A stretch of 64,000 bases of DNA from NCBI RefSeq assembly GCF_019797745.1, contig NZ_VOSI01000001.1, forward strand, positions 246,928 through 310,927, read 5' to 3'. The stretch's first letter is position 1, and each line of letters starts with the position of its first letter. The stretch comes from Edaphocola aurantiacus (GTDB taxonomy: Bacteria; Bacteroidota; Bacteroidia; Chitinophagales; Chitinophagaceae). The notes beneath the pieces are model-generated. The model was not told where the DNA came from. It made no database searches and saw nothing but the letters and a program-made list of their open reading frames with translations. Positions 1 through 64,000 of this stretch are shown in pieces. Made by a program: the position numbers and the translations under genes.

Positions 1-30
1 ACCCACCAAAAAACTAAAATTTTTTATAAT

Positions 31-67
31 TAGTGTTGTCCCCCCCGGGCCGGGCGCCCCAACACTT
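31..67 (-). terminator. Possible terminator hairpin after the YrdC-domain gene
   Basis: AGTGTTG near 32 pairs with CAACACT near 66. The enclosed loop is extremely GC-rich (runs of C and G), unlike the AT-rich surroundings. On the minus strand it lies just past the stop codon at 68 and is followed by an A/T-rich tail, so it may terminate that gene. The odd composition could also be a sequencing or assembly artefact. Confidence 0.35.
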
Positions 68-631
68 TTAATCTCTTATAATCGTAATGCTTCCATCCTC
101 TTCCCATTTCACAATCCGCGATGGGGGCTGAATGGCGGTATCGTCCTGACGGTGTGTGACTACATAGTCAACACCCTCTTTGATACGGACATCAATATCA
201 GTAAACAATGGTGCCGTTGGCATCCCGCTGATATTGGCAGAGGTGGAGACAATCGGTTTCTTATAACGTTTCAGTAGTGTTTTACAAAAAGGATCATTTG
301 TAACCCGGATAGCCACTGTGCCATCGGCATGCACGGCATGCTCTGCCAATCCTATCGCCTGCGGGTAAATAACTGTAGTAGGCCGGTCAAAAGACTCCAG
401 CAGGCCCAGCAGATCAGGAATGGGATTGGCTACATAATTGAACACCGATTTAGCATCCGGCAGTAAAATGATCAGGCTCTTACGGTCATCGCGTTGCTTG
501 AGTGCAAACACTTTTTTTACCGCTTCATCATTAGTGGCATCACACCCTATTCCCCATACCGTATCGGTCGGATACAAGATCAGTCCTCCTGCGGATAATA
601 CTTCTATAGCGCGGTTTACGTCTGCATTCAT
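68..631 (-). CDS. tsaC: L-threonylcarbamoyladenylate synthase, YrdC/Sua5 family
   Basis: 187 residues, the size of a single YrdC domain without the Sua5 C-terminal extension. Near the N-terminus are a glycine-rich stretch (SAGGLILYPTDTVWGIGCDA) and a KQRDDRKSL segment, which form the ATP/threonine-binding groove in this family. Further on is the VSTSANISG motif of YrdC proteins. The enzyme makes threonylcarbamoyl-AMP from threonine, bicarbonate and ATP for t6A37 modification of ANN-decoding tRNAs in the cytoplasm. It is transcribed divergently from the glycosyltransferase at 699. The family also contains YciO-type proteins of less certain role, so the exact symbol is an inference. Confidence 0.88.
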   Translation of the reverse strand: MNADVNRAIEVLSAGGLILYPTDTVWGIGCDATNDEAVKKVFALKQRDDRKSLIILLPDAKSVFNYVANPIPDLLGLLESFDRPTTVIYPQAIGLAEHAVHADGTVAIRVTNDPFCKTLLKRYKKPIVSTSANISGMPTAPLFTDIDVRIKEGVDYVVTHRQDDTAIQPPSRIVKWEEDGSITIIRD

Positions 632-668
632 GCCCCGAAATTAATCAAGATATCTGGTTTTATTACTG

Positions 669-676
669 TAAATTTG
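669..676 (+). promoter_or_regulatory. -7 promoter element for the glycosyltransferase
   Basis: TAAATTTG matches the Bacteroidota -7 consensus TAnnTTTG and lies 22 nt before the start codon at 699. No clear -33 TTTG is visible. Confidence 0.5.
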
Positions 677-698
677 TTCCCTATAAATTCATTGTTGA

Positions 699-1619
699 AT
701 GACGGAACGTTTAAGCATACTCATCATTACCTATAACCGTGAAGAAGATACTCTGGAGTTATTAAAAAGCCTTAAAACCCAGGTAGATTATGATCTTTAT
801 ATAGGAGAAGTATTGCTTTTAAATAATGCTTCTACCGTTTCTTACGATCGCCTTAAAGCTTATATTGCAGAGCATCCGGAAATGAATATCCGCTATATTG
901 AGCATTCTGAGAACCTCGGGGTGGCCCGCGGAAGAAATTACCTGATCCAGGAGGCAAAATACCCCCTGCTCTTTGTGCTGGATGATGATGTGGTTTTTGA
1001 TGATGTCAACGGTATTCGTAATGCTGCCGGCACCTTTAATGAACCCCTGTTTGCCCAGAACAATACTGCTATAGTTAGTTTCTGCGTATTTTACTATGAT
1101 ACGCTGGAGCGCCAGAAAACGGCATTCCCCCATAAAAAACAATCAAAATATATAGGCCGTCAACAATTCCTGACCTCTTATTTTATCGGAGGGGCTCATT
1201 TGGTGCGCAGGGCCTTGTTCAATGAAATTGGCTTATATCCTACCACTTTCTTTTACGGTACAGAAGAGTATGATCTGGGATTCCGTATTTTAAATGCAGG
1301 ATATACAATAGGCTATAGCGAAGCGGTTAAAGTCCTGCATAAAGAGTCTCCTTTAGGCCGCGTGACCAATAGTGAGAAACAGGCCATGCTATGGTACAAC
1401 AAATCGACAGTAGCCTGGAAATACCTGCCTAAAAAGTACTTTTATACCACAGCTGCCCTCTGGTCTCTGCTCGTGCTGAAAAAGACCGGCTTTGATCTGA
1501 AAACATGGTTTAAAACCTGGTCAAAGATAATGCGCATCCCGAAAGACCAGCTGCGTACTCCGATCAGTAAAGAAGCATTAAGCTATATAGACGCTGTTGA
1601 AGGAAGGCTTTGGTATTAA
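699..1619 (+). CDS. Family 2 glycosyltransferase
   Basis: 306 residues. It opens with LSILIITYNREEDTLELLKSL, the usual nucleotide-sugar-binding start of a GT-A fold. An LDDDVVFDD stretch (the metal-binding DxD) follows at about residues 96-104, and a TEEYDLGFR segment near residue 190 corresponds to the ED catalytic-base region of GT2 enzymes. No signal peptide is seen and there is no long membrane anchor, although the C-terminal third (LWSLLVLKK) could associate with the membrane. It probably transfers sugar to a surface polysaccharide, but the substrate cannot be told. It stands alone between a divergent YrdC gene and a shared bidirectional terminator. Confidence 0.88.
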   Translation: MTERLSILIITYNREEDTLELLKSLKTQVDYDLYIGEVLLLNNASTVSYDRLKAYIAEHPEMNIRYIEHSENLGVARGRNYLIQEAKYPLLFVLDDDVVFDDVNGIRNAAGTFNEPLFAQNNTAIVSFCVFYYDTLERQKTAFPHKKQSKYIGRQQFLTSYFIGGAHLVRRALFNEIGLYPTTFFYGTEEYDLGFRILNAGYTIGYSEAVKVLHKESPLGRVTNSEKQAMLWYNKSTVAWKYLPKKYFYTTAALWSLLVLKKTGFDLKTWFKTWSKIMRIPKDQLRTPISKEALSYIDAVEGRLWY

Positions 1620-1690
1620 TACTCCATTCCGGCTAAAGCACAGCCTGATATCCTAGAAAGCACTCAACGATTTTAAACTTCAAGACAATA

Positions 1691-1720
1691 AAAAAGCGTA
1701 CTCCGAGGAGTACGCTTTTT
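1691..1720. terminator. Bidirectional terminator between the glycosyltransferase gene and atpG
   Basis: AAAAAGCGTACTCC pairs with GGAGTACGCTTTTT. The hairpin has A/T runs on both sides and sits between two convergent genes. Confidence 0.88.
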
Positions 1721-1739
1721 GTATATAAATACTTTAGTA

Positions 1740-2609
1740 TTAACCTTGTAATGCTGCTGCACCACTTACGATCTCGGTCAGCTCGGTAGTGATCGCTGCC
1801 TGGCGCGCTCTGTTGTAAGAGATTTTCAGGCTTTTCAGAATCTCATTTGCATTTTCAGTTGCTTTATCCATCGCAGTCATACGGGCACCGTGCTCAGAAG
1901 CATGTGCATCCAGGATTGCTTTATACACTTGTGTATTCAGGATACGTGGCATCAGTTCTGCAATCAGGGTATCTTTAGACGGTTCGAAGATGAAGTCCGT
2001 TTCTTTTTGATTCTCTGCTTTTTCTACTTTAGGGATCGGCAGGTATTCTTCTGTTACGAAAACCTGAGTAGCTGCATTTTTGAATTGGCTGTATGCCAGT
2101 TCTACTTTATCAAATTCTTTATTCAGGAATGCCTGTTGTGCATAGATTGCAGCTCTTTTTACATTTTCAAAGCCCAGATCAGCAAACATGCTCCAGTAAT
2201 CCGCATTTACAGTATAACCATGTTTTACGAAATACTCATAACCTTTCTTACCGATAGGCAGGATAGTTACTTCTTTATTGGCATATTTATCAGCGATCAG
2301 TTGTTTCGCTGCCTTAATTACGTTTGTATTATATGCACCACAAGTACCTCTGTCAGAAGTAATAACGATAATCAGTACACGCTCAATTGCACGCTCATCT
2401 GCCAGTTCCAGCACCATATTATCACTAAGGCTACTTACGATATTGCTCAGCATTTCCTGCATCTTCTGTGTATACGGACGCATTTGCAAAATCGCATCCT
2501 GAGCACGGCGCAGTTTAGCAGCACTCACCATTTTCATTGCTTTGGTGATCTGTTGCGTGGAGGTAACCGATTGTATGCGTAATCTTACTTCTTTAAGTTG
2601 ACCTGACAT
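1740..2609 (-). CDS. atpG: F1Fo ATP synthase gamma subunit
   Basis: 289 residues, standard length for the gamma subunit. The N-terminal helix (LKEVRLRIQSVTSTQQITKA) and the C-terminal helix (SYNRARQAAITTELTEIVSG) are the two conserved coiled-coil strands that form the rotor shaft inside the alpha3beta3 head. ITSDRGTCGAYN matches the conserved SDrGLcGgyN motif of the Rossmann-like middle. The subunit couples proton flow to ATP synthesis at the inner membrane. No other atp gene is adjacent, so the window shows gamma outside a visible atp operon, as is common in Bacteroidota. The start is supported by a promoter about 35 nt upstream. Confidence 0.97.
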   Translation of the reverse strand: MSGQLKEVRLRIQSVTSTQQITKAMKMVSAAKLRRAQDAILQMRPYTQKMQEMLSNIVSSLSDNMVLELADERAIERVLIIVITSDRGTCGAYNTNVIKAAKQLIADKYANKEVTILPIGKKGYEYFVKHGYTVNADYWSMFADLGFENVKRAAIYAQQAFLNKEFDKVELAYSQFKNAATQVFVTEEYLPIPKVEKAENQKETDFIFEPSKDTLIAELMPRILNTQVYKAILDAHASEHGARMTAMDKATENANEILKSLKISYNRARQAAITTELTEIVSGAAALQG

Positions 2610-2644
2610 ATATTTATAATAAAATTATCTATTAAATTTGGGTG

Positions 2645-2676
2645 CAAAGGTACGCCTCGTAACTTATTATTCCAAA
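2645..2676 (-). promoter_or_regulatory. Housekeeping promoter of atpG
   Basis: On the minus strand TTTG (2673-2676) is followed after 20 nt by TACCTTTG (2645-2652), a full match to the Bacteroidota sigma-A type promoter. Confidence 0.75.
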
Positions 2677-2697
2677 TCTAAGTACTGATATTTGCGT

Positions 2698-3795
2698 TTA
2701 AATTTCGACAGTAGCTTTCATCCGTCCGGCAATCTTTTTGCCCAGTCGCATAAAGGGTAGCTCTATCCAGTGATAGATGGCCAGGGCCAGCAAGGTAGAG
2801 GTTCCCAGCAGGGCAAAAAACAACAATATAAAGGTGCGTTGCTCCGACCCGCCCAGCAAATCGTTCAACCGGTCCCAGTGATCATATATAAATCGCACTA
2901 ACACCCAGTGTACCAGGTAGATACCGTACGATATTTTACCATAGAACAATAATAGCTTACTCTCCAGGATACGCTGTACGCCTTTGAAATGAATACAATA
3001 CACCAGGAAAATGAAAGAGGCAATGCCGGAATAGACAAAGAAATCTATATGGGTATAATCGGCAAATGTCTTAAAAAACGGTCCGAAAGCAGAGAGCCTG
3101 TCTATTTTACGTAAAGAAAAGAGTACCATGGCCACTAAAACCAGCGGAACCCGGTATCTGTACAAGGCTGATTTATGAAATTCAGGTCCGGAAATAAGAT
3201 TGAAATTTGCAGCTACCCAGATACCTAATGCAAAGTGAATCATAAATGAACCGATCACCAGGTTGCCCAGGAATATGGCCAATAAGAGCCAGTTGGCCAG
3301 TTTCTTATTGTACCGCACAGCCAGGATCAGGAAAGGTATCAGGAAAGATGCTGCCATCTCAATGCCTAAAGTCCAGCCGGGAAGAAAATGCTGATTATTG
3401 CCCCGAAGCAGGAAAAATTCCTGCCAGAAGCCCCTGTCGCTGTGCAAAAGAACTTTACTCACTTCTGCCCAATTCAGATCATGGCGTATAGAATATATAT
3501 AGTTGATCAGGAAGGCGGCCAGGAAACCGGGATACAGTCTAAAGAAACGATTGACGTAAAATTTCCCGATATCCATTTTCTTATCCAGGACCAGGAAAGG
3601 ATATGCCAGCACAAAACCACTCAGCACAAAAAAGAAGGATACGGCATCATTTTCATTGACCAGCAGGGAAAGATAACGCACTGCCATATGATGATCAAAC
3701 TTCCAGCTGATGTAATGCCCAACCAGTACCATCATGGCGGCAATGCCCCTGGCAGAATCAAGGTAATGTAAACGGGAATGATGGGTTGTTGCCAT
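2698..3795 (-). CDS. Acyltransferase family 3 membrane protein
   Basis: 365 residues, about ten hydrophobic helices. The N-terminus (YLDSARGIAAMMVLVGHYIS) is the acyltransferase_3 signature: the R of the first helix and the H at its end are the conserved functional residues. FFFVLSGFVLAYPF follows, as in OafA/NodX relatives. Such enzymes acetylate sugars of O-antigen, capsule or peptidoglycan at the inner membrane. No extracytoplasmic SGNH domain is fused. The neighbours give no clue to the substrate. It is read towards atpG with no terminator between. Confidence 0.88.
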   Translation of the reverse strand: MATTHHSRLHYLDSARGIAAMMVLVGHYISWKFDHHMAVRYLSLLVNENDAVSFFFVLSGFVLAYPFLVLDKKMDIGKFYVNRFFRLYPGFLAAFLINYIYSIRHDLNWAEVSKVLLHSDRGFWQEFFLLRGNNQHFLPGWTLGIEMAASFLIPFLILAVRYNKKLANWLLLAIFLGNLVIGSFMIHFALGIWVAANFNLISGPEFHKSALYRYRVPLVLVAMVLFSLRKIDRLSAFGPFFKTFADYTHIDFFVYSGIASFIFLVYCIHFKGVQRILESKLLLFYGKISYGIYLVHWVLVRFIYDHWDRLNDLLGGSEQRTFILLFFALLGTSTLLALAIYHWIELPFMRLGKKIAGRMKATVEI

Positions 3796-3808
3796 ATGGT
3801 TTAAAAGT

Positions 3809-3836
3809 GTGATGTACCCTTTTCAAGGTACATCAC
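3809..3836 (-). terminator. Hairpin between terC and the acyltransferase gene
   Basis: GTGATGTACC and GGTACATCAC form a perfect 10-bp stem with an 8-nt loop, about 40 nt past the terC stop. The T-run after it is weak (ACTTTT), so it may be a partial terminator or a processing site. Confidence 0.55.
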
Positions 3837-3875
3837 TAAATTATATTCAATTAATACTGATTGATATAGAGGACA

Positions 3876-4673
3876 TTAATCAATACCCATATCTTTTTCC
3901 ACCTTTCCCAGGTCTTCGGCCATTTCAGCCATTCGGTCTGCACGTTCTTTGCTTTTTCTCGCGGCCCTGAGGTTAACCATTTCTACGATTACAGAGAAGG
4001 CCATTGCGAAATAAGCGTAATTTTTCAGGTGTAAATCATGTGCTTTTTCAGCATTCCAGCCCTCTACCAGTAGCACAAAGCCGATCATAACCAGGAATGA
4101 TAAAGCCAGGATCTTAATGGTCGGATGCTTTTCAATAAAACTGGCGATATTGGGACTGAAACGGAACATTACAAACATTGCCACTACTACCGCAGCTACC
4201 ATGATTTCAATATGTTTTGCAGTACCGCCTGCAGTAATGATACTGTCGAAGCTGAAGATCATATCGATCAGGATGATCTGAGAAACTGCCTGTGGCAGGC
4301 TCAGCATCGGCTTATTACCCGTCTCATGGTGCTCCTCCCCTTCCAGCTTGGCATGAATCTCTTTTACCGTTTTATATATAAGGAATGTACCGCCTAGCAG
4401 CATAACGAGGCTCGCCAGGTCAAAGCCCTTGTCCATTATCGTAAATAAAGGTTTCCCTTTCTGTGACAGTAACCAGCTCAACGCCATCAACAGCAGGCAG
4501 CGCACAGCAATACCGGTAAACATCCAGATGGTGCGTCCCTTTTTGCGCAGGTGCTCCGGGAGGCGGTTCAGGATAATGCTGACAAAGATCACATTGTCAA
4601 TACCCAGTACGACTTCTAGTACGACCAGGATGACAAAACTCAGGATACTGTCAAAGGATAATAAATGTTCCAT
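3876..4673 (-). CDS. TerC family integral membrane protein
   Basis: 265 residues with seven or so membrane segments. EVVLGIDNVIFVSIILNRLP at about residues 20-39 is the TerC signature with its conserved Asp in the membrane, and FSFDSIITAGG supplies the second conserved acidic membrane motif. Family members are linked to tellurium resistance and, more recently, to manganese export or metal loading of secreted proteins. No ter cluster is nearby, so a metal-homeostasis role is more likely than tellurite resistance. The C-terminus is charged and cytoplasmic. Confidence 0.9.
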   Translation of the reverse strand: MEHLLSFDSILSFVILVVLEVVLGIDNVIFVSIILNRLPEHLRKKGRTIWMFTGIAVRCLLLMALSWLLSQKGKPLFTIMDKGFDLASLVMLLGGTFLIYKTVKEIHAKLEGEEHHETGNKPMLSLPQAVSQIILIDMIFSFDSIITAGGTAKHIEIMVAAVVVAMFVMFRFSPNIASFIEKHPTIKILALSFLVMIGFVLLVEGWNAEKAHDLHLKNYAYFAMAFSVIVEMVNLRAARKSKERADRMAEMAEDLGKVEKDMGID

Positions 4674-4740
4674 TGTGTTTTTGCGTTTTCTTGTTTTTGT
4701 TTAAGAGGTACGAAAATATATATTTTTCAGCATTCAGCAT

Positions 4741-6114
4741 TTAAAATAAGGCCTGGTATATATCAGAGACCTTATTTACCGAACGCACTTCTATTTTGAA
4801 TTTACTGATATCAAGCCCTTTAGTATTTGCTTTGGGAATAAATACGGCATCCATACCCATTTTATCTGCTTCTGCGATGCGTTGCTCAATACGGTTTACA
4901 GCACGGATCTCACCGGAAAGGCCTACCTCCCCGATAAAGCACACATTGGCCGGCAATGGCTGATCTTCGTATGAAGACAATAATGCACAAACAATCGCCA
5001 GGTCAATAGACGGGTCTTCAATACGCAGGCCTCCGGCAATATTGAGGAATACATCCTTCATACCAAAGTGAAAACCACCCCTCTTTTCCAGTACCGCCAG
5101 TAACAACTGCAGGCGACGCAGGTCAAATCCGTTCACGGTACGCTGCGGCGTGCCATATACGGCCTGCGACACCAATGCCTGTGTCTCGATCATCAGCGGA
5201 CGCATCCCTTCGATAGCTGCCGCGATGGCAATACCACTCAGGGCTTCTTCATGCTGTGTAATGAGGATATCTGAAGGATTACTCACACCGCGCATCCCAT
5301 TATGTACCATTTCATATATACCCAGCTCGGCGGTAGAACCAAAGCGGTTTTTCAGGGTACGCAAGATGCGGTAGGCATAATGCCGGTCTCCTTCAAACTG
5401 CAACACGGTATCAACCATATGTTCCAGTATTTTAGGACCAGCAATACTACCCTCTTTTGTAATATGACCGATTATGGACACCGGTGTATTGGTCTGCTTG
5501 GCAAAACGCTGCAGCTCGGCCGCGCATTCGCGCACCTGCGATACGCTACCCGGGGCACTCTCTATATAAGGAGACTCCAGGGTTTGTATGGAATCAATAA
5601 TAACCCAGTTGGGCTGTATCTTCTTTACTTCCTGAAATATTGTCTGGGTATTGGTGGCGGTAAGCAGGAACAGGTTTGGATTGGAAATACCGATACGGTC
5701 TGCACGCATTTTGATCTGGTGCATACTTTCCTCTCCCGATACATATAGTACCCTCAACTGTGTGGCTTTCAGTGCTGCTTGCAGGAACAATGTCGATTTT
5801 CCAATTCCGGGATCTCCGGCAATGAGGGTTACAGAGCCCTGTACCAGTCCCCCGCCCAGGGTGCGGTTCAGTTCCTCATCCGGTAGTGCATAGCGTATCT
5901 CCTCTTCTGTCTGTATTTCAGATATGCTTTTGGCTTTATTCATAGCCTTAACCGTATCTTCGGTCCACAATTCTTTAATATCTGCCTTTGCAGAAGGCTT
6001 CTCTTTGACTTCTTCTACAAATGTGTTCCACTCATTACAATTCGGGCATTTTCCGGCCCATTTTGTACTTTCATAACCGCAGCTCTGGCAAAAAAAGGCC
6101 GATTTCGTCTTCAT
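4741..6114 (-). CDS. radA: DNA repair protein RadA
   Basis: 457 residues from the chosen ATG at 6114. A longer frame to 6171 adds 19 residues that precede the conserved start, and the zinc finger begins at once after 6114. Order of parts: C4 zinc finger (CQSCG, then CPNCNEW); RecA-like ATPase with Walker A GDPGIGKST; the RadA-specific KNRFGS motif; then a Lon-protease-like C-terminal domain (GGLRIEDPSIDLAI, FIGEVGLSGEIR) that lacks proteolytic function in this family. RadA is a branch-migrating helicase acting with RecA in recombination. It lies downstream of panD on the same strand. Confidence 0.96.
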   Translation of the reverse strand: MKTKSAFFCQSCGYESTKWAGKCPNCNEWNTFVEEVKEKPSAKADIKELWTEDTVKAMNKAKSISEIQTEEEIRYALPDEELNRTLGGGLVQGSVTLIAGDPGIGKSTLFLQAALKATQLRVLYVSGEESMHQIKMRADRIGISNPNLFLLTATNTQTIFQEVKKIQPNWVIIDSIQTLESPYIESAPGSVSQVRECAAELQRFAKQTNTPVSIIGHITKEGSIAGPKILEHMVDTVLQFEGDRHYAYRILRTLKNRFGSTAELGIYEMVHNGMRGVSNPSDILITQHEEALSGIAIAAAIEGMRPLMIETQALVSQAVYGTPQRTVNGFDLRRLQLLLAVLEKRGGFHFGMKDVFLNIAGGLRIEDPSIDLAIVCALLSSYEDQPLPANVCFIGEVGLSGEIRAVNRIEQRIAEADKMGMDAVFIPKANTKGLDISKFKIEVRSVNKVSDIYQALF

Positions 6115-6153
6115 TTCTATCGTTTTTATATAGGTACTGGTAATTGCGCTGAT

Positions 6154-6183
6154 AAAAAAAAGCGCACTCAAAAGTACGCTTTC
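6154..6183 (-). terminator. Terminator of panD
   Basis: On the minus strand AAAGCG-AC and GT-CGCTTT arms form a hairpin followed by seven T. It lies between the panD stop (6210) and the radA start. Confidence 0.65.
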
Positions 6184-6209
6184 CTGTTTTATTTAAAATA
6201 AGGTATCCT

Positions 6210-6554
6210 TTAAAGGGTATTGTTTTCTTTAGGGAAAATAATTGTAGGCTCATATTGCTTCGCCTCTTCAAAATCCATAATACAATAAGAGATAATGATG
6301 ATCATATCTCCCGGAGTTACTTTACGTGCAGCCGGGCCATTCAGGCAGATCTGACCGCTACCTCTCTGGCCTTTAATCACATACGTTTCCAGACGCTCTC
6401 CATTATTGATATTTACAATCTGAACTTTTTCATTTTCAATGATATTAGCGGCATCCATCAGATCCTGATCGATGGTAATGCTACCGATATAGTTAAGATT
6501 AGCTTCCGTAACCGTAACTCTATGGATTTTGGACTTTAATAACTGAATTTGCAT
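6210..6554 (-). CDS. panD: Aspartate 1-decarboxylase precursor
   Basis: 114 residues from the ATG at 6554. The pyruvoyl-generating cleavage site is Gly24-Ser25 (YIGSITID), exactly where PanD is cut to give the beta chain and the pyruvoyl-bearing alpha chain. [14 protein letters not shown] before it and [19 protein letters not shown] after it are family hallmarks. It decarboxylates aspartate to beta-alanine for pantothenate and CoA synthesis. An upstream ATG (6590) would add 12 residues but falls on the -33 promoter box, so it is rejected. The mRNA leader appears to be only a few nucleotides long. Confidence 0.96.
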
Positions 6555-6562
6555 AGCGGATG

Positions 6563-6591
6563 CAAAGGTAGTAAAAAACCTAAATATCAAA
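6563..6591 (-). promoter_or_regulatory. panD promoter very close to the start codon
   Basis: Minus strand TTTG (6588-6591), 17-nt spacer, TACCTTTG (6563-6570). The -7 box ends 8 nt before the ATG at 6554, implying a nearly leaderless message. Confidence 0.72.
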
Positions 6592-6669
6592 TTATTAAAG
6601 TAGATAAATTAAATTAGTTTTACGATATTCGCGATTGTTATATAACCTTCGTTAAACGTTACATCCTTA

Positions 6670-7647
6670 GTGATTAAGCTGTTCAAAAATCAGAATCCCT
6701 ATGCAATCATCATATTGCTCATTCTGACTTTAGTCCTGAAATTCAATGTATTATCTCATGCTGTTGTACCACATATGGAACAACATCAGGTTTTATGGGG
6801 CATATTCCTGCGCAAATTCATGGACATTTTCGGTGGAGGAAGCTTTTTCTATACCTTCCTGGCCACTGTGAATATTGCCGGACAGGCACTCTACCTCAAT
6901 TACATTACCAATAAATTCCATTTTTTCAGCAAACGGACCTATTTACCGGCATATACTTATATAATGGTCAGTTCTTTATTGCCGGAATGGAGCCTTTTTT
7001 CTGCAGAGATGCTGAACAACTGGCTGTTCCTGGGCCTGATCAACCTGGTCTATTCTACCTATGCCGATCAGCATGCCCGTAAAAGCCTGTTCAATATCGG
7101 TTGTCTCTACAGCCTGCTGTTTCTGCTCAGCTTCCCGAACGTATTCTTTATATTTTTCATTACCATAGCCTTACTGATCCTGCGCCCTTTCAAGCTGGTG
7201 GAGTGGATGGTGACGCTGCTGGGTATGGCTACACCAGTATATATACTGGGCGGAATCGCTTACCTGACCGATAGTCTGTATATTTTTTCCAGCATCTTCT
7301 CAGTACATTTCACCCTGCCCAAACTGCTGCCGGTACCGGCGGTAATTGCGACCGCAACCCTAGGATTATTGACGATTACAGGTTTTATCCTGCTCAACCA
7401 GCATATGAACCGCATGCTTTTCCAGATCAAAAAGATGTGGTGGATCAATATTATCTTCCTTTTTGTCAGTATTTTAAGCACAATTCCGATTTTTACTTTG
7501 GGTAATGAGATTTGGATTGTAACTTTGCTGCCTGCTACTCTGTTTATCAGCAATATCTGGTTCCTTAAAAAACCGAAATGGTTTGCAGAAAGTCTGAATT
7601 TTTTACTGCTGGCGGTAATCATTTACCTTCAGTGGTTTTATCATTAA
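6670..7647 (+). CDS. Polytopic membrane protein, possibly DUF6427 type
   Basis: 325 residues, starting at a GTG (6670). About nine to ten hydrophobic helices run along the whole length, with the pattern MIKLFKNQNPYAIIILLILTL at the front. No catalytic motif is recognised. The arrangement of many helices and few loops recalls the DUF6427 proteins found beside purine and cell-wall genes in Bacteroidota; that assignment is from memory and tentative. It is read in the same direction as purQ, 31 nt downstream, and probably shares its transcript. Confidence 0.7.
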   Translation: MIKLFKNQNPYAIIILLILTLVLKFNVLSHAVVPHMEQHQVLWGIFLRKFMDIFGGGSFFYTFLATVNIAGQALYLNYITNKFHFFSKRTYLPAYTYIMVSSLLPEWSLFSAEMLNNWLFLGLINLVYSTYADQHARKSLFNIGCLYSLLFLLSFPNVFFIFFITIALLILRPFKLVEWMVTLLGMATPVYILGGIAYLTDSLYIFSSIFSVHFTLPKLLPVPAVIATATLGLLTITGFILLNQHMNRMLFQIKKMWWINIIFLFVSILSTIPIFTLGNEIWIVTLLPATLFISNIWFLKKPKWFAESLNFLLLAVIIYLQWFYH

Positions 7648-7678
7648 GATTATACAATTTTAGAAATATATATACAAT

Positions 7679-8368
7679 ATGAAATTTGGTATCGTTGTTT
7701 TTCCCGGTTCTAACTGTGACAGAGACATGCAAAATGCCCTTCAGGACGACCTGCAACAAGAGGTAAAAATGTTATGGCATAAAGACAATGATCTCAGCGA
7801 TTTCACAACTGATGACTGCATTGTGCTTCCGGGAGGCTTCTCTTACGGAGACTATCTGAGATGTGGTGCACTGGCCCGCTTCAGCCCAATGATGGAACAA
7901 GTGATCGAGTTTGCCAACAAAGGTGGTAAAGTACTGGGTGTATGTAACGGTTTCCAGATCTTATGCGAAGCAGGTTTATTGCCAGGTGTGTTATTACAGA
8001 ACGATCACCAGAAATTCACATGTAAGAATACTTATATCGTTAATGCTGGTAGCAACAACATCGTATCTGATGTAGTAGGTAATGGTGCCCTGAAAATTCC
8101 GGTGGCACACGGCGAAGGCCGCTACCACGCTGATGCAGAAACACTGAAGAAACTGGAAGAAAACAACCAGATCATCTTCAGATACTGTGATGAGAACGGC
8201 GAGATCTCTGATGCAGTAAACCCTAATGGTACTACACTGAACATTGCCGGTATCTGTAACGAAGGCCGTAATGTATTCGGTATGATGCCTCACCCTGAAC
8301 GTGCCTGCAGCCCTCAGCTGAACAACCTGGACGGACAGGCGATCTTAAGAGCATTTGCACAGAACTAA
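7679..8368 (+). CDS. purQ: Phosphoribosylformylglycinamidine synthase, glutaminase subunit
   Basis: 229 residues, a stand-alone class I glutamine amidotransferase. The nucleophile Cys lies in GVCNGFQIL at about residue 86, and the His-Glu pair in MMPHPERA near the C-terminus. It supplies ammonia to PurL for conversion of FGAR to FGAM in purine synthesis. A separate PurQ implies split PurS/PurL partners elsewhere on the chromosome. A strong terminator follows. Confidence 0.96.
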   Translation: MKFGIVVFPGSNCDRDMQNALQDDLQQEVKMLWHKDNDLSDFTTDDCIVLPGGFSYGDYLRCGALARFSPMMEQVIEFANKGGKVLGVCNGFQILCEAGLLPGVLLQNDHQKFTCKNTYIVNAGSNNIVSDVVGNGALKIPVAHGEGRYHADAETLKKLEENNQIIFRYCDENGEISDAVNPNGTTLNIAGICNEGRNVFGMMPHPERACSPQLNNLDGQAILRAFAQN

Positions 8369-8389
8369 TCTTCTGTTAACCATACTTTT

Positions 8390-8422
8390 AAAAAGGCAGC
8401 ACATTTTTTGTGCTGCCTTTTT
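8390..8422 (+). terminator. Terminator after purQ
   Basis: AAAAAGGCAGCACA and TGTGCTGCCTTTTT form a long perfect stem ending in T. Confidence 0.9.
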
Positions 8423-8454
8423 CGTTTTATAGATAATTGAAATCACCATACGGT

Positions 8455-9468
8455 ATGCGCAAATATCTACTCTGGCTCTTTATGAGCATCCTTCCGTTTT
8501 TATCTTATGCACAGACTGCTACTTATCACAATCTGGTATTTGAGGGTGGAGGCATCAGGGGAATCGCCTACAGTGGTGTGATTAAGGTCCTGGAGCAGGA
8601 GCATATTCTACCCGGCATTCAGAAAGTCGGCGGCACCTCTGCCGGCGCCATTACCGCACTGATGGTGGCGCTGGGCTATTCCTCAGAAGAAATATATCAC
8701 CTTGCTGAAGAAACACCATTCGAACAATTCAATGATGGAAAGTACTGGTTTGCCGGTGGCTGGAGCAGGATGCGCAGGCATTATGGCTGGTACCGAAAAC
8801 AGGCATTTGAACGATGGCTGGGCGATGTCATATCCCGTAAAACCGGTAATGCAGACATTACCTTTGCAGCAATGCAGGCCGCCGGTTATAAATCTCTTTA
8901 TGTGACCGGAACCTGCCTGAACCGGCAGCAGCTACTGGTATTCTCCCGGGAGACCTATCCGGACATGAAGGTTAAGGATGCCGTAAGCATATCCATGTCC
9001 ATCCCTTTATATTTTGAAGCGTCCTTTATTGATGCACAGGGCACAGTATATAGAGGCAAACATATTCCGCCTCGTCTGGACATCGTTGTAGACGGTGGCC
9101 TTACCGGTAATTTCCCGATATTTCTTTTTGACCGTATCGATAATACCATACAGCCTGCCCTGCGCATCCCCAATCCGGCAACACTAGGTGTACGCATCGA
9201 CGAGCCGGAACAGATCAGTCTGGACGGACAACAATCGGGCACACTCGCGCCTGCATCAATACGGAATCTGAACAGTTACATTACCGCGCTGTATGTTTAT
9301 ACTATCGAAAACCTGAATCGCAACACGCTTACACAAGCAGATTGGGACCGGACAATCTCCATTTCCTCTTCAGGGATTGGTCCGCGTATCCGTAAATTAT
9401 CAGAAAGCGAAAAACAGCAATTGATCCGCAGCGGAGCATTGTATACCAAACAATTCCTGAAAAAATAA
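8455..9468 (+). CDS. Patatin-like phospholipase, exported
   Basis: 337 residues from the ATG at 8455; a TTG 18 nt upstream is less likely, since the signal peptide (MRKYLLWLFMSILPFLSYAQ) begins at the ATG. FEGGGIRGIAYSGV is the patatin oxyanion-hole glycine loop, GGTSAGAI carries the GxSxG nucleophile Ser, and VDGGLTGNFP supplies the catalytic Asp of the Ser-Asp dyad. It likely hydrolyses acyl lipids in the periplasm or at the outer membrane. It lacks the C-terminal beta-barrel of PlpD-type proteins, as the length leaves no room for one. It is monocistronic between terminators. Confidence 0.9.
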   Translation: MRKYLLWLFMSILPFLSYAQTATYHNLVFEGGGIRGIAYSGVIKVLEQEHILPGIQKVGGTSAGAITALMVALGYSSEEIYHLAEETPFEQFNDGKYWFAGGWSRMRRHYGWYRKQAFERWLGDVISRKTGNADITFAAMQAAGYKSLYVTGTCLNRQQLLVFSRETYPDMKVKDAVSISMSIPLYFEASFIDAQGTVYRGKHIPPRLDIVVDGGLTGNFPIFLFDRIDNTIQPALRIPNPATLGVRIDEPEQISLDGQQSGTLAPASIRNLNSYITALYVYTIENLNRNTLTQADWDRTISISSSGIGPRIRKLSESEKQQLIRSGALYTKQFLKK

Positions 9469-9478
9469 TCCTATAAAA

Positions 9479-9518
9479 GAGCAAGCCGGGGCGTAATTAC
9501 GCCCCGGCTTGCTCTTTT
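9479..9518. terminator. Bidirectional terminator
   Basis: GAGCAAGCCGGGGCGTAAT and ATTACGCCCCGGCTTGCTC form a perfect stem followed by TTTT, between the convergent patatin and FAS1 genes. Confidence 0.9.
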
Positions 9519-9539
9519 CATCATTCCCCGCTCAATCTC

Positions 9540-10136
9540 TTATTTCGGCATCAGTACACCGTCAATCACATAAGTAACGCCATTCTTACTGATCACATCA
9601 GGAATCGTAATCTTAGCACCATTAACCCACCAGGAGCCGTCTTTCATCATCAGTTTTATTTTTCCACCCTGCACCGTAGTCAGTTCCATACCATCTTTCA
9701 GGTCTTTAGAGGTATAGGCACCAGCTACCACATGGTACGTCAGTATTTTGGTCAGTGCTTCTTTTTGTTCTGGCTTCATCAGGTTATCCAGAGTAGCTTT
9801 AGGCACTTTTGCAAAGGCCTCATTTGTAGGGGCAAATACCGTAAATGGTCCCGCACCGCTAAGTGTTTCTACCAGGCCGGCTGCTTTTACAGCAGCAACC
9901 AGTGTGGTATGATCATTCGATCCCATAGCGTTTTCCACGATATTTTTAGAAGGAACCATCATATCGCCACCTACTTCTACCCCTTGCTCTGCTTTTGGAG
10001 CTTCGGTTGCAGGAGCGGCATCTTTCATTGCTGCAGTTTGCTCCGTTTCACTTTTAGAATCCGTTGAAGACATACAGGAAGCCATTCCGATTACTGAGGC
10101 ACTGAACATCATCCATAATAGTGCTTGCTTTTTCAT
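9540..10136 (-). CDS. FAS1 (fasciclin) domain lipoprotein
   Basis: 198 residues. The signal peptide ends in a lipobox-like GMASCMSS, so the mature protein starts at Cys21. A low-complexity linker leads to one FAS1 domain with both conserved boxes: H1-like GPFTVFAPTNEAF and H2-like LTYHVVAGAY, ending TYVIDGVLMPK. FAS1 domains mediate adhesion or bind ligands at the cell surface. It is a close paralogue of the gene at 24029 (shared SKNIVENA, DHTTLVAAVKAAGLVETLS). A weaker version of the ECF promoter seen at that locus lies upstream. Confidence 0.92.
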   Translation of the reverse strand: MKKQALLWMMFSASVIGMASCMSSTDSKSETEQTAAMKDAAPATEAPKAEQGVEVGGDMMVPSKNIVENAMGSNDHTTLVAAVKAAGLVETLSGAGPFTVFAPTNEAFAKVPKATLDNLMKPEQKEALTKILTYHVVAGAYTSKDLKDGMELTTVQGGKIKLMMKDGSWWVNGAKITIPDVISKNGVTYVIDGVLMPK

Positions 10137-10174
10137 AATTAATTCGTTTAAAGGTTGTTTGGTATATCCTTACA

Positions 10175-10199
10175 TACGAACAAAAGACCAGGATGGATT
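10175..10199 (-). promoter_or_regulatory. Weak candidate ECF-type promoter of the first FAS1 gene
   Basis: On the minus strand AATCC (10195-10199), 16 nt, CGTA (10175-10178). Spacing equals that of the msrB and second FAS1 promoters, but the -35 has one mismatch (AATCC for AAACC) and the box continues TG rather than GA. It overlaps the terminator of the upstream gene. Confidence 0.3.
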
Positions 10200-10217
10200 G
10201 CCCAACCTGGTCTTTTT
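10182..10217 (-). terminator. Terminator of the YCII-domain gene
   Basis: AAAAGACCAGG and CCTGGTCTTTT arms with A/T runs, just past the stop at 10244 on the minus strand. Confidence 0.75.
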
Positions 10218-10243
10218 TGAAAATTATTTATCTCGAACTGGAT

Positions 10244-11110
10244 CTAAGGTCTGGATTTCCAGATCTTATCTGCTGCTTCCAGGTATTCCGGCAATGCTGC
10301 CGAACCGTACCAGGGGTAGATCTCCGGCTCCAACAGACCACTCTGTATCGCAGGATCAGTTTGTAACAAAGCGCCTGCTTCTTCGATAGTCTTTATATCA
10401 TTCAGGATAAATATACCCCGGTAGTTATGATCATTTTTACCCAGAGGCCCGGCTACAATAATTTTACGCGCCTCGGCCAGGCGTTCAATATTAGCCAGAT
10501 GCCCTTTAAAAATAGTACCGACAGAATCCTTATTGGTCATCACAACCGGACCGGTTTTCAGAATAACAAGCCAGTAGCTTTTCATACCATATTCATCCCC
10601 TCCCAGTTTACGGGTCAATGCTTCATCATACCTGGGATTGTCAATAGCTTGTGCAGTGGCAGGCATTTCCGGAAGTACCCTGTTCATGATTAATGTAAAG
10701 CCTTTAAGCCCGCCATCTGTTACCTTAACCTTCAACTCATTCGGACCAATGAGCCGGTAAATGATCTGTTTAGGAAAATCATGTGCTTTGTTCTCAAAAA
10801 CAAATATACTATCCGAGCGCACCAGTTTAAAGTCGACCGGCTTACCCTTATTCTGCCCCGGCACAGTAGCCGTATATATAATATCCTTTCCCTTGTAAGT
10901 AATAGACAGGTATTCCGTAGTCTTGTGTGCATCATTCTTACGCACCTCATACCCTTCTCCTTTTAATACAGTAGGGGTCTCCAGTGCCCAATGCTCAAAA
11001 GTATTCTTCCCCTCAACCTTCCAGGTGCCGGTCAGAAAATAAGGAAATTGACTCTGTGCAAAAGTGGTTCCTGCACACAATAAAAAGATACAGGTAAAGA
11101 TTGATTTCAT
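10244..11110 (-). CDS. Exported two-domain protein: DUF6265-like plus YCII
   Basis: 288 residues. Signal peptide MKSIFTCIFLLCAGTTFAQ. Residues about 25-145 form a beta-rich lipocalin-like domain (LTGTWKVEG, FENKAHDFPKQIIYR, LIMNR) resembling DUF6265. Residues about 165-288 resemble a YCII domain (SYWLVILKTGP, KGHLANIERLAEARKIIVAG, GIFILNDIKTIEEA), a ferredoxin-like fold usually found in the cytoplasm. Its presence behind a signal peptide is uncommon. Function unknown; YCII relatives include dehydrochlorinase-like and stress-related proteins. Confidence 0.75.
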   Translation of the reverse strand: MKSIFTCIFLLCAGTTFAQSQFPYFLTGTWKVEGKNTFEHWALETPTVLKGEGYEVRKNDAHKTTEYLSITYKGKDIIYTATVPGQNKGKPVDFKLVRSDSIFVFENKAHDFPKQIIYRLIGPNELKVKVTDGGLKGFTLIMNRVLPEMPATAQAIDNPRYDEALTRKLGGDEYGMKSYWLVILKTGPVVMTNKDSVGTIFKGHLANIERLAEARKIIVAGPLGKNDHNYRGIFILNDIKTIEEAGALLQTDPAIQSGLLEPEIYPWYGSAALPEYLEAADKIWKSRP

Positions 11111-11283
11111 ACAAATATTTTAAAGCTAAAGTACATCAATAAAAAATGCCATACAAACAGCTCAGAGGCCATTATCTACCCTGCATTTCAGCACTTGAAA
11201 TCACGCACGTCAAATTGTTTATTAACAATAGTTAACGCCGGATATTTAAAGAAACACATTGATACACAAGCCCTTTATTGCCG

Positions 11284-11291
11284 TACCTTTG
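11284..11291 (+). promoter_or_regulatory. -7 promoter element of the first Crp/Fnr gene
   Basis: TACCTTTG, 28 nt before the start at 11319. A TTG at 11259-11261 gives a 22-nt spacer. Confidence 0.6.
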
Positions 11292-11318
11292 TAGTACTGT
11301 TTCCAAATCACCAAGACT

Positions 11319-11909
11319 ATGACCTCCACGCATACACTGATCCGTTATTTCCAGAATATTGTTTCCCTGTCTGAAGAAGAATCCAAAGCTATTGCAGACA
11401 GTATGGAGGTACGCAAATATCCCAAAGGAACTATATTGCTCAAAGAAGGTCAGATTTCGCGGGAATGTTATTTTGTACTCAAAGGCTGTGTCCGCTCTTA
11501 TATACTGCATGAGGGAACAGAAAAAATAGACAACTTTTTTATTGAAGAAGACTGGATCGTTGCTTTGGACAGCTTCCTGTACCAGAAGCCATCGCTGCAT
11601 TACCTTGTCTGTTGCGAGGATACGGAACTGGTAGTAGGTACCGCTTCTAAAGAGCAGGATTTGTACGAGGCGCATCCGCGTTTTGAAAGTATAGCCCGCA
11701 AAATAATGGAGCAGTCTTTTGCGCAGATGCAAACCGATATGCGCAAATTCTACATGGAAACACCTGAAATGCGCTACAAAAAGCTCATCCGCGAGCGTCC
11801 GTCTTTGATACAGAGGGTTCCTCAATACCAGATTGCCAGTTATATAGGCGTACAACCCGAAACGCTGAGCCGGATGAGAGCCCGTATGGCACGCAACCGT
11901 ACCTTATAG
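11319..11909 (+). CDS. Crp/Fnr family transcriptional regulator
   Basis: 196 residues. The N-terminal two thirds form a cyclic-nucleotide-type jelly roll (KGTILLKEGQISRECYFVLKG), which lacks the Arg-Ser phosphate cassette of true CRP, so cAMP binding is doubtful. The C-terminus is a winged helix whose recognition helix is VQPETLSRMRARM. FNR-type cysteines are absent. Its targets are unknown. Its stop codon overlaps the convergent gene by 6 nt. A second, shorter paralogue lies at 32884. Confidence 0.88.
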   Translation: MTSTHTLIRYFQNIVSLSEEESKAIADSMEVRKYPKGTILLKEGQISRECYFVLKGCVRSYILHEGTEKIDNFFIEEDWIVALDSFLYQKPSLHYLVCCEDTELVVGTASKEQDLYEAHPRFESIARKIMEQSFAQMQTDMRKFYMETPEMRYKKLIRERPSLIQRVPQYQIASYIGVQPETLSRMRARMARNRTL

Positions 11910-12515
11910 CCTGTTCCATCCCCGGCCTATCAGGCGTATACCCAATGTCAGTTCAAACAGTCCTCCGGGAATGGATGCATATAAGCCCCAATGCAACCCG
12001 CACAGTTCAGCAACAGCACCGGCAGCAAGAAAACCATATCCGGCAAATCCCCATACAGACCAGGATAAGGGTAGTAAACGATGACGGCACAACAAGCCGC
12101 AAAAAGCCATACTACCTGTACCTAACAGCAACATTGCTACCTGGTAACAATCCCTGTAAAAAAACAGAGCCGCATTCCGAAACATGGGCTCAGGAGTAAG
12201 CTCAGTATGTATGCCGGCTCTCAAAGCAAACATCCCCATCAGCAACAAAACGGCTTCCATTAGCCTTGCAGCCAGGTATGCGGCGGCTACAGCTTTGCTA
12301 TATTGCTGCAGTAAGGGATAAAGGATTGCCGCAACAGCAACTACTGTCACCGCATTCAATATCCACAACAGCGTACCAGCCGCAATCAAAACAGGATCAG
12401 CCACTGTAGTGGTCTTCAGTGCAGCGTCAAATAAAGCATTTCCCAATCCGTAAGCCAGTAATGGCAACAGGAACAGGCAACCGGTAAGGCGGTCCTGTAT
12501 CAGCACACGATTCAT
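11904..12515 (-). CDS. DUF4386-type membrane protein
   Basis: 203 residues with about six hydrophobic helices. The pattern (GCLFLLPLLAYGLGNALFD, then LLWILNAVTVVAVAAILYP, then a C-terminal LTLGIRLIGRGW) matches the DUF4386 family, whose function is unknown. It overlaps the Crp/Fnr gene tail to tail by 6 nt, which makes antisense interference possible. Confidence 0.72.
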   Translation of the reverse strand: MNRVLIQDRLTGCLFLLPLLAYGLGNALFDAALKTTTVADPVLIAAGTLLWILNAVTVVAVAAILYPLLQQYSKAVAAAYLAARLMEAVLLLMGMFALRAGIHTELTPEPMFRNAALFFYRDCYQVAMLLLGTGSMAFCGLLCRHRLLPLSWSVWGFAGYGFLAAGAVAELCGLHWGLYASIPGGLFELTLGIRLIGRGWNRL

Positions 12516-12639
12516 AAGCGATTATATTTTTAAGCAAATCAAGGGTGAGTACCGCAGGAATCGATTGATTCCGGTCAAGAAATGGGCATTTCATTAATTT
12601 TTTATGCATATTGCAGACAGATTACAAACACTCATCAAC

Positions 12640-13044
12640 ATGAAATACATTCTATCAATGCTATTACTCGCCTCGCTGGCTAGTTGTGAGGTAACAACAA
12701 GCCGTACGGTAACACCGGAATATATCGATGCAAAAAAGATGGAAGCGGAATTAACAGCATTAGTTAAAGAAGCAGAAGACATCAGCATCTCGGGACAATC
12801 AATTACAGAAAACGGAAAGCAAAAAACACAGCTGGAGGTCATCATAACCAACAGTCCGGCCATTCCCAAAGCAACCGTAAAGCAACAGGAACTGGCAAGA
12901 GCCATTGCCAAAAGCCTGAAGAGTAATCTTAAGAACCAGCATGCCTACCAAACATTCGACATACAATTTGTGTATGAGGAGCATGCAACGTTCTCCGCAA
13001 AAACAGAAACAATAGAAACGATATTCGAAAATAAAGACCTTTAA
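12640..13044 (+). CDS. Small lipoprotein of unknown function
   Basis: 134 residues from the ATG at 12640; an in-frame ATG at 12604 would put 12 non-hydrophobic residues before the signal peptide. MKYILSMLLLASLASC is a lipoprotein signal with lipobox LASC. The mature part is charged and predicted mixed alpha/beta, with no family I recognise. It is followed after 1 nt by a small membrane protein gene, so the two are probably co-translated. Confidence 0.7.
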   Translation: MKYILSMLLLASLASCEVTTSRTVTPEYIDAKKMEAELTALVKEAEDISISGQSITENGKQKTQLEVIITNSPAIPKATVKQQELARAIAKSLKSNLKNQHAYQTFDIQFVYEEHATFSAKTETIETIFENKDL

Positions 13045-13045
13045 T

Positions 13046-13504
13046 ATGCAGTACACACCAGAAACAACCCAGGAGCAAAACATTATTCCGGAATACACCC
13101 CGTATAAACTGTTTAAGACAGGGGCTATAGGAGCCGGTGCTTTTTTCGGTGGCATCATGGCCGGGGCTATTTTACTCTCTGAGAACTTTAAAATACTGGG
13201 TCAGAAGAAGCAGGCACGCAATACCCTGCTCCTTTCTGCCATTGCCTCCTTTACATTAGGAGTATTAATGGCCTTTATTCCTGCTATGGAAAATATACCC
13301 AGAATGGTTATTCCACTCCTCTCCGGCATTGCATTTCAGCTCCTTACCAATCGTTTTCAAAAAAACAGAATAGAAGAGCATATTGAGAATGGAGGAACCA
13401 CTTTTTCTTTCTGGAGAGTATTGGGTATGGTATTACTGGGCACCGTGTGTACCGCTATACTTATTGCTATACCGATCTTCATCTCCATGCTCATACTTGA
13501 ATAA
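13046..13504 (+). CDS. Small membrane protein of unknown function
   Basis: 152 residues. A polar N-terminus (about 25 residues) is followed by about four hydrophobic segments, two near residues 28-50 and 62-78 and one at the C-terminus (LGTVCTAILIAIPIFISMLIL). It starts 1 nt after the stop of the lipoprotein gene and ends 23 nt before an SRPBCC-domain gene, so the three form a likely operon. No family recognised. Confidence 0.68.
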   Translation: MQYTPETTQEQNIIPEYTPYKLFKTGAIGAGAFFGGIMAGAILLSENFKILGQKKQARNTLLLSAIASFTLGVLMAFIPAMENIPRMVIPLLSGIAFQLLTNRFQKNRIEEHIENGGTTFSFWRVLGMVLLGTVCTAILIAIPIFISMLILE

Positions 13505-13527
13505 TTATTTGTTTTAAAATTGATATT

Positions 13528-13980
13528 ATGGATGCAATTGTCGAAACCCAAATGATGATCCGCAGGCCGGTAGCCGAAGTATTTCGAGCATTTATCGCCC
13601 CTGCTATAACTACTAAATTCTGGTTTACAAAGTCTAGCGGACCACTCGAAACCGGTAAGACCATCACCTGGGAATGGGAAATGTACAGCGTTACTACCGA
13701 GGTACAGGTACTGGAGATCGTACCCGATCGGCTCATTGCTACGGTATGGGGTGATCCTGCCACAAAGGTTGATTATATCTTTACCGCACTCAATGCAGAC
13801 CAGACTTATGTGGTGATTAAGAACTATGGTTTTGAGCTGAGCGACAATGAATTGCTGCGCACCGTAATGGACAGCACCGGTGGTTTCACCACTGTCCTCG
13901 ATGGCATGAAAGCTTACCTGGAACATGGTATCCAGCTGAATCTGATTGCGGATAAATTTCCGGGCAATATACCTTCCTGA
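13528..13980 (+). CDS. SRPBCC (START/AHSA1-like) domain protein
   Basis: 150 residues, one helix-grip domain of AHSA1/activator-of-Hsp90 type: IRRPVAEVFRAFIAP at the front, FWFTKSSGPLETGKTITWEWEMY in the middle, and a C-terminal helix with GFTTVLDGMKAYLEHG. Such proteins bind hydrophobic ligands in the cytoplasm; the ligand is unknown. It is last in the apparent three-gene unit beginning at 12640. Confidence 0.85.
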   Translation: MDAIVETQMMIRRPVAEVFRAFIAPAITTKFWFTKSSGPLETGKTITWEWEMYSVTTEVQVLEIVPDRLIATVWGDPATKVDYIFTALNADQTYVVIKNYGFELSDNELLRTVMDSTGGFTTVLDGMKAYLEHGIQLNLIADKFPGNIPS

Positions 13981-14009
13981 ATAAGCGTTTTACATAAAAC
14001 GATGGTCCA

Positions 14010-15083
14010 TTGACGAAACTCAGATTCAGAAAAACATCGACAACATTCTATGCAGAACTGAAAGCAGAAGCTGAGGCCCTGCTCACAGAGCCGGTATTAC
14101 AGCGAGCCAGGCGGCTGATGAAGATCAAATGCTGCTTCTATGCCCTGCTCTTCATCGGACTGTGCCTGAATGTATACAATCCGGCAGTCAGCGCAAGATC
14201 CTGGCTACTGATCCTGAACTATACTGCGCTGGGGCTTTCCGGCATCCTGCTGGCCTTTAACTGTGCTCATGACTGCGTACACAATACCTTTTCTTCCCGC
14301 AAGGGTACCAACAAATTATTGTTTTACCTGGTCTTTAATGCACAGGGCGTCAATGCAAGCCTGTGGCGTAAGCGGCATATCGCGTCTCATCATATCTTCC
14401 CCAATGTAGATGGCTGTGATGCTGATATAGATGACAATCCATTTATCCGTCTTTCTGCCAGTCAGCCCTTGCGCAAAGCCCAGCGATATCAGCACTGGTA
14501 CGCCACCCTGCTGTATAGCCTGTATACCCTGCACTGGATATTGGTCAAAGACTTTATCTATCTACGCAAAAAACAACTGGCCAACCTGGGCGAACAGCGG
14601 TACTCCGCAGCCTTTATTGCAGAGCTGATCTTATTAAAAGCAGTATACTTTTTCTACATGATCGTCTTGCCCGTCTGGATGGGCGGCATCCCGTTTGCTA
14701 CAGTATTAACGGCATTCCTGATCATGCATATATGCATTTCATTGTTCTTTGTACTCACCCTCATTATCTCTCACCTGAGTATGGAAACGGCATTTCCTGT
14801 TTCAGATGAACAAGGTTTACTACCCTATGATTACTACGAACACCAACTGGCGGTATCATTAGACTATCATCCCTGCAATCCGCTGGCCAACTGGATCTTC
14901 GGCGGGTTCAACTCTCATACAGCACATCACCTTTTTCCACATCTGCCACATACGGTATACAATTATGTAAGTCCCAGTATCAAAAAATTATCGGCAGTGC
15001 ATGGCCTGCCCTATCATGAACTGAGTATTCCCAAAGCCATCGCCTCGCATTACCGCTACCTGAAGTATTTGTCCCGACCCTGA
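14010..15083 (+). CDS. Membrane fatty acid desaturase
   Basis: 357 residues, starting at a TTG (14010): an ATG 8 nt earlier is out of frame and stops at once. The three histidine boxes that bind the di-iron centre are clear: HDCVH (about residue 89), HIASHH (about 126), and HTAHHLFPH (about 310). Two pairs of membrane helices separate them. It introduces a double bond into acyl chains of membrane lipids, needing ferredoxin or cytochrome b5 type electron donors. The closest types are the linoleoyl-CoA/delta-6-like desaturases (DesA/Ole2 group) without a fused cytochrome b5. Confidence 0.9.
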   Translation: MTKLRFRKTSTTFYAELKAEAEALLTEPVLQRARRLMKIKCCFYALLFIGLCLNVYNPAVSARSWLLILNYTALGLSGILLAFNCAHDCVHNTFSSRKGTNKLLFYLVFNAQGVNASLWRKRHIASHHIFPNVDGCDADIDDNPFIRLSASQPLRKAQRYQHWYATLLYSLYTLHWILVKDFIYLRKKQLANLGEQRYSAAFIAELILLKAVYFFYMIVLPVWMGGIPFATVLTAFLIMHICISLFFVLTLIISHLSMETAFPVSDEQGLLPYDYYEHQLAVSLDYHPCNPLANWIFGGFNSHTAHHLFPHLPHTVYNYVSPSIKKLSAVHGLPYHELSIPKAIASHYRYLKYLSRP

Positions 15084-15099
15084 TAAAGGCGGTTAATTG

Positions 15100-15107
15100 T
15101 ATATTTG
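15100..15107 (+). promoter_or_regulatory. -7 promoter element of the DUF1801 gene
   Basis: TATATTTG, 24 nt before the start at 15132. The nearest TTTG is 28 nt upstream, so the -33 is unclear. Confidence 0.5.
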
Positions 15108-15131
15108 TATCCATCATCAATACCGCACATC

Positions 15132-15521
15132 ATGAATCCGGATATACAAGCCTACAATAATGCTCTGAGCAGCGAGGATGCAGCTGTCGGTAACCTGCTC
15201 GCACAGGAAATAGATAAGCATTTACCCGAGGCCGAAAATAAGATATGGCATGCCCATCCGGTATGGTTTCTAGATGGCAATCCTGTAGCGGGTTACAGCA
15301 AATTAAAGAACTGTATGCGCCTGCTCTTCTGGAGCGGACAATCATTTGAAGAACCGGCATTACAAAATGAAGGCACCTTTAAAGCCGCAGAGATGCGCTA
15401 CACCGATGTTGCACAGGTAAATGCCGAAGAGCTTAAACGATGGCTTGAAAAAGCCCGCGATATACAGTGGGATTATAAAAACCTGATCAAACGAAAAGGG
15501 AAACTGGAGCGTTTGAAGTAA
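15132..15521 (+). CDS. DUF1801 (YdhG-like) domain protein
   Basis: 129 residues from the ATG at 15132; an earlier in-frame ATG at 15105 overlaps the -7 box. The DUF1801 pattern is visible: a helical start, WHAHPVWFLDGNPVAGYS, then MRLLFWSGQSFEEP and a C-terminal basic helix. This is an iron-chaperone-like (CyaY-type) fold in structure, but its role is unknown. Cytoplasmic, single gene. Confidence 0.78.
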   Translation: MNPDIQAYNNALSSEDAAVGNLLAQEIDKHLPEAENKIWHAHPVWFLDGNPVAGYSKLKNCMRLLFWSGQSFEEPALQNEGTFKAAEMRYTDVAQVNAEELKRWLEKARDIQWDYKNLIKRKGKLERLK

Positions 15522-15543
15522 ACAGATATTTTTCCTATTTTTA
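15512..15543 (+). promoter_or_regulatory. Candidate promoter of a small transcription unit
   Basis: TTTG near 15512 at the very end of the DUF1801 gene, 20 nt, then TATTTTTA near 15536, one mismatch from TAnnTTTG. It precedes the 35-codon frame at 15549. Confidence 0.4.
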
Positions 15544-15548
15544 CATCA

Positions 15549-15656
15549 GTGAAATTCTTAAAACACATATTACGCCTGCCGTTTTTCAACAACTATTATC
15601 GCCTGACCGTAGTTCGGGCAGGGTATGTGCATGCCATTAACCAGGCATATCTATAG
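15549..15656 (+). CDS. Possible 35-residue protein (or leader of a small RNA)
   Basis: A GTG-started frame of 35 codons ending TAG at 15654. The peptide is basic then aromatic: VKFLKHILRLPFFNN and YYRLTVVRAGYVHAINQAYL. It has its own candidate promoter at 15512 and a strong terminator at 15687, so the roughly 160-nt unit looks like an independent gene between DUF1801 and tyrS. Whether the product is protein or RNA is open. Confidence 0.38.
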   Translation: MKFLKHILRLPFFNNYYRLTVVRAGYVHAINQAYL

Positions 15657-15686
15657 CAGATCATACTTACTTATTTTATATCCACC

Positions 15687-15715
15687 AGCCCGGACTTTAT
15701 GTCCGGGCTTTTTTT
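15687..15715 (+). terminator. Strong intrinsic terminator
   Basis: AGCCCGGAC, TTTAT loop, GTCCGGGCT and seven T. It ends the small unit at 15549 just before tyrS. Confidence 0.9.
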
Positions 15716-15734
15716 ATTTTAAATATCCTTAATC

Positions 15735-16940
15735 ATGAATGTATTGAACACATTATCAGAACAGGTCGCTATTATGCTACCGGAAAGCGGCCTGAAGCAG
15801 AAACTGGCTGCAGCAAAAGCAGCACAGCGGCCGCTCCTGATCAAACTAGGTTTTGACCCTACTGCACCGGACCTTCATCTGGGGCATGCTGTTGTGCTGC
15901 GTAAGCTACGCCAGTTCCAGGATCTCGGTCATCAGGTGATCATCGTCATCGGCAGCTTTACGGCAAGTATCGGCGACCCTACGGGTAAAAACAAAAGCCG
16001 CCCGCCCCTGAGCCGCGAACAGGTTATGCAAAACGCAGCTACCTACCTGAAGCAATTAGCAAAGATCATTGATACAGAGAAGGCCACCGTACGCTTCAAC
16101 GCCGAATGGCTGGATAGCTTGTCTGCAGCTGAACTGACGATACTACTCTCCAGGGTTACCCTAGCACAACTGCTGCAGCGTAACGATTTCAATAAACGCT
16201 TTACAGAACAGGTACCCATAGCGATGCATGAATTATTATACCCTATTCTACAAGGTTGGGATTCGGTACAGATCAAGGCAGATATTGAGTTAGGCGGAAC
16301 AGATCAGCTGTTCAACTGCACTATGGGCCGGCAATTACAGGAAAGTATGCACCTGGAGGCGCAGGTCGTAATGTGTATGCCTTTGCTGCGGGGCACCGAC
16401 GGAAAAGAAAAGATGAGTAAATCACTGGGCAATACGATAGGGCTTACCGACAGTCCCGAAGACATGTTCGGCAAAACAATGTCTATACCGGATGCATTGA
16501 TACCAGAGTTTCTGCTCCTTTGTACTGACTTTAGCATAGAGAAAAAAGAAAATCTGTCTGCGCAACTTGCTGCAGGAACCAACCCTATGCTGATCAAAAA
16601 AGCAATTGCCCGTAATATTATTACACAATACCACTATGCAGCTGCAGCACAGAATGCAGAAACCCATTTCCATAAACAGTTTCAGCAGCGAAACAGTGCC
16701 AGCCAGGCTTTTGTACCCATTCAAATTGCAACGATCAGTGCAGCAAAAACGGAGATGCCACTCTGCGAACTGATTCCGAAACTCATGCAGGACCAGACAA
16801 AATCGGCTATAAAACGGCTCATAGTTAGCGGAGCAGTACAGGTAAATGATGCCAAAATCACGGAGATCATGCAGCCTGTTTCATTAGCAACAGGCACTAA
16901 AATCCGTATAGGAAAAAGAGGTTTTTACGAATTGATATAG
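15735..16940 (+). CDS. tyrS: Tyrosyl-tRNA synthetase
   Basis: 401 residues. The class I signatures are APDLHLGHAVVLRKL (HIGH box, about residue 45) and KMSKS (about residue 230). The C-terminal 60 residues form an S4 RNA-binding domain (MQDQTKSAIKRLIVSGAVQV). The length and the HLGH form suit the TyrZ/TyrRS type 2 branch. It charges tRNA-Tyr in the cytoplasm. Its stop codon lies inside the apparent 6-bp flank (AGTACT, 16939-16944) of repeat copy A, so an element inserted at the very end of the gene. Confidence 0.95.
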   Translation: MNVLNTLSEQVAIMLPESGLKQKLAAAKAAQRPLLIKLGFDPTAPDLHLGHAVVLRKLRQFQDLGHQVIIVIGSFTASIGDPTGKNKSRPPLSREQVMQNAATYLKQLAKIIDTEKATVRFNAEWLDSLSAAELTILLSRVTLAQLLQRNDFNKRFTEQVPIAMHELLYPILQGWDSVQIKADIELGGTDQLFNCTMGRQLQESMHLEAQVVMCMPLLRGTDGKEKMSKSLGNTIGLTDSPEDMFGKTMSIPDALIPEFLLLCTDFSIEKKENLSAQLAAGTNPMLIKKAIARNIITQYHYAAAAQNAETHFHKQFQQRNSASQAFVPIQIATISAAKTEMPLCELIPKLMQDQTKSAIKRLIVSGAVQVNDAKITEIMQPVSLATGTKIRIGKRGFYELI

Positions 16941-16944
16941 TACT

Positions 16945-17382
16945 AATTGAGTATTCGCTTACGGGAAACCTAAGACTAGTATTACTGTTTATATCTATAG
17001 CTACCTTTTGCCTTGATGCAAAAGGTACCGCCAAAAAATCAAGGCTGTATAAATCCCTGGCTAAAAATCAAGGTGTCGGCCGGTCGCAAACCAGACTCGC
17101 TGCGCTCAGACAGTGGTTTCCGACTTTATCGACCGAGCCAATGATTTTATTAACGCCGGATTTATAAGGCCTTTCGAGCGATCTGTTCTGTACGGATCGC
17201 TTATTGTTTTCATCACAGCGATAGCCATTTTGGTTGGAGATGCGATCGTTGAGCAGCGAACGCGTCACACGTTAAGCTCAAACGATCAATGCACGCAACG
17301 GTACAAAATGGCGGTGCCTTGCAATCGCCTTGATGAAAACAAAGGCATTTTTGGTCCTTTTGTTGCCGGACAAAAGGACGAA
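16945..17382 (+). mobile_element. Dispersed MITE-like repeat, copy A (right end lost)
   Basis: Starts AATTGAGTATTCGC, close to the left terminal repeat of copy C. Inside are the left hairpin CCTTTTGC/GCAAAAGG (17004-17025), two ATCAAGG boxes, a central stem with GATCGTTGAGC (17244-17254) opposite GCTCAAACGATC (17276-17287), CCATTTTG/CAAAATGG arms (17225-17232 and 17304-17311), and the right hairpin GTCCTTTTGT/ACAAAAGGAC (17354-17379). After about 17382 the similarity to copies C and D stops and the terminal inverted repeat is missing. It carries no convincing gene; frames inside it recur only because the DNA recurs. Confidence 0.85.
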
Positions 17383-17585
17383 CAACAAGGCTGCATACAT
17401 GCATCCTGTCCATTCATACAAAATATGTCGAGCATTCTCCACAAAACACAAACAATTGATTTTCAATGAAAAACAACACCATACTACCCTCTCTATATAA
17501 TACACAAAATAATGAAAAAAGTCAAGCGTAAACGCCCCGAAATATTAGCCGTAAATCTACGCTGGATAAGGTTTAAACGGCATTA
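17383..17585. other. Gene-free stretch after repeat copy A
   Basis: About 200 bases of AT-rich DNA with no frame I can support and no strong hairpin. It joins the broken end of the repeat to the promoter of the AT-rich gene at 17619. Confidence 0.5.
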
Positions 17586-17593
17586 TAGCTTTG
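17586..17593 (+). promoter_or_regulatory. -7 promoter element of the secreted-protein gene
   Basis: TAGCTTTG, 25 nt before the ATG at 17619. Confidence 0.55.
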
Positions 17594-17618
17594 TGTATTC
17601 ACCAAAAAGCAAAATATT

Positions 17619-18968
17619 ATGAAACGAATTCTACTCTTCATTACTGCCATATTTAGTTATCAACAATCATATACCCAAGACTTTAATGATGTCAGAGTAT
17701 ACATAGAAGATCTTAAAAGCAAGGCCATTAGGGATACATCCCTAATGTCAGATCAAGGGCTCAATATTTTTATGGCAAAAAAAGTAAACACTTATTTAAC
17801 AGGGTCTGGTGATCTAAGTATGAATAAAAATTACTTTATCATCGACCCTACAGATGGCCGGCTGTTTCTTGGACATAATTGGGCAAAAGATCCATCACAA
17901 GATACATTCAGAACAAAATGGATATTTACAACTGGAATCAAAAGCAATGTTGCTGAAGCATTTTCCACTATATATTCTGGTAAAGATAAAAAGCTCTCAA
18001 ATAATACTGGATTGGCATTAAAACTAACTCTTTTAGGAAGAGGCATTATATATTTTGGGGAAAATGGCACTCAAATACAAACGAAAGAATTAAAAAAATT
18101 TGGCCTTACTGATACTACTATGGACCGTTACCAACAACAAGAAATAGCTAACTACTATAGGGAGCAATTGAAAAATGAAATAAACGATCTCATAATTATT
18201 GATTCTACGAAGTTTGAAAACAAAATCGAAAATACTGGGACAGAAGCCTTTCGAGCACTAAAGAGAAAAGAATTCTATTCTAAAAAGGCAAAATTTTACA
18301 AAAAGATGTTTATTGAGGAAGAGTCTAGATATATTGAAGAAGAAGAAATATACAATGCATTTTGGAATCATTGGGTAAGCTTAGATATTTATATACCTAT
18401 AACAAGACAGCAGTATCGCGTTGCAGAAAGTTTTACCGCTTTAATCGAAGATAGAATGCTTTATAATTTTGAAGGAACATTAATTTGGAGTAACATTTAT
18501 GAAAGAAAAAAAATGAGGTTACTTGCTTCAATTGGTTTAGGAACTAAAATAATGAATAATATAACAACTGCTGAATTAGAAAAATACTCAATAGGCTCAT
18601 ATAAACAACTAGGGGGCACAGATACTCTCTCTCTAGCCCAAATAAAGACCGATGAAATATACATAGGAAATTATAACCAGTTTTTTATTCCGTTGCTGAA
18701 ATTCAATTTAGTGAATTTTTTCCTCGCTAATAAACAAATTGGACTAAGTTTATTAGCCGAAAAACATTTTGGAGCTTATAACCCTTTAAACATTAAAGCA
18801 GGTATTCCATTCAATCTTAAAGGGAAAGATGATGACACAAAAGTCAGTTTTGAATTACAGTTTAAATGGAATGACATCAATAATAATATACTACCAGATG
18901 TAAACCCGTCTGATAAATTCATGATTGGCTTAAGTGTAGGTATACCATTAACAAGTCAATTATATTAA
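17619..18968 (+). CDS. Secreted or outer-membrane protein of unknown function, AT-rich
   Basis: 449 residues. Signal peptide MKRILLFITAIFSYQQSYTQ. The middle (about residues 180-250) is lysine/glutamate-rich and helical; the last third alternates hydrophobic and polar residues and ends GLSVGIPLTSQLY, like the closing strands of an outer-membrane beta barrel. I recognise no family. The gene is visibly richer in A and T, and in AAA/AAT/ATA codons, than its neighbours, and sits directly beside repeat copy A, which suggests acquisition from elsewhere. Confidence 0.72.
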   Translation: MKRILLFITAIFSYQQSYTQDFNDVRVYIEDLKSKAIRDTSLMSDQGLNIFMAKKVNTYLTGSGDLSMNKNYFIIDPTDGRLFLGHNWAKDPSQDTFRTKWIFTTGIKSNVAEAFSTIYSGKDKKLSNNTGLALKLTLLGRGIIYFGENGTQIQTKELKKFGLTDTTMDRYQQQEIANYYREQLKNEINDLIIIDSTKFENKIENTGTEAFRALKRKEFYSKKAKFYKKMFIEEESRYIEEEEIYNAFWNHWVSLDIYIPITRQQYRVAESFTALIEDRMLYNFEGTLIWSNIYERKKMRLLASIGLGTKIMNNITTAELEKYSIGSYKQLGGTDTLSLAQIKTDEIYIGNYNQFFIPLLKFNLVNFFLANKQIGLSLLAEKHFGAYNPLNIKAGIPFNLKGKDDDTKVSFELQFKWNDINNNILPDVNPSDKFMIGLSVGIPLTSQLY

Positions 18969-18982
18969 AAAACACCAAACGT

Positions 18983-19014
18983 AGAAAAGCCCGGTAGTAA
19001 TACCGGGCTTTTCT
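18983..19014 (+). terminator. Terminator after the AT-rich gene
   Basis: AGAAAAGCCCGGTA and TACCGGGCTTTTCT form a perfect stem with a short loop. Confidence 0.88.
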
Positions 19015-19122
19015 ATGTCCTATACATTCCATAAACATACTCCTCTTTCACTTCAATTCCATGGGGAATAATCGTCAACCTTTTCGGGGATAATCACCCG
19101 TAGAGCAGCTCCGGGACCATCC

Positions 19123-19130
19123 TAGCTTTG
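19123..19130 (+). promoter_or_regulatory. -7 promoter element of the four-gene PLD operon
   Basis: TAGCTTTG, 50 nt before the start at 19180. It is the only such element ahead of the operon. Confidence 0.55.
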
Positions 19131-19179
19131 TATCAGAAAAGACACAGAGTCATTCAGCCCTTTCTTAAACGAGATTCAG

Positions 19180-20547
19180 ATGATGTTCCGAGCGCACAAT
19201 AATATCCGTTTCCTGCCCAGTGGCAGCGCATCATATGCCGTTCGATGGGCATTGCTGGAACAGGCCCGCTCAAGCATACACCTGGTAACCTTCTCTTTTA
19301 TGAAAGACGAGACGACTAAAAAGCTCTTTGCACTCCTGAAACAAAAAGCCCTTGCGGGTGTTAAGGTGCGTATCATTTATGATGAGATCGTAAACCGCAC
19401 CACCTTTATCATTCCGCTGATCAAGGAATTGCATCAGTATGGTATTGAGACATACGGGTATAATTCCCTTAAGGATAACTGGAATATCGATTTCAAAAAA
19501 GGGCGCCCGTTCAAACAACTGATGCTGAATGTAAAGCTGAAACTGAAACAACACTTCCATGAAAAGTACTTTATCGTGGACAATAAGCACCTCGTTATCG
19601 GGGGCATCAATTGGGGCGACAAGTATGCCTATGGCGGCATTCAGCCCAAAGCATGGAGAGATACGGATGTGTATATTACAGGAGAAGTCGTACAGGATGT
19701 ACAGGACCAGTTCCTCAGCGATTTTGAAATGCAGAAGACCTGGCAGATCCTGAAACATACCAAGATACAGTATGCAGCATTTGCGCATCAATACCAGACC
19801 ATATATAAGGACACCTCATTACGGCGTCATCAGTATCCCGAATGTTTTGACCCTATACCCTTGCTGCACCCGGAACAAAGAAGCATACCAATCGCATACA
19901 TGGCACATAAACCTTATGATGAAAATGAACTGAAACTGACCAATTACCTGCTGGAAAAGATTAAGGCTGCAAAGAAAAGAATTTACTGGGGTTGCCACGG
20001 CATAAGACCGCCACGCATTTTCGCAGAATATTTTAAAGACGCTGTAGACAGAGGTGTAGAGATCAAATTAATTACTAATTCTAAAAAATCGTCCCGGACC
20101 CTGATGGTCAACGGACTCATGGGCTGGATGTACTGGGAGTGTACCAAGCATTATAAATACCTGCTCGAACACGGCATTGAAATTTATGAATGGCAGAAAC
20201 CCGGTGCCTTCCACTCCAAAAACCTCATCATCGATGATGATTTCGTATCCATAGGTTCTTTCAATATTGCCAACGGATCCTCCTTTCATCATTCAGAAAG
20301 TAATATAGTGATACAGGATCAGGCATTCTGCCAGGAAGTATATGAGCAGTTCCTGATCGACCTTAAAGATTGCAAACAAATAGACCCGAATACGTTTAAC
20401 TATCCTAAAGTGAATGCCTTTGACCGCATCCTTCATGAGCGCAATAAAATGATCAGACCGGACCTGCTTACACCCTCTATCCGACAAGACCTTGCCGAAG
20501 GAAAATTCAAAGACTTCCCGCTATATGAATTTATCGATATCAGTTAA
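19180..20547 (+). CDS. Phospholipase D superfamily protein with two HKD motifs
   Basis: 455 residues with no signal peptide or membrane helix. First HKD motif HEKYFIVDN at His127, followed by GGINWGD; second HSKNLIIDDDFVSIGSFN at His345. This two-motif layout is that of cardiolipin synthase and PLD enzymes rather than the single-motif nucleases. Unlike cardiolipin synthase it lacks N-terminal membrane anchors. It may cut or transfer phosphatidyl groups, or act on another phosphodiester. First gene of an operon: the next gene starts 18 nt downstream. Two adjacent ATGs (19180, 19183) are equally possible starts. Confidence 0.85.
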   Translation: MMFRAHNNIRFLPSGSASYAVRWALLEQARSSIHLVTFSFMKDETTKKLFALLKQKALAGVKVRIIYDEIVNRTTFIIPLIKELHQYGIETYGYNSLKDNWNIDFKKGRPFKQLMLNVKLKLKQHFHEKYFIVDNKHLVIGGINWGDKYAYGGIQPKAWRDTDVYITGEVVQDVQDQFLSDFEMQKTWQILKHTKIQYAAFAHQYQTIYKDTSLRRHQYPECFDPIPLLHPEQRSIPIAYMAHKPYDENELKLTNYLLEKIKAAKKRIYWGCHGIRPPRIFAEYFKDAVDRGVEIKLITNSKKSSRTLMVNGLMGWMYWECTKHYKYLLEHGIEIYEWQKPGAFHSKNLIIDDDFVSIGSFNIANGSSFHHSESNIVIQDQAFCQEVYEQFLIDLKDCKQIDPNTFNYPKVNAFDRILHERNKMIRPDLLTPSIRQDLAEGKFKDFPLYEFIDIS

Positions 20548-20565
20548 TCCCCAAAATCCAAGATC

Positions 20566-21285
20566 ATGTTTTCCTCCATACGCAACGGTTTCCTGAAATT
20601 TTTCGGTGATATAAAGGTGTTTAAGTTCCCGTTCTTCATGCTGTATGATCCGGGCAGTTATAAAGTAAAGGGCCATGAGATCAGGAAAGTGATTGATAGC
20701 CTGCAGCCCGGCGACATTATGATACGCGGTTACAGCAATTACTTAGACGGCTTTTTCATTCCCGGATTCTTCAGTCATGCAGGTTTATACCTGGGTGAGA
20801 CCAATAAGAAAGACCTGCTGCTACCAGAAGTGCTGGAAAGTAAATTCTACGAAGGCCGGCAGGTGGTCATTCACTCTATGGCTGAAGGGGTATTTATGGA
20901 AGATGCCATCACTTTTTGCAAATGCGATTACCTGGTTATACTCCGGCGCAGTGCCGATACAGAGCCTGATGCAGACTTTGCAGCTGACTTCAAAAATGTA
21001 TACCAGAAAGCATTGAAAAACCTGGGTAAAGGCTACGATTTCAAATTCGACTTTTCCAATATCGGTAACCTCTCCTGTACGGAACTGGTCTACGTCTGCA
21101 ATGACGATTTCCTCTCCCGCTACGAGGTGAAACTAAAACCACGACGTGTCCTCTTTAGCAAGCGTAACCTTCTGATCCCGGACGATTTTATTACTAAAGC
21201 GTTCCAGATCGTTTTCGCATCGCAATCTGTAGGTGCAGAAAGAATTCAAAAAATAATCAACAAAAACACTGTATACAATGGCTAA
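20566..21285 (+). CDS. Permuted papain-like (YiiX/YebB type) cysteine hydrolase
   Basis: 239 residues. QPGDIMIRGYS, then FSHAGLYLGE with the candidate catalytic His71, and much later LSCTELVYVC with the candidate nucleophile Cys171. His before Cys is the circularly permuted order of the YaeF/YiiX (C92-type) and LRAT-like branch of the NlpC/P60 superfamily, which includes lipid acyltransferases and hydrolases as well as amidases. It has no signal peptide. It overlaps the next gene by 8 nt, so translation is coupled. The substrate is not known. Confidence 0.78.
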   Translation: MFSSIRNGFLKFFGDIKVFKFPFFMLYDPGSYKVKGHEIRKVIDSLQPGDIMIRGYSNYLDGFFIPGFFSHAGLYLGETNKKDLLLPEVLESKFYEGRQVVIHSMAEGVFMEDAITFCKCDYLVILRRSADTEPDADFAADFKNVYQKALKNLGKGYDFKFDFSNIGNLSCTELVYVCNDDFLSRYEVKLKPRRVLFSKRNLLIPDDFITKAFQIVFASQSVGAERIQKIINKNTVYNG

Positions 21286-21658
21286 AAAAATCACGAACCG
21301 AAGTACCACGCCCGCCAAAGGCCTGGATGGTACTGCCGGTACAGGCAAGGACCGCCCTGTAAAGGCACCTTATGCCGAAACGTTATCTAAACTCGCACCC
21401 CATATCAAAATGCATATGGAAGAGTTGTTCAGTAACGAGGAGCAAATCCTCAAACAACTGAGAGATCCTAAGCAGATGAACCTGCTGATGAAAGATCCGG
21501 TTCAGTTTTTCGGCAAATCAAAAATTGAGATCAGCCCTCTGCTCAAAAAAAGAATGGCAGCCTTCAACCTTGAAGAGCAATTTGCCGCTCAGGGCTTTGT
21601 TCTGCCCAATGGACAGATCATGAATCCCAATATTAAAATAACCATTAAAGAAAAATAA
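21278..21658 (+). CDS. Small hydrophilic protein of unknown function
   Basis: 126 residues. The start overlaps the end of the upstream gene by 8 nt and the stop lies 2 nt before the next start, so it is certainly in the operon. The first 35 residues are Lys/Thr/Gly-rich and probably disordered; residues 35-105 look helical (SKLAPHIKMHMEELFSNEEQ, KRMAAFNLEEQFAAQG). No signal peptide, membrane segment or known domain. It could be an adaptor or chaperone for a neighbour. Confidence 0.7.
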   Translation: MAKKITNRSTTPAKGLDGTAGTGKDRPVKAPYAETLSKLAPHIKMHMEELFSNEEQILKQLRDPKQMNLLMKDPVQFFGKSKIEISPLLKKRMAAFNLEEQFAAQGFVLPNGQIMNPNIKITIKEK

Positions 21659-21660
21659 TC

Positions 21661-23952
21661 ATGGCAGGCACACAAACTCACGGCTTCGATATGGTTATCG
21701 AGATCAGTACGCTAACCATACAGAATTTACTGTCTGCAACCTTCGATAATGATGGTTTATTAGGCAGTCTGCTTCCCGGCACAATCGGGAGCCTGGACGG
21801 ATTCGGATTATCCGTTGACTTCAACCGCCCTTCCGGCATTCCGGCTAGCGCAGTTAATCCGGTTCGTCTTTTATTTAATTTAAACTTCAGCAGTGGCAAC
21901 TCCGGCACACTGGAAGTTGTGGTCGGCATGGACGTAGACCGTACAGACAGCGATTTTGATAAAGTCATTCTCGATTTCATCAATAAAATATACCGCTGTA
22001 CCCTGAGTGTTTCAGGAATACCGACTGCGATCACTAATGTTGCTGCAACATTTATCCAGGATAAGCTGAACAATAATAACATTCCGCTGATCCCGATCCC
22101 AGTCAACAGAACCAGTACCAGCACCACTTCTATTACAAGAGCAGATGTCAAAGTAATCGATGACAGTACTGCTACGAATAATGATGCTATCGGTATTATG
22201 CTGACCTATGGCGGCGGTGCAGCAGGTAATATTAATGATTTCACCTCGGCCTTCGCCCGCGAGGGTGCAGGAGCAGCAGTAGCCATTAATTTCGACTGGA
22301 TCTGCAGGAACATCAGTCCGCGCATAGAAAGCGGCATTGGTCTTCCGGCGGGCTCTTTCTCCGGTTGTACCTTCAATGGCAACTTCGAAATCCGCGATGG
22401 GGTAAGGCTTACCAATCTGTCCGTAAGGCCGGCAGATGATCATATCGTACTCTCCGGACGCGTCGCGAAAAGTGGCTTCTGTTATGAGGCCAGCGGCTCG
22501 TTCACTGCAAGAATACGGGTAGCTATTGTAGGCGGAGAGCTGCGCGTCAGCTTTGAAACCGACAACCCGGATATAGATCTTGACATCCCCTGGTATTGCT
22601 GGATTGGCGCTGCTGTACTCGGTGCCCTGCTGGGTGGTATAATATTCGGTGTAACCGGAACCATTGTCGGTGCTATCATCGTTCCGTTACTACTCTGGAT
22701 CGCACAATCTGTAATCGAGTCTACCATTGAAAACATTACCGGGCAGGTAACGGATTCGATCAACGGCATTGATGATATCAATATACAGCTGGTGGGTATT
22801 GACACGATACTGGATCAGGCCTTTATTGATGACCTTACGGTCACCTACGATATGTCGCCCAGAGAGTACTGGCCGGTTAAGTCGGAAGGTGTACTGACGG
22901 TACGCAGCGGTCAATATTTCGACCTGGATAACGGCATCATTAAAAATGAGCAATTCGGAGGTGCAGACCTGCGCCTGGAGGGCTGGGAACAGAGCCGAAA
23001 CCTGAAGGTATTGTGCGGTAGTGCTATAGCAACTTTGGCCAATGGCAAACCGTTCTCCTCTATGAGGCACTTTGACCTGCTGATGCTCAGCTATGGCATA
23101 ACTGGTAATCTGCCACTGCCTTACTTCGCCAATTATGTGCCCATACCGTTTATTTCAGATCAGTATTTTGAAACGGGACGCATTACAGCCATTAGAACAT
23201 CCGACAATGCTTTGGGCCTCTTCGTAGTTATCAATGTAACGAGGGATGAGTTTATCATCCGGTATAAAACCTATAAATCTGATATCTATACGATCGACTT
23301 CAGCGGCAACTTCAGTTGCAAACCGTTCCGTTTCTTTGATGAACACATCAAACTGGAAGAGGTCAGCTATATAGATGCCCGTAACATCAACAATAAAATG
23401 CAGGAACGCCTGACTGCCCTGGCCACACAAGCGCAGAAAAGCGTTGCTCATGTAATGCGCACTGCAGTACCATCGGGCGCAACTGTAAACAAAATGGAGC
23501 GCCTGCCGGTAATGGTAGATGAAAACATCCTTAAAGCACAGATCATGCAGGTGAATAAACCTGCCGGTAACTGGATCGGGCGTTATATTACGGTGCGGGA
23601 TAAAAAGACGGCCAACTTTACAGCCAGAATAAATGGCAACCTGCAGGTAACAACCTATACCTGGGTGGTTGATGGGCATGCGCTGGGCCAGCAGGCCAGT
23701 GGTGTAGTTAAAGTCAAAAATGAAGATTTTGAGTATACAACCAATGGCAAAACCCTCACACTGGGCTCCAAGTCAGCCGCTGAACTGGATGTTCCGATCA
23801 AACTGATGGTGACTTTCGACAATGGTATTGCCGACTCGATCATCAAATGTATACCGTACAAAAACACCTGTGTCAGAACCCAGAGAATAGTTCCTTCTAT
23901 AGGTGAGTACCTCGCCAAATTCGACAAAGAATACGGAATTGTGAGGATCTAA
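21661..23952 (+). CDS. Large protein with a central membrane-like segment, possibly TULIP/P47-like
   Basis: 763 residues, no signal peptide. The start (THGFDMVIEISTLTIQNLLS) and long amphipathic beta-rich stretches that follow recall the TULIP lipid-binding fold of P47/OrfX-type proteins; this is a similarity by eye and weak. At about residues 311-356 a glycine-rich hydrophobic block (WYCWIGAAVLGALLGG, then TIVGAIIVPLLLWIAQS) could form a membrane hairpin. Residues about 650-740 look like an Ig-type domain (FTARINGNLQVTTYTWVVDG). It ends the PLD operon. Location and role are unknown; insertion into or binding to membranes is the simplest inference. Confidence 0.6.
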   Translation: MAGTQTHGFDMVIEISTLTIQNLLSATFDNDGLLGSLLPGTIGSLDGFGLSVDFNRPSGIPASAVNPVRLLFNLNFSSGNSGTLEVVVGMDVDRTDSDFDKVILDFINKIYRCTLSVSGIPTAITNVAATFIQDKLNNNNIPLIPIPVNRTSTSTTSITRADVKVIDDSTATNNDAIGIMLTYGGGAAGNINDFTSAFAREGAGAAVAINFDWICRNISPRIESGIGLPAGSFSGCTFNGNFEIRDGVRLTNLSVRPADDHIVLSGRVAKSGFCYEASGSFTARIRVAIVGGELRVSFETDNPDIDLDIPWYCWIGAAVLGALLGGIIFGVTGTIVGAIIVPLLLWIAQSVIESTIENITGQVTDSINGIDDINIQLVGIDTILDQAFIDDLTVTYDMSPREYWPVKSEGVLTVRSGQYFDLDNGIIKNEQFGGADLRLEGWEQSRNLKVLCGSAIATLANGKPFSSMRHFDLLMLSYGITGNLPLPYFANYVPIPFISDQYFETGRITAIRTSDNALGLFVVINVTRDEFIIRYKTYKSDIYTIDFSGNFSCKPFRFFDEHIKLEEVSYIDARNINNKMQERLTALATQAQKSVAHVMRTAVPSGATVNKMERLPVMVDENILKAQIMQVNKPAGNWIGRYITVRDKKTANFTARINGNLQVTTYTWVVDGHALGQQASGVVKVKNEDFEYTTNGKTLTLGSKSAAELDVPIKLMVTFDNGIADSIIKCIPYKNTCVRTQRIVPSIGEYLAKFDKEYGIVRI

Positions 23953-23978
23953 AAGGATATTGACCCCTATATACAGCA

Positions 23979-24007
23979 ACAGCCCGGTAAGACTACCGGG
24001 CTGTTTT
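23979..24007 (+). terminator. Terminator of the PLD operon
   Basis: ACAGCCCGGTA, short loop, TACCGGGCTGT then TTTT. It also faces the convergent FAS1 gene. Confidence 0.88.
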
Positions 24008-24028
24008 TACACTAAAATAATACCAAAC

Positions 24029-24601
24029 TTATGGCATCAAAACTTGGTCAATCACATGGATCACTCCATTGGACTGATTTACATCGGCAATAGTTACTTT
24101 AGCATCATTGCCTTTATGGTCTCTAACATACAAGTCTTTTCCTTTGGTCCAGAAAGTCAGTTGCTCTCCCTGTACTGTTTTCATGGTGGCTTTACCACCG
24201 CCTTTCTTTACCGCATCCCAGATCATCTGCGCGCTGAAGCGGCCAGGCAATACATGATAAGTAAGAATAGTCGTAAGCTGAGCTTTATTTTCTGGTTTCA
24301 CCAGCGTTTCTACTGTACCTTTAGGCAGTTTGTCAAATGCAGCATTGGTTGGTGCCAGTACTGTAAATGGTCCTGCAGATGATAAAGTTTCTACCAGTCC
24401 GGCAGCCTTTACTGCTGCAACCAGTGTAGTATGGTCTTTAGAATTAACAGCATTCTCTACGATATTTTTAGAAGGATACATTGGCGCTCCTCCGACCATT
24501 ACGGTTTTTTCTTTAGCCATTTTCTGTGCCTGCACAGCTGTACCAAATGTGCAGCTCATAGCCAGCATACCTAATGCGATAATTTTTGTGCTTGTTTTCA
24601 T
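24029..24601 (-). CDS. Exported FAS1 (fasciclin) domain protein
   Basis: 190 residues from the ATG at 24601; a longer frame to 24712 is rejected because the signal peptide (MKTSTKIIALGMLAMSCTFG) begins at 24601 and the extra part overlaps the promoter. One FAS1 domain with GPFTVLAPTNAAFDKLPKG and LTYHVLPGRF, closing GVIHVIDQVLMP. It is a paralogue of 9540..10136. It sits downstream of msrB but has its own ECF-type promoter. FAS1 proteins are also the main targets of mycobacterial SigK. Confidence 0.92.
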   Translation of the reverse strand: MKTSTKIIALGMLAMSCTFGTAVQAQKMAKEKTVMVGGAPMYPSKNIVENAVNSKDHTTLVAAVKAAGLVETLSSAGPFTVLAPTNAAFDKLPKGTVETLVKPENKAQLTTILTYHVLPGRFSAQMIWDAVKKGGGKATMKTVQGEQLTFWTKGKDLYVRDHKGNDAKVTIADVNQSNGVIHVIDQVLMP

Positions 24602-24649
24602 GTTTTTACATTTAATGAGATGAATGTTGTTGTTTGATTGTTTGATGTT

Positions 24650-24678
24650 ATCTACGAGAAACAGAAGGACCCGGTTTT
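24650..24678 (-). promoter_or_regulatory. ECF sigma-type promoter of the second FAS1 gene
   Basis: Minus strand AAAACC (24673-24678), 16 nt, CGTAGAT (24650-24656). It matches the msrB promoter box for box and resembles the general ECF form AAC-N16-CGTA (for example SigW). It lies between the msrB stop and the FAS1 start. Confidence 0.6.
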
Positions 24679-24692
24679 TATTTTTCAAAAAA

Positions 24693-25214
24693 TTATTTCT
24701 GATCCGGTTCAAACTCCAGGCTTACAGAGTTCATACAAAACCGCTTTCCTGTAGGCGCAGGACCATCATCAAATACATGACCCAGGTGCGCATCACAACG
24801 GCCGCACAATACTTCTGTACGGGTCATATTATAGGAATAGTCTTCTTTATACCGTACACTGTTTGGGCGCAGTGTTTCAAAGAAAGAAGGCCAGCCACAG
24901 GTGGTTGCAAATTTTGAGGTAGAGCGGAATAATGGATTACCGCAGGCGGCACAGTAATACGTACCTTTCACATCAAACTCATAATATTTTCCGGTAAATG
25001 CCATTTCAGTCTCTCCCTCCCTGGCTACGGCATATAGTTCCGGGCTCAGTACTTTTTTCCATGCTGCATTACTGATGGTTAACCTGGTGGTATCGGTACG
25101 GGAATAATATGGATTATGCAGCGGTGTATTCTGTGCTGTACTGTTACAGGCATACAGGCCCGTAAGGCCGGCTATCAGCGTCATACATATTATTTTAGCG
25201 ACTTGCTTTTTCAT
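24693..25214 (-). CDS. msrB: Peptide-methionine (R)-S-oxide reductase, lipoprotein form
   Basis: 173 residues. Signal peptide with lipobox LYACNS, so this MsrB is anchored in an envelope membrane. Zinc is held by CAACG and CGRCD. The catalytic Cys lies in RFCMNSVSLEF, and GHVFDDGP is the family's other hallmark. It reduces methionine-R-sulfoxide in oxidised periplasmic or surface proteins; the electron donor is not visible here. It is divergent from the ECF sigma gene and upstream of a FAS1 gene, with an ECF-type promoter. Confidence 0.95.
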   Translation of the reverse strand: MKKQVAKIICMTLIAGLTGLYACNSTAQNTPLHNPYYSRTDTTRLTISNAAWKKVLSPELYAVAREGETEMAFTGKYYEFDVKGTYYCAACGNPLFRSTSKFATTCGWPSFFETLRPNSVRYKEDYSYNMTRTEVLCGRCDAHLGHVFDDGPAPTGKRFCMNSVSLEFEPDQK

Positions 25215-25238
25215 TGCGGATGTAATTTATTTGTCTTC

Positions 25239-25267
25239 ATCTACGAAAAGATTTCGCCAATGGTTTC
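25239..25267 (-). promoter_or_regulatory. ECF sigma-type promoter of msrB
   Basis: Minus strand GAAACC (25262-25267), 16 nt, CGTAGAT (25239-25245), 25 nt before the msrB start. Same boxes and spacing as the FAS1 promoter at 24650-24678. Confidence 0.62.
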
Positions 25268-25275
25268 AAAAAAAC

Positions 25276-25305
25276 TTTGTCAGTCTGTTAATTTTTATAC
25301 TTTTG
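25276..25305 (+). promoter_or_regulatory. Housekeeping promoter of the ECF sigma gene
   Basis: TTTG (25276-25279), 18 nt, TACTTTTG (25298-25305). It lies inside the longest open frame, which shows that the real start of the sigma gene is downstream. Confidence 0.72.
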
Positions 25306-25329
25306 TCCTACACACCGAACCAGGCGCTA

Positions 25330-25905
25330 TTGAATCCGACCGTTAAACTCTCCGAAGAAGAACTGATCTCTTTATTGAAAAATAAAGATGAGAAGGCGTT
25401 TAATTATCTGTACGATAATTATTCGGGAGCTATCTATGGTCTTATTTTAAAAGTGGTGGTCGCTTCTGAATATGCCGAAGAGGTAATACAGGACGTGTTT
25501 CTGAAAATCTGGAAGAATATAGACCAGTATGATGCATCCAAAGGTCGCCTGTATACCTGGATGATCAATATTGCCCGGAATACGGCACTGGACTTTCTGA
25601 AGTCAAAAGGCTATCAGAATGAACAGAAAAACCAATCGCTCCACAATTTCGTACATAAGGATGATCCACCCATACTAGCCGGTCAGGTAGATGAAACGGG
25701 GATCAAACGAAGTGACCAGATCGGCATGAAAAATATAATATACAGCATGAAGAAAGAGTGGCAGGAGTTGATAGAGCTGGCATACTTCCAGGGATACACC
25801 CAGACCGAAATAGCAGAGAAGCTCAACATCCCGATTGGTACCGTGAAAACCCGAACACGGAACGCATTAACTGAATTAAGAAAATTATTAAAAGACTACG
25901 AGTAA
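25330..25905 (+). CDS. ECF RNA polymerase sigma factor (SigK-like)
   Basis: 191 residues from a TTG at 25330, chosen because a full housekeeping promoter occupies 25276-25305, inside the longer frame from 25231. Sigma region 2 is seen as FNYLYDNYSGAIYGLILKVV, then EEVIQDVFLKIWKN and GRLYTWMINIARN. Region 4 is ELAYFQGYTQTEIAEKLNIP, then GTVKTRTRNAL. It directs RNA polymerase to stress promoters. The next gene, 1 nt away, is a RskA-like anti-sigma factor. Likely targets are msrB and the FAS1 genes, which carry a shared promoter. Confidence 0.92.
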   Translation: MNPTVKLSEEELISLLKNKDEKAFNYLYDNYSGAIYGLILKVVVASEYAEEVIQDVFLKIWKNIDQYDASKGRLYTWMINIARNTALDFLKSKGYQNEQKNQSLHNFVHKDDPPILAGQVDETGIKRSDQIGMKNIIYSMKKEWQELIELAYFQGYTQTEIAEKLNIPIGTVKTRTRNALTELRKLLKDYE

Positions 25906-25906
25906 A

Positions 25907-26746
25907 TTGGATATCCAGGCTTACATATCATCAGGTATTATAGAGGCATATGTCATGGGACTCGCTACAGAAGAAGAAATTCAGATTCTGCAGTGTGTAC
26001 AGAAGCATAATGCTGAAGTAAGACAGGCCGTGCTGGATGCGCAGTTAAGCCTTGAGGGGCTGGCTACGCAAGAGGCCGTGCCTCCACCTGCGCACCTGAA
26101 AGCAGCCATCTGGTCCAAAATACAGGCAGAAGAAGCCTCTTCTGCACAAGAGGAACGCATCGTTTCTGCTCCGGCAACTCCTGGTAATACTACTGCATTT
26201 ATACCTGCTACTCCAGAAGTAACAACTGGCGGAGCGAAACAGAATATCTTCCGTCCCCTTGCCCTGGCCGCATCTCTCTTGTTACTGGTAAGTATTGCAG
26301 GCCTTACATACCTGGTCCGCGAACAGAACAGCATGAAAACGCAGCTGGCAGCTGTACAGCAAAAGCAGCAGTATACTGCTCTTGCCTATAATCAACTGCA
26401 ACGGAAATGGGACATGAGCAGCAATCCGGAAATGAAAACGGTAATGCTGAAAGGCGTGGAAAAACACCCGGGTATGAAAGCTATGGTTTATGTAGACAAT
26501 AAAACCAAGCAGACATACCTGAGTCTTGAGAACCTGCCGAAGGCGCCGGAAAATATGCAATACCAGTTATGGGCCATTGTAGATGGCAAACCGGTAGATG
26601 CCGGTATGTATGACCAGCAATCGGGTGACATGGTACAGAAAATGTATATTATCGAGCATGCCCAGGCATTTGCCATTACCCTGGAACATGCAGGGGGCAG
26701 CCCTACTCCGACTATGGAGAATATGTATGTAATGGGCGAAATCTAA
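25907..26746 (+). CDS. RskA-like membrane anti-sigma factor
   Basis: 279 residues, starting at a TTG 1 nt after the sigma stop. The N-terminal cytoplasmic part (IEAYVMGLATEEEIQILQCV) is the sigma-binding domain of the RskA/SigK-inhibitor class and lacks a zinc HxxxCxxC motif. One membrane helix at about residues 117-137 (PLALAASLLLLVSIAGLTYL). The outer domain (MVYVDNKTKQTYLSLENLP, YQLWAIVDGKPVDAG, FAITLEHAGGSPTPT) is the conserved RskA C-terminal fold. It probably holds the sigma factor at the membrane until an envelope signal releases it. Confidence 0.9.
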   Translation: MDIQAYISSGIIEAYVMGLATEEEIQILQCVQKHNAEVRQAVLDAQLSLEGLATQEAVPPPAHLKAAIWSKIQAEEASSAQEERIVSAPATPGNTTAFIPATPEVTTGGAKQNIFRPLALAASLLLLVSIAGLTYLVREQNSMKTQLAAVQQKQQYTALAYNQLQRKWDMSSNPEMKTVMLKGVEKHPGMKAMVYVDNKTKQTYLSLENLPKAPENMQYQLWAIVDGKPVDAGMYDQQSGDMVQKMYIIEHAQAFAITLEHAGGSPTPTMENMYVMGEI

Positions 26747-26767
26747 CACAATATTTGATTTTATTTA

Positions 26768-26799
26768 AACAATACCCGGCCTTTGCGCCGGGTATTGTT
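26768..26799 (+). terminator. Terminator of the sigma/anti-sigma operon
   Basis: AACAATACCCGGC and GCCGGGTATTGTT form a 13-bp perfect stem with loop CTTTGC. Confidence 0.88.
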
Positions 26800-26832
26800 C
26801 TATGAGCACTTTTGCAATAGCTATAGGTAAAA

Positions 26833-26847
26833 TGCAACCGGGTTGCA
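26833..26847. promoter_or_regulatory. Palindromic operator upstream of the Fur-family gene
   Basis: TGCAAC-CGG-GTTGCA, a perfect dyad 12 nt before the -7 box at 26860. The site before the ATPase gene (27321-27335) has the same TGCAAY-N3-RTTGCA form and nearly the same distance to its -7 box. Probable binding site of the regulator itself. Confidence 0.68.
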
Positions 26848-26859
26848 GGGCAGATCATG

Positions 26860-26867
26860 TATCTTTG
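26860..26867 (+). promoter_or_regulatory. -7 promoter element of the Fur-family gene
   Basis: TATCTTTG, 23 nt before the ATG at 26891. The operator occupies the -33 region. Confidence 0.62.
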
Positions 26868-26890
26868 TATACACAGTAAAAGCTAAGTTT

Positions 26891-27328
26891 ATGAACGCCG
26901 GACAGAATGATGAACGTAACGTGCAGATCCTGCTGAACAAAGAGATTCAGCCTACAGCCATGCGCCTGCTTACCCTGGAATATTTGCTGGAGCAGCAGGC
27001 TGCAGTATCGCTTGCTGATATAGAATTGCACTTTCACAAAGCAGACCGTATAACCCTGTACCGCACCCTGAAAACATTTGAACAGAAGGGAGTGATCCAT
27101 AGCATACAGGAACAACAGGTAACCAAATACCTGCTTTGCGATGAGTCCTGCGCCACCGGTATACATCATGATGATCACCTGCACTTTTTCTGTACCAAAT
27201 GTAGAAACACCACCTGCCTGCACCAGGTAGACCTTTCTGTAATGAGCCTGCCACCAGGCTTTTCTGTAGTACAATGGCACTTCTCCGCTTCCGGCATCTG
27301 TGACCGTTGCGCCGGAACAATGCAATAA
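26891..27328 (+). CDS. Fur family metalloregulator
   Basis: 145 residues from the ATG at 26891; a longer frame to 26843 would run through the operator and promoter. N-terminal winged helix (RLLTLEYLLEQQAAVSLADI, then ADRITLYRTLKTFEQKGVIH); the recognition helix is the ITLYRTL stretch. The dimerisation half has HHDDHLHFFCTKC and CDRC, which give the structural zinc CxxC pair and the His-rich regulatory site. It likely senses zinc or a related ion and controls itself and the downstream ATPase through the paired palindromes. Zur, Fur and PerR branches cannot be separated by eye. Confidence 0.9.
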   Translation: MNAGQNDERNVQILLNKEIQPTAMRLLTLEYLLEQQAAVSLADIELHFHKADRITLYRTLKTFEQKGVIHSIQEQQVTKYLLCDESCATGIHHDDHLHFFCTKCRNTTCLHQVDLSVMSLPPGFSVVQWHFSASGICDRCAGTMQ

Positions 27329-27335
27329 CATTGCA
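27321..27335. promoter_or_regulatory. Palindromic operator upstream of the P-type ATPase gene
   Basis: TGCAAT-AAC-ATTGCA (extended to A...T at the edges), overlapping the last codons and stop of the Fur-family gene, 13 nt before the -7 box at 27349. Same form as 26833-26847. Confidence 0.68.
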
Positions 27336-27348
27336 TATCCTGATGAGT

Positions 27349-27356
27349 ACCTTTGT
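27349..27356 (+). promoter_or_regulatory. -7 promoter element of the P-type ATPase gene
   Basis: TACCTTTG, 27 nt before the ATG at 27384. Confidence 0.65.
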
Positions 27357-27383
27357 ACAGAACAACAATAAAGAACAAGCATT

Positions 27384-29339
27384 ATGACCCAACATACCGC
27401 CCCATCATGCAATTGCCACGATGATACTCCGGTCCTGAATACCCATGAAGGACATGATCATGACCAGAGTAACAGCACACAAACCTTCCGCTTCTTTCTT
27501 CCGGCAATCTTATCATTCATCATACTGTGCTTGGGCATTGTAATGGATAACTGGTGGCCACAGGCCTGGTTCTTCGGACCGGTAAGACTGCTCTGGTATA
27601 TTGTAGCGTATATTCCGGTGGGCATTCCGGTACTGCGGGATGCCTTAAAAAGCATTCGTAAAGGAGATGTGTTCTCAGAGTTTTTGCTGATGGCCATAGC
27701 CACCATAGGGGCATTCAGCATTGGCGAGTACCCGGAAGGCGTTGCAGTGATGCTGTTTTACTCAATAGGAGAAGTATTTCAGGGCATGGCCGTACGCCGT
27801 GCTAAAGCCAATATCAAATCACTGCTGGATCAGCGACCAGATGTAGTAACTATTGTGGTGAATAATGAATATAGTACCATTAAGGCAAACCAGGCAGAAA
27901 TCGACCAGGTGATCCGTTTAAAACCCGGAGAGCAGTTGGCACTTGATGGCGTCCTCTTGTCTGACACCGCATCATTTAATACTGCTGCACTGACCGGAGA
28001 GAGCAAACCTGACACCAAAACGAAAGGGGAAACAGTACTGGCCGGGATGATCAACCTCAATAGTGTATCACAGGTGCGTATTACAACCGCATATGCCGAC
28101 AGCAAGCTCAGCAAAATACTGGAACTCGTACAGAACGCAACGGCACAGAAAGCACCGACAGAACTATTCATCCGCAAATTTGCCCGCGTATATACACCCA
28201 TCGTAGTGTTGCTGGCGGCACTAATATGTTTGCTGCCCATGCTGTTTATGGAGCACTACAATTTTCAGCAATGGCTATACCGTGCGCTGGTGTTCCTGGT
28301 GATCTCCTGTCCCTGTGCGCTGGTCATTTCTATCCCGCTTGGTTATTTCGGAGGCATCGGGGCAGCCAGTAAGCGCGGCATACTCTTCAAGGGCAGTAAC
28401 TTCCTCGACCTTATGGCCAATATTGACCATGTAGTGATGGACAAAACCGGCACGCTTACCGAAGGTGTCTTTGAAGTGCAGGATGTTGTATTTGCACCCG
28501 GCACTGATACAACCCGCATACTGCAACTGGTCAATGCCCTGGAGCAGAACAGTACACATCCGGTTGCGACGGCCATTCACCAGTATGTAGGGAACGATTC
28601 CGTAAGTATCAACCTAACCGATATTACGGAAATACCCGGAAAGGGATTAAGTGCCCTGCATGAGGGCAAACCCTTACTGGTAGGCAACTTCAAACTACTC
28701 GACCATTTTAACATCACTTACAATACAGACATTTCTGCTATTGTATATACGACTATTGCGGTAGCCTACGAGGGTAAGTATATCGGCTACCTGACGATTG
28801 CCGATAAAATCAAAGAAGACGCAGCAAAGGCCATCCAGCAATTGCATCAGCTGGGTGTACAGACCACTATGCTCAGCGGAGACAAACATACGGTGGTGCA
28901 GTATGTTGCCCAAACGCTTAATATTAATAATGCTTACGGAGACTTACTTCCTGAAGATAAGGTGAATAAGGTAAAAGCCTTAAAGACACCACAGAAGCGT
29001 ATTGCCTTTGTGGGTGACGGGGTAAATGATGCACCAGTAGTTGCTTTAAGTGATGTGGGTATTGCTATGGGTGGATTGGGCAGCGATGCGACCATTGAAA
29101 CAGCAGATGTGGTGATCCAGGACGATCAGCCATCCAAAATACCAATGGCCATACGCATCGGGAAAGCTACCAGAAAGATTGTGTGGCAGAATATAGGTCT
29201 TGCATTCGGGGTAAAAGCTGTTGTGCTGATCCTGGGTGCCGGTGGCCTGGCTACAATGTGGGAGGCAGTGTTTGCAGATGTGGGTGTGGCACTGCTGGCT
29301 ATTGTAAATGCCATACGCATACAGCATAAGCAGTTTTAG
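27384..29339 (+). CDS. P1B-type heavy-metal ATPase, zinc/cadmium export type
   Basis: 651 residues. No heavy-metal-associated (HMA) domain; instead a short N-terminus with CNCHDD and HEGHDHD that could bind metal. Actuator TGES, membrane metal site SCPCALVISIP (CPC at about residue 309), phosphorylation DKTGTLTEG (Asp353), and GDGVNDAP hinge. The last helices contain ADVGVALLAIVNAIR, the membrane Asp typical of the P1B-2 (ZntA/CadA) group. It exports Zn(II), Cd(II) or Pb(II) across the inner membrane. Its operator matches that of the Fur-family gene directly upstream. Confidence 0.93.
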   Translation: MTQHTAPSCNCHDDTPVLNTHEGHDHDQSNSTQTFRFFLPAILSFIILCLGIVMDNWWPQAWFFGPVRLLWYIVAYIPVGIPVLRDALKSIRKGDVFSEFLLMAIATIGAFSIGEYPEGVAVMLFYSIGEVFQGMAVRRAKANIKSLLDQRPDVVTIVVNNEYSTIKANQAEIDQVIRLKPGEQLALDGVLLSDTASFNTAALTGESKPDTKTKGETVLAGMINLNSVSQVRITTAYADSKLSKILELVQNATAQKAPTELFIRKFARVYTPIVVLLAALICLLPMLFMEHYNFQQWLYRALVFLVISCPCALVISIPLGYFGGIGAASKRGILFKGSNFLDLMANIDHVVMDKTGTLTEGVFEVQDVVFAPGTDTTRILQLVNALEQNSTHPVATAIHQYVGNDSVSINLTDITEIPGKGLSALHEGKPLLVGNFKLLDHFNITYNTDISAIVYTTIAVAYEGKYIGYLTIADKIKEDAAKAIQQLHQLGVQTTMLSGDKHTVVQYVAQTLNINNAYGDLLPEDKVNKVKALKTPQKRIAFVGDGVNDAPVVALSDVGIAMGGLGSDATIETADVVIQDDQPSKIPMAIRIGKATRKIVWQNIGLAFGVKAVVLILGAGGLATMWEAVFADVGVALLAIVNAIRIQHKQF

Positions 29340-29366
29340 CGATCTTACATCCTCGAGGGAAAATAT

Positions 29367-29374
29367 TAATTTTG
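29367..29374 (+). promoter_or_regulatory. -7 promoter element of the FUSC gene
   Basis: TAATTTTG, 28 nt before the ATG at 29403. Confidence 0.5.
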
Positions 29375-29402
29375 CAAAGAACCATAGGATAGTTTTAGGG
29401 AT

Positions 29403-30509
29403 ATGAGTACAGAAAGACCAGGCTTCCGCCAGGAGCTGCGCAAAGAGATCAGGGCATTCTTCCATTTGAACAAGAGTAATCGTGTCTGGCACATTCCGGT
29501 ACTGGCGGCCTTATCGGTAGGTATACCCCTGATCATTGGTTTGTGCACCGGTAACCTGAAGAACAGCCTGGTGTCCAGTATGGGTGGATTGGTGATCCTG
29601 TACTATGCTCCTTCCCTACCCCTGGCCAATCGCATGATTACCCTGCTGACCTGCGCCTTTGGTTTTATGCTCTCCTATACTATTGGTCTATTTTTCAGTT
29701 TCAATCCTTATGTTTCTGCGATGGTATTTGGCCTCTGGGCAATGGCTGCACACTGGATCGTGTCCTTCTTCAAAACGAAACCTCCCGGTAATTTTTTCTT
29801 TATCATGATGGCTTCTATGGCCAGCTGTCAGCCTTTTGACCTTTCGGTCATACCACAGAAAATAGGCCTGCTGGGACTGGGCTCTATGCTGGCCTGCCTG
29901 CTGGGCCTGACCTATGGCCTGCTGATGCTGCGTAAACAGGCTCCGGCATCTTCACAGAATATATCCGTTACCATAAGAAACAATCAATACACTTCCCTTG
30001 TAGAATCCGGTATTATGGGCCTGTTCATGTTCGCAGCACTGCTGACGGGTCATTTACTCGCCTTTAAAAATCCGTACTGGATACCTATTTCCTGCCTGGC
30101 AGTGATGCAGGGTGTATCCCGTGTACATATCTGGCGCCGTGCAGTACACCGCGTTATCGGTACATTGGTAGGACTGGGCTTATGCTGGCTGGCATTGTCT
30201 ATCAGCAAAACCCCGCTCAGTATCTGCATCAGCATTATTGTACTGCAATTTGTGGTAGAACTGCTGATCGGCCGTCACTATGCACTGGCTGTGATCTTTA
30301 TTACACCCATGACCCTATTACTGGCAGAGGCAGCCAATCCGTTGGTGCAGGATCCCAATCACCTGCTGAGTGCACGCATAACTGATATACTGGTTGGTAG
30401 CCTGATCGGTGCTATAGGTGGCTGGTTTATCTATCATGAAAAAATACGCCAGGGAGCCGTACGACAGATCCGCAAGACAAGGATATTCATTCATAGAAGG
30501 CAGGTATAG
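29403..30509 (+). CDS. FUSC family inner-membrane protein
   Basis: 368 residues with about ten membrane helices in two repeats. NPYWIPISCLAVMQGV, RAVHRVIGTLVGLGL and the final RITDILVGSLIGAIGGW are the conserved pieces of the FUSC/YccS/aromatic-acid-exporter family. It is about half the length of full YccS proteins because the long cytoplasmic tail is absent. A role in export of small aromatic or organic acids is inferred from the family only. It has its own promoter downstream of the ATPase gene. Confidence 0.85.
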   Translation: MSTERPGFRQELRKEIRAFFHLNKSNRVWHIPVLAALSVGIPLIIGLCTGNLKNSLVSSMGGLVILYYAPSLPLANRMITLLTCAFGFMLSYTIGLFFSFNPYVSAMVFGLWAMAAHWIVSFFKTKPPGNFFFIMMASMASCQPFDLSVIPQKIGLLGLGSMLACLLGLTYGLLMLRKQAPASSQNISVTIRNNQYTSLVESGIMGLFMFAALLTGHLLAFKNPYWIPISCLAVMQGVSRVHIWRRAVHRVIGTLVGLGLCWLALSISKTPLSICISIIVLQFVVELLIGRHYALAVIFITPMTLLLAEAANPLVQDPNHLLSARITDILVGSLIGAIGGWFIYHEKIRQGAVRQIRKTRIFIHRRQV

Positions 30510-30596
30510 TCCCCGCAAATCCACTATCCTTCAGCATTCCAGGCTATAGGAAAATCATTAACAAAACAATTACATCGTTTTCGTGTTAATGATTTT

Positions 30597-30625
30597 TTTG
30601 TTTGTTCAAAACACATATATCTTTG
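30597..30625 (+). promoter_or_regulatory. Promoter of the leader upstream of the SPFH gene
   Basis: TTTG (30597-30600), 17 nt, TATCTTTG (30618-30625): a full housekeeping promoter some 220 nt before the SPFH gene start. Confidence 0.65.
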
Positions 30626-30644
30626 TGGTACAAATCACAACACG

Positions 30645-30722
30645 GTGAACACACTCAAGCCCATTCTGTTTATTACGGCTTACATACTGCACAAGTTTAA
30701 CACCTCTCCTCCGAAAGTGTAA
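30645..30722 (+). CDS. Possible 25-residue leader peptide
   Basis: A GTG-started frame of 25 codons (MNTLKPILFITAYILHKFNT, then SPPKV) that starts 20 nt after the promoter's -7 box. It is one short hydrophobic stretch with a basic end. Followed by a dyad at 30791 and then the SPFH gene. It may be a leader or a small membrane peptide; it could equally be chance. Confidence 0.3.
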   Translation: MNTLKPILFITAYILHKFNTSPPKV

Positions 30723-30790
30723 ACATCCCCTTATTTAATATTTATGGAGTACCGATAGCCATTCTTGCGTCTATTGCACACTCCTACCCT

Positions 30791-30804
30791 GAAGCATATG
30801 CTTC
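30791..30804. promoter_or_regulatory. Dyad symmetry in the SPFH gene leader
   Basis: GAAGCATATGCTTC, a perfect 14-nt palindrome flanked by CCT and GGG, followed about 12 nt later by a T-rich run. It could be an operator or an attenuator-like hairpin. The rest of 30510-30846 holds the promoter and small frame listed separately and nothing else I can support. Confidence 0.35.
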
Positions 30805-30846
30805 GGGAATGACCTTTTATTTTTCATACTAAAAACAATCATAATT

Positions 30847-32787
30847 ATGTTTTCATTTTTACTTGCGCATAAAGCGCTGAGCATTATTCTCATCTTGCTT
30901 CTGGTCTGTGCAGTGCTGCACAAATTTATTTTACGCGTCCTGTTGGGTATGGTCATCGTACCGGAGAACAGGATCGGTATGGTCACTAAAAAATTCGTAC
31001 TCTTCGGTGCTGCCAAATCACTACCCGATGGCCGCATCATTGCCACTAAAGGCGAAGCGGGCTTCCAGGCCAAAACGCTTGCTCCCGGCCTGTATTGGGG
31101 TATGTGGATATGGCAGTACAGCATAGATATGCAACCCTTTATCGTGATACCGGAAGGTAAGATCGGACTGGTATTGTCTAAAGATGGTGCTGAAATCCCT
31201 ACAGGACGTATCCTGGCACGTAAGATCTCCTGCGATAATTTCCAGGATGCAGAGAAGTTCCTGCAGAATGGCGGACAGCGTGGCCGTCAGACGGAATTTA
31301 TCACTGCCGGTTCATACCGTATCAATACTTATCTTTTTGAAATCACGGTTACCGACCAGATTACCATCAGCGAAAACCGCGTAGGTATTATTACTACGCT
31401 GGACGGTGACCCGCTGCCTTCCGGACAGATTGCCGGACAACATGTAGGCGGCCACAACAACTTCCAGGATATAGACACCTTCCTGGGTCAGGGTGGGAAC
31501 CGTGGTCTGCAGCCACAGGTCATTCTTGCCGGTTCTTATTACATCAACCCATGGGCAGTACAGATCGAAGAAAGGGTGATGACGGAAGTACCTATCGGCC
31601 ATGTAGGTGTGGTGATCAGCTATATAGGTGAAGACGGAAAGGATGTAACCGGTGAAAATTTCAGACATGGTAATATTGTGCAGAAAGGATTCCGTGGCGT
31701 ATGGCTTGAGCCCCTGGGACCGGGTAAATACCCGATCAATGTGTATACGATGAAGGTAGAGCTGGTACCGACGACCAACCTGGTACTGAACTGGGCTAAT
31801 GCCCGCAGTGAGGCGCATGCACTGGACAAAAACCTGTCTACGATTACCGTTCGGTCCAAAGACGGTTTCCCGTTCAACCTGGATGTGGCACAAATCATAC
31901 ACGTTCCGGCCAATGAGGCTCCAAAAGTAATTGCCCGATTCGGTAGCATGAACAACCTGGTATCGCAGGTACTGGAACCGACCATTGGTAACTATTTCCG
32001 TAACTCGGCACAGGATAGTGATGTGATCAACTTCCTTACCTCACGTAAAGAAAGACAGGATGCTGCTAAAAACCATATCCGCCAAGTGCTGGATGAGTAT
32101 AACGTAAATGCAGTGGATACCCTGATCGGGGATATCGTACCTCCGGAGGCGCTGATGAAAACCCTTACCGACCGTAAGATTGCGGAAGAGGAGCAAAAGA
32201 CCTACCAGACACAGAGAATGGCACAGGAGCAACGCCAGGGTGTAGAAAAAGAAACAGCCATTGCCGATATGCAGAAAGAGATTGTAAAAGCACAGCAAAG
32301 TGTAGAAATCTCTCAACGTACTGCCGATGCGACCGTTAAAAAAGCAGAGGGTGATGCGACCAGTATGAAACTGCAGGTAGACGCAGAAGCACAGGCGACC
32401 AAAATGAGGGCGCAGGCTGAAGCGGAGGCCACTAAAGCCCGTGCAGGTGCGCAGGCCGAGGCGACCAAACTGAATGCCAGTGCGGAAGCAGAACGCATTG
32501 CCAAAACCGGTAATGCCGAGGCAGAGAAAATTCTTGCGATTGGTAAATCTACCGCTGAGGCCTATGAACTGCAGGTTAAAGCGATGGGTGGCGATAACTT
32601 TACCCGTTATAAAATCACGGAAGAGATTGGTAAAAACCAGATCAAAGTCATTCCGGAAGTGCTGATCGGAGGTAACGGCGGCAATGACGGCCCTATGAGT
32701 GGTTTGCTGGGACTGAAACTGATGGAGATGATGGACAGTGATCGCACGATCAATAAGCCTAAGGACGATACTCCTGTAAATTCATAA
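30847..32787 (+). CDS. SPFH/Band 7 (flotillin-like) membrane protein
   Basis: 646 residues. An N-terminal membrane anchor (SIILILLLVCAVLHKFILRV) is followed by two or three internally repeated blocks (each with a VPENRIGMV / ISENRVGII / VPIGHVGVV start) and then an SPFH core (VRSKDGFPFNLDVAQIIHVP, then IARFGSMNNLVSQVLEPTIG). Residues about 440-580 form a long Glu/Lys/Ala coiled coil with repeated EAxATK units, typical of flotillins. It ends in a Gly/Asn tail. Flotillins build oligomeric membrane scaffolds. The repeated N-terminal blocks make it longer than typical flotillins. Confidence 0.85.
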   Translation: MFSFLLAHKALSIILILLLVCAVLHKFILRVLLGMVIVPENRIGMVTKKFVLFGAAKSLPDGRIIATKGEAGFQAKTLAPGLYWGMWIWQYSIDMQPFIVIPEGKIGLVLSKDGAEIPTGRILARKISCDNFQDAEKFLQNGGQRGRQTEFITAGSYRINTYLFEITVTDQITISENRVGIITTLDGDPLPSGQIAGQHVGGHNNFQDIDTFLGQGGNRGLQPQVILAGSYYINPWAVQIEERVMTEVPIGHVGVVISYIGEDGKDVTGENFRHGNIVQKGFRGVWLEPLGPGKYPINVYTMKVELVPTTNLVLNWANARSEAHALDKNLSTITVRSKDGFPFNLDVAQIIHVPANEAPKVIARFGSMNNLVSQVLEPTIGNYFRNSAQDSDVINFLTSRKERQDAAKNHIRQVLDEYNVNAVDTLIGDIVPPEALMKTLTDRKIAEEEQKTYQTQRMAQEQRQGVEKETAIADMQKEIVKAQQSVEISQRTADATVKKAEGDATSMKLQVDAEAQATKMRAQAEAEATKARAGAQAEATKLNASAEAERIAKTGNAEAEKILAIGKSTAEAYELQVKAMGGDNFTRYKITEEIGKNQIKVIPEVLIGGNGGNDGPMSGLLGLKLMEMMDSDRTINKPKDDTPVNS

Positions 32788-32815
32788 ACAGGATACAAAT
32801 CCATTTTATACATAT

Positions 32816-32842
32816 AAAGCGCTGCCCGAAAGGCAGCGCTTT
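32816..32842 (+). terminator. Terminator after the SPFH gene
   Basis: AAAGCGCTGCC, CGAAA loop, GGCAGCGCTTT. Confidence 0.85.
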
Positions 32843-32883
32843 ATTGATTTTATAGTACATTTGAGGGTACCTAATCTTGTTTC

Positions 32884-33417
32884 ATGCAACCCGCGGCATT
32901 ACTGGATCTCCTTATTCAAAACGGCATTGCCATTCAACAGCAAGTATATGCCCGTAATGCCTATTTGTGTCATGCGGGAACAATGGCTACAGACATTTAT
33001 TATATCGAAGAAGGATCAGTACAGGTTTATGTTACGGACCAGGACGAAGAGCAGATCATCCGCTTTGGATATGCGGGTAATATTATCGTAGCCCTGGACG
33101 CTTTCCTGACCGGACAACCGACCTCTTTTTATATGCAGGCAATCAAAAAAACGAAAGTGCATATCATCCGGAAGGAAGCGTTTATGCAATGGGTCTATTC
33201 AGACATTGCCTATACACAATTATGGGCCAGGCTGATGGAGGACCTGGTGGTACAACAGATGGAACGGGAGATAGACCTGCTTACTACGGCGCCTAAAACC
33301 CGCTATGAAAGAGTACTGGCCCGCAGTCCGCAATTATTCCAGCAGATCCCGAACAAATATATTGCCTCTTACCTGCGCATGAGCCCGGAAACCCTGTCCC
33401 GGCTTAAAAAGTCTTGA
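32884..33417 (+). CDS. Crp/Fnr family transcriptional regulator, second copy
   Basis: 177 residues. Nucleotide-binding-type jelly roll (YYIEEGSVQVYVTDQDEEQI, AGNIIVALDAFLTGQPTS) and a short C-terminal winged helix ending SYLRMSPETLSRLKKS, which stops right after the recognition helix. Similar in layout to the gene at 11319 (both contain a VALDxFL stretch and an ETLSR recognition helix), so the two are paralogues. Target genes unknown; it is read towards the DinB gene 57 nt downstream. Confidence 0.86.
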   Translation: MQPAALLDLLIQNGIAIQQQVYARNAYLCHAGTMATDIYYIEEGSVQVYVTDQDEEQIIRFGYAGNIIVALDAFLTGQPTSFYMQAIKKTKVHIIRKEAFMQWVYSDIAYTQLWARLMEDLVVQQMEREIDLLTTAPKTRYERVLARSPQLFQQIPNKYIASYLRMSPETLSRLKKS

Positions 33418-33474
33418 TCTCAATCAATAATCATACGTAACAGGTTCCTGATCTTTGCATAAAGAAACTATTTT

Positions 33475-34026
33475 ATGAAGATACAGACACAATTACTGAT
33501 TGCAAATCTGAAACAGATTCTGGAGGAGCATAAACAACAGGCGAACTCGCTACTGGATTTACCGGATGCGGTGCTGAACTGGCGTGCAGCAGCAGAGAGC
33601 TGGAGTGTGCTGGAATGCCTGCAGCACCTGAATCTATACGGGCATTTCTACATTCCGGAGATCGGTAATGCTATAACTAAAAGCCGGTATGCGGCAACCA
33701 CAACATTCCGTAGTGGATGGCTGGGCAATTATTTTGCCAACAGTATGTTGCCCAAGGCTAAGCTGAACAAGATGAAAACATTTACGGCTATGAATCCGAT
33801 CCATAGCACATTAGACAAAACGGTTATTGAGGAATATATCCGTCAGCAGGAGCAATTACTGAACCTGCTGGTCAAAGCGGAAAAAGTAGACCTTGCCAAA
33901 ACAAAGACAGGTATCAGCATCAGCAAACTCATCAGGCTAAGACTGGGCGATACATTCCGTTTCGTACTCAACCATGAGATGCGCCATATGCAGCAGGCTA
34001 TGCGCTGCCTGCAACAGCAGCAGTAA
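33475..34026 (+). CDS. DinB-like four-helix-bundle protein
   Basis: 183 residues. WSVLECLQHLNLYGHFYIPE carries the first conserved His and NHEMRHMQQAMRCL the last His pair of the DinB/YfiT metal-binding site. The family includes thiol transferases and damage-inducible proteins; the activity here is unknown. It ends 3 nt before the stop of the convergent 2OG oxygenase gene, with no terminator between. Confidence 0.82.
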   Translation: MKIQTQLLIANLKQILEEHKQQANSLLDLPDAVLNWRAAAESWSVLECLQHLNLYGHFYIPEIGNAITKSRYAATTTFRSGWLGNYFANSMLPKAKLNKMKTFTAMNPIHSTLDKTVIEEYIRQQEQLLNLLVKAEKVDLAKTKTGISISKLIRLRLGDTFRFVLNHEMRHMQQAMRCLQQQQ

Positions 34027-34029
34027 GGT

Positions 34030-34857
34030 TTACTGATCTTTTTTATAGATATGTTTTGTCTCTACGATGCGCTTACCGGTAAGCTTGCGTATAAGGTTAC
34101 GCAGTTTACGGTCCAGTGCCAGTAATATTTTCTTCACCGGCTCTTCGGGACGACCGTAGAAACTGGTCACATGAAAGTAGTTCCCATCTTCCAGTGAATG
34201 CGGAGAAAAATAATAATTGGATACACAGCAACGGCTGGACTCTGCAGTTACCTTGCTTACTGAATGAATAGAGGTTTTGTTGGTGATCATGAGTGCCAGG
34301 CGGTTAAATGCCGACACTATAGTTCGCTGTTGCTGTTCTGTACCATGATCCCACAATTCGAGATTACCCCCGTTTTCCAGGCTCCAGTCCGGCGATACAT
34401 AATACAACAGGTTCAGTACCCGGTACAGGCTACGATCATTGTCATGTGAATTATCCAGATGCGGATTCAGGAAATTCCCTTTTGTCATCAGGCTGATGCC
34501 TCCGGCATACAGGTGCTCATCTGGACGCATATCCGGGATACCGGTTATGGACTCCACAATACGCACTACCCGCTCATCCTGGAAGGCATATATAATCTCT
34601 TCCAGCAATGGGTTGTACAGGTTCATCTGTGCCGCCACCTTTTTATATTCTCTTATAGACCGATGCTCCCCCATCTGTTCCGGGGTTGGAAACGCCTTGT
34701 AAATCTGCAAGGCAATCTCTTCCGGCAGCAAATTATCAATAGTGCAGGAATGAATTTTATCTGTCGCTTTGAAATTTTGCTCCAACTGGTCCTTCTCCTG
34801 TTCTAAACGTTTCAGGATCATATCGGCAAGCTGTACTCGGGTATATGGGCTGGTCAT
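34030..34857 (-). CDS. 2-oxoglutarate/Fe(II)-dependent oxygenase
   Basis: 275 residues. Iron ligands HLDNSHD (HxD) at about residue 137 and IHSVSKV (distal His) at about residue 200, with SRCCVSNYYFSP giving the conserved Arg for the 2-oxoglutarate carboxylate. This is the prolyl-4-hydroxylase-type (2OG-FeII_Oxy_3) arrangement. An N-terminal helical region of about 60 residues precedes it. The substrate may be a protein or a small molecule; nothing nearby decides. Confidence 0.85.
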   Translation of the reverse strand: MTSPYTRVQLADMILKRLEQEKDQLEQNFKATDKIHSCTIDNLLPEEIALQIYKAFPTPEQMGEHRSIREYKKVAAQMNLYNPLLEEIIYAFQDERVVRIVESITGIPDMRPDEHLYAGGISLMTKGNFLNPHLDNSHDNDRSLYRVLNLLYYVSPDWSLENGGNLELWDHGTEQQQRTIVSAFNRLALMITNKTSIHSVSKVTAESSRCCVSNYYFSPHSLEDGNYFHVTSFYGRPEEPVKKILLALDRKLRNLIRKLTGKRIVETKHIYKKDQ

Positions 34858-34889
34858 AAGATTTATTGGCTGATCATTATCTTGGCACT

Positions 34890-34897
34890 CAAAAGTA
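34890..34897 (-). promoter_or_regulatory. -7 promoter element of the 2OG oxygenase gene
   Basis: TACTTTTG on the minus strand, 32 nt before the ATG at 34857. Confidence 0.5.
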
Positions 34898-34986
34898 CGT
34901 TTATTCCTTCAAATATATTGTCAGTTCTGATAGCCGGTTTTCGAAAAAATGGCATTCGGTATCAAGGAAATACCGGCTACATTGCA

Positions 34987-36444
34987 TTACTTATAATGCT
35001 CCAGGTTGCTCTTAGTTGAAAATTGTTCCAGGCCTTCAAAAACTTTATATTCCTGGGTACTATCCAGATTGAAATAATGTTTATTTAAAAACACATTCGG
35101 CAATACATTAAAACAGGCATGAAAAGAGTCTGCGATTGGCCTGATCTCAAAGTTTTTATCAACGATTTTAAAGGTCACCAGAGGATCATATTTTTTCACG
35201 CCTGACAAGAGCATACTTTCTGTCGGCGTACCCCAGGTCATTACAAAATCGTTATTAGCCACTTGCTCATCTGCAACAATAAGTGCCTTATTGATGCCCT
35301 GATCGTGTAGTCTTGTGGTAATGGCATCCAGGTTTTCGAAACGGTGATGATAAAACTGATAGGAATCGAAAATGTAAAACAATCTGATGGCTACAATTAT
35401 GGAAAAGATACCCAGCACCAGTTTCTTGTTCCGGAGCGCCTCAAAAATCTGCAGGACAAATGGTGTGGCGAGGATAATGGCTAAAGGCGCCCATTCATTT
35501 TCATAATAAAAGAGCATATTGCGGTCGTAAGCATCGGGATAAACGACACAAACCAGCACGAAATAGGCAAGACCAAACAGCAATACTAAGCCCAGCTGAA
35601 TAAACTTTCTGTCTTTAATAAGCAATACAAACCCTGCCAATAAAATGGGAATGATAACCCAGTAATTATGCAGGAGTAATTTGGCAAATGTGACGGCATG
35701 CCCGGATGTAAACGCATTAAATAGGCTGTGCACACTCATATCATGAACATGTGACAGTTTCATGGAATCATACCATCCCGAATTACTGATCTGGTATCGC
35801 ATGAATCCCAGTCCCAGTAATACCACAGAATAAATCCAGAATTTCTTGTCTTTCCATAATGCCTTTAAAGGACTATTGTCAACATTAAGGTACAACCATA
35901 AAAATGCAAATGGGAACAACATGATCATGTGGCATACCAATCCGAGAAAGGCAAAACTGCATAAGAGCACATGACTAAACCAACGATGAGGCTTCTGTTG
36001 ATTGAAATACATGGCAAAAAACAGGAACATCCAGGTTATGCCCTGAAAAATCTCCCCTACCGTACAGAAATAACCATCGCTGATAAACAAAATCAGGTAT
36101 AGACATAGTAAAATCGCAAATTGCTTTTGCTTCCATCGTAGCCCAATGATGAGGACCGCTACCAGGTAAAACAAATAAAACCCTACTGAAAAAATCATCA
36201 GTATAGACTTTAGTGACATGCCTAAATAACCGGCGCCCAAAACGCCTATCTGTGTAATAAAGGCACCTAATCTGAACTCTGTAAAAAAGAAAGTCTTTTT
36301 GCTCAGGATGTTTAAAATAAAGAAACTGGAATCAACAAACATTGTTCTCTCTTTATATGCCACAAGCGACAACAGTGTTAACAGCAGCAGAGAGATCAAA
36401 GAAATATTGTAGGCTATACCTATATTCTTGAGTTTATCATTCAT
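34987..36444 (-). CDS. Polytopic membrane protein, glycosyltransferase-C-like
   Basis: 485 residues with about eleven hydrophobic helices and a C-terminal soluble part (about residues 380-485). The topology and an early acidic residue in the first loop (MFVDSSFFILNIL) recall GT-C glycosyltransferases or DUF6056-type proteins, but no diagnostic motif is clear. Codon use is more AT-rich than in the housekeeping genes nearby. It stands alone. Confidence 0.62.
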   Translation of the reverse strand: MNDKLKNIGIAYNISLISLLLLTLLSLVAYKERTMFVDSSFFILNILSKKTFFFTEFRLGAFITQIGVLGAGYLGMSLKSILMIFSVGFYLFYLVAVLIIGLRWKQKQFAILLCLYLILFISDGYFCTVGEIFQGITWMFLFFAMYFNQQKPHRWFSHVLLCSFAFLGLVCHMIMLFPFAFLWLYLNVDNSPLKALWKDKKFWIYSVVLLGLGFMRYQISNSGWYDSMKLSHVHDMSVHSLFNAFTSGHAVTFAKLLLHNYWVIIPILLAGFVLLIKDRKFIQLGLVLLFGLAYFVLVCVVYPDAYDRNMLFYYENEWAPLAIILATPFVLQIFEALRNKKLVLGIFSIIVAIRLFYIFDSYQFYHHRFENLDAITTRLHDQGINKALIVADEQVANNDFVMTWGTPTESMLLSGVKKYDPLVTFKIVDKNFEIRPIADSFHACFNVLPNVFLNKHYFNLDSTQEYKVFEGLEQFSTKSNLEHYK

Positions 36445-36723
36445 TCCACGAAAATATTAAGGAGTTGCGATAAAAGAAGGATAATTAATGGGATTTATTT
36501 CAATGTCATTACCGCAGCGGGAAAATCCACCATGAAGAAGTGTACATGCTCATTGTTTCGATCATTCCATGAATATATAAAACCTATTATATATTATACA
36601 TATTTACAAAGTGTAATACTATCAAATTGATCCATAAAGCAATTATTTATAAGCATGCTCTTATAGAATTATGGAATAATTGTTAAGAGTATATATAAAT
36701 TTTATAATGGTCGATTATAGTCG
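36445..36723. other. AT-rich intergenic region
   Basis: Nearly 280 bases, very rich in A and T, between two divergent genes. I see no frame or strong hairpin, only the promoter region of the ABC-F gene at its right end. Confidence 0.5.
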
Positions 36724-36731
36724 TACCTTTG
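36724..36731 (+). promoter_or_regulatory. -7 promoter element of the ABC-F gene
   Basis: TACCTTTG, 25 nt before the ATG at 36757. Confidence 0.65.
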
Positions 36732-36756
36732 CGACCTCAAAATTTTCACAAACAAA

Positions 36757-38385
36757 ATGATTAATGTAAATAACCTCTCCCTTCGTTATGGGAAACGTGT
36801 GCTATTCGAAGATGTAAACCTTAAGTTTACGGAAGGAAACTGCTATGGTATCATTGGTGCAAACGGAGCGGGCAAATCTACGTTCATAAAAATTTTGTCC
36901 GGAGAAATAGACCCAACAGGAGGAAAGGTAGATATCTCTAAAGGTATGCGTATGAGCGTACTGAAGCAGGATCACCACAAATATAATGAAACGCAGGTAC
37001 TGGAAACCGTAATTATGGGTAATACAGAACTGTACAGTGTGATGAAGGAAAAGGATGCCATCTATGCTAAAGAAGACTTTACAGAAGAAGATGGTCTCCG
37101 TGCCGGCGAACTGGAAGGTATTTTTGCGGAAATGGACGGCTGGAATGCGGAAAGTGATGCCGCTACCCTGTTAAGCAACCTGGGTGTAAGCGAAAGCAAG
37201 CACTATGCTAATGTTCAGGACCTGGATGGTAATGAAAAAGTAAGGGTATTATTAGCACAAGCCCTGTTCGGTAACCCTGACATCCTGCTGCTCGATGAGC
37301 CTACGAATGACTTGGATCTGCAAACAATCGGCTGGCTGGAAAACTTCCTTGCTGATTATGACAAGATCGTATTGGTTGTATCGCATGATCGTCACTTCCT
37401 GGATACCGTATGTACACACGTTGCGGATATCGACTTCGGCAAGATCACTATCTTTACCGGTAACTACTCGTTCTGGTATGAATCAAGCCAGTTATTGTTA
37501 AAACAACGTACTGATCAGAATAAGAAAGCGGAAGATAAGATTGCTGAACTGAAAGAGTTCATTGCCCGTTTCTCGGCCAATGCCTCTAAATCTAAACAAG
37601 CAACCAGCCGTAAGAAAGCCCTGGACAAGATCAAACTGGAAGATATGACGGCATCTACCCGTAAATATCCAGCTATCCTGTTCAACAACCAGGTGCGTGA
37701 AGCCGGTGATCAGATCCTGGAAGTAAAAGGTCTGAGCAAAACATTGAATGGTGAAGTACTGTTCAAAGATGTGAGCTTCGATATGAAACGTGGTCAGAAA
37801 CTGTCTGTATTATCAGAAAACTCTCTGGCAACAACTGCATTCTACAAAATCCTGAGCGGAGAAGATACTGATTTCGAAGGCGAATTCAAATGGGGTGTAA
37901 CGATTACTCCTGCTTACCTGCCTGGTGACAATACTCCGTATTTTGAAGGTGTTGACCTGAACCTGGTAGACTGGTTACGTCAATACTCAGAAGAGAAGGA
38001 CGAAACATTTATCCGTGGCTTCCTGGGACGCATGCTGTTCAGTGGTGAAGAAACACAGAAGAAATGTAATGTACTGTCCGGAGGAGAAAAAGTACGTTGT
38101 ATGCTGAGTCGTATGATGATGCATAAAGGTAATCTGCTGATGTTTGATGAACCTACCAACCACTTAGACCTGGAGTCTATCACTGCATTGAACAATGGTA
38201 TGAATGACTTCAGAGGTACGGTTATCTTCACTTCCCGTGACCATGAGCTGACCCAAACTGTTGCAGATCGTATCATTGAGATTTCTCCGAATGGCATGCT
38301 GGATAAAGACATGACCTTTGATGAGTACATCAGCGATGATCGTGTAGCGGCACAAAGAGAAGAATTACACAAGGTAAATGCTTAA
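36757..38385 (+). CDS. ABC-F family ATPase with one degenerate ATP site
   Basis: 542 residues, two ABC domains joined by a basic linker (residues about 240-300) and no membrane part. Domain 1 has an intact Walker A (GANGAGKS, residues 34-41), Walker B DEPTNDLDL and H-loop VVSHDRHF, but a degenerate signature (LDGNEKVR near 156). Domain 2 has lost Walker A (VLSENSLATTAFYKIL near 350) and the H-loop His (FTSRDHEL), but keeps a canonical signature LSGGEKVR (near 440) and DEPTNHLDL. Since Walker A of one domain pairs with the signature of the other, one composite site is complete and the other is dead. ABC-F proteins act on ribosomes. Confidence 0.92.
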   Translation: MINVNNLSLRYGKRVLFEDVNLKFTEGNCYGIIGANGAGKSTFIKILSGEIDPTGGKVDISKGMRMSVLKQDHHKYNETQVLETVIMGNTELYSVMKEKDAIYAKEDFTEEDGLRAGELEGIFAEMDGWNAESDAATLLSNLGVSESKHYANVQDLDGNEKVRVLLAQALFGNPDILLLDEPTNDLDLQTIGWLENFLADYDKIVLVVSHDRHFLDTVCTHVADIDFGKITIFTGNYSFWYESSQLLLKQRTDQNKKAEDKIAELKEFIARFSANASKSKQATSRKKALDKIKLEDMTASTRKYPAILFNNQVREAGDQILEVKGLSKTLNGEVLFKDVSFDMKRGQKLSVLSENSLATTAFYKILSGEDTDFEGEFKWGVTITPAYLPGDNTPYFEGVDLNLVDWLRQYSEEKDETFIRGFLGRMLFSGEETQKKCNVLSGGEKVRCMLSRMMMHKGNLLMFDEPTNHLDLESITALNNGMNDFRGTVIFTSRDHELTQTVADRIIEISPNGMLDKDMTFDEYISDDRVAAQREELHKVNA

Positions 38386-38405
38386 GCGCAGTTACTGAAT
38401 ATATA

Positions 38406-38445
38406 AAAGATAAGGGCTTTGCATTTTGCAAAGCCCTTATCTTTT
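38406..38445 (+). terminator. Terminator after the ABC-F gene
   Basis: AAAGATAAGGGCTTTGC, ATTTT loop, GCAAAGCCCTTATCTTTT: a 16-17 bp perfect stem. Confidence 0.92.
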
Positions 38446-38451
38446 ATAGCT

Positions 38452-38710
38452 AAATGTATATCGACCTTTAGGGAACAAAGTATAATTGCTATCTACTTAC
38501 TCATTTGTACCTCATTTCTTTTGCTACCTTTTGCCTTGATGCAAAAGGTACCGCCAAAAAATCAAGGCTGTATAAATCCCTGGCTAAAAATCAATGTGTC
38601 GGTCGGTCGCAAACGCAGACTCGCTGCGCTCAGACAATGGTTTCCGACTTTATCGACCGAGCCAATGATTTTATTAACGCCGGATTTATAAGGCCTTTTA
38701 AAGCGATCCG
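38452..38710 (+). mobile_element. Dispersed MITE-like repeat, copy B (truncated)
   Basis: Left hairpin CCTTTTGC/GCAAAAGG at 38527-38548, then the ATCAAGG box and the structured block with GGTCG...CGACC, ending at GGCCTTTTAAAGCGATC around 38710. The left end (AAATGTATATCGACC) is diverged and the whole right half, including the right hairpin and terminal repeat, is missing. It abuts the 3' end of the convergent flavin reductase gene and, with the terminator, fills 38386-38722. Confidence 0.8.
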
Positions 38711-38722
38711 TTCGAAAAAAGA

Positions 38723-39292
38723 TCACTTTCCCTCTTCCTTATAACTCCCCTCTTCTACCTGTTGCTGGAAACGTTTGATTGTTTCTTCAAATCGGGCATT
38801 CATTTCCTCATCGGTAATCTTGCCTTCTTTGAAATTCTCATGAAACTTAGGCAGGGAAAAGGTCTCCAGTACATATGCTGCGAACTGCGGGAAGAATGTT
38901 TTTGCGGTATTCATTACATTACCACCACCGTATCCGCCCGGAGAAGTACTCATCAGCAGCATAGGTTTATGCTGAAATAGTTTAACCTCTATACGGCTGC
39001 ACCAGTCATACAGATTTTTAAATGCGGCACTGTAACTGCGGTTGTGCTCTGCCAACGAACAAACGATCAGGTCTGCATCACCAATCTCTTTTAAAAAACG
39101 GTGGGCTTCCTCTGGGTAGCCCTGCTCTTTTTCTTTATCTACAGAAAAGAGTGGCATTTCAAAATCGTTCAGGTCCAGCAGGTTGATTTCATATGCTGAT
39201 TCCGGAAAAAAGCGCAAGGCGTATTCCGTAAGTTGTTTATTGATCGAGTGCCGGCTGCTGCTTCCGGCAAAAGCGGTGATTTTCTTTTTCAT
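38723..39292 (-). CDS. NADPH-dependent FMN reductase family protein
   Basis: 189 residues, flavodoxin-like fold. FAGSSSRHSINKQLTEYALR is the phosphate-binding loop for FMN and LMSTSPGGYGGGNVMNTAKT the later flavin-binding loop; EHNRSYSAAFKNLYDW is the family's conserved PEYNxSxP-like region in altered form. It reduces quinones, chromate or flavins with NAD(P)H in the cytoplasm. It is second in an operon behind the acetyltransferase gene, 22 nt apart. Its 3' end touches repeat copy B. Confidence 0.88.
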   Translation of the reverse strand: MKKKITAFAGSSSRHSINKQLTEYALRFFPESAYEINLLDLNDFEMPLFSVDKEKEQGYPEEAHRFLKEIGDADLIVCSLAEHNRSYSAAFKNLYDWCSRIEVKLFQHKPMLLMSTSPGGYGGGNVMNTAKTFFPQFAAYVLETFSLPKFHENFKEGKITDEEMNARFEETIKRFQQQVEEGSYKEEGK

Positions 39293-39314
39293 ATCTGTGC
39301 ATCTGTTTTATAAA

Positions 39315-39599
39315 TCAAAAAAGTACGTCCTTTATTTCTGGTGTCTTATCAAAAACACTTTTTGCAAACGGACAAAGCGGCATGATCTTCAGGTGCTCCT
39401 GGCGGGCATATTCTACAGCAGCCATGAGCATTTTATTACCTACACCCTGACCTTTAAATCCAGGATCAACCTCTGTATGATCGATAATAAACTTGCCTGG
39501 TCCGGCATGAGTATAGGTCATCTCTCCCGCCTGGCGACCATCTTCTGCTACTGCCCTGAAACTGCCTTTACTCTCATTGTGTATGTGTAATATATCCAT
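39315..39599 (-). CDS. Small GNAT-type N-acetyltransferase (YjdJ/YidJ-like)
   Basis: 94 residues, the short single-domain GNAT form (Gcn5-related, COG2388 type). The acetyl-CoA loop is GFKGQGVGNKMLMAAVEYAR, and the domain ends LCPFAKSVF, as in its family. It acetylates an unknown amine. First gene of the two-gene unit with the flavin reductase. Confidence 0.88.
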   Translation of the reverse strand: MDILHIHNESKGSFRAVAEDGRQAGEMTYTHAGPGKFIIDHTEVDPGFKGQGVGNKMLMAAVEYARQEHLKIMPLCPFAKSVFDKTPEIKDVLF

Positions 39600-39635
39600 A
39601 ATTTTCTGTCTGTTAGATTGTTAAGTTAATGAATC

Positions 39636-39643
39636 CAAAGGTA
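39636..39643 (-). promoter_or_regulatory. -7 promoter element of the acetyltransferase operon
   Basis: TACCTTTG on the minus strand, 36 nt before the ATG at 39599. Confidence 0.62.
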
Positions 39644-39785
39644 AAGTCCTAATGTAAACTGAATATTGATCTATGATAAGATCGGTCAATTTATCCCGAA
39701 ATGACTAAAATATAATGTACAGGTCCTTCCTTTAATCATCTTCAGCTATTATTTTCACATCACTGTTAATTAACACTCATCCTTT

Positions 39786-40544
39786 ATGAACAAACTACAA
39801 CACTCTATGAGGGGGATGCTCTGCACCCTCCTCTGCCTGCTCTCCTTTTATGGCAGCCAGGCCCGACACAACACAGCCCTCGCTATTGCTGCTACAGTAG
39901 GCTCAGCCATTAATCTTACGGATATTGAAAAACCGGTCGTGGCTCCATTCTTTAAGAATGCCGATGAGTTTGCCGCCACCTTTGACCGTAACGGTGCACT
40001 GAGCTCTGAACAACGCCAGACGGCTTTTGACCTGTACAACCAGCAAAAGTGGAACGAGCTGGAAGCGCTTTTTAAATCCAACAGCTGGAATGGTGGCTGG
40101 CCTCCGGCTAATGGTGGCTACAACATCATAGATGATGTACCACTTAAAGCTGGGATGAAATTTGACCGTTACAGTGCTGCAGTAGGTAATTATACCGGAG
40201 AGGGCACGCCTAATCTGGGTGGCAGCTTTACCAGTCCGCTACTCAACGGACAGAGCTATACATTTACCCAAAGAGCACTGAACCAGGCAGAGCATACCTA
40301 CGATTTCTATTATGAGATTGAAGTGCTGAAAGACCTGCCGTTTAAAGGACAGATCGCAGATATCATTCCCTGGTTCGGACAGGCGGGCAATGGCAAACAA
40401 ACCATGTGGAAGATACCGGTAGACCCGGCCAGTGGTTATCCTAAAACATGGAACCAGCTGGCTAAGGAAGGATATATAAAAGTAATCATAAAGCAATCTC
40501 CCAGCGGGAAATATCCTAATATTGCAGGAACCATAATTCCATAA
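39786..40544 (+). CDS. Secreted TNT-like NAD+ glycohydrolase domain protein
   Basis: 252 residues. A signal peptide covers about the first 26 residues (MRGMLCTLLCLLSFYGSQA; an in-frame ATG at 39786 or 39810 may start it). Residues about 100-252 follow the tuberculosis necrotizing toxin (TNT) layout: WPPANGGYN, GMKFDRY, GSFTSPL, FTQRAL, a YYEIEVLKDLPF strand, WFGQAGNGKQ and a C-terminal LAKEGYIKVI. In TNT this fold cleaves NAD+; the Gln after the GxGxx loop is a functional residue. No T9SS sorting domain is present. The gene 3 nt downstream may encode the immunity protein. Confidence 0.78.
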   Translation: MNKLQHSMRGMLCTLLCLLSFYGSQARHNTALAIAATVGSAINLTDIEKPVVAPFFKNADEFAATFDRNGALSSEQRQTAFDLYNQQKWNELEALFKSNSWNGGWPPANGGYNIIDDVPLKAGMKFDRYSAAVGNYTGEGTPNLGGSFTSPLLNGQSYTFTQRALNQAEHTYDFYYEIEVLKDLPFKGQIADIIPWFGQAGNGKQTMWKIPVDPASGYPKTWNQLAKEGYIKVIIKQSPSGKYPNIAGTIIP

Positions 40545-40547
40545 GTT

Positions 40548-40967
40548 ATGTACAGAATAGACCATACAATACGCCTGCTGAAAGCAGCTGCAGTGGATAA
40601 AAAGGAATTCCGCAATGAAGAAACAAGGCCATCTGCCTGGACGCAGTTTCACTGTACCCAATGCGGAGAAGCCAATCCCTTGCTGATTACGCCTTACGAA
40701 AGCGGTTTTCCGATCTTAAGTCTTTACGACGGCACTATGCCCAAATTGAAGCAAGAGGAACTGCTGGAACATAAGGCCCTGCAACATACCCATCAGAGCA
40801 TGCTGCATGTCGGTGCATTGACCGTGCGCGACCTGCCTACCCTATACTTCGGTACCGATTGCCATAAATGCAACACTCCGCATATATGTATATTCGGTTA
40901 CGGCGAGCAACAGCCGGGACTGGAAATACTGGAGGTATCTGGTGTATGGCAATATGCCATAAGATAA
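40548..40967 (+). CDS. Zinc-ribbon-like protein, candidate immunity protein of the TNT toxin
   Basis: 139 residues, no signal peptide. Two CxxC pairs, CTQCG (about residue 36) and CHKC (about residue 105), suggest a zinc ribbon that joins the two halves. Family not recognised. It begins 3 nt after the toxin stop, so it is co-transcribed and probably co-translated. Immunity is inferred from this tight pairing and from its cytoplasmic location; nothing in the sequence proves it. It is followed by a strong terminator. Confidence 0.6.
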   Translation: MYRIDHTIRLLKAAAVDKKEFRNEETRPSAWTQFHCTQCGEANPLLITPYESGFPILSLYDGTMPKLKQEELLEHKALQHTHQSMLHVGALTVRDLPTLYFGTDCHKCNTPHICIFGYGEQQPGLEILEVSGVWQYAIR

Positions 40968-40985
40968 ATGAACTGCTATTATACT

Positions 40986-41015
40986 AAAGGGGCGCGTTGA
41001 TCAACGCGCCCCTTT
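40986..41015. terminator. Bidirectional terminator
   Basis: AAAGGGGCGCGTTGA and TCAACGCGCCCCTTT form a perfect 15-bp palindrome between two convergent genes. Confidence 0.9.
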
Positions 41016-41026
41016 GATGTTTTGTA

Positions 41027-43936
41027 TTATTTCAGTAAAGTCAGTTCACCGGAGAATGATCGAACATCGTTATTGAGTAGTCTTACCTTAATCGTATAAT
41101 AATATACACCCTGCTGCTGCAATACTCCTTTACTACTGCCATCCCAGCCCGCATTCACATTGGATGTACTGTACAATATCTGCCCCCAGCGGTTATATAC
41201 ATTAAATTCCAGGAAGGTATACGCACGATCAATACTTAACTGTGGCATGAATACATCATTACGACCATCACCGTTTGGCGTAAAAGCATTGGGCAGTATG
41301 ATTTTCGGATCATAAGGTCTTACCTGTATCGGGATCGTAACAGAATCAGCACAATTATGTCTGCCTACAGCTGCAACCAAAACATTCACCATACCTGGCG
41401 CAAGGGCTTTAAAATTGTTGCTATATGCCGTCTGGTCTGCAAACAAGACAGTGGGCTGCCATTTTGAGATCTCATAAGATTGTCCGGTGCTGCTGGTATT
41501 GATATACACAAACTCATCTTCGTAAGGGTTGGTTACTGTTGCAACAGCATCCAGATCGAAGTTTACAATATCGATATTGATATGGCGAATGATACTGTCA
41601 CAACCATGTACTGTACGTATTGTATCCTGTACATAAACACTTTTGGTATACACTACGCCATTCAGCGTAAGGCGCTTACACGCAAAGGTATCAATGCTGA
41701 TTATAGTAGGATTTTGAGGATATACTTTAATAGTAGCAATGTTATATACACTATCACAGCCCAGGCGGGATAAAAGCGTATCGCTCACAACTGTATCAGC
41801 ATAATAATTCTGTCCTTTATAACGCAGGCTCCCACAGCCTTCCAGCTGTTCATTTACTGTAAGCGGATTGACTGGAACAACGGTAAGGTTGAGGGTAATG
41901 ATGCTATCACAACCCGCGGCATTGATCAGGGTGTCTTTGGCTGTATTATTTGAAGCAGTGTACTGCTGCCCGTTAAACTGGTAGCTGCTACCCTCGCAGA
42001 CAGATGCCTGTACTGTACCATAGGTAACTGGTTTGATCGTCACCATTTTAGTTTTACTCAAAGCACATTGACCAGCAGCAGGAATAAAAGTGTAAGTAGT
42101 TGTATTATTACTGTTCCAGGAGGGCACCCATGTCCCGTTTATTCCATTGACTGAAATTGCCGGCAAAGGACTAGGCGCACCTCCACATAAAGGTAAAATA
42201 GTATCAAATGCAGGTACAATCATCGGTGTGCTCGTAACCGTTACCATTACAGAAGAAGGACTGTAACAATCATTTACCGGATCGTAATAAAATGCAAAAT
42301 AAGTGCCTGAAGCTGCAGCAGCCGGAGTGGCATAAGGTGTACCGGAATGGGTATTATTGGTATACCACTTAAGGCTGATCCCAGGGGCAGCAGTACTTAT
42401 CACAAGATTGCTCAGATTCGTTTTTGTTGCCGGACATACAATGCTGGCAGAATCATTACTAAGAAGCGGTGGATCTCCTGCCGTAGCACAATTAACGGTC
42501 ATTTTATGCACAAATGCATCTTTGCCTCCATTCGACGTTAGCGTATAAACACCACTACCAGGATCAAAATCAGCCGTATTGTTATAGAAACCCGTCAAAT
42601 ATATATTGCCCTGATTGTCCCGCTCAAGACCATTTGCCCAGTCATATCCTGGGCCTCCCATTGATTTGACCCAGATAAGCCCACCTAACGGATTCAGTTT
42701 CTGAACAAAAACATCAGTTTGCCCAGCGGAGACCAGGTTAAGTACAGCCGGCCCCGGATCGAAGTCTGCGATGTAAGCATAATAGCCTGCAGAATATATA
42801 TTACCAGCTGCATCTGTAGTAATTGAAAGCAAATTATCTATATTTTCCCCTCCCATTACCTTAACCCATAGAAAGTTACCTAAGGGATCAAGTTTCATAA
42901 CCATACAATCTCCTCCGTACGTGCTCTGTGAGGTATGAATGGCAGTACCGGGGCCGGGATCAAAGTCAACCGTACCGCTATATGTACCACCAATGATAAT
43001 ATTACCATTAACATCAATTGTGATACATTCACCAACTGACCCACCTGATTGCAGGTTAATGCCTTCTGTTTTTCTAGCCCAGATAAAATTACCAGCCGGA
43101 TCAAATTTAGAAACATATAAATCATATGGCTGTACTGCTGTCATGTTATAAACACCTGGTCCTGGGTCAAAATCTTCTGTGCCTGAAAAGAATCCAGTTG
43201 CATATAAATTTCCCGAAGCATCCAAAGCTATAGAATTGCCAATATAGTGTCCGAGCCCTCCAAGTTTACCTGCCCATAGAAAGTTTCCAGAATTATCAAG
43301 TTTGCAGATAAAAATACTCTGACCATTATTACCGGTAAGATTATAAGTCCCGGCACCGGGATCCGCATCGATAGTTCCTTCATAAAGAAAGCGAATATAA
43401 CAGTTCCCACTTGCATCTGTCAGGATTGTATTACCTGTACCAGAACCAGATCCCATTAAGCCTTTGGCCCAAATGAAATTACCAGATGAATCCAATTTAA
43501 GTACAAAAATGCTTCCCATTCCTGAAAGGTTAAAAACACCTGGTCCGGGGTCAAAATCAACCGTTCCATTATAACAACCCGTAATATATAAATTACCTGT
43601 TGCATCTACAGTAATTGAATAGCCAATTTCTACTACGGTACCATATATGGCTTTAGCCCATTGAAACTCCCCATTGGCATTTAGCTTTGAGATATACATT
43701 GCTGCTCCCCAGGTAGTTTTGACAAGATTATAAACGCCAGGTCCCGGATCGAAATCGGCAGTATATTCAAAAGAACCGGTGGTATATACATTTCCGTTAG
43801 CATCTACAGCTATATCCCGTCCCTCTTCATCACCATTTCCGCCAAGACTTTTCGCCCATTCCAGCTGTACATTTTGTGCATTGGAATGCAATACCACCCC
43901 AAAAAAAATAAAAAATAAAAATATTAATCTCATCAA
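41027..43936 (-). CDS. T9SS-secreted protein with SBBP-type repeats and type B sorting domain
   Basis: 969 residues. Signal peptide LIFLFFIFFGVVLHSNAQ. Residues about 25-480 contain seven repeats, each with a core like DFDPGPGVYNL plus a GNVYTTG-type strand, the form of SBBP beta-propeller repeats. About 490-860 are Ig-like segments rich in Cys pairs (CDSIITLNLTV, CDSVYNIATI). The last 90 residues (LPNAFTPNGDGRNDVF, FNVYNRWGQILY, GVYYYTIKV) are the gliding-motility-associated C-terminal (CHU_C/type B) domain that directs export through the type IX system. Likely a surface adhesin. Confidence 0.92.
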   Translation of the reverse strand: MMRLIFLFFIFFGVVLHSNAQNVQLEWAKSLGGNGDEEGRDIAVDANGNVYTTGSFEYTADFDPGPGVYNLVKTTWGAAMYISKLNANGEFQWAKAIYGTVVEIGYSITVDATGNLYITGCYNGTVDFDPGPGVFNLSGMGSIFVLKLDSSGNFIWAKGLMGSGSGTGNTILTDASGNCYIRFLYEGTIDADPGAGTYNLTGNNGQSIFICKLDNSGNFLWAGKLGGLGHYIGNSIALDASGNLYATGFFSGTEDFDPGPGVYNMTAVQPYDLYVSKFDPAGNFIWARKTEGINLQSGGSVGECITIDVNGNIIIGGTYSGTVDFDPGPGTAIHTSQSTYGGDCMVMKLDPLGNFLWVKVMGGENIDNLLSITTDAAGNIYSAGYYAYIADFDPGPAVLNLVSAGQTDVFVQKLNPLGGLIWVKSMGGPGYDWANGLERDNQGNIYLTGFYNNTADFDPGSGVYTLTSNGGKDAFVHKMTVNCATAGDPPLLSNDSASIVCPATKTNLSNLVISTAAPGISLKWYTNNTHSGTPYATPAAAASGTYFAFYYDPVNDCYSPSSVMVTVTSTPMIVPAFDTILPLCGGAPSPLPAISVNGINGTWVPSWNSNNTTTYTFIPAAGQCALSKTKMVTIKPVTYGTVQASVCEGSSYQFNGQQYTASNNTAKDTLINAAGCDSIITLNLTVVPVNPLTVNEQLEGCGSLRYKGQNYYADTVVSDTLLSRLGCDSVYNIATIKVYPQNPTIISIDTFACKRLTLNGVVYTKSVYVQDTIRTVHGCDSIIRHINIDIVNFDLDAVATVTNPYEDEFVYINTSSTGQSYEISKWQPTVLFADQTAYSNNFKALAPGMVNVLVAAVGRHNCADSVTIPIQVRPYDPKIILPNAFTPNGDGRNDVFMPQLSIDRAYTFLEFNVYNRWGQILYSTSNVNAGWDGSSKGVLQQQGVYYYTIKVRLLNNDVRSFSGELTLLK

Positions 43937-43996
43937 AAGGTGATTTAACTATGCCTACAGTAAAAGTAAGAAAATAAGAAAGGATATAATTAAATT

Positions 43997-44478
43997 AACT
44001 GAGTATCCGCTTAAAGGAAACAAAGTCTAGCATTATGATTTAAGTAGCTTATATCTCTATTGCTACCTTTTGCCTTGATGCAAAAGGTAGCGCCAAAAAA
44101 TCAAGGCTGTATAAATCCCTGGCTAAAAATCAATGTGTCGGCCGGGTCGCAAACCAGACTCGCTGCGCTCAGACAGTGGTTTCCGACTTGATCGACCGAG
44201 CCAATGATTTTATTAACGCCGGATTTATAAGGCCGTTCGAGCGATCTGTTCTGTACGGATCGCTTATTGTTTTCATCACAGCGATAGTCATTTTGGAGTG
44301 GAGCTGCGATCGTTGAGCATCGAACGCATCATACGTTAAGCTCAGGCGATCAATGCACGCAATGGTACAAAATGGTGGTGCTTTGCAATCGCCTTGATGA
44401 AAACAAAGGCATTTTTGGTCCTTTTGTTGCCGGACAAAAGGACGAATAAAATAGTTACCTAAATGCGGATAGTCAGTT
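43997..44478 (+). mobile_element. Dispersed MITE-like repeat, copy C (complete, type copy)
   Basis: 482 bp. Left end AACTGAGTATCCGCTTAAAGG and right end, read inverted, AACTGACTATCCGCATTTAGG are near-perfect terminal inverted repeats. The element is flanked by TAAATT on both sides (43991-43996 and 44479-44484), a 6-bp target duplication. Inside: left hairpin CCTTTTGC/GCAAAAGG (44066-44087), a large branched fold, and right hairpin GTCCTTTTGT/ACAAAAGGAC (44418-44443). No transposase is encoded, so it would depend on one elsewhere in the genome. Confidence 0.88.
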
Positions 44479-44633
44479 TAAATTAATTACAGGCATTAAA
44501 GCACTATATATTTATAGCCGGGAAATATAAAACAGCCTTGAGAAAAAGATGCATCTCCGCTGCAGTTGATATAATAAGAAGCGCTACCCTTCGAGGCTCG
44601 AAGGGTATGTAAAATTATATGAACACTTAATCC
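44479..44633. other. Gene-free stretch with a hairpin downstream of corA
   Basis: The right TAAATT flank of the repeat is followed by AT-rich DNA and an inverted repeat TACCCTTCGAG/CTCGAAGGGTA (44585-44607), 27 nt past the corA stop on the minus strand. It lacks a good T-run, so it is at best a weak terminator. Confidence 0.5.
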
Positions 44634-45533
44634 TTAAAAAATCCGCTTCCGTTTGAACCAGATAAAGATCACCACACAAATAACAGCCATAAGACCGAGT
44701 ACAGCAAAGTAACCATAGCGGGTCTTGAGCTCGGGCATAAAGTCGAAGTTCATGCCGTATATACCCGCGATAAAAGTAAGCGGGAGAAAGAAGGCGGAGA
44801 ATACGGTAAGCAGTTTCATCACCCCATTGGTCTTCTGCGCATCTAGGTTCAGGTAAGAGTTGAGCAGGTTATTCGCATTCTCCCATTCCTCTTCAAAATT
44901 CAGTACGAGGTTGAGTACGGTATCGCGTACATCCTGCATAGGCACTTTCACTGCCTTGGGCATCTCGACCTGGTGCATCACATTCTGTGTAATGAGCAGC
45001 AGCTTCTTGATAATGCGGGTATGTGCTTTCTGAAAATATAATTCTTCGAGTGATACTTTGGCCCGCGTACGCAGGAAAATCGTGCGCTCCAGGTGTTCAT
45101 TACGTTCCGATAGCACCAGGCTGGGCTTATCGTAGGTACGCAGGATTTTATGAATGAGGTATATAATCAATAACTCAGACTGGGCAAATTGCTGGGGTTT
45201 GACATTGGTCAGGAAGTCAAAATCGGCACGGTGAATGGTGATCACCATTTGCGGATTGTAAAAGAAAGCGACCTTATTGGTGATATCTGTAATCGAATTG
45301 CTCTTGTAATGAAAGGCATGGGTATAGGCACGCAGAATGAGGAAGTGATAGTCATCTCCCTTTTCATACTTCGGAAGGTGACCTGCTTCCAGGCTATCTT
45401 TTACCTGATAATAATCCAGTCCGTACATTTTGGCAATACCATCCAGATCCTCTTTCTGAGGGTCTTTAATATCGATCCACTTAAAGTTTCCGTACACCTT
45501 TTCGGTATACGCACAGGAGAATGGTACGGCCAT
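44634..45533 (-). CDS. corA: CorA family magnesium/divalent cation transporter
   Basis: 299 residues from the ATG at 45533; a GTG directly before it is the alternative. Long N-terminal cytoplasmic funnel domain, then two C-terminal membrane helices: LLTVFSAFFLPLTFIAGIYGMNF, which carries the diagnostic GMN filter motif, and YFAVLGLMAVICVVIFIW. The basic tail FKRKRIF is typical. It is 40 nt downstream of the hexosaminidase gene on the same strand and may be the last gene of that operon. Confidence 0.94.
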   Translation of the reverse strand: MAVPFSCAYTEKVYGNFKWIDIKDPQKEDLDGIAKMYGLDYYQVKDSLEAGHLPKYEKGDDYHFLILRAYTHAFHYKSNSITDITNKVAFFYNPQMVITIHRADFDFLTNVKPQQFAQSELLIIYLIHKILRTYDKPSLVLSERNEHLERTIFLRTRAKVSLEELYFQKAHTRIIKKLLLITQNVMHQVEMPKAVKVPMQDVRDTVLNLVLNFEEEWENANNLLNSYLNLDAQKTNGVMKLLTVFSAFFLPLTFIAGIYGMNFDFMPELKTRYGYFAVLGLMAVICVVIFIWFKRKRIF

Positions 45534-45573
45534 CACAATATCTTTTTAGGTCAGGTATAGTTTAAAACAGTAA

Positions 45574-46725
45574 TTACTGTAATAGCTTTAATTTAATCAT
45601 ACGTTTTACGGAAGCCTCAAACTGCTTGCCCAATGCAGAGCCTTTGGTAATCTCTGCTGCAATGAGTCTGTTGAGTTTGGCGGGATCTGCCGGCATCAAA
45701 ACCAGGTCCACGCCTGCTTTGGCCGCTTCCCAGTCTGCATCCGGAAAGTTTTTGGAGGCCTGCATATTCATGGCATCGGTAGTGATAATGCCTTTAAAGT
45801 CCATTTTATCCCGCAGCAATTCGGTTACAATTTTACGTGAAGTAGTAGCGGGACGATCATTTTCGGTATTAAAACCTTCCGGATTATTGCGCACGGAAAT
45901 ATGTCCTACCATAACAAATACCGGTTTAGACTGGTTCATTACTTTTTCAAAAGTAGCCAGCTCGGTCATCTTGCCATTGATAAATACCGATTGCTTATGG
46001 GTATCTCCGGTAACGGCACCATGCCCGGGAAAATGCTTAATGGTAGCGGCTTTCCCGTCTTTCTGGGTCTCATCGATAAAAACGCCTGCCTGTTTCATGA
46101 TTAAGGCCGGGTCATTACCAAAAGAGCGCTTGTTGATGATTGCAGCATTCTTAGCGATATCTACAATCGGCGCAAAGTTGATGCTGATACCGATTTCATC
46201 CATCAGGTGATTGATCGTATCTACTGAAGCACGTACGGCATCTTCTGTTTTCAGATTGGCCGTGGCATCCATCTTAGGTTGTCCGGGAAATTTATTGTGC
46301 AGTAAAGTAGGTTCACAGTCACAGGCAAACAGGGGTACCAGCCCTTCTATTTCATAACCAACCAGCTCATCATGCTGCTTAATGAATTGGTCACGTGTAC
46401 CTTTCAGAAACAAAACGTTAGCTGCATTCTGTGCCTGGACACTGGTCTTTACGGTAGTTGCATAAGGATAACCCAGCGTTTCGCTGGAGGCTACCATAAT
46501 CATTTGCGCGGCACGTTGCTGTGGGGTCATGGCTGCATACAGCTCCTCTACCCGCTTGTCTATGGCGGCATTAGCAGCGTAGTAGCGACTACCGATATCT
46601 TCGGGTGTACGCTTTTTTATGATCATCGGCTCGTTGCCGGTATTCTTATGTTTAGCAGTCGACTGTCCGTTACAGGCCAGGGCCAGAGAAGACAGTGCTG
46701 TGAGGAGCAGGGCAGATTTTACCAT
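45574..46725 (-). CDS. Beta-N-acetylhexosaminidase (GH3), lipoprotein
   Basis: 383 residues. Lipoprotein signal with lipobox LALACNGQ. The GH3 catalytic domain is clear: IKHFPGHGAVTGDTH carries the NagZ-type motif with the His general acid/base, and GIITTDAMNMQA carries the nucleophile Asp. NagZ-type enzymes cut GlcNAc from peptidoglycan fragments. The lipid anchor places it outside the cytoplasm, unlike enterobacterial NagZ. It starts 12 nt after the symporter stop, suggesting a joined role in taking up released sugar or muropeptide. Confidence 0.9.
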   Translation of the reverse strand: MVKSALLLTALSSLALACNGQSTAKHKNTGNEPMIIKKRTPEDIGSRYYAANAAIDKRVEELYAAMTPQQRAAQMIMVASSETLGYPYATTVKTSVQAQNAANVLFLKGTRDQFIKQHDELVGYEIEGLVPLFACDCEPTLLHNKFPGQPKMDATANLKTEDAVRASVDTINHLMDEIGISINFAPIVDIAKNAAIINKRSFGNDPALIMKQAGVFIDETQKDGKAATIKHFPGHGAVTGDTHKQSVFINGKMTELATFEKVMNQSKPVFVMVGHISVRNNPEGFNTENDRPATTSRKIVTELLRDKMDFKGIITTDAMNMQASKNFPDADWEAAKAGVDLVLMPADPAKLNRLIAAEITKGSALGKQFEASVKRMIKLKLLQ

Positions 46726-46737
46726 AATTAATATATG

Positions 46738-48429
46738 CTATGCAGTTTTGAGATTCTTTTTCAAACCGGCCTGTATCATCAGGGCGATCAGGATTACCAA
46801 CAGGGATCCTATTACATTAAACCACAAAAAGCCTACAACGTTTAATTTATAAATAATAAAGATAAGGACTTCCGAAATAACCGCCGCCAGGAATACCGCT
46901 CTTCCTGAGACAGATTTGAGGAAGAAGGCAACCAGGAATATACCCAGTATCACGCCATAGAACAGGCTGCCCAGTTCATTTACCGCCTCGATCAAAGAAC
47001 CCATACGGGTTGCAAACATGGCTACCAGGATACTGAATATACCCCAGAGTAAGGTGTATAGCCTTGCCCAGCGCAGCTCCTGCTTGTCGGTCATTTTCTT
47101 ATGAGATAATAATAGATGAACATCTAACAGCGTACTGGAGGACAGCGCATGCAGGGCAGCTGATATGGAGCCCCAACTAGCCAGGAATACTACGGCGAAC
47201 AACAGTCCTATCATCCCTACCGGCAGATAGTTGCGTACAAAGTGGAGGAAGATATAATTGGTATCATTAGCCTCCGCCGCAACCTGGTTTTTATCCACCA
47301 TATCCCGGAAACGGGCACGGCTTTGTTCAATCTCTTTCTGCGTTTGTTGCAACAAATTCAGGTTATGACTTATGGCATTAGGATTAGGGGTATTGCGCAA
47401 AGCCACTGCAGTAGTGGCCCGCAGGGCTTGCTGCTCAGTAAGCATATTATACTGTATCGCCAGATCGGCATAGTCTGCCGGTGCTGCTTTCTGGGTAAGG
47501 GCTACAGCCTTCTCATTAAATGAGATGGGTGCTTTCTGTATCGAATAAAATGCAAACAATAAAGCGCCCAACAGCAAGATGAGGAATTGCATCGGGATCT
47601 TTACCATCCCGTTCATCAGCAAACCCAGCCGGCTGTCCCGCATATCCTTAGCAGATATATAACGCCCCACCTGGCTCTGATCGGTTCCGAAATAAGACAA
47701 GGCCAGGAAAAAGCCTCCGATAATTCCGCTCCAGATATTGTATTTATCTTTTATAGAAAAGTCGGTCGTGATGACATTAAGTTTGCCAGCCTTTCCTGCA
47801 AGATATAAGGCATCACCAAACCCAACGCCTTTGGGCATAGCCTGTACCAGCAGGTAGCCTGCAAAGGCCATAGAACTGATGATGATGATGAATTGTATTT
47901 TCTGTGTCTGCGCAATAGCCTTGGCCCCGCCGGTATAGGTATAGATGATCAACAATCCGCCTACCAGTACATTGGTCAGGTAGATATTCATATCTAATAT
48001 GGAGGATAGGATAATGGAGGGTGCGTATACACTGATGCCGGTTGATACGCCCCGGGAAAACAGGAATAACATACCGGTAAGCAAACGTGTATTGCGACCG
48101 AAGCGTTGCTCCAGATATTCGTAAGCGGTATTCACATTCAGCCTTCGGAATATAGGAACAAAAACGGCCGAGATTACGATCATGGCCAGCGGCAGACCGA
48201 AGTAGTACTGCACAAAACGCATACCATCGGTATAGGCCTGTCCCGGACCGGAGAGAAAGGTAATAGCACTGGCTTGTGTGGCCATAATACCCAGCAGTAC
48301 AGTGTACCAGGGCATTTGCCTTCCGGCCATGATATAAGATTCGCGGCCTGCTCCCCTACTCTGGTACAGTCCATATATAATAATGGCCATAAGGCTGCCG
48401 ATCATAATGATCCAGTCTATATAACTCAT
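46738..48429 (-). CDS. Sodium:solute symporter (SSS family)
   Basis: 563 residues from the ATG at 48429. A longer frame to 48600 was rejected because a 41-codon gene overlaps it and its ATGA stop/start overlaps this ATG. About 13 helices; AMAIIIYGLY-type first helix, YTYTGGAKAIAQTQ and SAITFLSGPGQAYTDG are SSS features (SGLT-like sodium site region). A roughly 100-residue cytoplasmic loop near residues 340-440 interrupts the helices. It probably imports a sugar or amino-sugar; the hexosaminidase next door suggests the latter. Confidence 0.9.
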   Translation of the reverse strand: MSYIDWIIMIGSLMAIIIYGLYQSRGAGRESYIMAGRQMPWYTVLLGIMATQASAITFLSGPGQAYTDGMRFVQYYFGLPLAMIVISAVFVPIFRRLNVNTAYEYLEQRFGRNTRLLTGMLFLFSRGVSTGISVYAPSIILSSILDMNIYLTNVLVGGLLIIYTYTGGAKAIAQTQKIQFIIIISSMAFAGYLLVQAMPKGVGFGDALYLAGKAGKLNVITTDFSIKDKYNIWSGIIGGFFLALSYFGTDQSQVGRYISAKDMRDSRLGLLMNGMVKIPMQFLILLLGALLFAFYSIQKAPISFNEKAVALTQKAAPADYADLAIQYNMLTEQQALRATTAVALRNTPNPNAISHNLNLLQQTQKEIEQSRARFRDMVDKNQVAAEANDTNYIFLHFVRNYLPVGMIGLLFAVVFLASWGSISAALHALSSSTLLDVHLLLSHKKMTDKQELRWARLYTLLWGIFSILVAMFATRMGSLIEAVNELGSLFYGVILGIFLVAFFLKSVSGRAVFLAAVISEVLIFIIYKLNVVGFLWFNVIGSLLVILIALMIQAGLKKNLKTA

Positions 48430-48551
48430 TTGTACATTCGGGTAAAAAGGGTGAACAATAAGATCAGTATGGCCAGCCACAGGATAAGGGCCAGGTACCA
48501 GCTGCGCCAGTAACGACGCTCTTTCATCTGTCCGGGATCTATTGTTTTCAT
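48426..48551 (-). CDS. 41-residue membrane protein, translationally coupled to the symporter
   Basis: ATG at 48551, stop TGA at 48426-48428 overlapping the symporter ATG as ATGA. The peptide has a charged start (MKTIDPGQMKERRYWRSWY) and then one hydrophobic helix (LALILWLAILILLFTLFTRM) ending YK. Single-span subunits like this commonly precede SSS and other sodium symporters and may act as accessory subunits. It is too short for a usual ORF cut-off. Confidence 0.72.
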   Translation of the reverse strand: MKTIDPGQMKERRYWRSWYLALILWLAILILLFTLFTRMYK

Positions 48552-48642
48552 GTATCGGATATCGTTCCTGCAAACCTAATCCTTTTATGCTAGGCTGCAA
48601 AAGGCTTCATGCAAAATTATTGTTGGTTTACCCTGAATTAAT

Positions 48643-48650
48643 TACTTTTG
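48643..48650 (+). promoter_or_regulatory. -7 promoter element of lpdA
   Basis: TACTTTTG, with a TTG about 20 nt upstream (48620-48622). Confidence 0.6.
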
Positions 48651-48706
48651 TGCGATCAATTTCGAGAAAGTACATTATTTAATATACCAAAAACAATTTT
48701 ATTACT

Positions 48707-50113
48707 ATGGCATACGATGTAATCGTAGTAGGTAGCGGTCCTGGGGGTTATGTAGCCGCCATTCGTGCTGCACAATTAGGTTTTAAAACAGCAATCGTTG
48801 AACGTGAGAACCTGGGTGGTATCTGCTTAAACTGGGGTTGTATCCCTACTAAAGCGTTACTGAAATCAGCACAGGTGTTTGAATACATCAGCCACGCACA
48901 AGACTACGGTGTGTCTGTAGAAGGTGCTAAGCATGACTTCGAAGCCATCATTAAACGTAGCCGTGGTGTTGCAGATAAGATGAGCAAGGGTATTCAGTTC
49001 CTGATGAAAAAGAATAAAATTGAGGTTATCAATGGTTTTGGTAAACTGAATGCAAATAAAGAACTGGAAGTTACTGCTGCTGATGGTAGCGTAACCAAAC
49101 ATACTGCAAAACATATCGTACTGGCTACAGGTGCACGCAGCCGCGAGTTACCTGCCCTGCCTATCGATGGTAAAAAAATCATTGGTTACAGAGAGGCCTT
49201 AACACTGCCTACACAACCTAAATCTATGATCGTTGTAGGTTCTGGTGCCATCGGAGTAGAGTTTGCTTACTTCTATAGTGCTTTAGGTACTAAAGTAACG
49301 ATCGTTGAATTCATGGACAGAATCGTACCTGTTGAAGATGCGGATATCTCTAAAGAACTGGAGAAATCTTTCAAGAAAAAAGGTATCGAAGTTATGACTT
49401 CATCTTCTGTAGAGAAAGCTGATATCAGCGGCGAAGGCGTAAAAGCTACTGTGAAAACAGCTACCGGAGAGATCACCCTGGAAGCAGAGATTTTATTATC
49501 TGCTGCAGGTGTAAGCACTAACATCGAGAACATCGGTCTGGAAAGCCTGAACATTGCTACTGATAAAGGTCGCGTAACTGTTGACCCTTACTACAAAACA
49601 AATGTAGACGGTATCTATGCTATCGGTGACATCGTTCCTGGTCAGGCTCTGGCACACGTTGCGATGAAAGAAGCGGTAATCTGTATCGAAACTATCGCAC
49701 ATAAAGAAGGTAAGTTTGCACACGTACCTGCGGTATTAGACTACGGTAATGTACCAGGTTGTACTTACTGCAGCCCTGAGATCGCTTCTGTAGGTATGAC
49801 GGAGAAGGCAGCTAAAGAAGCTGGTTACGAAGTTAAAGTGGGTAAATTCCCATTCTCTGCTTCCGGTAAAGCTAGCGCTGCCGGTGCAACAGAAGGTTTC
49901 GTAAAAGTAGTTATTGATGCTAAATACGGTGAGTGGTTAGGTTGTCATATGATCGGTGCTAATGTAACTGAGATCATTGCGGAAACGGTAACTGCACGCA
50001 AACTGGAGACTACCTACCATGAGCAATTAGACACTATCTTCCCTCACCCTACGATGAGCGAAGCAGTGAAAGATGCTATCGAAGTAGCTTTAGGCGAAGC
50101 AATTCACCTGTAG
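48707..50113 (+). CDS. lpdA: Dihydrolipoyl dehydrogenase
   Basis: 468 residues. FAD-binding GSGPGGYVAAIRAAQLG at the front; redox disulfide GGICLNWGCIPTKALL; NAD-binding GSGAIGVEFAYFYSALG; the C-terminal dimer domain contributes HPTMSEAVKDAI with the catalytic His-Glu pair. It re-oxidises the lipoyl groups of 2-oxo-acid dehydrogenase or glycine-cleavage complexes. Codons are of the highly expressed type. It stands alone between its own promoter and terminator. Confidence 0.97.
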   Translation: MAYDVIVVGSGPGGYVAAIRAAQLGFKTAIVERENLGGICLNWGCIPTKALLKSAQVFEYISHAQDYGVSVEGAKHDFEAIIKRSRGVADKMSKGIQFLMKKNKIEVINGFGKLNANKELEVTAADGSVTKHTAKHIVLATGARSRELPALPIDGKKIIGYREALTLPTQPKSMIVVGSGAIGVEFAYFYSALGTKVTIVEFMDRIVPVEDADISKELEKSFKKKGIEVMTSSSVEKADISGEGVKATVKTATGEITLEAEILLSAAGVSTNIENIGLESLNIATDKGRVTVDPYYKTNVDGIYAIGDIVPGQALAHVAMKEAVICIETIAHKEGKFAHVPAVLDYGNVPGCTYCSPEIASVGMTEKAAKEAGYEVKVGKFPFSASGKASAAGATEGFVKVVIDAKYGEWLGCHMIGANVTEIIAETVTARKLETTYHEQLDTIFPHPTMSEAVKDAIEVALGEAIHL

Positions 50114-50136
50114 TAAAAATTTTACACAAATATTAT

Positions 50137-50170
50137 AAAAGGGGCGATGTTACATACATCGCCCCTTTTT
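50137..50170 (+). terminator. Terminator after lpdA
   Basis: AAAAGGGGCGATGT and ACATCGCCCCTTTTT, a 13-14 bp stem with a 5-nt loop. Confidence 0.92.
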
Positions 50171-50269
50171 GCTGTAATATATATCCACAAAGGCTATTGC
50201 CTATATATAGTGTTTATATCACATATAATATATAAGTTAAAGATATATAATTATTTCACAAAATAATAC

Positions 50270-50277
50270 TAATTTTG
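50270..50277 (+). promoter_or_regulatory. -7 promoter element of the giant surface-protein gene
   Basis: TAATTTTG, 43 nt before the ATG at 50321. Confidence 0.5.
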
Positions 50278-50320
50278 AAGTATGAAACATTAGTTCTACA
50301 CAACTTAAAGTAATGAATGT

Positions 50321-53300
50321 ATGAAGGCACATTTACAAACACATCTCAAAAAACCAAACAGTAAGCTATCACGGCGCATAAGACAATTCGCCTTGGTAGG
50401 TCTGTTAGGTCTATTCCAACATCAGGCCCTGGCACAGGTAAGTGTAAGCGCTACCGTTGGTACAGCAACAGGAACGTATACTACCGTTAACGATGCCTTT
50501 ACGGCAATTAATGCAGGAACCCACAAAGGGGTAATCAACATTACTGTTACCGGCAACACTACAGAACCGGCTACCCCGGTACCCCTGTTAAAAAGCGATG
50601 GTACAACATCGTCTTATACCTCCATTACCATAAAGCCAAGCGGTAATGCAATCATTAACTCCAATGCAGCTCCTGTAACCAACAGGGGTATTATTGAACT
50701 GGCGGGTGCGGATAATGTAACCATCGATGGTGACGATCCGTTAACTGCAGGTACACAGAACCTGAGCATCGTTTCTGTAACCTCTGCTACCGCAGGTATT
50801 GCATGTATTCGTCTGTCGTCCAACTCTACTACAGGTACAGATGGCGCAGATAACAATACCATTAAGAACTGTATTATTACCGGTTCACGTAACAGTGCGA
50901 CCAGTACTGTTGTAAACTATGGTATTCAGTTCTCTAACGGTGTTTCCACCAGTTCTGCTTCCACAGGGGCTTATGCAAGTACCAATACATTGATTCAGAA
51001 TAATACCATTACCCGTTGTTATTATGGTATCAATGCTATTGGTGGATCTTCTACATATCTCCTTACTGGTTTACAAGTCCTGAATAATACTATCGGTAGT
51101 GCAACAGCTAGTGATTATGTTGCGTTTAAGGGCATTGCCTTATCCAATACTGCAACAACAGCTGGCAGCAGCTCTGCAATCATCAGAGGCAATGATGTAA
51201 GAACCGGTCACACTGCAGGAAACGCTAGTATGTCGGCAATAGAAGTTGGTGCAAGTAATGCCGGGATACAAATCCTGTCTAATAATATACATGACTGTAT
51301 TAACCCTACTTCAGGAGTTTGGGGCATGTATGGTATTGGTATTATATCTTCGACGAGCAATGCTAATATCATGATTGCAAACAACTTTATCCGTGACATC
51401 GCTGGTTATACCGTAGGTTCTACCGGTAACCAATATGGCGGATGGGGTATATATGTAAGCGGGGATGCTACCAATATCAACATTATACACAATACTATTG
51501 CACAACAAGTTTCTACTGTTATCGGCGGATGTATCTTCCTGAACAGCAGTGGTGCTACAGTTGCTAAAATGCTTAATAATATTTTAGTGAATAATGTTGC
51601 CAGCCAGTATTCTGTGTGTATTTACAATACGGCAACAGCTAATATTTCTGCCGGTACTGTAAATAATAATAACTATTACATCAATACGACTTCCGGTAAC
51701 CTTGGTTATTATGGAGCTACTATACCAAACCTTGTTGCCTGGCAAACGGCTACATCCAAAGATGCTCTGGCTAAAAATGAACTGCCTCCATTTGTATCTG
51801 CAACAGATTTGCACCTCACTGCAGGAGCAAATACTTTCCTGGAGTCAGGTGGAGCTACTGTGGCGACAACTGGTATCAGTAACGATATCGACGGACAAAC
51901 AAGACCTGGTGCATCAACTTACGGATACGGTACTGCACCGGATATCGGCGCAGATGAATTTGATGGAAAGGCTGCCTGTGCAACTCTGATAGCCACAACA
52001 ACAACAGCCACTCCGAACAGTAACCTGTGTATGGGAGCAACGGTTACATTTGCATTATCTGCTGCACAAAATGGCCCTGGTATTGTATATAACTGGCAAT
52101 CTTCCAACAATGGTACTACTTACAGCAATATTTCCGGGGCTACCTCCAATACTTTAACTACTGCTGCGGTTGCGAATTATTACCGTTGTAAAATATCTTG
52201 TGCTTCCGGCACGGACAGCTTGTTCTCGACACCGGTTCAGCTTAATTTCATCAACAATATATTATCTGCTACCGGAGCTACACGTTGTGGTGCCGGTACA
52301 GTAAACCTTACTGCTACAGCAAACAGCGGGGGAACCATCAGATGGTATACTGCCCCAACGGGTGGCGCATCGATTGGTACAGGATCTCCATTTACGACTC
52401 CTTCTATTGCTGCTACAACCAATTTCTACGCCAGTTCAGAAGTGACCTCTGCAGGTACTTCTATTGTGGGTAGCGGTGCTACAACAAGTACCACTTATCC
52501 GAACCCTTTTTACAGTAACTGGTCTAATACCCATAACCAATACCTGATCACTGCTGCAGAATTGCAGGCTGCCGGTCTGACTGCCGGTAATATTACCAGC
52601 CTTGGCATCAAAATTATCAGTGGCACAACCGCTCTGCAGGAAGTTTCTGTAAAGATGGCGCATACTACTGCGACAAATATGTCTGCATTTGTTGCTCCTA
52701 CCTTTACAAACGTGTATACTGCGACCACATTAACACCGGTAGTAGGTATCAACACGTTAACGTTCACCACACCGTTTAACTGGGATGGAACGTCTAATGT
52801 GGTAATCGAATTCTGTCATGGAAACAGTGGTAGTACTGCTACCATCTCCAGCAGTGCAGAAGCTGATAATACTACTTATGTATCTACAATTCACGTAAAC
52901 AAGTCTGCTGCTACAGCTGGTAATGCAGCCTGCGCAGATCTGACAACAGGTCTGACTACTTACAGCGTAAGACCTCGTTTCTATTTTGGTGGCCAGGTTG
53001 TATGTGCGTCTCCACGCGCTGCCGTTACCGCAACTGTAAATACAGCACCTGTATTTGATGTAACCAATGACAAAACTGTATGTAATAACGCTATTACTAC
53101 TTTAACGTTAACTTCATCTCAGGCCAGCTATAATAATGTAACCTGGAGCCCGGTAACCAATCTGTTTACAGATGCTGCAGCTACAGTAGCCTATACTGCC
53201 GGTACACATGCTTATACTGTATACCAAAAATCAGCTACTGCTGGTTTAGTTACTTATATAGCTACTGCAAATAACACCTCAACATTATGTGGTGCGGTAG

Positions 53301-56300
53301 ATACTGCAAAAATTCAAACATTACCAGCAGCAGCTACAGCCATTGCAGCAACTGGTGTTTTATGTAATTCCGGCAGCAGCGTTATTGCACTGAGCCCGGC
53401 TATTACGCAAACTGGTGTACTGTACCAATGGCAGAATTCTGCAGATAACAGTACATTCGCCAATATTGCTACAAATGGTACCGGTGCAACCTATACAACA
53501 CCGAGCATCACCGCTACTCAATATTATCGTGCAGTAATCAAAAACAGCGATAACACAACATGTTTCAATTCTGTATCTGATACAGTTCTGGTTAATAATC
53601 CACAAATACTGACGACCTCTCCTGCTACCCGTTGCGGTGTAGGTCCGGTAACTCTTAGTGCTACAACTAATGCGAATGCGAGTGCAGCATGGTATGCGGC
53701 AGCTACCGGTGGTGCTGCTTTAGCAACAGGTAACTCCTTTACCACTCCGTCCCTTGCTGCAACTACCAATTACTGGGTATCTGCAAGAGCATCAGGATCA
53801 ACAGCTGGAAGTGCACAGGTTGGTACAGGCACAGACCTGACTACTGCTACAGAAGAGCTGACTGCTTTCTGTAACCGCAGGGTGAACTACAGAATGCAGA
53901 TGATCTTTACCGCTGCAGAACTGAATGCCTTAGGCATCACCGGAGGTAATATCACTGGTATCGGATTTAACATCACCACTTTAGGCGATGCTGCTTCCAA
54001 TGCAAACTATACCATCAAAATGGGTACCACTACCCAGAGTACCTTCTCGACCTACATCACTACTGGCCTGAATACTGTATATGGTCCGTTAAACTACACC
54101 CATGCTGTAGGTAATAATAACATCACTTTCGCTACTCCATTTGTATGGGATGGTGCTTCTAATGTAGTTGTAGAGGTTACGCATGACGGTATTGATAATA
54201 TCAACAATGCACAGACGTATTATACGACTACATCCAGCGCAATGCTTGGTTATTCATATAACAGCAGCACAACAGCTACGACCAGCACTAAGCGTCTGAA
54301 CACAACTTTCTTCTATCAGAATCTGTGTGAAAGCCCGAGACAACAAGTTACCGCTACGGTTACTCCTGCTCCGGCATTCGACATTACCAATGACAAAACA
54401 GCTTGTAATAACGGTATTACTACCCTTACCGTTAACTCTCCGGCTGCTAACTTTAATAATGTAACCTGGACACCGATTGCAAACCTGTATACCAATGCAG
54501 CAGCGACTACTCCTTATACTGCAGGTACCAATGCCAGCACTGTATACTATAAGAGCAACACTGCCGGTATCACTACGATTACTGCTAATGCATTAAATAC
54601 AACTTCACAGTGTGCCAATCTGGATACCATTAAGATCCAAACCTTGCCTGCAAGTGTGACTGCTGTTGCAGCACCTGATTTAATTTGTCAGTCTGGTACA
54701 TCAACAGTTACCATTTCTCCTGCAATTACGCAGACTGGTATGGGCTATCAGTGGCAGAACTCTACAGACAATGTAACCTTTACAGATATTACAACAGGTG
54801 GTACCGGCGCAAGCTATACAACACCGACCATCACCACTACCAGTTACTATAGAGTAACTGTAAAAAACAGTGATGGTGGAGTATGTTTCAATTCTGTAAA
54901 AGATACTGTTATTGTAAACAATCCTCAGATCTTAACAACTGCCCCAGCAACCCGTTGTGGTCCTGGTACCTTAACACTGGGTGCAACAGCTAATGCTAAT
55001 GGTCAGATCAAATGGTATAGTGCAGCTACCGGCGGAACAGCATTAGCTACCGGCACAAGCTTTACTACTCCATCTCTGGCAGCTACAACTAACTATTTCG
55101 TAGCTTCAGAAATGGCTGGCCCTGGCCCTGCTACTGTAGGTGCCGGTGCTACTACAAGTACTACTTATCCGAATCCGTTCTACAGTCTTTGGTCCAACAC
55201 CCATAACCAATACCTGATCCCAGCTACGGAATTACAGGCTGCGGGTCTGTTACCTGGTAATATTACCAGCCTAGCGATCAAGATCAATAGCGGAACACTG
55301 GCTATGCAGGATTTCTCTATTAAAATGGCTCATACTTCTGCAACAAATATGTCTGCTTTTGTAGCGCCAACATTTACGACTGTATATACTGCAACAACGC
55401 AAACACCTGTTGTTGGGGTAAATACAATGAACTTTACCACTCCGTTCAACTGGGATGGTACTTCCAATGTAGTTATCGAGATTTGTCACGGTAACAGCGG
55501 AAGCAGTGCTACGATGAGCAGCAGTGCTGATGTGGATAATACAGCTTATGTATCTACCATCCACGTACACAAAAGCACTTCATCTGCCGGTGCGGCAACT
55601 TGTACAGATTTAACCACTAACCTGACGACTTATTCAATCAGACCTAAATTTACCTTCAGCGGACAAACCATTTCCTGCGTATCTACTCGTACCCAGGTAA
55701 CTGCTACGGTAAATCCAAAACCAACTGCTGGTCTGAGTCCTACCGGAACAATCAATATTTGTGATGGTGCAACCCAGACATTAACAGCTACCGGAAGTGG
55801 TAACTACAGCTGGCTGAAAAACAATGCACTGGTACCGGGCCAAACAGGCAATACACTTGCCGTAAATCAAACAGGTGGCTATAAAGTTGTGGTAACAAAT
55901 ACTTCTGGCTGTAGCGATACATCTGTTGCGGCTAACGTGACTGTAAATGCTAAACCAGTAGTAAATCTGGGTAATGATACTGCGGTATGTGCTAACGTAC
56001 CATTGACTTTAAATGCTGGTAACCCTGGCGCTGCTTACCTCTGGAACGACAACAGTACCAACAGTACTTTAGTTGCAGCTGCAGCTGGTCAGTACCGTGT
56101 TAAAGTAACCAACAGCTTCAACTGTTCTACTTCTGATACAATCAATATCGCACACAAAGTTGTACCTGTGGTAAACCTGGGTAATGATACTATGATCTGT
56201 CATGTACAACCATTGATCCTGAATGCTGCTAACCCTGGTGCCGCTTATCTGTGGAACACCGGAGCAACCAGCCAGACAATCAGTGTAAACCAGGCAGGTA

Positions 56301-56890
56301 ACTATTCTGTGAGTGTAACCAATACCAGCAACTGTACCGGTACCGATGCTATCGCCATTACAGTTATGCCACAACCTGTAAATGATGGGTTCAACTTCGA
56401 ACCATTGTTTAATGAGGCTATGGGTAAAGTGCGTTTTGAACCGATCAACCCGGCAGCGAATTATACCTATGCCTGGAACTTCGGTGATGGTGCAACCAGC
56501 GCTCTGGACAGCCCGGTACATACTTACGCTGCGGCAGGAGATTACCTGGTGACTATGGATGTATCTAACGGCTGTACTGATACTTCAGTAACCCTGTTGA
56601 TCAGAGTAGACTTTACAGTAGGTACTGCAACCGTAGTGAAAAATAATATCGACATGAGACTGTACCCTAACCCGGCGCAGGATCAATTGAAACTGGAACT
56701 GGTTGGCGACAACATCTACTTCCGCAACATTAGTGTACACAATGTAGTGGGTCAGAAAGTAATCGATCTGAAAACGCAGAAAACAGTTACAGAAAAAATA
56801 AACCTCAGTCAGCTGCCGGCGGGTATGTATATCCTGAAAGCAGAAACTGATAAAGGTATGGTAATGCGCAAATTTGAAGTGATCAAATAA
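50321..56890 (+). CDS. Giant T9SS surface protein: beta-helix, Ig-like modules, PKD, type A sorting domain
   Basis: 2,189 residues. Signal region IRQFALVGLLGLFQHQALAQ. Residues about 40-540 are rich in short Thr/Asn repeats like a right-handed beta-helix (parallel-beta), often a polysaccharide-binding fold. Then three modules at about 650-905, 1100-1345 and 1535-1795, each an Ig-like unit plus a WDGTSNVVIE-type jelly roll; modules 1 and 3 are nearly identical. Two further Ig-like repeats (VVNLGNDT, about 1880-2010) precede a PKD domain (about 2024-2097). The last 80 residues (LYPNPAQDQLKLEL, GMYILKAETDKGMVMRKFEV) are the type A T9SS sorting domain. Probable adhesin. Confidence 0.9.
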   Translation: MKAHLQTHLKKPNSKLSRRIRQFALVGLLGLFQHQALAQVSVSATVGTATGTYTTVNDAFTAINAGTHKGVINITVTGNTTEPATPVPLLKSDGTTSSYTSITIKPSGNAIINSNAAPVTNRGIIELAGADNVTIDGDDPLTAGTQNLSIVSVTSATAGIACIRLSSNSTTGTDGADNNTIKNCIITGSRNSATSTVVNYGIQFSNGVSTSSASTGAYASTNTLIQNNTITRCYYGINAIGGSSTYLLTGLQVLNNTIGSATASDYVAFKGIALSNTATTAGSSSAIIRGNDVRTGHTAGNASMSAIEVGASNAGIQILSNNIHDCINPTSGVWGMYGIGIISSTSNANIMIANNFIRDIAGYTVGSTGNQYGGWGIYVSGDATNINIIHNTIAQQVSTVIGGCIFLNSSGATVAKMLNNILVNNVASQYSVCIYNTATANISAGTVNNNNYYINTTSGNLGYYGATIPNLVAWQTATSKDALAKNELPPFVSATDLHLTAGANTFLESGGATVATTGISNDIDGQTRPGASTYGYGTAPDIGADEFDGKAACATLIATTTTATPNSNLCMGATVTFALSAAQNGPGIVYNWQSSNNGTTYSNISGATSNTLTTAAVANYYRCKISCASGTDSLFSTPVQLNFINNILSATGATRCGAGTVNLTATANSGGTIRWYTAPTGGASIGTGSPFTTPSIAATTNFYASSEVTSAGTSIVGSGATTSTTYPNPFYSNWSNTHNQYLITAAELQAAGLTAGNITSLGIKIISGTTALQEVSVKMAHTTATNMSAFVAPTFTNVYTATTLTPVVGINTLTFTTPFNWDGTSNVVIEFCHGNSGSTATISSSAEADNTTYVSTIHVNKSAATAGNAACADLTTGLTTYSVRPRFYFGGQVVCASPRAAVTATVNTAPVFDVTNDKTVCNNAITTLTLTSSQASYNNVTWSPVTNLFTDAAATVAYTAGTHAYTVYQKSATAGLVTYIATANNTSTLCGAVDTAKIQTLPAAATAIAATGVLCNSGSSVIALSPAITQTGVLYQWQNSADNSTFANIATNGTGATYTTPSITATQYYRAVIKNSDNTTCFNSVSDTVLVNNPQILTTSPATRCGVGPVTLSATTNANASAAWYAAATGGAALATGNSFTTPSLAATTNYWVSARASGSTAGSAQVGTGTDLTTATEELTAFCNRRVNYRMQMIFTAAELNALGITGGNITGIGFNITTLGDAASNANYTIKMGTTTQSTFSTYITTGLNTVYGPLNYTHAVGNNNITFATPFVWDGASNVVVEVTHDGIDNINNAQTYYTTTSSAMLGYSYNSSTTATTSTKRLNTTFFYQNLCESPRQQVTATVTPAPAFDITNDKTACNNGITTLTVNSPAANFNNVTWTPIANLYTNAAATTPYTAGTNASTVYYKSNTAGITTITANALNTTSQCANLDTIKIQTLPASVTAVAAPDLICQSGTSTVTISPAITQTGMGYQWQNSTDNVTFTDITTGGTGASYTTPTITTTSYYRVTVKNSDGGVCFNSVKDTVIVNNPQILTTAPATRCGPGTLTLGATANANGQIKWYSAATGGTALATGTSFTTPSLAATTNYFVASEMAGPGPATVGAGATTSTTYPNPFYSLWSNTHNQYLIPATELQAAGLLPGNITSLAIKINSGTLAMQDFSIKMAHTSATNMSAFVAPTFTTVYTATTQTPVVGVNTMNFTTPFNWDGTSNVVIEICHGNSGSSATMSSSADVDNTAYVSTIHVHKSTSSAGAATCTDLTTNLTTYSIRPKFTFSGQTISCVSTRTQVTATVNPKPTAGLSPTGTINICDGATQTLTATGSGNYSWLKNNALVPGQTGNTLAVNQTGGYKVVVTNTSGCSDTSVAANVTVNAKPVVNLGNDTAVCANVPLTLNAGNPGAAYLWNDNSTNSTLVAAAAGQYRVKVTNSFNCSTSDTINIAHKVVPVVNLGNDTMICHVQPLILNAANPGAAYLWNTGATSQTISVNQAGNYSVSVTNTSNCTGTDAIAITVMPQPVNDGFNFEPLFNEAMGKVRFEPINPAANYTYAWNFGDGATSALDSPVHTYAAAGDYLVTMDVSNGCTDTSVTLLIRVDFTVGTATVVKNNIDMRLYPNPAQDQLKLELVGDNIYFRNISVHNVVGQKVIDLKTQKTVTEKINLSQLPAGMYILKAETDKGMVMRKFEVIK

Positions 56891-56916
56891 GACGCTGTTA
56901 TCTCCTCTGAATGCAC

Positions 56917-56948
56917 GATGCCCTCCATATGGAGGGCATCGTTTTTTG
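56917..56948 (+). terminator. Terminator of the giant surface-protein gene
   Basis: GATGCCCTCC and GGAGGGCATC joined by ATAT, followed by TTTTTT. Confidence 0.9.
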
Positions 56949-56964
56949 TATTCCTATGCATCAT

Positions 56965-57010
56965 AAAAAAGGTAATGGCAGGAAGCGTTCTTCCTGCCAT
57001 TACCTTTTTT
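56965..57010. terminator. Second, bidirectional terminator
   Basis: AAAAAAGGTAATGGCAGGAA and TTCCTGCCATTACCTTTTTT form a long perfect stem. Repeat copy D is inserted just after its T-run. Confidence 0.88.
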
Positions 57011-57016
57011 TATATA

Positions 57017-57491
57017 AACTGACTATCTGCATGTAGTCAACTATCTTATTCGTCCTTTTGTCCGGCAACAAAAGGACCAAAAATGCCTGTTTTCATCAAG
57101 GCGATTGCTAGGCACCACCATTTTGTACCGTTGCGTGCATTGATCGTTTGAGCTTAACGTGTAACGCGTTAGGAGCTCAACGATCGCAGCTCCACTCCAA
57201 AATGGCTATCGCTGTGATAAAAACAAGTAAGCGATCCGTACTGTACAGATCGCTCGAAAGGCCTTATAAATCCGGCGTTCATAAAATCATTGGCTCGGTC
57301 GATCAAGTCGTAAACCACTGTCTGAACGCAGTGAGTCTGGTTTGCGACCGGCTGACACCTTGATTTTTAGCCAGGGATTTATACAGCCTTGATTTTTGGG
57401 CGGTGCCTTTTGCATCAAGGCAAAAGGTAGCCATAAAAAGTAATTCGAGGGAAAAGGTAAATCTTTGTTTCCTGTAAGCGGGTAATCAGTT
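57017..57491 (-). mobile_element. Dispersed MITE-like repeat, copy D (complete, inverted)
   Basis: 475 bp in the opposite orientation to copies A-C. Ends AACTGACTATCTGC (57017) and, inverted, AACTGATTACCCGC (57491). It is flanked by TATATA on both sides (57011-57016 and 57492-57497), again a 6-bp duplication. Hairpins GTCCTTTTGT/ACAAAAGGAC at 57052-57077 and CCTTTTGC/GCAAAAGG at 57406-57427. With the terminators it fills 56891-57508. The duplication abuts the terminator's T-tract. Confidence 0.88.
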
Positions 57492-57508
57492 TATATAAAG
57501 TTGTCGAA

Positions 57509-58210
57509 CTACTTCTGGTCAGAATAGACATTAGCCAGCGTTTCTTCGACCCACTTCATAGCCAGTTTCAGCTGCTCTTCCTGGGTCATATCACTGTTAT
57601 CCAGTACACGGGCATCTTCTGCCTGGCGCAAAGGACTTTCTTCACGGTTGCTGTCTATATAATCACGCATCTGCAGGTTATGCATAACATCTTCCAGATT
57701 GATGTGCTGTCCCTGCCCTTCCATCTCCATAAAGCGTCTCTTAACCCTTACGGCAATATCGGCAGTCATAAAGATTTTTAACTCTGCATGCGGGAATACT
57801 ACGGTACCGATATCACGGCCATCCATTACGATTCCTTTCTTCTTACCCATCTGCTGCTGCTGCTTTACGGCAAATACCCGCACCGCTTTTATGGCAGCCA
57901 CTTCGCTTACTTTCTGAGCAATAGTCATCTCACGGATATATTGTTCTACATGCTCATCATTCAGCACAATATCAGACTTCTCCGTAAGTGGATTGAACTC
58001 AAAATGCAGGTGAATATTTTCCAGAGCAGTGGCCACGCTGGTCTCATTATCGAGATGCACATTATTCCGGATAAAATATAGCGTAATTGCCCTGTACATG
58101 GCACCGGTATCAATGAAATTATAATTCAATTTCTTCGCCAAAGCCTTTGCCATAGTACTTTTCCCGCAGGAAGAAAAGCCATCGATCGCTATAATAATTT
58201 TCTTACTCAT
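57509..58210 (-). CDS. cmk: Cytidylate kinase
   Basis: 233 residues. Walker A GFSSCGKST, then FIDTGAMYRAITLYFI (CMP-binding) and VMDGRDIGTVVFPHAELKIF, all standard for CMP kinase; the Arg-rich lid DSNREESPLRQAEDARVLDN follows. It phosphorylates CMP and dCMP. It is divergent from mqnD with back-to-back promoters in the 74-nt gap. Confidence 0.95.
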   Translation of the reverse strand: MSKKIIIAIDGFSSCGKSTMAKALAKKLNYNFIDTGAMYRAITLYFIRNNVHLDNETSVATALENIHLHFEFNPLTEKSDIVLNDEHVEQYIREMTIAQKVSEVAAIKAVRVFAVKQQQQMGKKKGIVMDGRDIGTVVFPHAELKIFMTADIAVRVKRRFMEMEGQGQHINLEDVMHNLQMRDYIDSNREESPLRQAEDARVLDNSDMTQEEQLKLAMKWVEETLANVYSDQK

Positions 58211-58229
58211 TTCTTTTAGGAATACTTTA

Positions 58230-58237
58230 CAAAGATA
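58230..58237 (-). promoter_or_regulatory. -7 promoter element of cmk
   Basis: TATCTTTG on the minus strand, 19 nt before the ATG at 58210. Confidence 0.6.
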
Positions 58238-58253
58238 GCAAGTAATAATGTAT

Positions 58254-58261
58254 TACTTTTG
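58254..58261 (+). promoter_or_regulatory. -7 promoter element of mqnD
   Basis: TACTTTTG, 23 nt before the ATG at 58285, back to back with the cmk promoter. Confidence 0.6.
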
Positions 58262-58284
58262 AAAACCTAAAAAAATGCTGTTGT

Positions 58285-59130
58285 ATGCGATTAAGCCTGG
58301 GCTTCAGCCCCTGTCCCAACGATACGTTTATATTTGATGATATGGTCAATAAAGACCATCCCGGATCTGATCTGCAATTTGATTTTGAGATGGAGGATGT
58401 CGAGACCCTGAATCAATGGGCGCTGGAAGGTAAATTAGATATTACCAAGATCAGTTACAGTGCATTCCTGCACCTGACCGATACATACCAGTTGCTGGAT
58501 AGTGGTTCTGCACTGGGCAGAGGTGTTGGCCCCTTACTGATTACTACTAAAGAAAAATACGCATCTATTACCGATGTGCAGGCATTTATGCAGCAGGCAA
58601 AAATTGCCATTCCCGGTAAGTATACTACAGCCAATCTCTTACTGAGCCTGGCCTTTCCCGAAGCAAAGAACAAAACAGAAGTACTCTTCAGCAATATCGA
58701 AGCTGAAGTGCTGAACGGCACTTATGATGCAGGCCTCATTATTCATGAAAGTCGCTTTACCTATGCCGACCGCGGACTGGAGAAGCTGATGGATTGCGGC
58801 GAATGGTGGGAGCAGACAACAGGCGCTGCTATCCCTCTGGGCGGGATCATCATAAAAAAAGATCTGCCGGAAACCGTTAAGCAAGAAGTACAGCAAATGA
58901 TTTCAGACAGCGTGGCCAAAAGCTGGGAGCGCTATCCCGAACTCTCTGCGTTTGTACAGGACAATGCACAGGAGATGGAAGAAGAGGTTATGCGCAAACA
59001 TATCAACCTGTACGTAAACCAGTACACCACCTCTTTAGACACCGAAGGTGCTGCTGCAATAGAAACATTATTCAAAAGAGCATTTGAGGCCGGTATTATT
59101 CCCAGCCTGCCGCAACAATACATGATTTAA
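58285..59130 (+). CDS. mqnD: 1,4-dihydroxy-6-naphthoate synthase (futalosine pathway)
   Basis: 281 residues with a periplasmic-binding-protein-like fold but no signal peptide. GFSPCPNDTFIFDDMV at the start and LGRGVGPLLIT near residue 79 are MqnD signatures; the later GAAIPLGGIIIKKDLP is also typical. It cleaves cyclic dehypoxanthinyl futalosine to 1,4-dihydroxy-6-naphthoate for menaquinone. Its presence shows that this organism makes menaquinone by the futalosine route. Confidence 0.93.
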   Translation: MRLSLGFSPCPNDTFIFDDMVNKDHPGSDLQFDFEMEDVETLNQWALEGKLDITKISYSAFLHLTDTYQLLDSGSALGRGVGPLLITTKEKYASITDVQAFMQQAKIAIPGKYTTANLLLSLAFPEAKNKTEVLFSNIEAEVLNGTYDAGLIIHESRFTYADRGLEKLMDCGEWWEQTTGAAIPLGGIIIKKDLPETVKQEVQQMISDSVAKSWERYPELSAFVQDNAQEMEEEVMRKHINLYVNQYTTSLDTEGAAAIETLFKRAFEAGIIPSLPQQYMI

Positions 59131-59167
59131 AACAATAAGCATCCGCTATGAGCGGATGCTTATTGTT
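59131..59167. terminator. Bidirectional terminator
   Basis: AATAAGCATCCGCT and AGCGGATGCTTATT, between the convergent mqnD and M56 genes. Confidence 0.9.
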
Positions 59168-59187
59168 TAGGCATATCTAACCAGAAA

Positions 59188-60558
59188 TTACTTCGCGTTC
59201 TTCGTCACGATCTTAATCACTCCGTTACGGGCTTTGTCTCCGTATTGCTCCACAGATGCCGCATCTTTCAATACCTGAACAGATACGATTGTTGTAGGAT
59301 CAATATCAGACAATGCTGCATTTTCTTTGATGACATCATCAATAATGATCAACGCCTTTACTTCCTTTTGCTGGTCATTGGTTACGGTAACCTGCACTTC
59401 TTTTCCGGATGTTCCCGGCATTACGGTGATCTGCTGTGCAGTTACCTTTGCCCCACCCTGCTCCATAGCTACATCTGACGCTTTGATCGCAATGTTTACC
59501 GTTTCCGGCTGGGCATGCTTCTGTGCGGCACCAGTTTCTAAAAGCATATGCTTGGTCACCTGTACTTTACCATCTGTACCGGCTTTTACGGTAACCGTAT
59601 TTTCCGGTTTTATAATTTTACCGGAATGATCGGCTTGTTGTTCCGGTGCTGCTTGCTGCGTTTGTTTAATCACAATTTTCTGCTGTTGGGCAAAGCCTGC
59701 AGAACTGATCAGGGCTGTAGCCCCAAGCAAGGGCAAAGCCAGCAGATAAGAAAGTTTAAAACCGGATTGGGTTTGATTTTTATTCATCATATTGAGTCTG
59801 TTTTTCAGATTAGTAAAAAGAAAGGCATTGGTTAAATGTATATACCGGTTATGGGTAGCGGTATGTAACAGGCTATACTGGTATTGTGTTCTGTCCATTA
59901 CGGTTGTAATCATTACCTCGTCTGTAAGGTACTCCAGGTTTTGTGTTACCGCTTGTCTCAATAATGGCATCCAGGGGTTATACCAGAAAATGATCTGCAC
60001 CAGCTCTGTCAGCAGCATATCGATGGAATGCCCGCAACGGATATGTACCTGCTCATGCAGCAATACCGCGTCCAGCTGTTCTGTATTTAAAGTAGACGGA
60101 TTGAGGTAGATATTGCCCATAAATGCAAATGGGGCAACAGGCAGCGACACCTCGCGGAATACAATACCCCTATGGCTGGTGGCTGTACTCAAAGCATGTA
60201 TCCGGTAGATACCATACAGCCGGATCAGTAATCGAACGCAGCCCCAGGCCATACCTGTAAAAAGAAGTACAGACAAGCCTGCAGCAATCAAACTCAGGCT
60301 ACTAAGGGGTTGTGTAGCAAATGCATCCGGTATAAGGGGTGTGCTATCTTGGTCTGTTACATATAGCACAATCGCCGGTCTTTCAAAAAAGGGCAGGCGC
60401 AAAAATGGTATGCTCACAGATAAGCACAGACCGATAAACAAGAGCCAGCGGTTAAACCGGTAAAAAGTATAGCGGCCGTATACGGTATGGTAAAGGATGA
60501 CCAGTAATACCAGGCAGGTATTGGCGACCATAAGAGATATGAATAAAGGCTGACTCAT
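59188..60558 (-). CDS. BlaR1-like M56 membrane metallopeptidase with plug-like tail
   Basis: 456 residues. Four membrane helices lie in the first 300 residues. LLHEQVHIRCGHSID holds the HExxH zinc site of M56 peptidases, and a helix (SYLLALPLLGATALISSAG) leads to the outer side. The remaining 170 residues are extracytoplasmic; they hold TVTVKAGTDG-like strands and end with ALIIIDDVIKENAALSDI and SVQVLKDAASVEQYGDKARN, which look like a TonB-dependent receptor plug rather than a penicillin-binding sensor. It starts 1 nt after its BlaI-like partner. No beta-lactamase is nearby. Confidence 0.86.
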   Translation of the reverse strand: MSQPLFISLMVANTCLVLLVILYHTVYGRYTFYRFNRWLLFIGLCLSVSIPFLRLPFFERPAIVLYVTDQDSTPLIPDAFATQPLSSLSLIAAGLSVLLFTGMAWGCVRLLIRLYGIYRIHALSTATSHRGIVFREVSLPVAPFAFMGNIYLNPSTLNTEQLDAVLLHEQVHIRCGHSIDMLLTELVQIIFWYNPWMPLLRQAVTQNLEYLTDEVMITTVMDRTQYQYSLLHTATHNRYIHLTNAFLFTNLKNRLNMMNKNQTQSGFKLSYLLALPLLGATALISSAGFAQQQKIVIKQTQQAAPEQQADHSGKIIKPENTVTVKAGTDGKVQVTKHMLLETGAAQKHAQPETVNIAIKASDVAMEQGGAKVTAQQITVMPGTSGKEVQVTVTNDQQKEVKALIIIDDVIKENAALSDIDPTTIVSVQVLKDAASVEQYGDKARNGVIKIVTKNAK

Positions 60559-60559
60559 A

Positions 60560-60925
60560 TTATTTCGTTTTACCCTGTTCGATCAATGCAATAATCTCTT
60601 TCAGTTCCTCGGCAGATAGTTTGTTATCCTCCACAAAAAAGTTCACCAGTGCTTTGTAAGAGTTCTGAAAATAATCCTGGACGATATTGCCCATATGTAC
60701 TTTCTTGTATTCCGGTTCAGGGATCAGCGGTTCATACCTCCAGGCATTGGCATACTTCACTGCCTGCACATACCCTTTACGCTCAAGGTTTTTAACGGTA
60801 GAGGCCAGGGTTGTATAAGGAATCTCATTTTGCGACATTGCCTGCTGAATGTCTTTTATAAAACCTCCATTCAATTTCCAGATGGCCAGCATGGCCTCCT
60901 CTTCTGGTATCGTCAGCTTTTCCAT
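60560..60925 (-). CDS. BlaI/MecI family transcriptional repressor
   Basis: 121 residues. Winged helix at the start (IPEEEAMLAIWKLNGGFIKD, then TLASTVKNLERKGYV), followed by the dimerisation helices and the loop YEPLIPEPEYKKVHMGNIVQ; the family is cut here or nearby by BlaR1. It represses its own operon, presumably through the palindrome at 60938. The M56 gene follows 1 nt later. Confidence 0.92.
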   Translation of the reverse strand: MEKLTIPEEEAMLAIWKLNGGFIKDIQQAMSQNEIPYTTLASTVKNLERKGYVQAVKYANAWRYEPLIPEPEYKKVHMGNIVQDYFQNSYKALVNFFVEDNKLSAEELKEIIALIEQGKTK

Positions 60926-60937
60926 GTCTACATATTT

Positions 60938-60962
60938 TTCGTAAATCTACGAATATTTCGTA
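60938..60962. promoter_or_regulatory. Operator of the BlaI/M56 operon
   Basis: TTCGTA-AATC-TACGAA (60938-60953), a perfect 6-4-6 dyad, plus a third TTCGTA half-site at 60957-60962. It lies just downstream of the -7 box and about 13 nt upstream of the start codon, where a repressor would block the transcript. BlaI-family operators are commonly dyads of this size, but this sequence differs from the usual TACA/TGTA form. Confidence 0.65.
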
Positions 60963-60968
60963 ATTAAA

Positions 60969-60976
60969 CAAAAATA
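60969..60976 (-). promoter_or_regulatory. -7 promoter element of the BlaI/M56 operon
   Basis: TATTTTTG on the minus strand, next to the dyad at 60938-60962. Confidence 0.55.
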
Positions 60977-60985
60977 TGCACAAAT

Positions 60986-61019
60986 AAAAAAGCAGCCATC
61001 TTTCGGTGGCTGCTTTTTT
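60986..61019. terminator. Terminator of sdaA
   Basis: AAAAAAGCAGCC and GGCTGCTTTTTT with a 10-nt loop, past the sdaA stop at 61033 on the minus strand and upstream of the BlaI operon promoter. Confidence 0.88.
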
Positions 61020-61032
61020 CACTTATAATAGT

Positions 61033-62463
61033 TTAGCACTCTGGCAGGGCAAGGCTGATATTCGTAGCCAGGCCGCCATCGGCAGTTTCTTTATATTTAG
61101 TATTCATATCTAGTGCGGTTTCCCACATGGTTTTCACCACCGCATCAAGAGAGACTCTTGCATTGTCCGGATTGCTCTGGAGGGCCAGTTGAGACGCTGT
61201 AATCGCCTTAATTGCCCCCATGGTATTGCGTTCGATACAAGGCACCTGCACCAGGCCACCTACAGGATCGCAGGTCAGTCCCAGGTGATGTTCCATTGCA
61301 ATCTCCGCTGCCATCATACACTGTCGTGGACTACCACCCAGCATTTCGGTCAATGCCGCTGCGGCCATCGCAGAAGACACTCCGATCTCAGCCTGGCAGC
61401 CGCCCATTGCGGCAGAAATGGTCGCTCCTTTCTTGAAGATAGAGCCGATCTCACTGGCGCAAAGCAGGAAATGGTAAATTTTATCAGCATCATTGCCTCC
61501 ACAAAATGCAATATAATACATCAGCACTGCGGGTATAACACCGGCAGCACCATTAGTCGGAGCGGTTACCACACGGCTGAACGAAGCATTCTCTTCATTT
61601 ACCGCCAGGGCAAAACAGCTTACCCAATCCAGGATATACTGGAAGGAAGCCGGCTTCGCCTGAATCGCCTGCAACCATTCTTCATAATTATTATAAGTAC
61701 TGCCCTGTAACAAGCGGGCATTCAGCTTAGCCGCTCTTCTGCTTACATTCAGCCCTCCGGGCAGTTTACCATCAATATGGCAACCACGGTATATACAGGA
61801 CTTCATTGTTTCCCATATCTTCAGTACACCATCACGGGTCTCCCGTTCAGGTCTCCAGGCCAGTTCGTTCTCATGTACAATCTCGGAAATACTCAAACCG
61901 GTCTTAATACACCAGTGCAGCAGGTCCTGCGATTTTTCAATGATAAACGGCAACTCCACTTCAGAAGCCAGATTGCTATTTACACCTTCCTGCACTACGA
62001 AGCCGCCACCGATAGAATAATAGGTCTCGGCAACCTGCGTACCGTCATTCAGGGTACATAAAAAAGTAAGGGCATTAGGATGGAAAGGCAGGCTCTCATT
62101 CATCAGGAAGACAACATGCTCCTTAGGCTGGAAAGGAACTTCCTGTACACCACCCAGATTCATGATACCACGATCAGCAATCTGATCAATGGTAGGATAG
62201 ATCTGGTTTACATCGAAGGTTACCGGATCGGCACCACATAAACCAAGTATTACAGCGACATCTGTTCCATGCCCCACCCCAGTTTTAGCAAGTGAACCAT
62301 ATAACATTACACTTACGGCACTTACTGACGAAAGCCCATAACGCTGCTGAAGAGTATCCAGAAATTGTAATGCGGCTCTCCAGGGTCCAAGGGTATGTGA
62401 CGAACTCGGCCCTACGCCGATCTTAAACATGTCAAAAACAGATATATTCTCTCTAGTACTCAA
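61033..62463 (-). CDS. sdaA: L-serine ammonia-lyase, iron-sulfur dependent, single chain
   Basis: 476 residues: beta-type domain first ([20 protein letters not shown]), then the alpha domain, fused in one chain. The 4Fe-4S cysteines are in [11 protein letters not shown] and [20 protein letters not shown], the standard Cys pattern. [12 protein letters not shown]-like serine-binding loop ([14 protein letters not shown]). It deaminates serine to pyruvate in the cytoplasm and needs anaerobic or low-oxygen conditions for the cluster. It has a -7 box at 62483 and no operon partner. Confidence 0.95.
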
Positions 62464-62482
62464 GCAGATAATTTTAGCGATC

Positions 62483-62490
62483 CAAAATTA
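62483..62490 (-). promoter_or_regulatory. -7 promoter element of sdaA
   Basis: TAATTTTG on the minus strand, 19 nt before the ATG at 62463. Confidence 0.5.
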
Positions 62491-62674
62491 AAACAATGAT
62501 CTCACAAAACAATTTTATTTATTTTATCTATGAACAGTGATCTTAATGGTCTGATATAGTTTAATTTATATAGTATATACAAGCTATACAGCACAGCGAT
62601 TATATACCAAACGGTTAATGTAAAGAAGAAAATGCATTAATAAAATAATATTTTCTCATATAAATACTAAATAC

Positions 62675-62682
62675 TACCTTTG
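62675..62682 (+). promoter_or_regulatory. -7 promoter element of fusA
   Basis: TACCTTTG, 42 nt before the ATG at 62725. Confidence 0.65.
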
Positions 62683-62724
62683 CAGCCTGAATTTATCAAA
62701 TAAATTTTTTTAATCTAAACTGTT

Positions 62725-64000
62725 ATGGCAGATTTACGCTTACAGCGCAACTTTGGTATTGCCGCACACATTGATGCTGGTAAAACCACTACTACAGAAC
62801 GTATCTTATATTACACTGGTGTAAACCACAAAATTGGTGAAGTACACGAAGGTGGTGCTACCATGGACTGGATGGCACAAGAACAAGAGCGTGGTATCAC
62901 CATTACTTCAGCTGCAACTACTTGTTTCTGGAAATTCCCTACTGTACAGGGCCAACCTGTTCCTGATTCAAAACAATATAAATTCAATATCATTGATACT
63001 CCGGGTCACGTTGACTTTACTGTTGAGGTAGAGCGTTCTATGCGTGTACTGGATGGTCTGGTTGCTTTATTCTCTGCAGTTGATGGCGTTGAGCCTCAGT
63101 CTGAAACAGTATGGCGTCAGGCAAACCGTTACCGTGTACCACGTGTTGGTTTCGTAAACAAAATGGACCGTATCGGTGCTGACTTCCTGATGGTTGTACA
63201 GCAAATTAAAGATATGCTGGGTGCAAAAGCAGTTCCACTGCAATTGCCAATCGGTGCTGAAGATAACTTCAAAGGTGTGGTTGACCTGGTTACAATGAAA
63301 TCTATCATCTGGGATGATAACACTCAAGGTATGACTTATACTGAAGGTGACGTTCCTGCTGATATGCAAGAAGAAGCAGAACTGTGGAGAGCTCAGCTGG
63401 TTGAAGCGGTTGCTGAATATGATGACCAACTGATGGAGAAATTCTTCGAAGATCCTAACTCAATTTCTGAGGCTGAGATCCACGAAGCGATCCGTAAAGC
63501 GACTATTGACCTGAGCATTATTCCAATGCTGTGTGGTTCTTCTTACAAAAACAAAGGTGTTCAGAAAATGCTGGATTGCGTAATCCGCTACCTGCCTTCA
63601 CCAATGGATATCGAAGCGATCGAAGGTACTAACCCTGACAATCCTGAAGAAAAATTATACCGTAAACCAGATGCAAAAGAACCATTTGCTGCACTGGCGT
63701 TCAAGATCATGACCGATCCATTCGTAGGTCGTCTGGCGTTCTTCCGTGCATACTCTGGTCACCTGGATGCAGGTTCTTATGTACTGAACGTACGTTCCGG
63801 TAAAAACGAGCGTATTTCCCGTATCATGCAAATGCACGCTAACAAGCAAAACCCTATCGACTTCATCGAAGCTGGTGATATCGGAGCTGCTGTTGGTTTT
63901 AAAGATATCAAAACCGGAGATACTCTGTGTGATGAGAAACACCCTATCGTTCTGGAAAACATGTTTATTCCTGAGCCGGTAATCTCTATCGCTGTTGAGC
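62725..64000 (+). CDS. fusA: Translation elongation factor G (partial, runs off the window)
   Basis: 425 codons are visible and the frame is open to the window end. P-loop [16 protein letters not shown], switch [31 protein letters not shown] and [10 protein letters not shown] are the EF-G GTPase motifs, and domain II begins near [23 protein letters not shown] moves tRNAs and mRNA through the ribosome. Codons are of the highly expressed type. It lies alone; no str-operon neighbour (rpsL, rpsG) precedes it, and a second fusA copy elsewhere is possible in this phylum. Confidence 0.97.

Follow-up and report, generated by a model that had tools for sequence, protein, structure and literature searches.

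A gene-less IS1595-type MITE family in Edaphocola aurantiacus, its likely partner transposon and its structured interior

The window analysed here is a continuous 64 kb stretch of the genome of Edaphocola aurantiacus. Within it, a repeat of 480 bp, copy C, occupies positions 43998 to 44477 on the forward strand and has no transposase gene. Its limits follow from its sequence and its flanks, and the element is absent at the orthologous site in a second genome of the same genus, referred to here as G001. Copy C begins with the terminal inverted repeat ACTGAGTATCCGC (43998 to 44010, forward strand) and closes with ACTGACTATCCGC (44465 to 44477, reverse strand), both located by pattern search and flank comparison. 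On either side lies the 8 bp target duplication TTAAATTA, at 43990 to 43997 on the left and 44478 to 44485 on the right, as judged from the sequence and the comparison of flanks. The left part of the interior contains a module of predicted structure on the forward strand. It consists of a hairpin with the loop CTTGAT (hairpin 1, 44062 to 44091), predicted and supported by covariation across genomes; the constant sequence ATCAAGG (44100 to 44106), which is the complement of that loop and might form a pseudoknot with it; and a long imperfect stem, GGCTGTATAAATCC ... GGATTTATAAGGCC (44105 to 44234), from the predicted fold and the pairing of its arms across genomes. A right-hand hairpin with the loop TGCCGG is predicted at 44418 to 44443, also on the forward strand.

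A second complete copy, D, lies on the reverse strand at 57018 to 57490 and is likewise absent from G001. It is flanked by matching copies of TTATATAA at 57010 to 57017 and 57491 to 57498. Sequence comparison identifies two further relatives on the forward strand, a partial copy that has lost its right end (16945 to 17385) and a stretch of interior alone, with hairpin 1 and the long stem and no MITE ends (38514 to 38713). The window therefore holds four members of the family, as an earlier sequence-only reading had counted, and two of them are complete. That reading had also placed inverted ends and flanking repeats here, and both are present. The letters TAAATT around copy C and TATATA around copy D do stand on both sides, each as the inner part of the 8 bp TTAAATTA and TTATATAA, respectively. 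The element it had drawn at 43997 to 44478 is real, with limits corrected to 43998 to 44477 because the outermost base at each end is target. The copies examined are short, have inverted ends with the consensus ACTGASTATCCGC, and have no transposase gene in their interior.

A search of the E. aurantiacus genome with copy C found the repeat at about 40 separate places (47 rows), a lower bound, as 40 of 77 first-look candidates were scored. The hundreds of copies once expected have not been seen. The copies range from full-length elements with 80 to 95% identity to copy C down to fragments. The sequence AACTGANTATCCGC, allowing one mismatch at most, occurs 58 times in the genome, against a single occurrence of the reversed pattern. 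Within the window, when as many as 3 mismatches are allowed, there are 27 occurrences against a mean of 15.2 in shuffled sequences, of which 1 in 100 reached 27; this is a modest enrichment. Copy C was matched in 9 of the 39 genomes of relatives searched, the E. aurantiacus genome being among the 39. Long matches are confined to E. aurantiacus, G001 and a further genome, G002, and the other genomes match interior parts only.

The same ends are common to forms of 100, 165, 165, 307 and 425 bp. Eight forms of 100 to 165 bp, from E. aurantiacus and G001 together, have lost most of the interior but retain both ends. Their flanking 8-mers agree with one mismatch or fewer in four of the eight, and exactly in one. 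Otherwise similar MITE copies carry one of two kinds of leader, at about bases 20 to 65 (the L017 type and the L001 type), which suggests exchange between MITE copies.

The length of the target duplication was determined from copies that have both ends (4 or fewer mismatches each and 6 or fewer together), 80 to 620 bp between them, and the inner motif. This filter passed 26 elements in E. aurantiacus, 28 in G001 and 1 in G002. Three copies with both ends, L008, L013 and L024, were excluded from the duplication count by the inner-motif requirement; judged by eye, the flanks of L008 agree at 7 of 8 bases and those of the other two disagree. With the ends set at AACTGA, exact 6-mers flank 19 of the 26 E. 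aurantiacus copies, against 0.20 expected from mismatched flank pairs. A duplication of 6 bp, as in the sequence-only reading, was at first accepted and was dropped once the outermost bases proved to follow the flanks. E. aurantiacus and G001 together have 31 copies with perfect 6-mers, and on each side the outermost base agrees in 29 of them with the base just past the opposite flank (table 22/1/1/7 with Fisher p = 2.3e-5, and table 26/1/1/3 with Fisher p = 0.0035). This base is mostly A, with T in some copies, and the non-consensus bases track the flank as well (left-side T in 7 of 8, right-side A in 3 of 4). Since the outermost base follows the flank, it belongs to the target and not to the element.

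When each end is shifted inward by one base, exact 8-mers are found at 17 of the 26 E. aurantiacus copies (0.16 expected) and at 10 of the 28 in G001 (0.04 expected). Lengths of 7 and 9 are not favoured. The nine E. aurantiacus copies without an exact 8-mer have 1 to 5 mismatches and include L020, which is split by a nested transposon; in G001 the exact 8-mer is missing from 18 of 28. Among the 17 exact E. aurantiacus 8-mers, the first base is T in all and the last base is A in 13. Judged by its flanks, the duplication is 8 bp, AT-rich and mostly of the form T......A, which replaces the TAN4-like target first described. The counts bear out the proposal of a non-coding MITE family with duplications at independent sites. 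A 6 bp duplication had looked anomalous for an IS1595-type element, and the correction to 8 bp does away with this: IS1595 members are usually flanked by 8 bp duplications, as stated in an excerpt of the literature (PMC8101967).

Empty sites in a close relative had been suggested as a check on mobility, and they were found. G001 is 96% identical to E. aurantiacus over the neighbouring 5.9 kb, and its orthologous sites for copies C and D each have a single copy of the target and no element. Conversely, a 103 bp element of G001 is absent from the corresponding site in the window. The MITE L020 and the 14.7 kb transposon nested in it are both absent at the G001 site. Other insertions are seemingly common to the two genomes, among them L019 with L210 (TTAAGAAA) and L017 with L224 (TACAATTA), whose outer flanks are alike. 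Together, the shared and unshared insertions indicate that movement seemingly took place both before and after the two genomes separated.

None of the 26 E. aurantiacus insertions is inside an open frame of at least 90 aa, by a simple gene call. Nine are between convergent frames and five between divergent ones, as raw counts. A perfect hairpin with 14 bp arms, the longest arm tested, is present within 70 bp of 8 of the 26 (raw count): L002, L007, L017, L021, L025, L026, L030 and L071. These hairpins are possibly terminators.

The sequence-only reading had proposed a search for a full-length relative that has a transposase gene, and the same genome does contain a larger element of this kind, with similar ends. 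This transposon (G000:C3:246386-261063, where G000 is E. aurantiacus) is 14,678 bp long, has identical 28 bp inverted ends, and is flanked on both sides by the 8 bp sequence TAATTGAT. It was seen as one copy, and its limits rest on its ends, its duplication and its nesting within the first bases, at the tip, of the MITE copy L020. The transposon end and the MITE left end share 25 of 28 bases. The MITE right end agrees with the transposon ends in the 13 bp repeat only and differs from both beyond it. The end at C3:261064 runs into an open frame of 319 aa, and its mate is 14.7 kb away at C3:246386. The 319 aa protein matches the IS1595 transposase domain PF12762 (1.6e-22) and the IS1595 zinc ribbon PF12760 (6.8e-7), both above the curated cut-offs, as well as the NCBIfam model NF033547, 'IS1595 family transposase' (3.6e-55). 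D134 and D229 are invariant in nine aligned proteins, and the expected third acidic position is N267 in all nine; a DDN catalytic form exists in the IS1595 family.

The transposon, which has a G+C content of 33% (L120, L073), carries about 13 kb of other DNA. This cargo includes a TIR-domain protein near the PADLOC models PDC-S66 (6.4e-104) and ThsB (1.3e-49), a retropepsin-like protein and a LuxR-type regulator. The partner is thus a large cargo transposon, with a predicted TIR-domain gene resembling those of candidate defence proteins.

Relatives of the transposase at E <= 1e-40 are present in 5 of the 294 genomes of the family, E. aurantiacus itself being one of the five. No homologue at this threshold was found in the same-genus genomes G001 to G004, of which G001 is rich in MITEs. 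No short IS that combines the two kinds of MITE end was found. In G001, an insert of about 4.2 kb (L078:347-4584) splits a MITE at a point between roughly positions 46 and 56 of that MITE. Its IS1595-type transposase was considered as the driver and rejected, being 22% identical to that of the 14.7 kb transposon and interrupting the MITE. For L091, a transposon-type end in G001, no convincing mate turned up in the 21.7 kb searched downstream; one candidate, with 3 mismatches, lies at C1:971663. In a second genus, G117 has an element of 4,036 bp that ends in ACTGACTATCTAC and is flanked on either side by TAATGCTT; its related transposase is interrupted and split over two open frames.

Further afield, transposase relatives in named genomes are 36 to 44% identical in the 80 loci, out of 311, that were considered, and occur in Flavivirga, Draconibacterium, Algoriphagus, Polaribacter and others. 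The best named relative among the loci listed is 44 to 46% identical, in a list that may omit genomes near E. aurantiacus. In the multi-copy relatives examined, from Flavivirga, Draconibacterium and Flavobacteria BAL38, the ends read TGAATATCCG or TGATTGTCCG. When a single set of offsets is applied throughout, exact 9-mers flank 5 of 6 copies in BAL38 and 2 of 3 in NK2020, and exact 8-mers flank 6 of 13 in Flavivirga and 4 of 11 in Draconibacterium. Shorter matches fit 6 BAL38, 2 NK2020, 7 Flavivirga and 5 Draconibacterium copies. The duplications of these named relatives are less regular than those of the E. aurantiacus MITE.

On this evidence, the repeat is a MITE, very probably moved in trans by the IS1595-type transposase of the 14.7 kb transposon or by that of a close relative, and the partner's own enzyme is the likely mobiliser. 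A MITE family and the transposon that probably drives it are thereby placed in a single genome. In the mechanism proposed, the transposase of the 14.7 kb transposon, or a close relative, would bind the MITE ends and cut them, and the cut ends would be joined to target strands staggered by 8 bases, giving rise to the 8 bp duplication.

It is rather unlikely that the mobiliser was some other element, lost or unsampled and possibly also of IS1595 type, to which the 14.7 kb transposon is only a cousin; such an explanation overlaps in part with the 'close relative' just allowed for. It would account for the many MITEs in G001, which has no close homologue of the transposase, and for a MITE right end that is unlike the transposon's. 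However, copies C and D are present in E. aurantiacus, where the transposase is found, and absent from G001, where none reaches the threshold, and the MITE and the transposon agree in end sequence, in duplication length and in an AT-rich T......T/A target.

Very improbable is the view that the 480 bp repeat is mainly a structured repeat, acting as RNA or DNA, which spreads through recombination or through single-strand processing of the sort proposed for REP elements, the flanking repeats being incidental. The predicted folding of copy C is indeed far better than that of shuffled sequences on both strands (z -9.58 and -9.48), compensatory changes across genomes are seen in the interior module, and there are copies of the module without ends. 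This view nevertheless leaves the precise 8 bp duplications and the empty sites unexplained, as it does the eight short forms that keep both ends with the interior mostly lost. It bears on the module only and leaves the MITE aside. Hardly credible at all, despite the 19 exact 6-mers obtained with ends at AACTGA, is a 6 bp duplication made by an unusual IS1595 variant or another IS family, given that the outermost base tracks the opposite flank and that the shifted ends give 8 bp.

The E. aurantiacus repeat, read as mobilized by the partner transposon or a close relative, is a further IS1595-type MITE, a known kind of element. Among the hosts of comparable elements, H. walsbyi is archaeal and Cardinium belongs to the Bacteroidota. 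Like members of the IS1595 family, the partner has a zinc ribbon and a DDE domain, and the duplications are of 8 bp; unlike them, the MITE has no gene and the partner has about 13 kb of extra DNA. One comparable case is an ISHwa6-linked MITE of H. walsbyi, tabulated with a length of 165 bp, 7 copies and an 8 bp repeat (PMC3852290). It too is gene-less and of IS1595 type, but it is shorter and has fewer copies, and a structured interior is unmentioned in the excerpt of its description. MITECca01 of Cardinium is, in the excerpt describing it, an abundant MITE that shares the ends of a resident IS, although its parent is of the IS982 family (PMC9769881). BrickBuilt of Porphyromonas gingivalis is described, again in an excerpt, as a MITE-like element that has trapped an unrelated repeat; in that case it is a 23 nt tandem repeat, and the ends resemble ISPg1 and ISPg9 (PMC4596501). 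Among the titles and abstract openings listed, no paper was found on an IS1595-type MITE in Bacteroidota or on the interior module, and the latter may be undescribed.

Evidence for a conserved fold is weak within the MITE family, where 12 of 115 predicted pairs show a kept double change, and stronger between genomes. For the latter comparison, hairpin 1 was counted on ungapped arms in 22 sequences and on an equal-length set of 15, with the kinship of the sequences left in. In the 22, 210 of 220 cells are paired, whereas 1000 shuffles gave 169.6 on average and never more than 187. In the 15, 97.3% of cells are paired against 53 to 63% when the arms are slid, and the covariation score was matched by no shuffle. 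On two of five measures in this set of 15, hairpin 1 is not clearly above shuffles (double-change pairs, reached by 30 of 500 shuffles; further pair types, by 88 of 500). For the long stem, a stricter, post hoc test found a genome's own 3' arm in 25 of 37 genomes, against 245 of 1332 (18.4%) for mismatched arms; a cruder pairing score was barely above its control (12.6 against 11.6 of 16, with 37 of 38 genomes usable). The closing pairs of this stem vary among GGC/GCC, GAC/GTC and GCC/GGC. In the predicted folds of five examples, hairpin, linker and long stem follow one another in the same order.

The module has a wider distribution than the MITE. A model covering the hairpin and ATCAAGG, built from 15 sequences and with E-values from a short calibration, matched 75 of 296 genomes of the phylum at E <= 0.001, in 39 of 139 genera, with E. 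aurantiacus and its genus included. Four of the phylum genomes have at least 21 matches each. The exact module pattern is present in 16 of 295 genomes of the class, and a control pattern in one. The string CTTTTGCCTTGATGCAAAAG, which the sequence-only reading recognised from other Bacteroidota, belongs to this module and so occurs beyond the MITE; in the outside loci examined it is without MITE ends. In none of 38 module loci outside the MITE was a MITE end (2 or fewer mismatches) found within 500 bp in the expected place, where copy C has one; 41 loci had been named, and 2 were left out for not fitting the pattern. Module loci outside the window include L046, L256, L263 and L226-L275. Tandem rows with a spacing of about 270 to 420 bp are seen in L263, L264 and L265 (G596, G386 and G526). 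In Rfam, nothing in the window stretch reached the gathering score, which is 91 for the best match, one of 17.2 bits at a lax threshold; the module matched no family in 10 loci.

It is possible, and is offered tentatively, that the MITE serves to carry a structured element, hitherto undescribed, which occurs across the phylum in many copies, sometimes in tandem, and which acts as folded RNA or folded single-stranded DNA. Its upkeep by compensatory change is what would point to action in a folded form. Such an element would comprise the CTTGAT-loop hairpin, the linker, the loop-pairing ATCAAGG and a long stem that has GGC/GCC as its closing pairs and contains a conserved internal loop. The module would then be an example of a widespread structured sequence that a MITE is able to spread. 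The pseudoknot letters ATCAAGG are constant, being fixed by the search pattern, and show no covariation. In 2 of 26 aligned MITE copies, L011 and L110, the hairpin loop is inverted (ATCAAG for CTTGAT), as if the palindrome had been flipped, and this speaks against the pseudoknot being needed in the MITE.

A general scan for hairpins with a loop complement found four matches in the window, all of them family members, and, in other loci totalling about 238 kb, four that do not resemble them, so the scan says nothing beyond the interior module. Between the copies of E. aurantiacus and G002, the best kept parts are the module stems at about 44103-44132 and 44192-44221 (identity 0.94) and a stretch near 44397-44424 (0.94), and the least kept are the leader, at 0.47, and the middle, at 0.55-0.62. 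The right-hand hairpin may be a mirrored version of the module, an arrangement that recurs in only one other stretch, L045.
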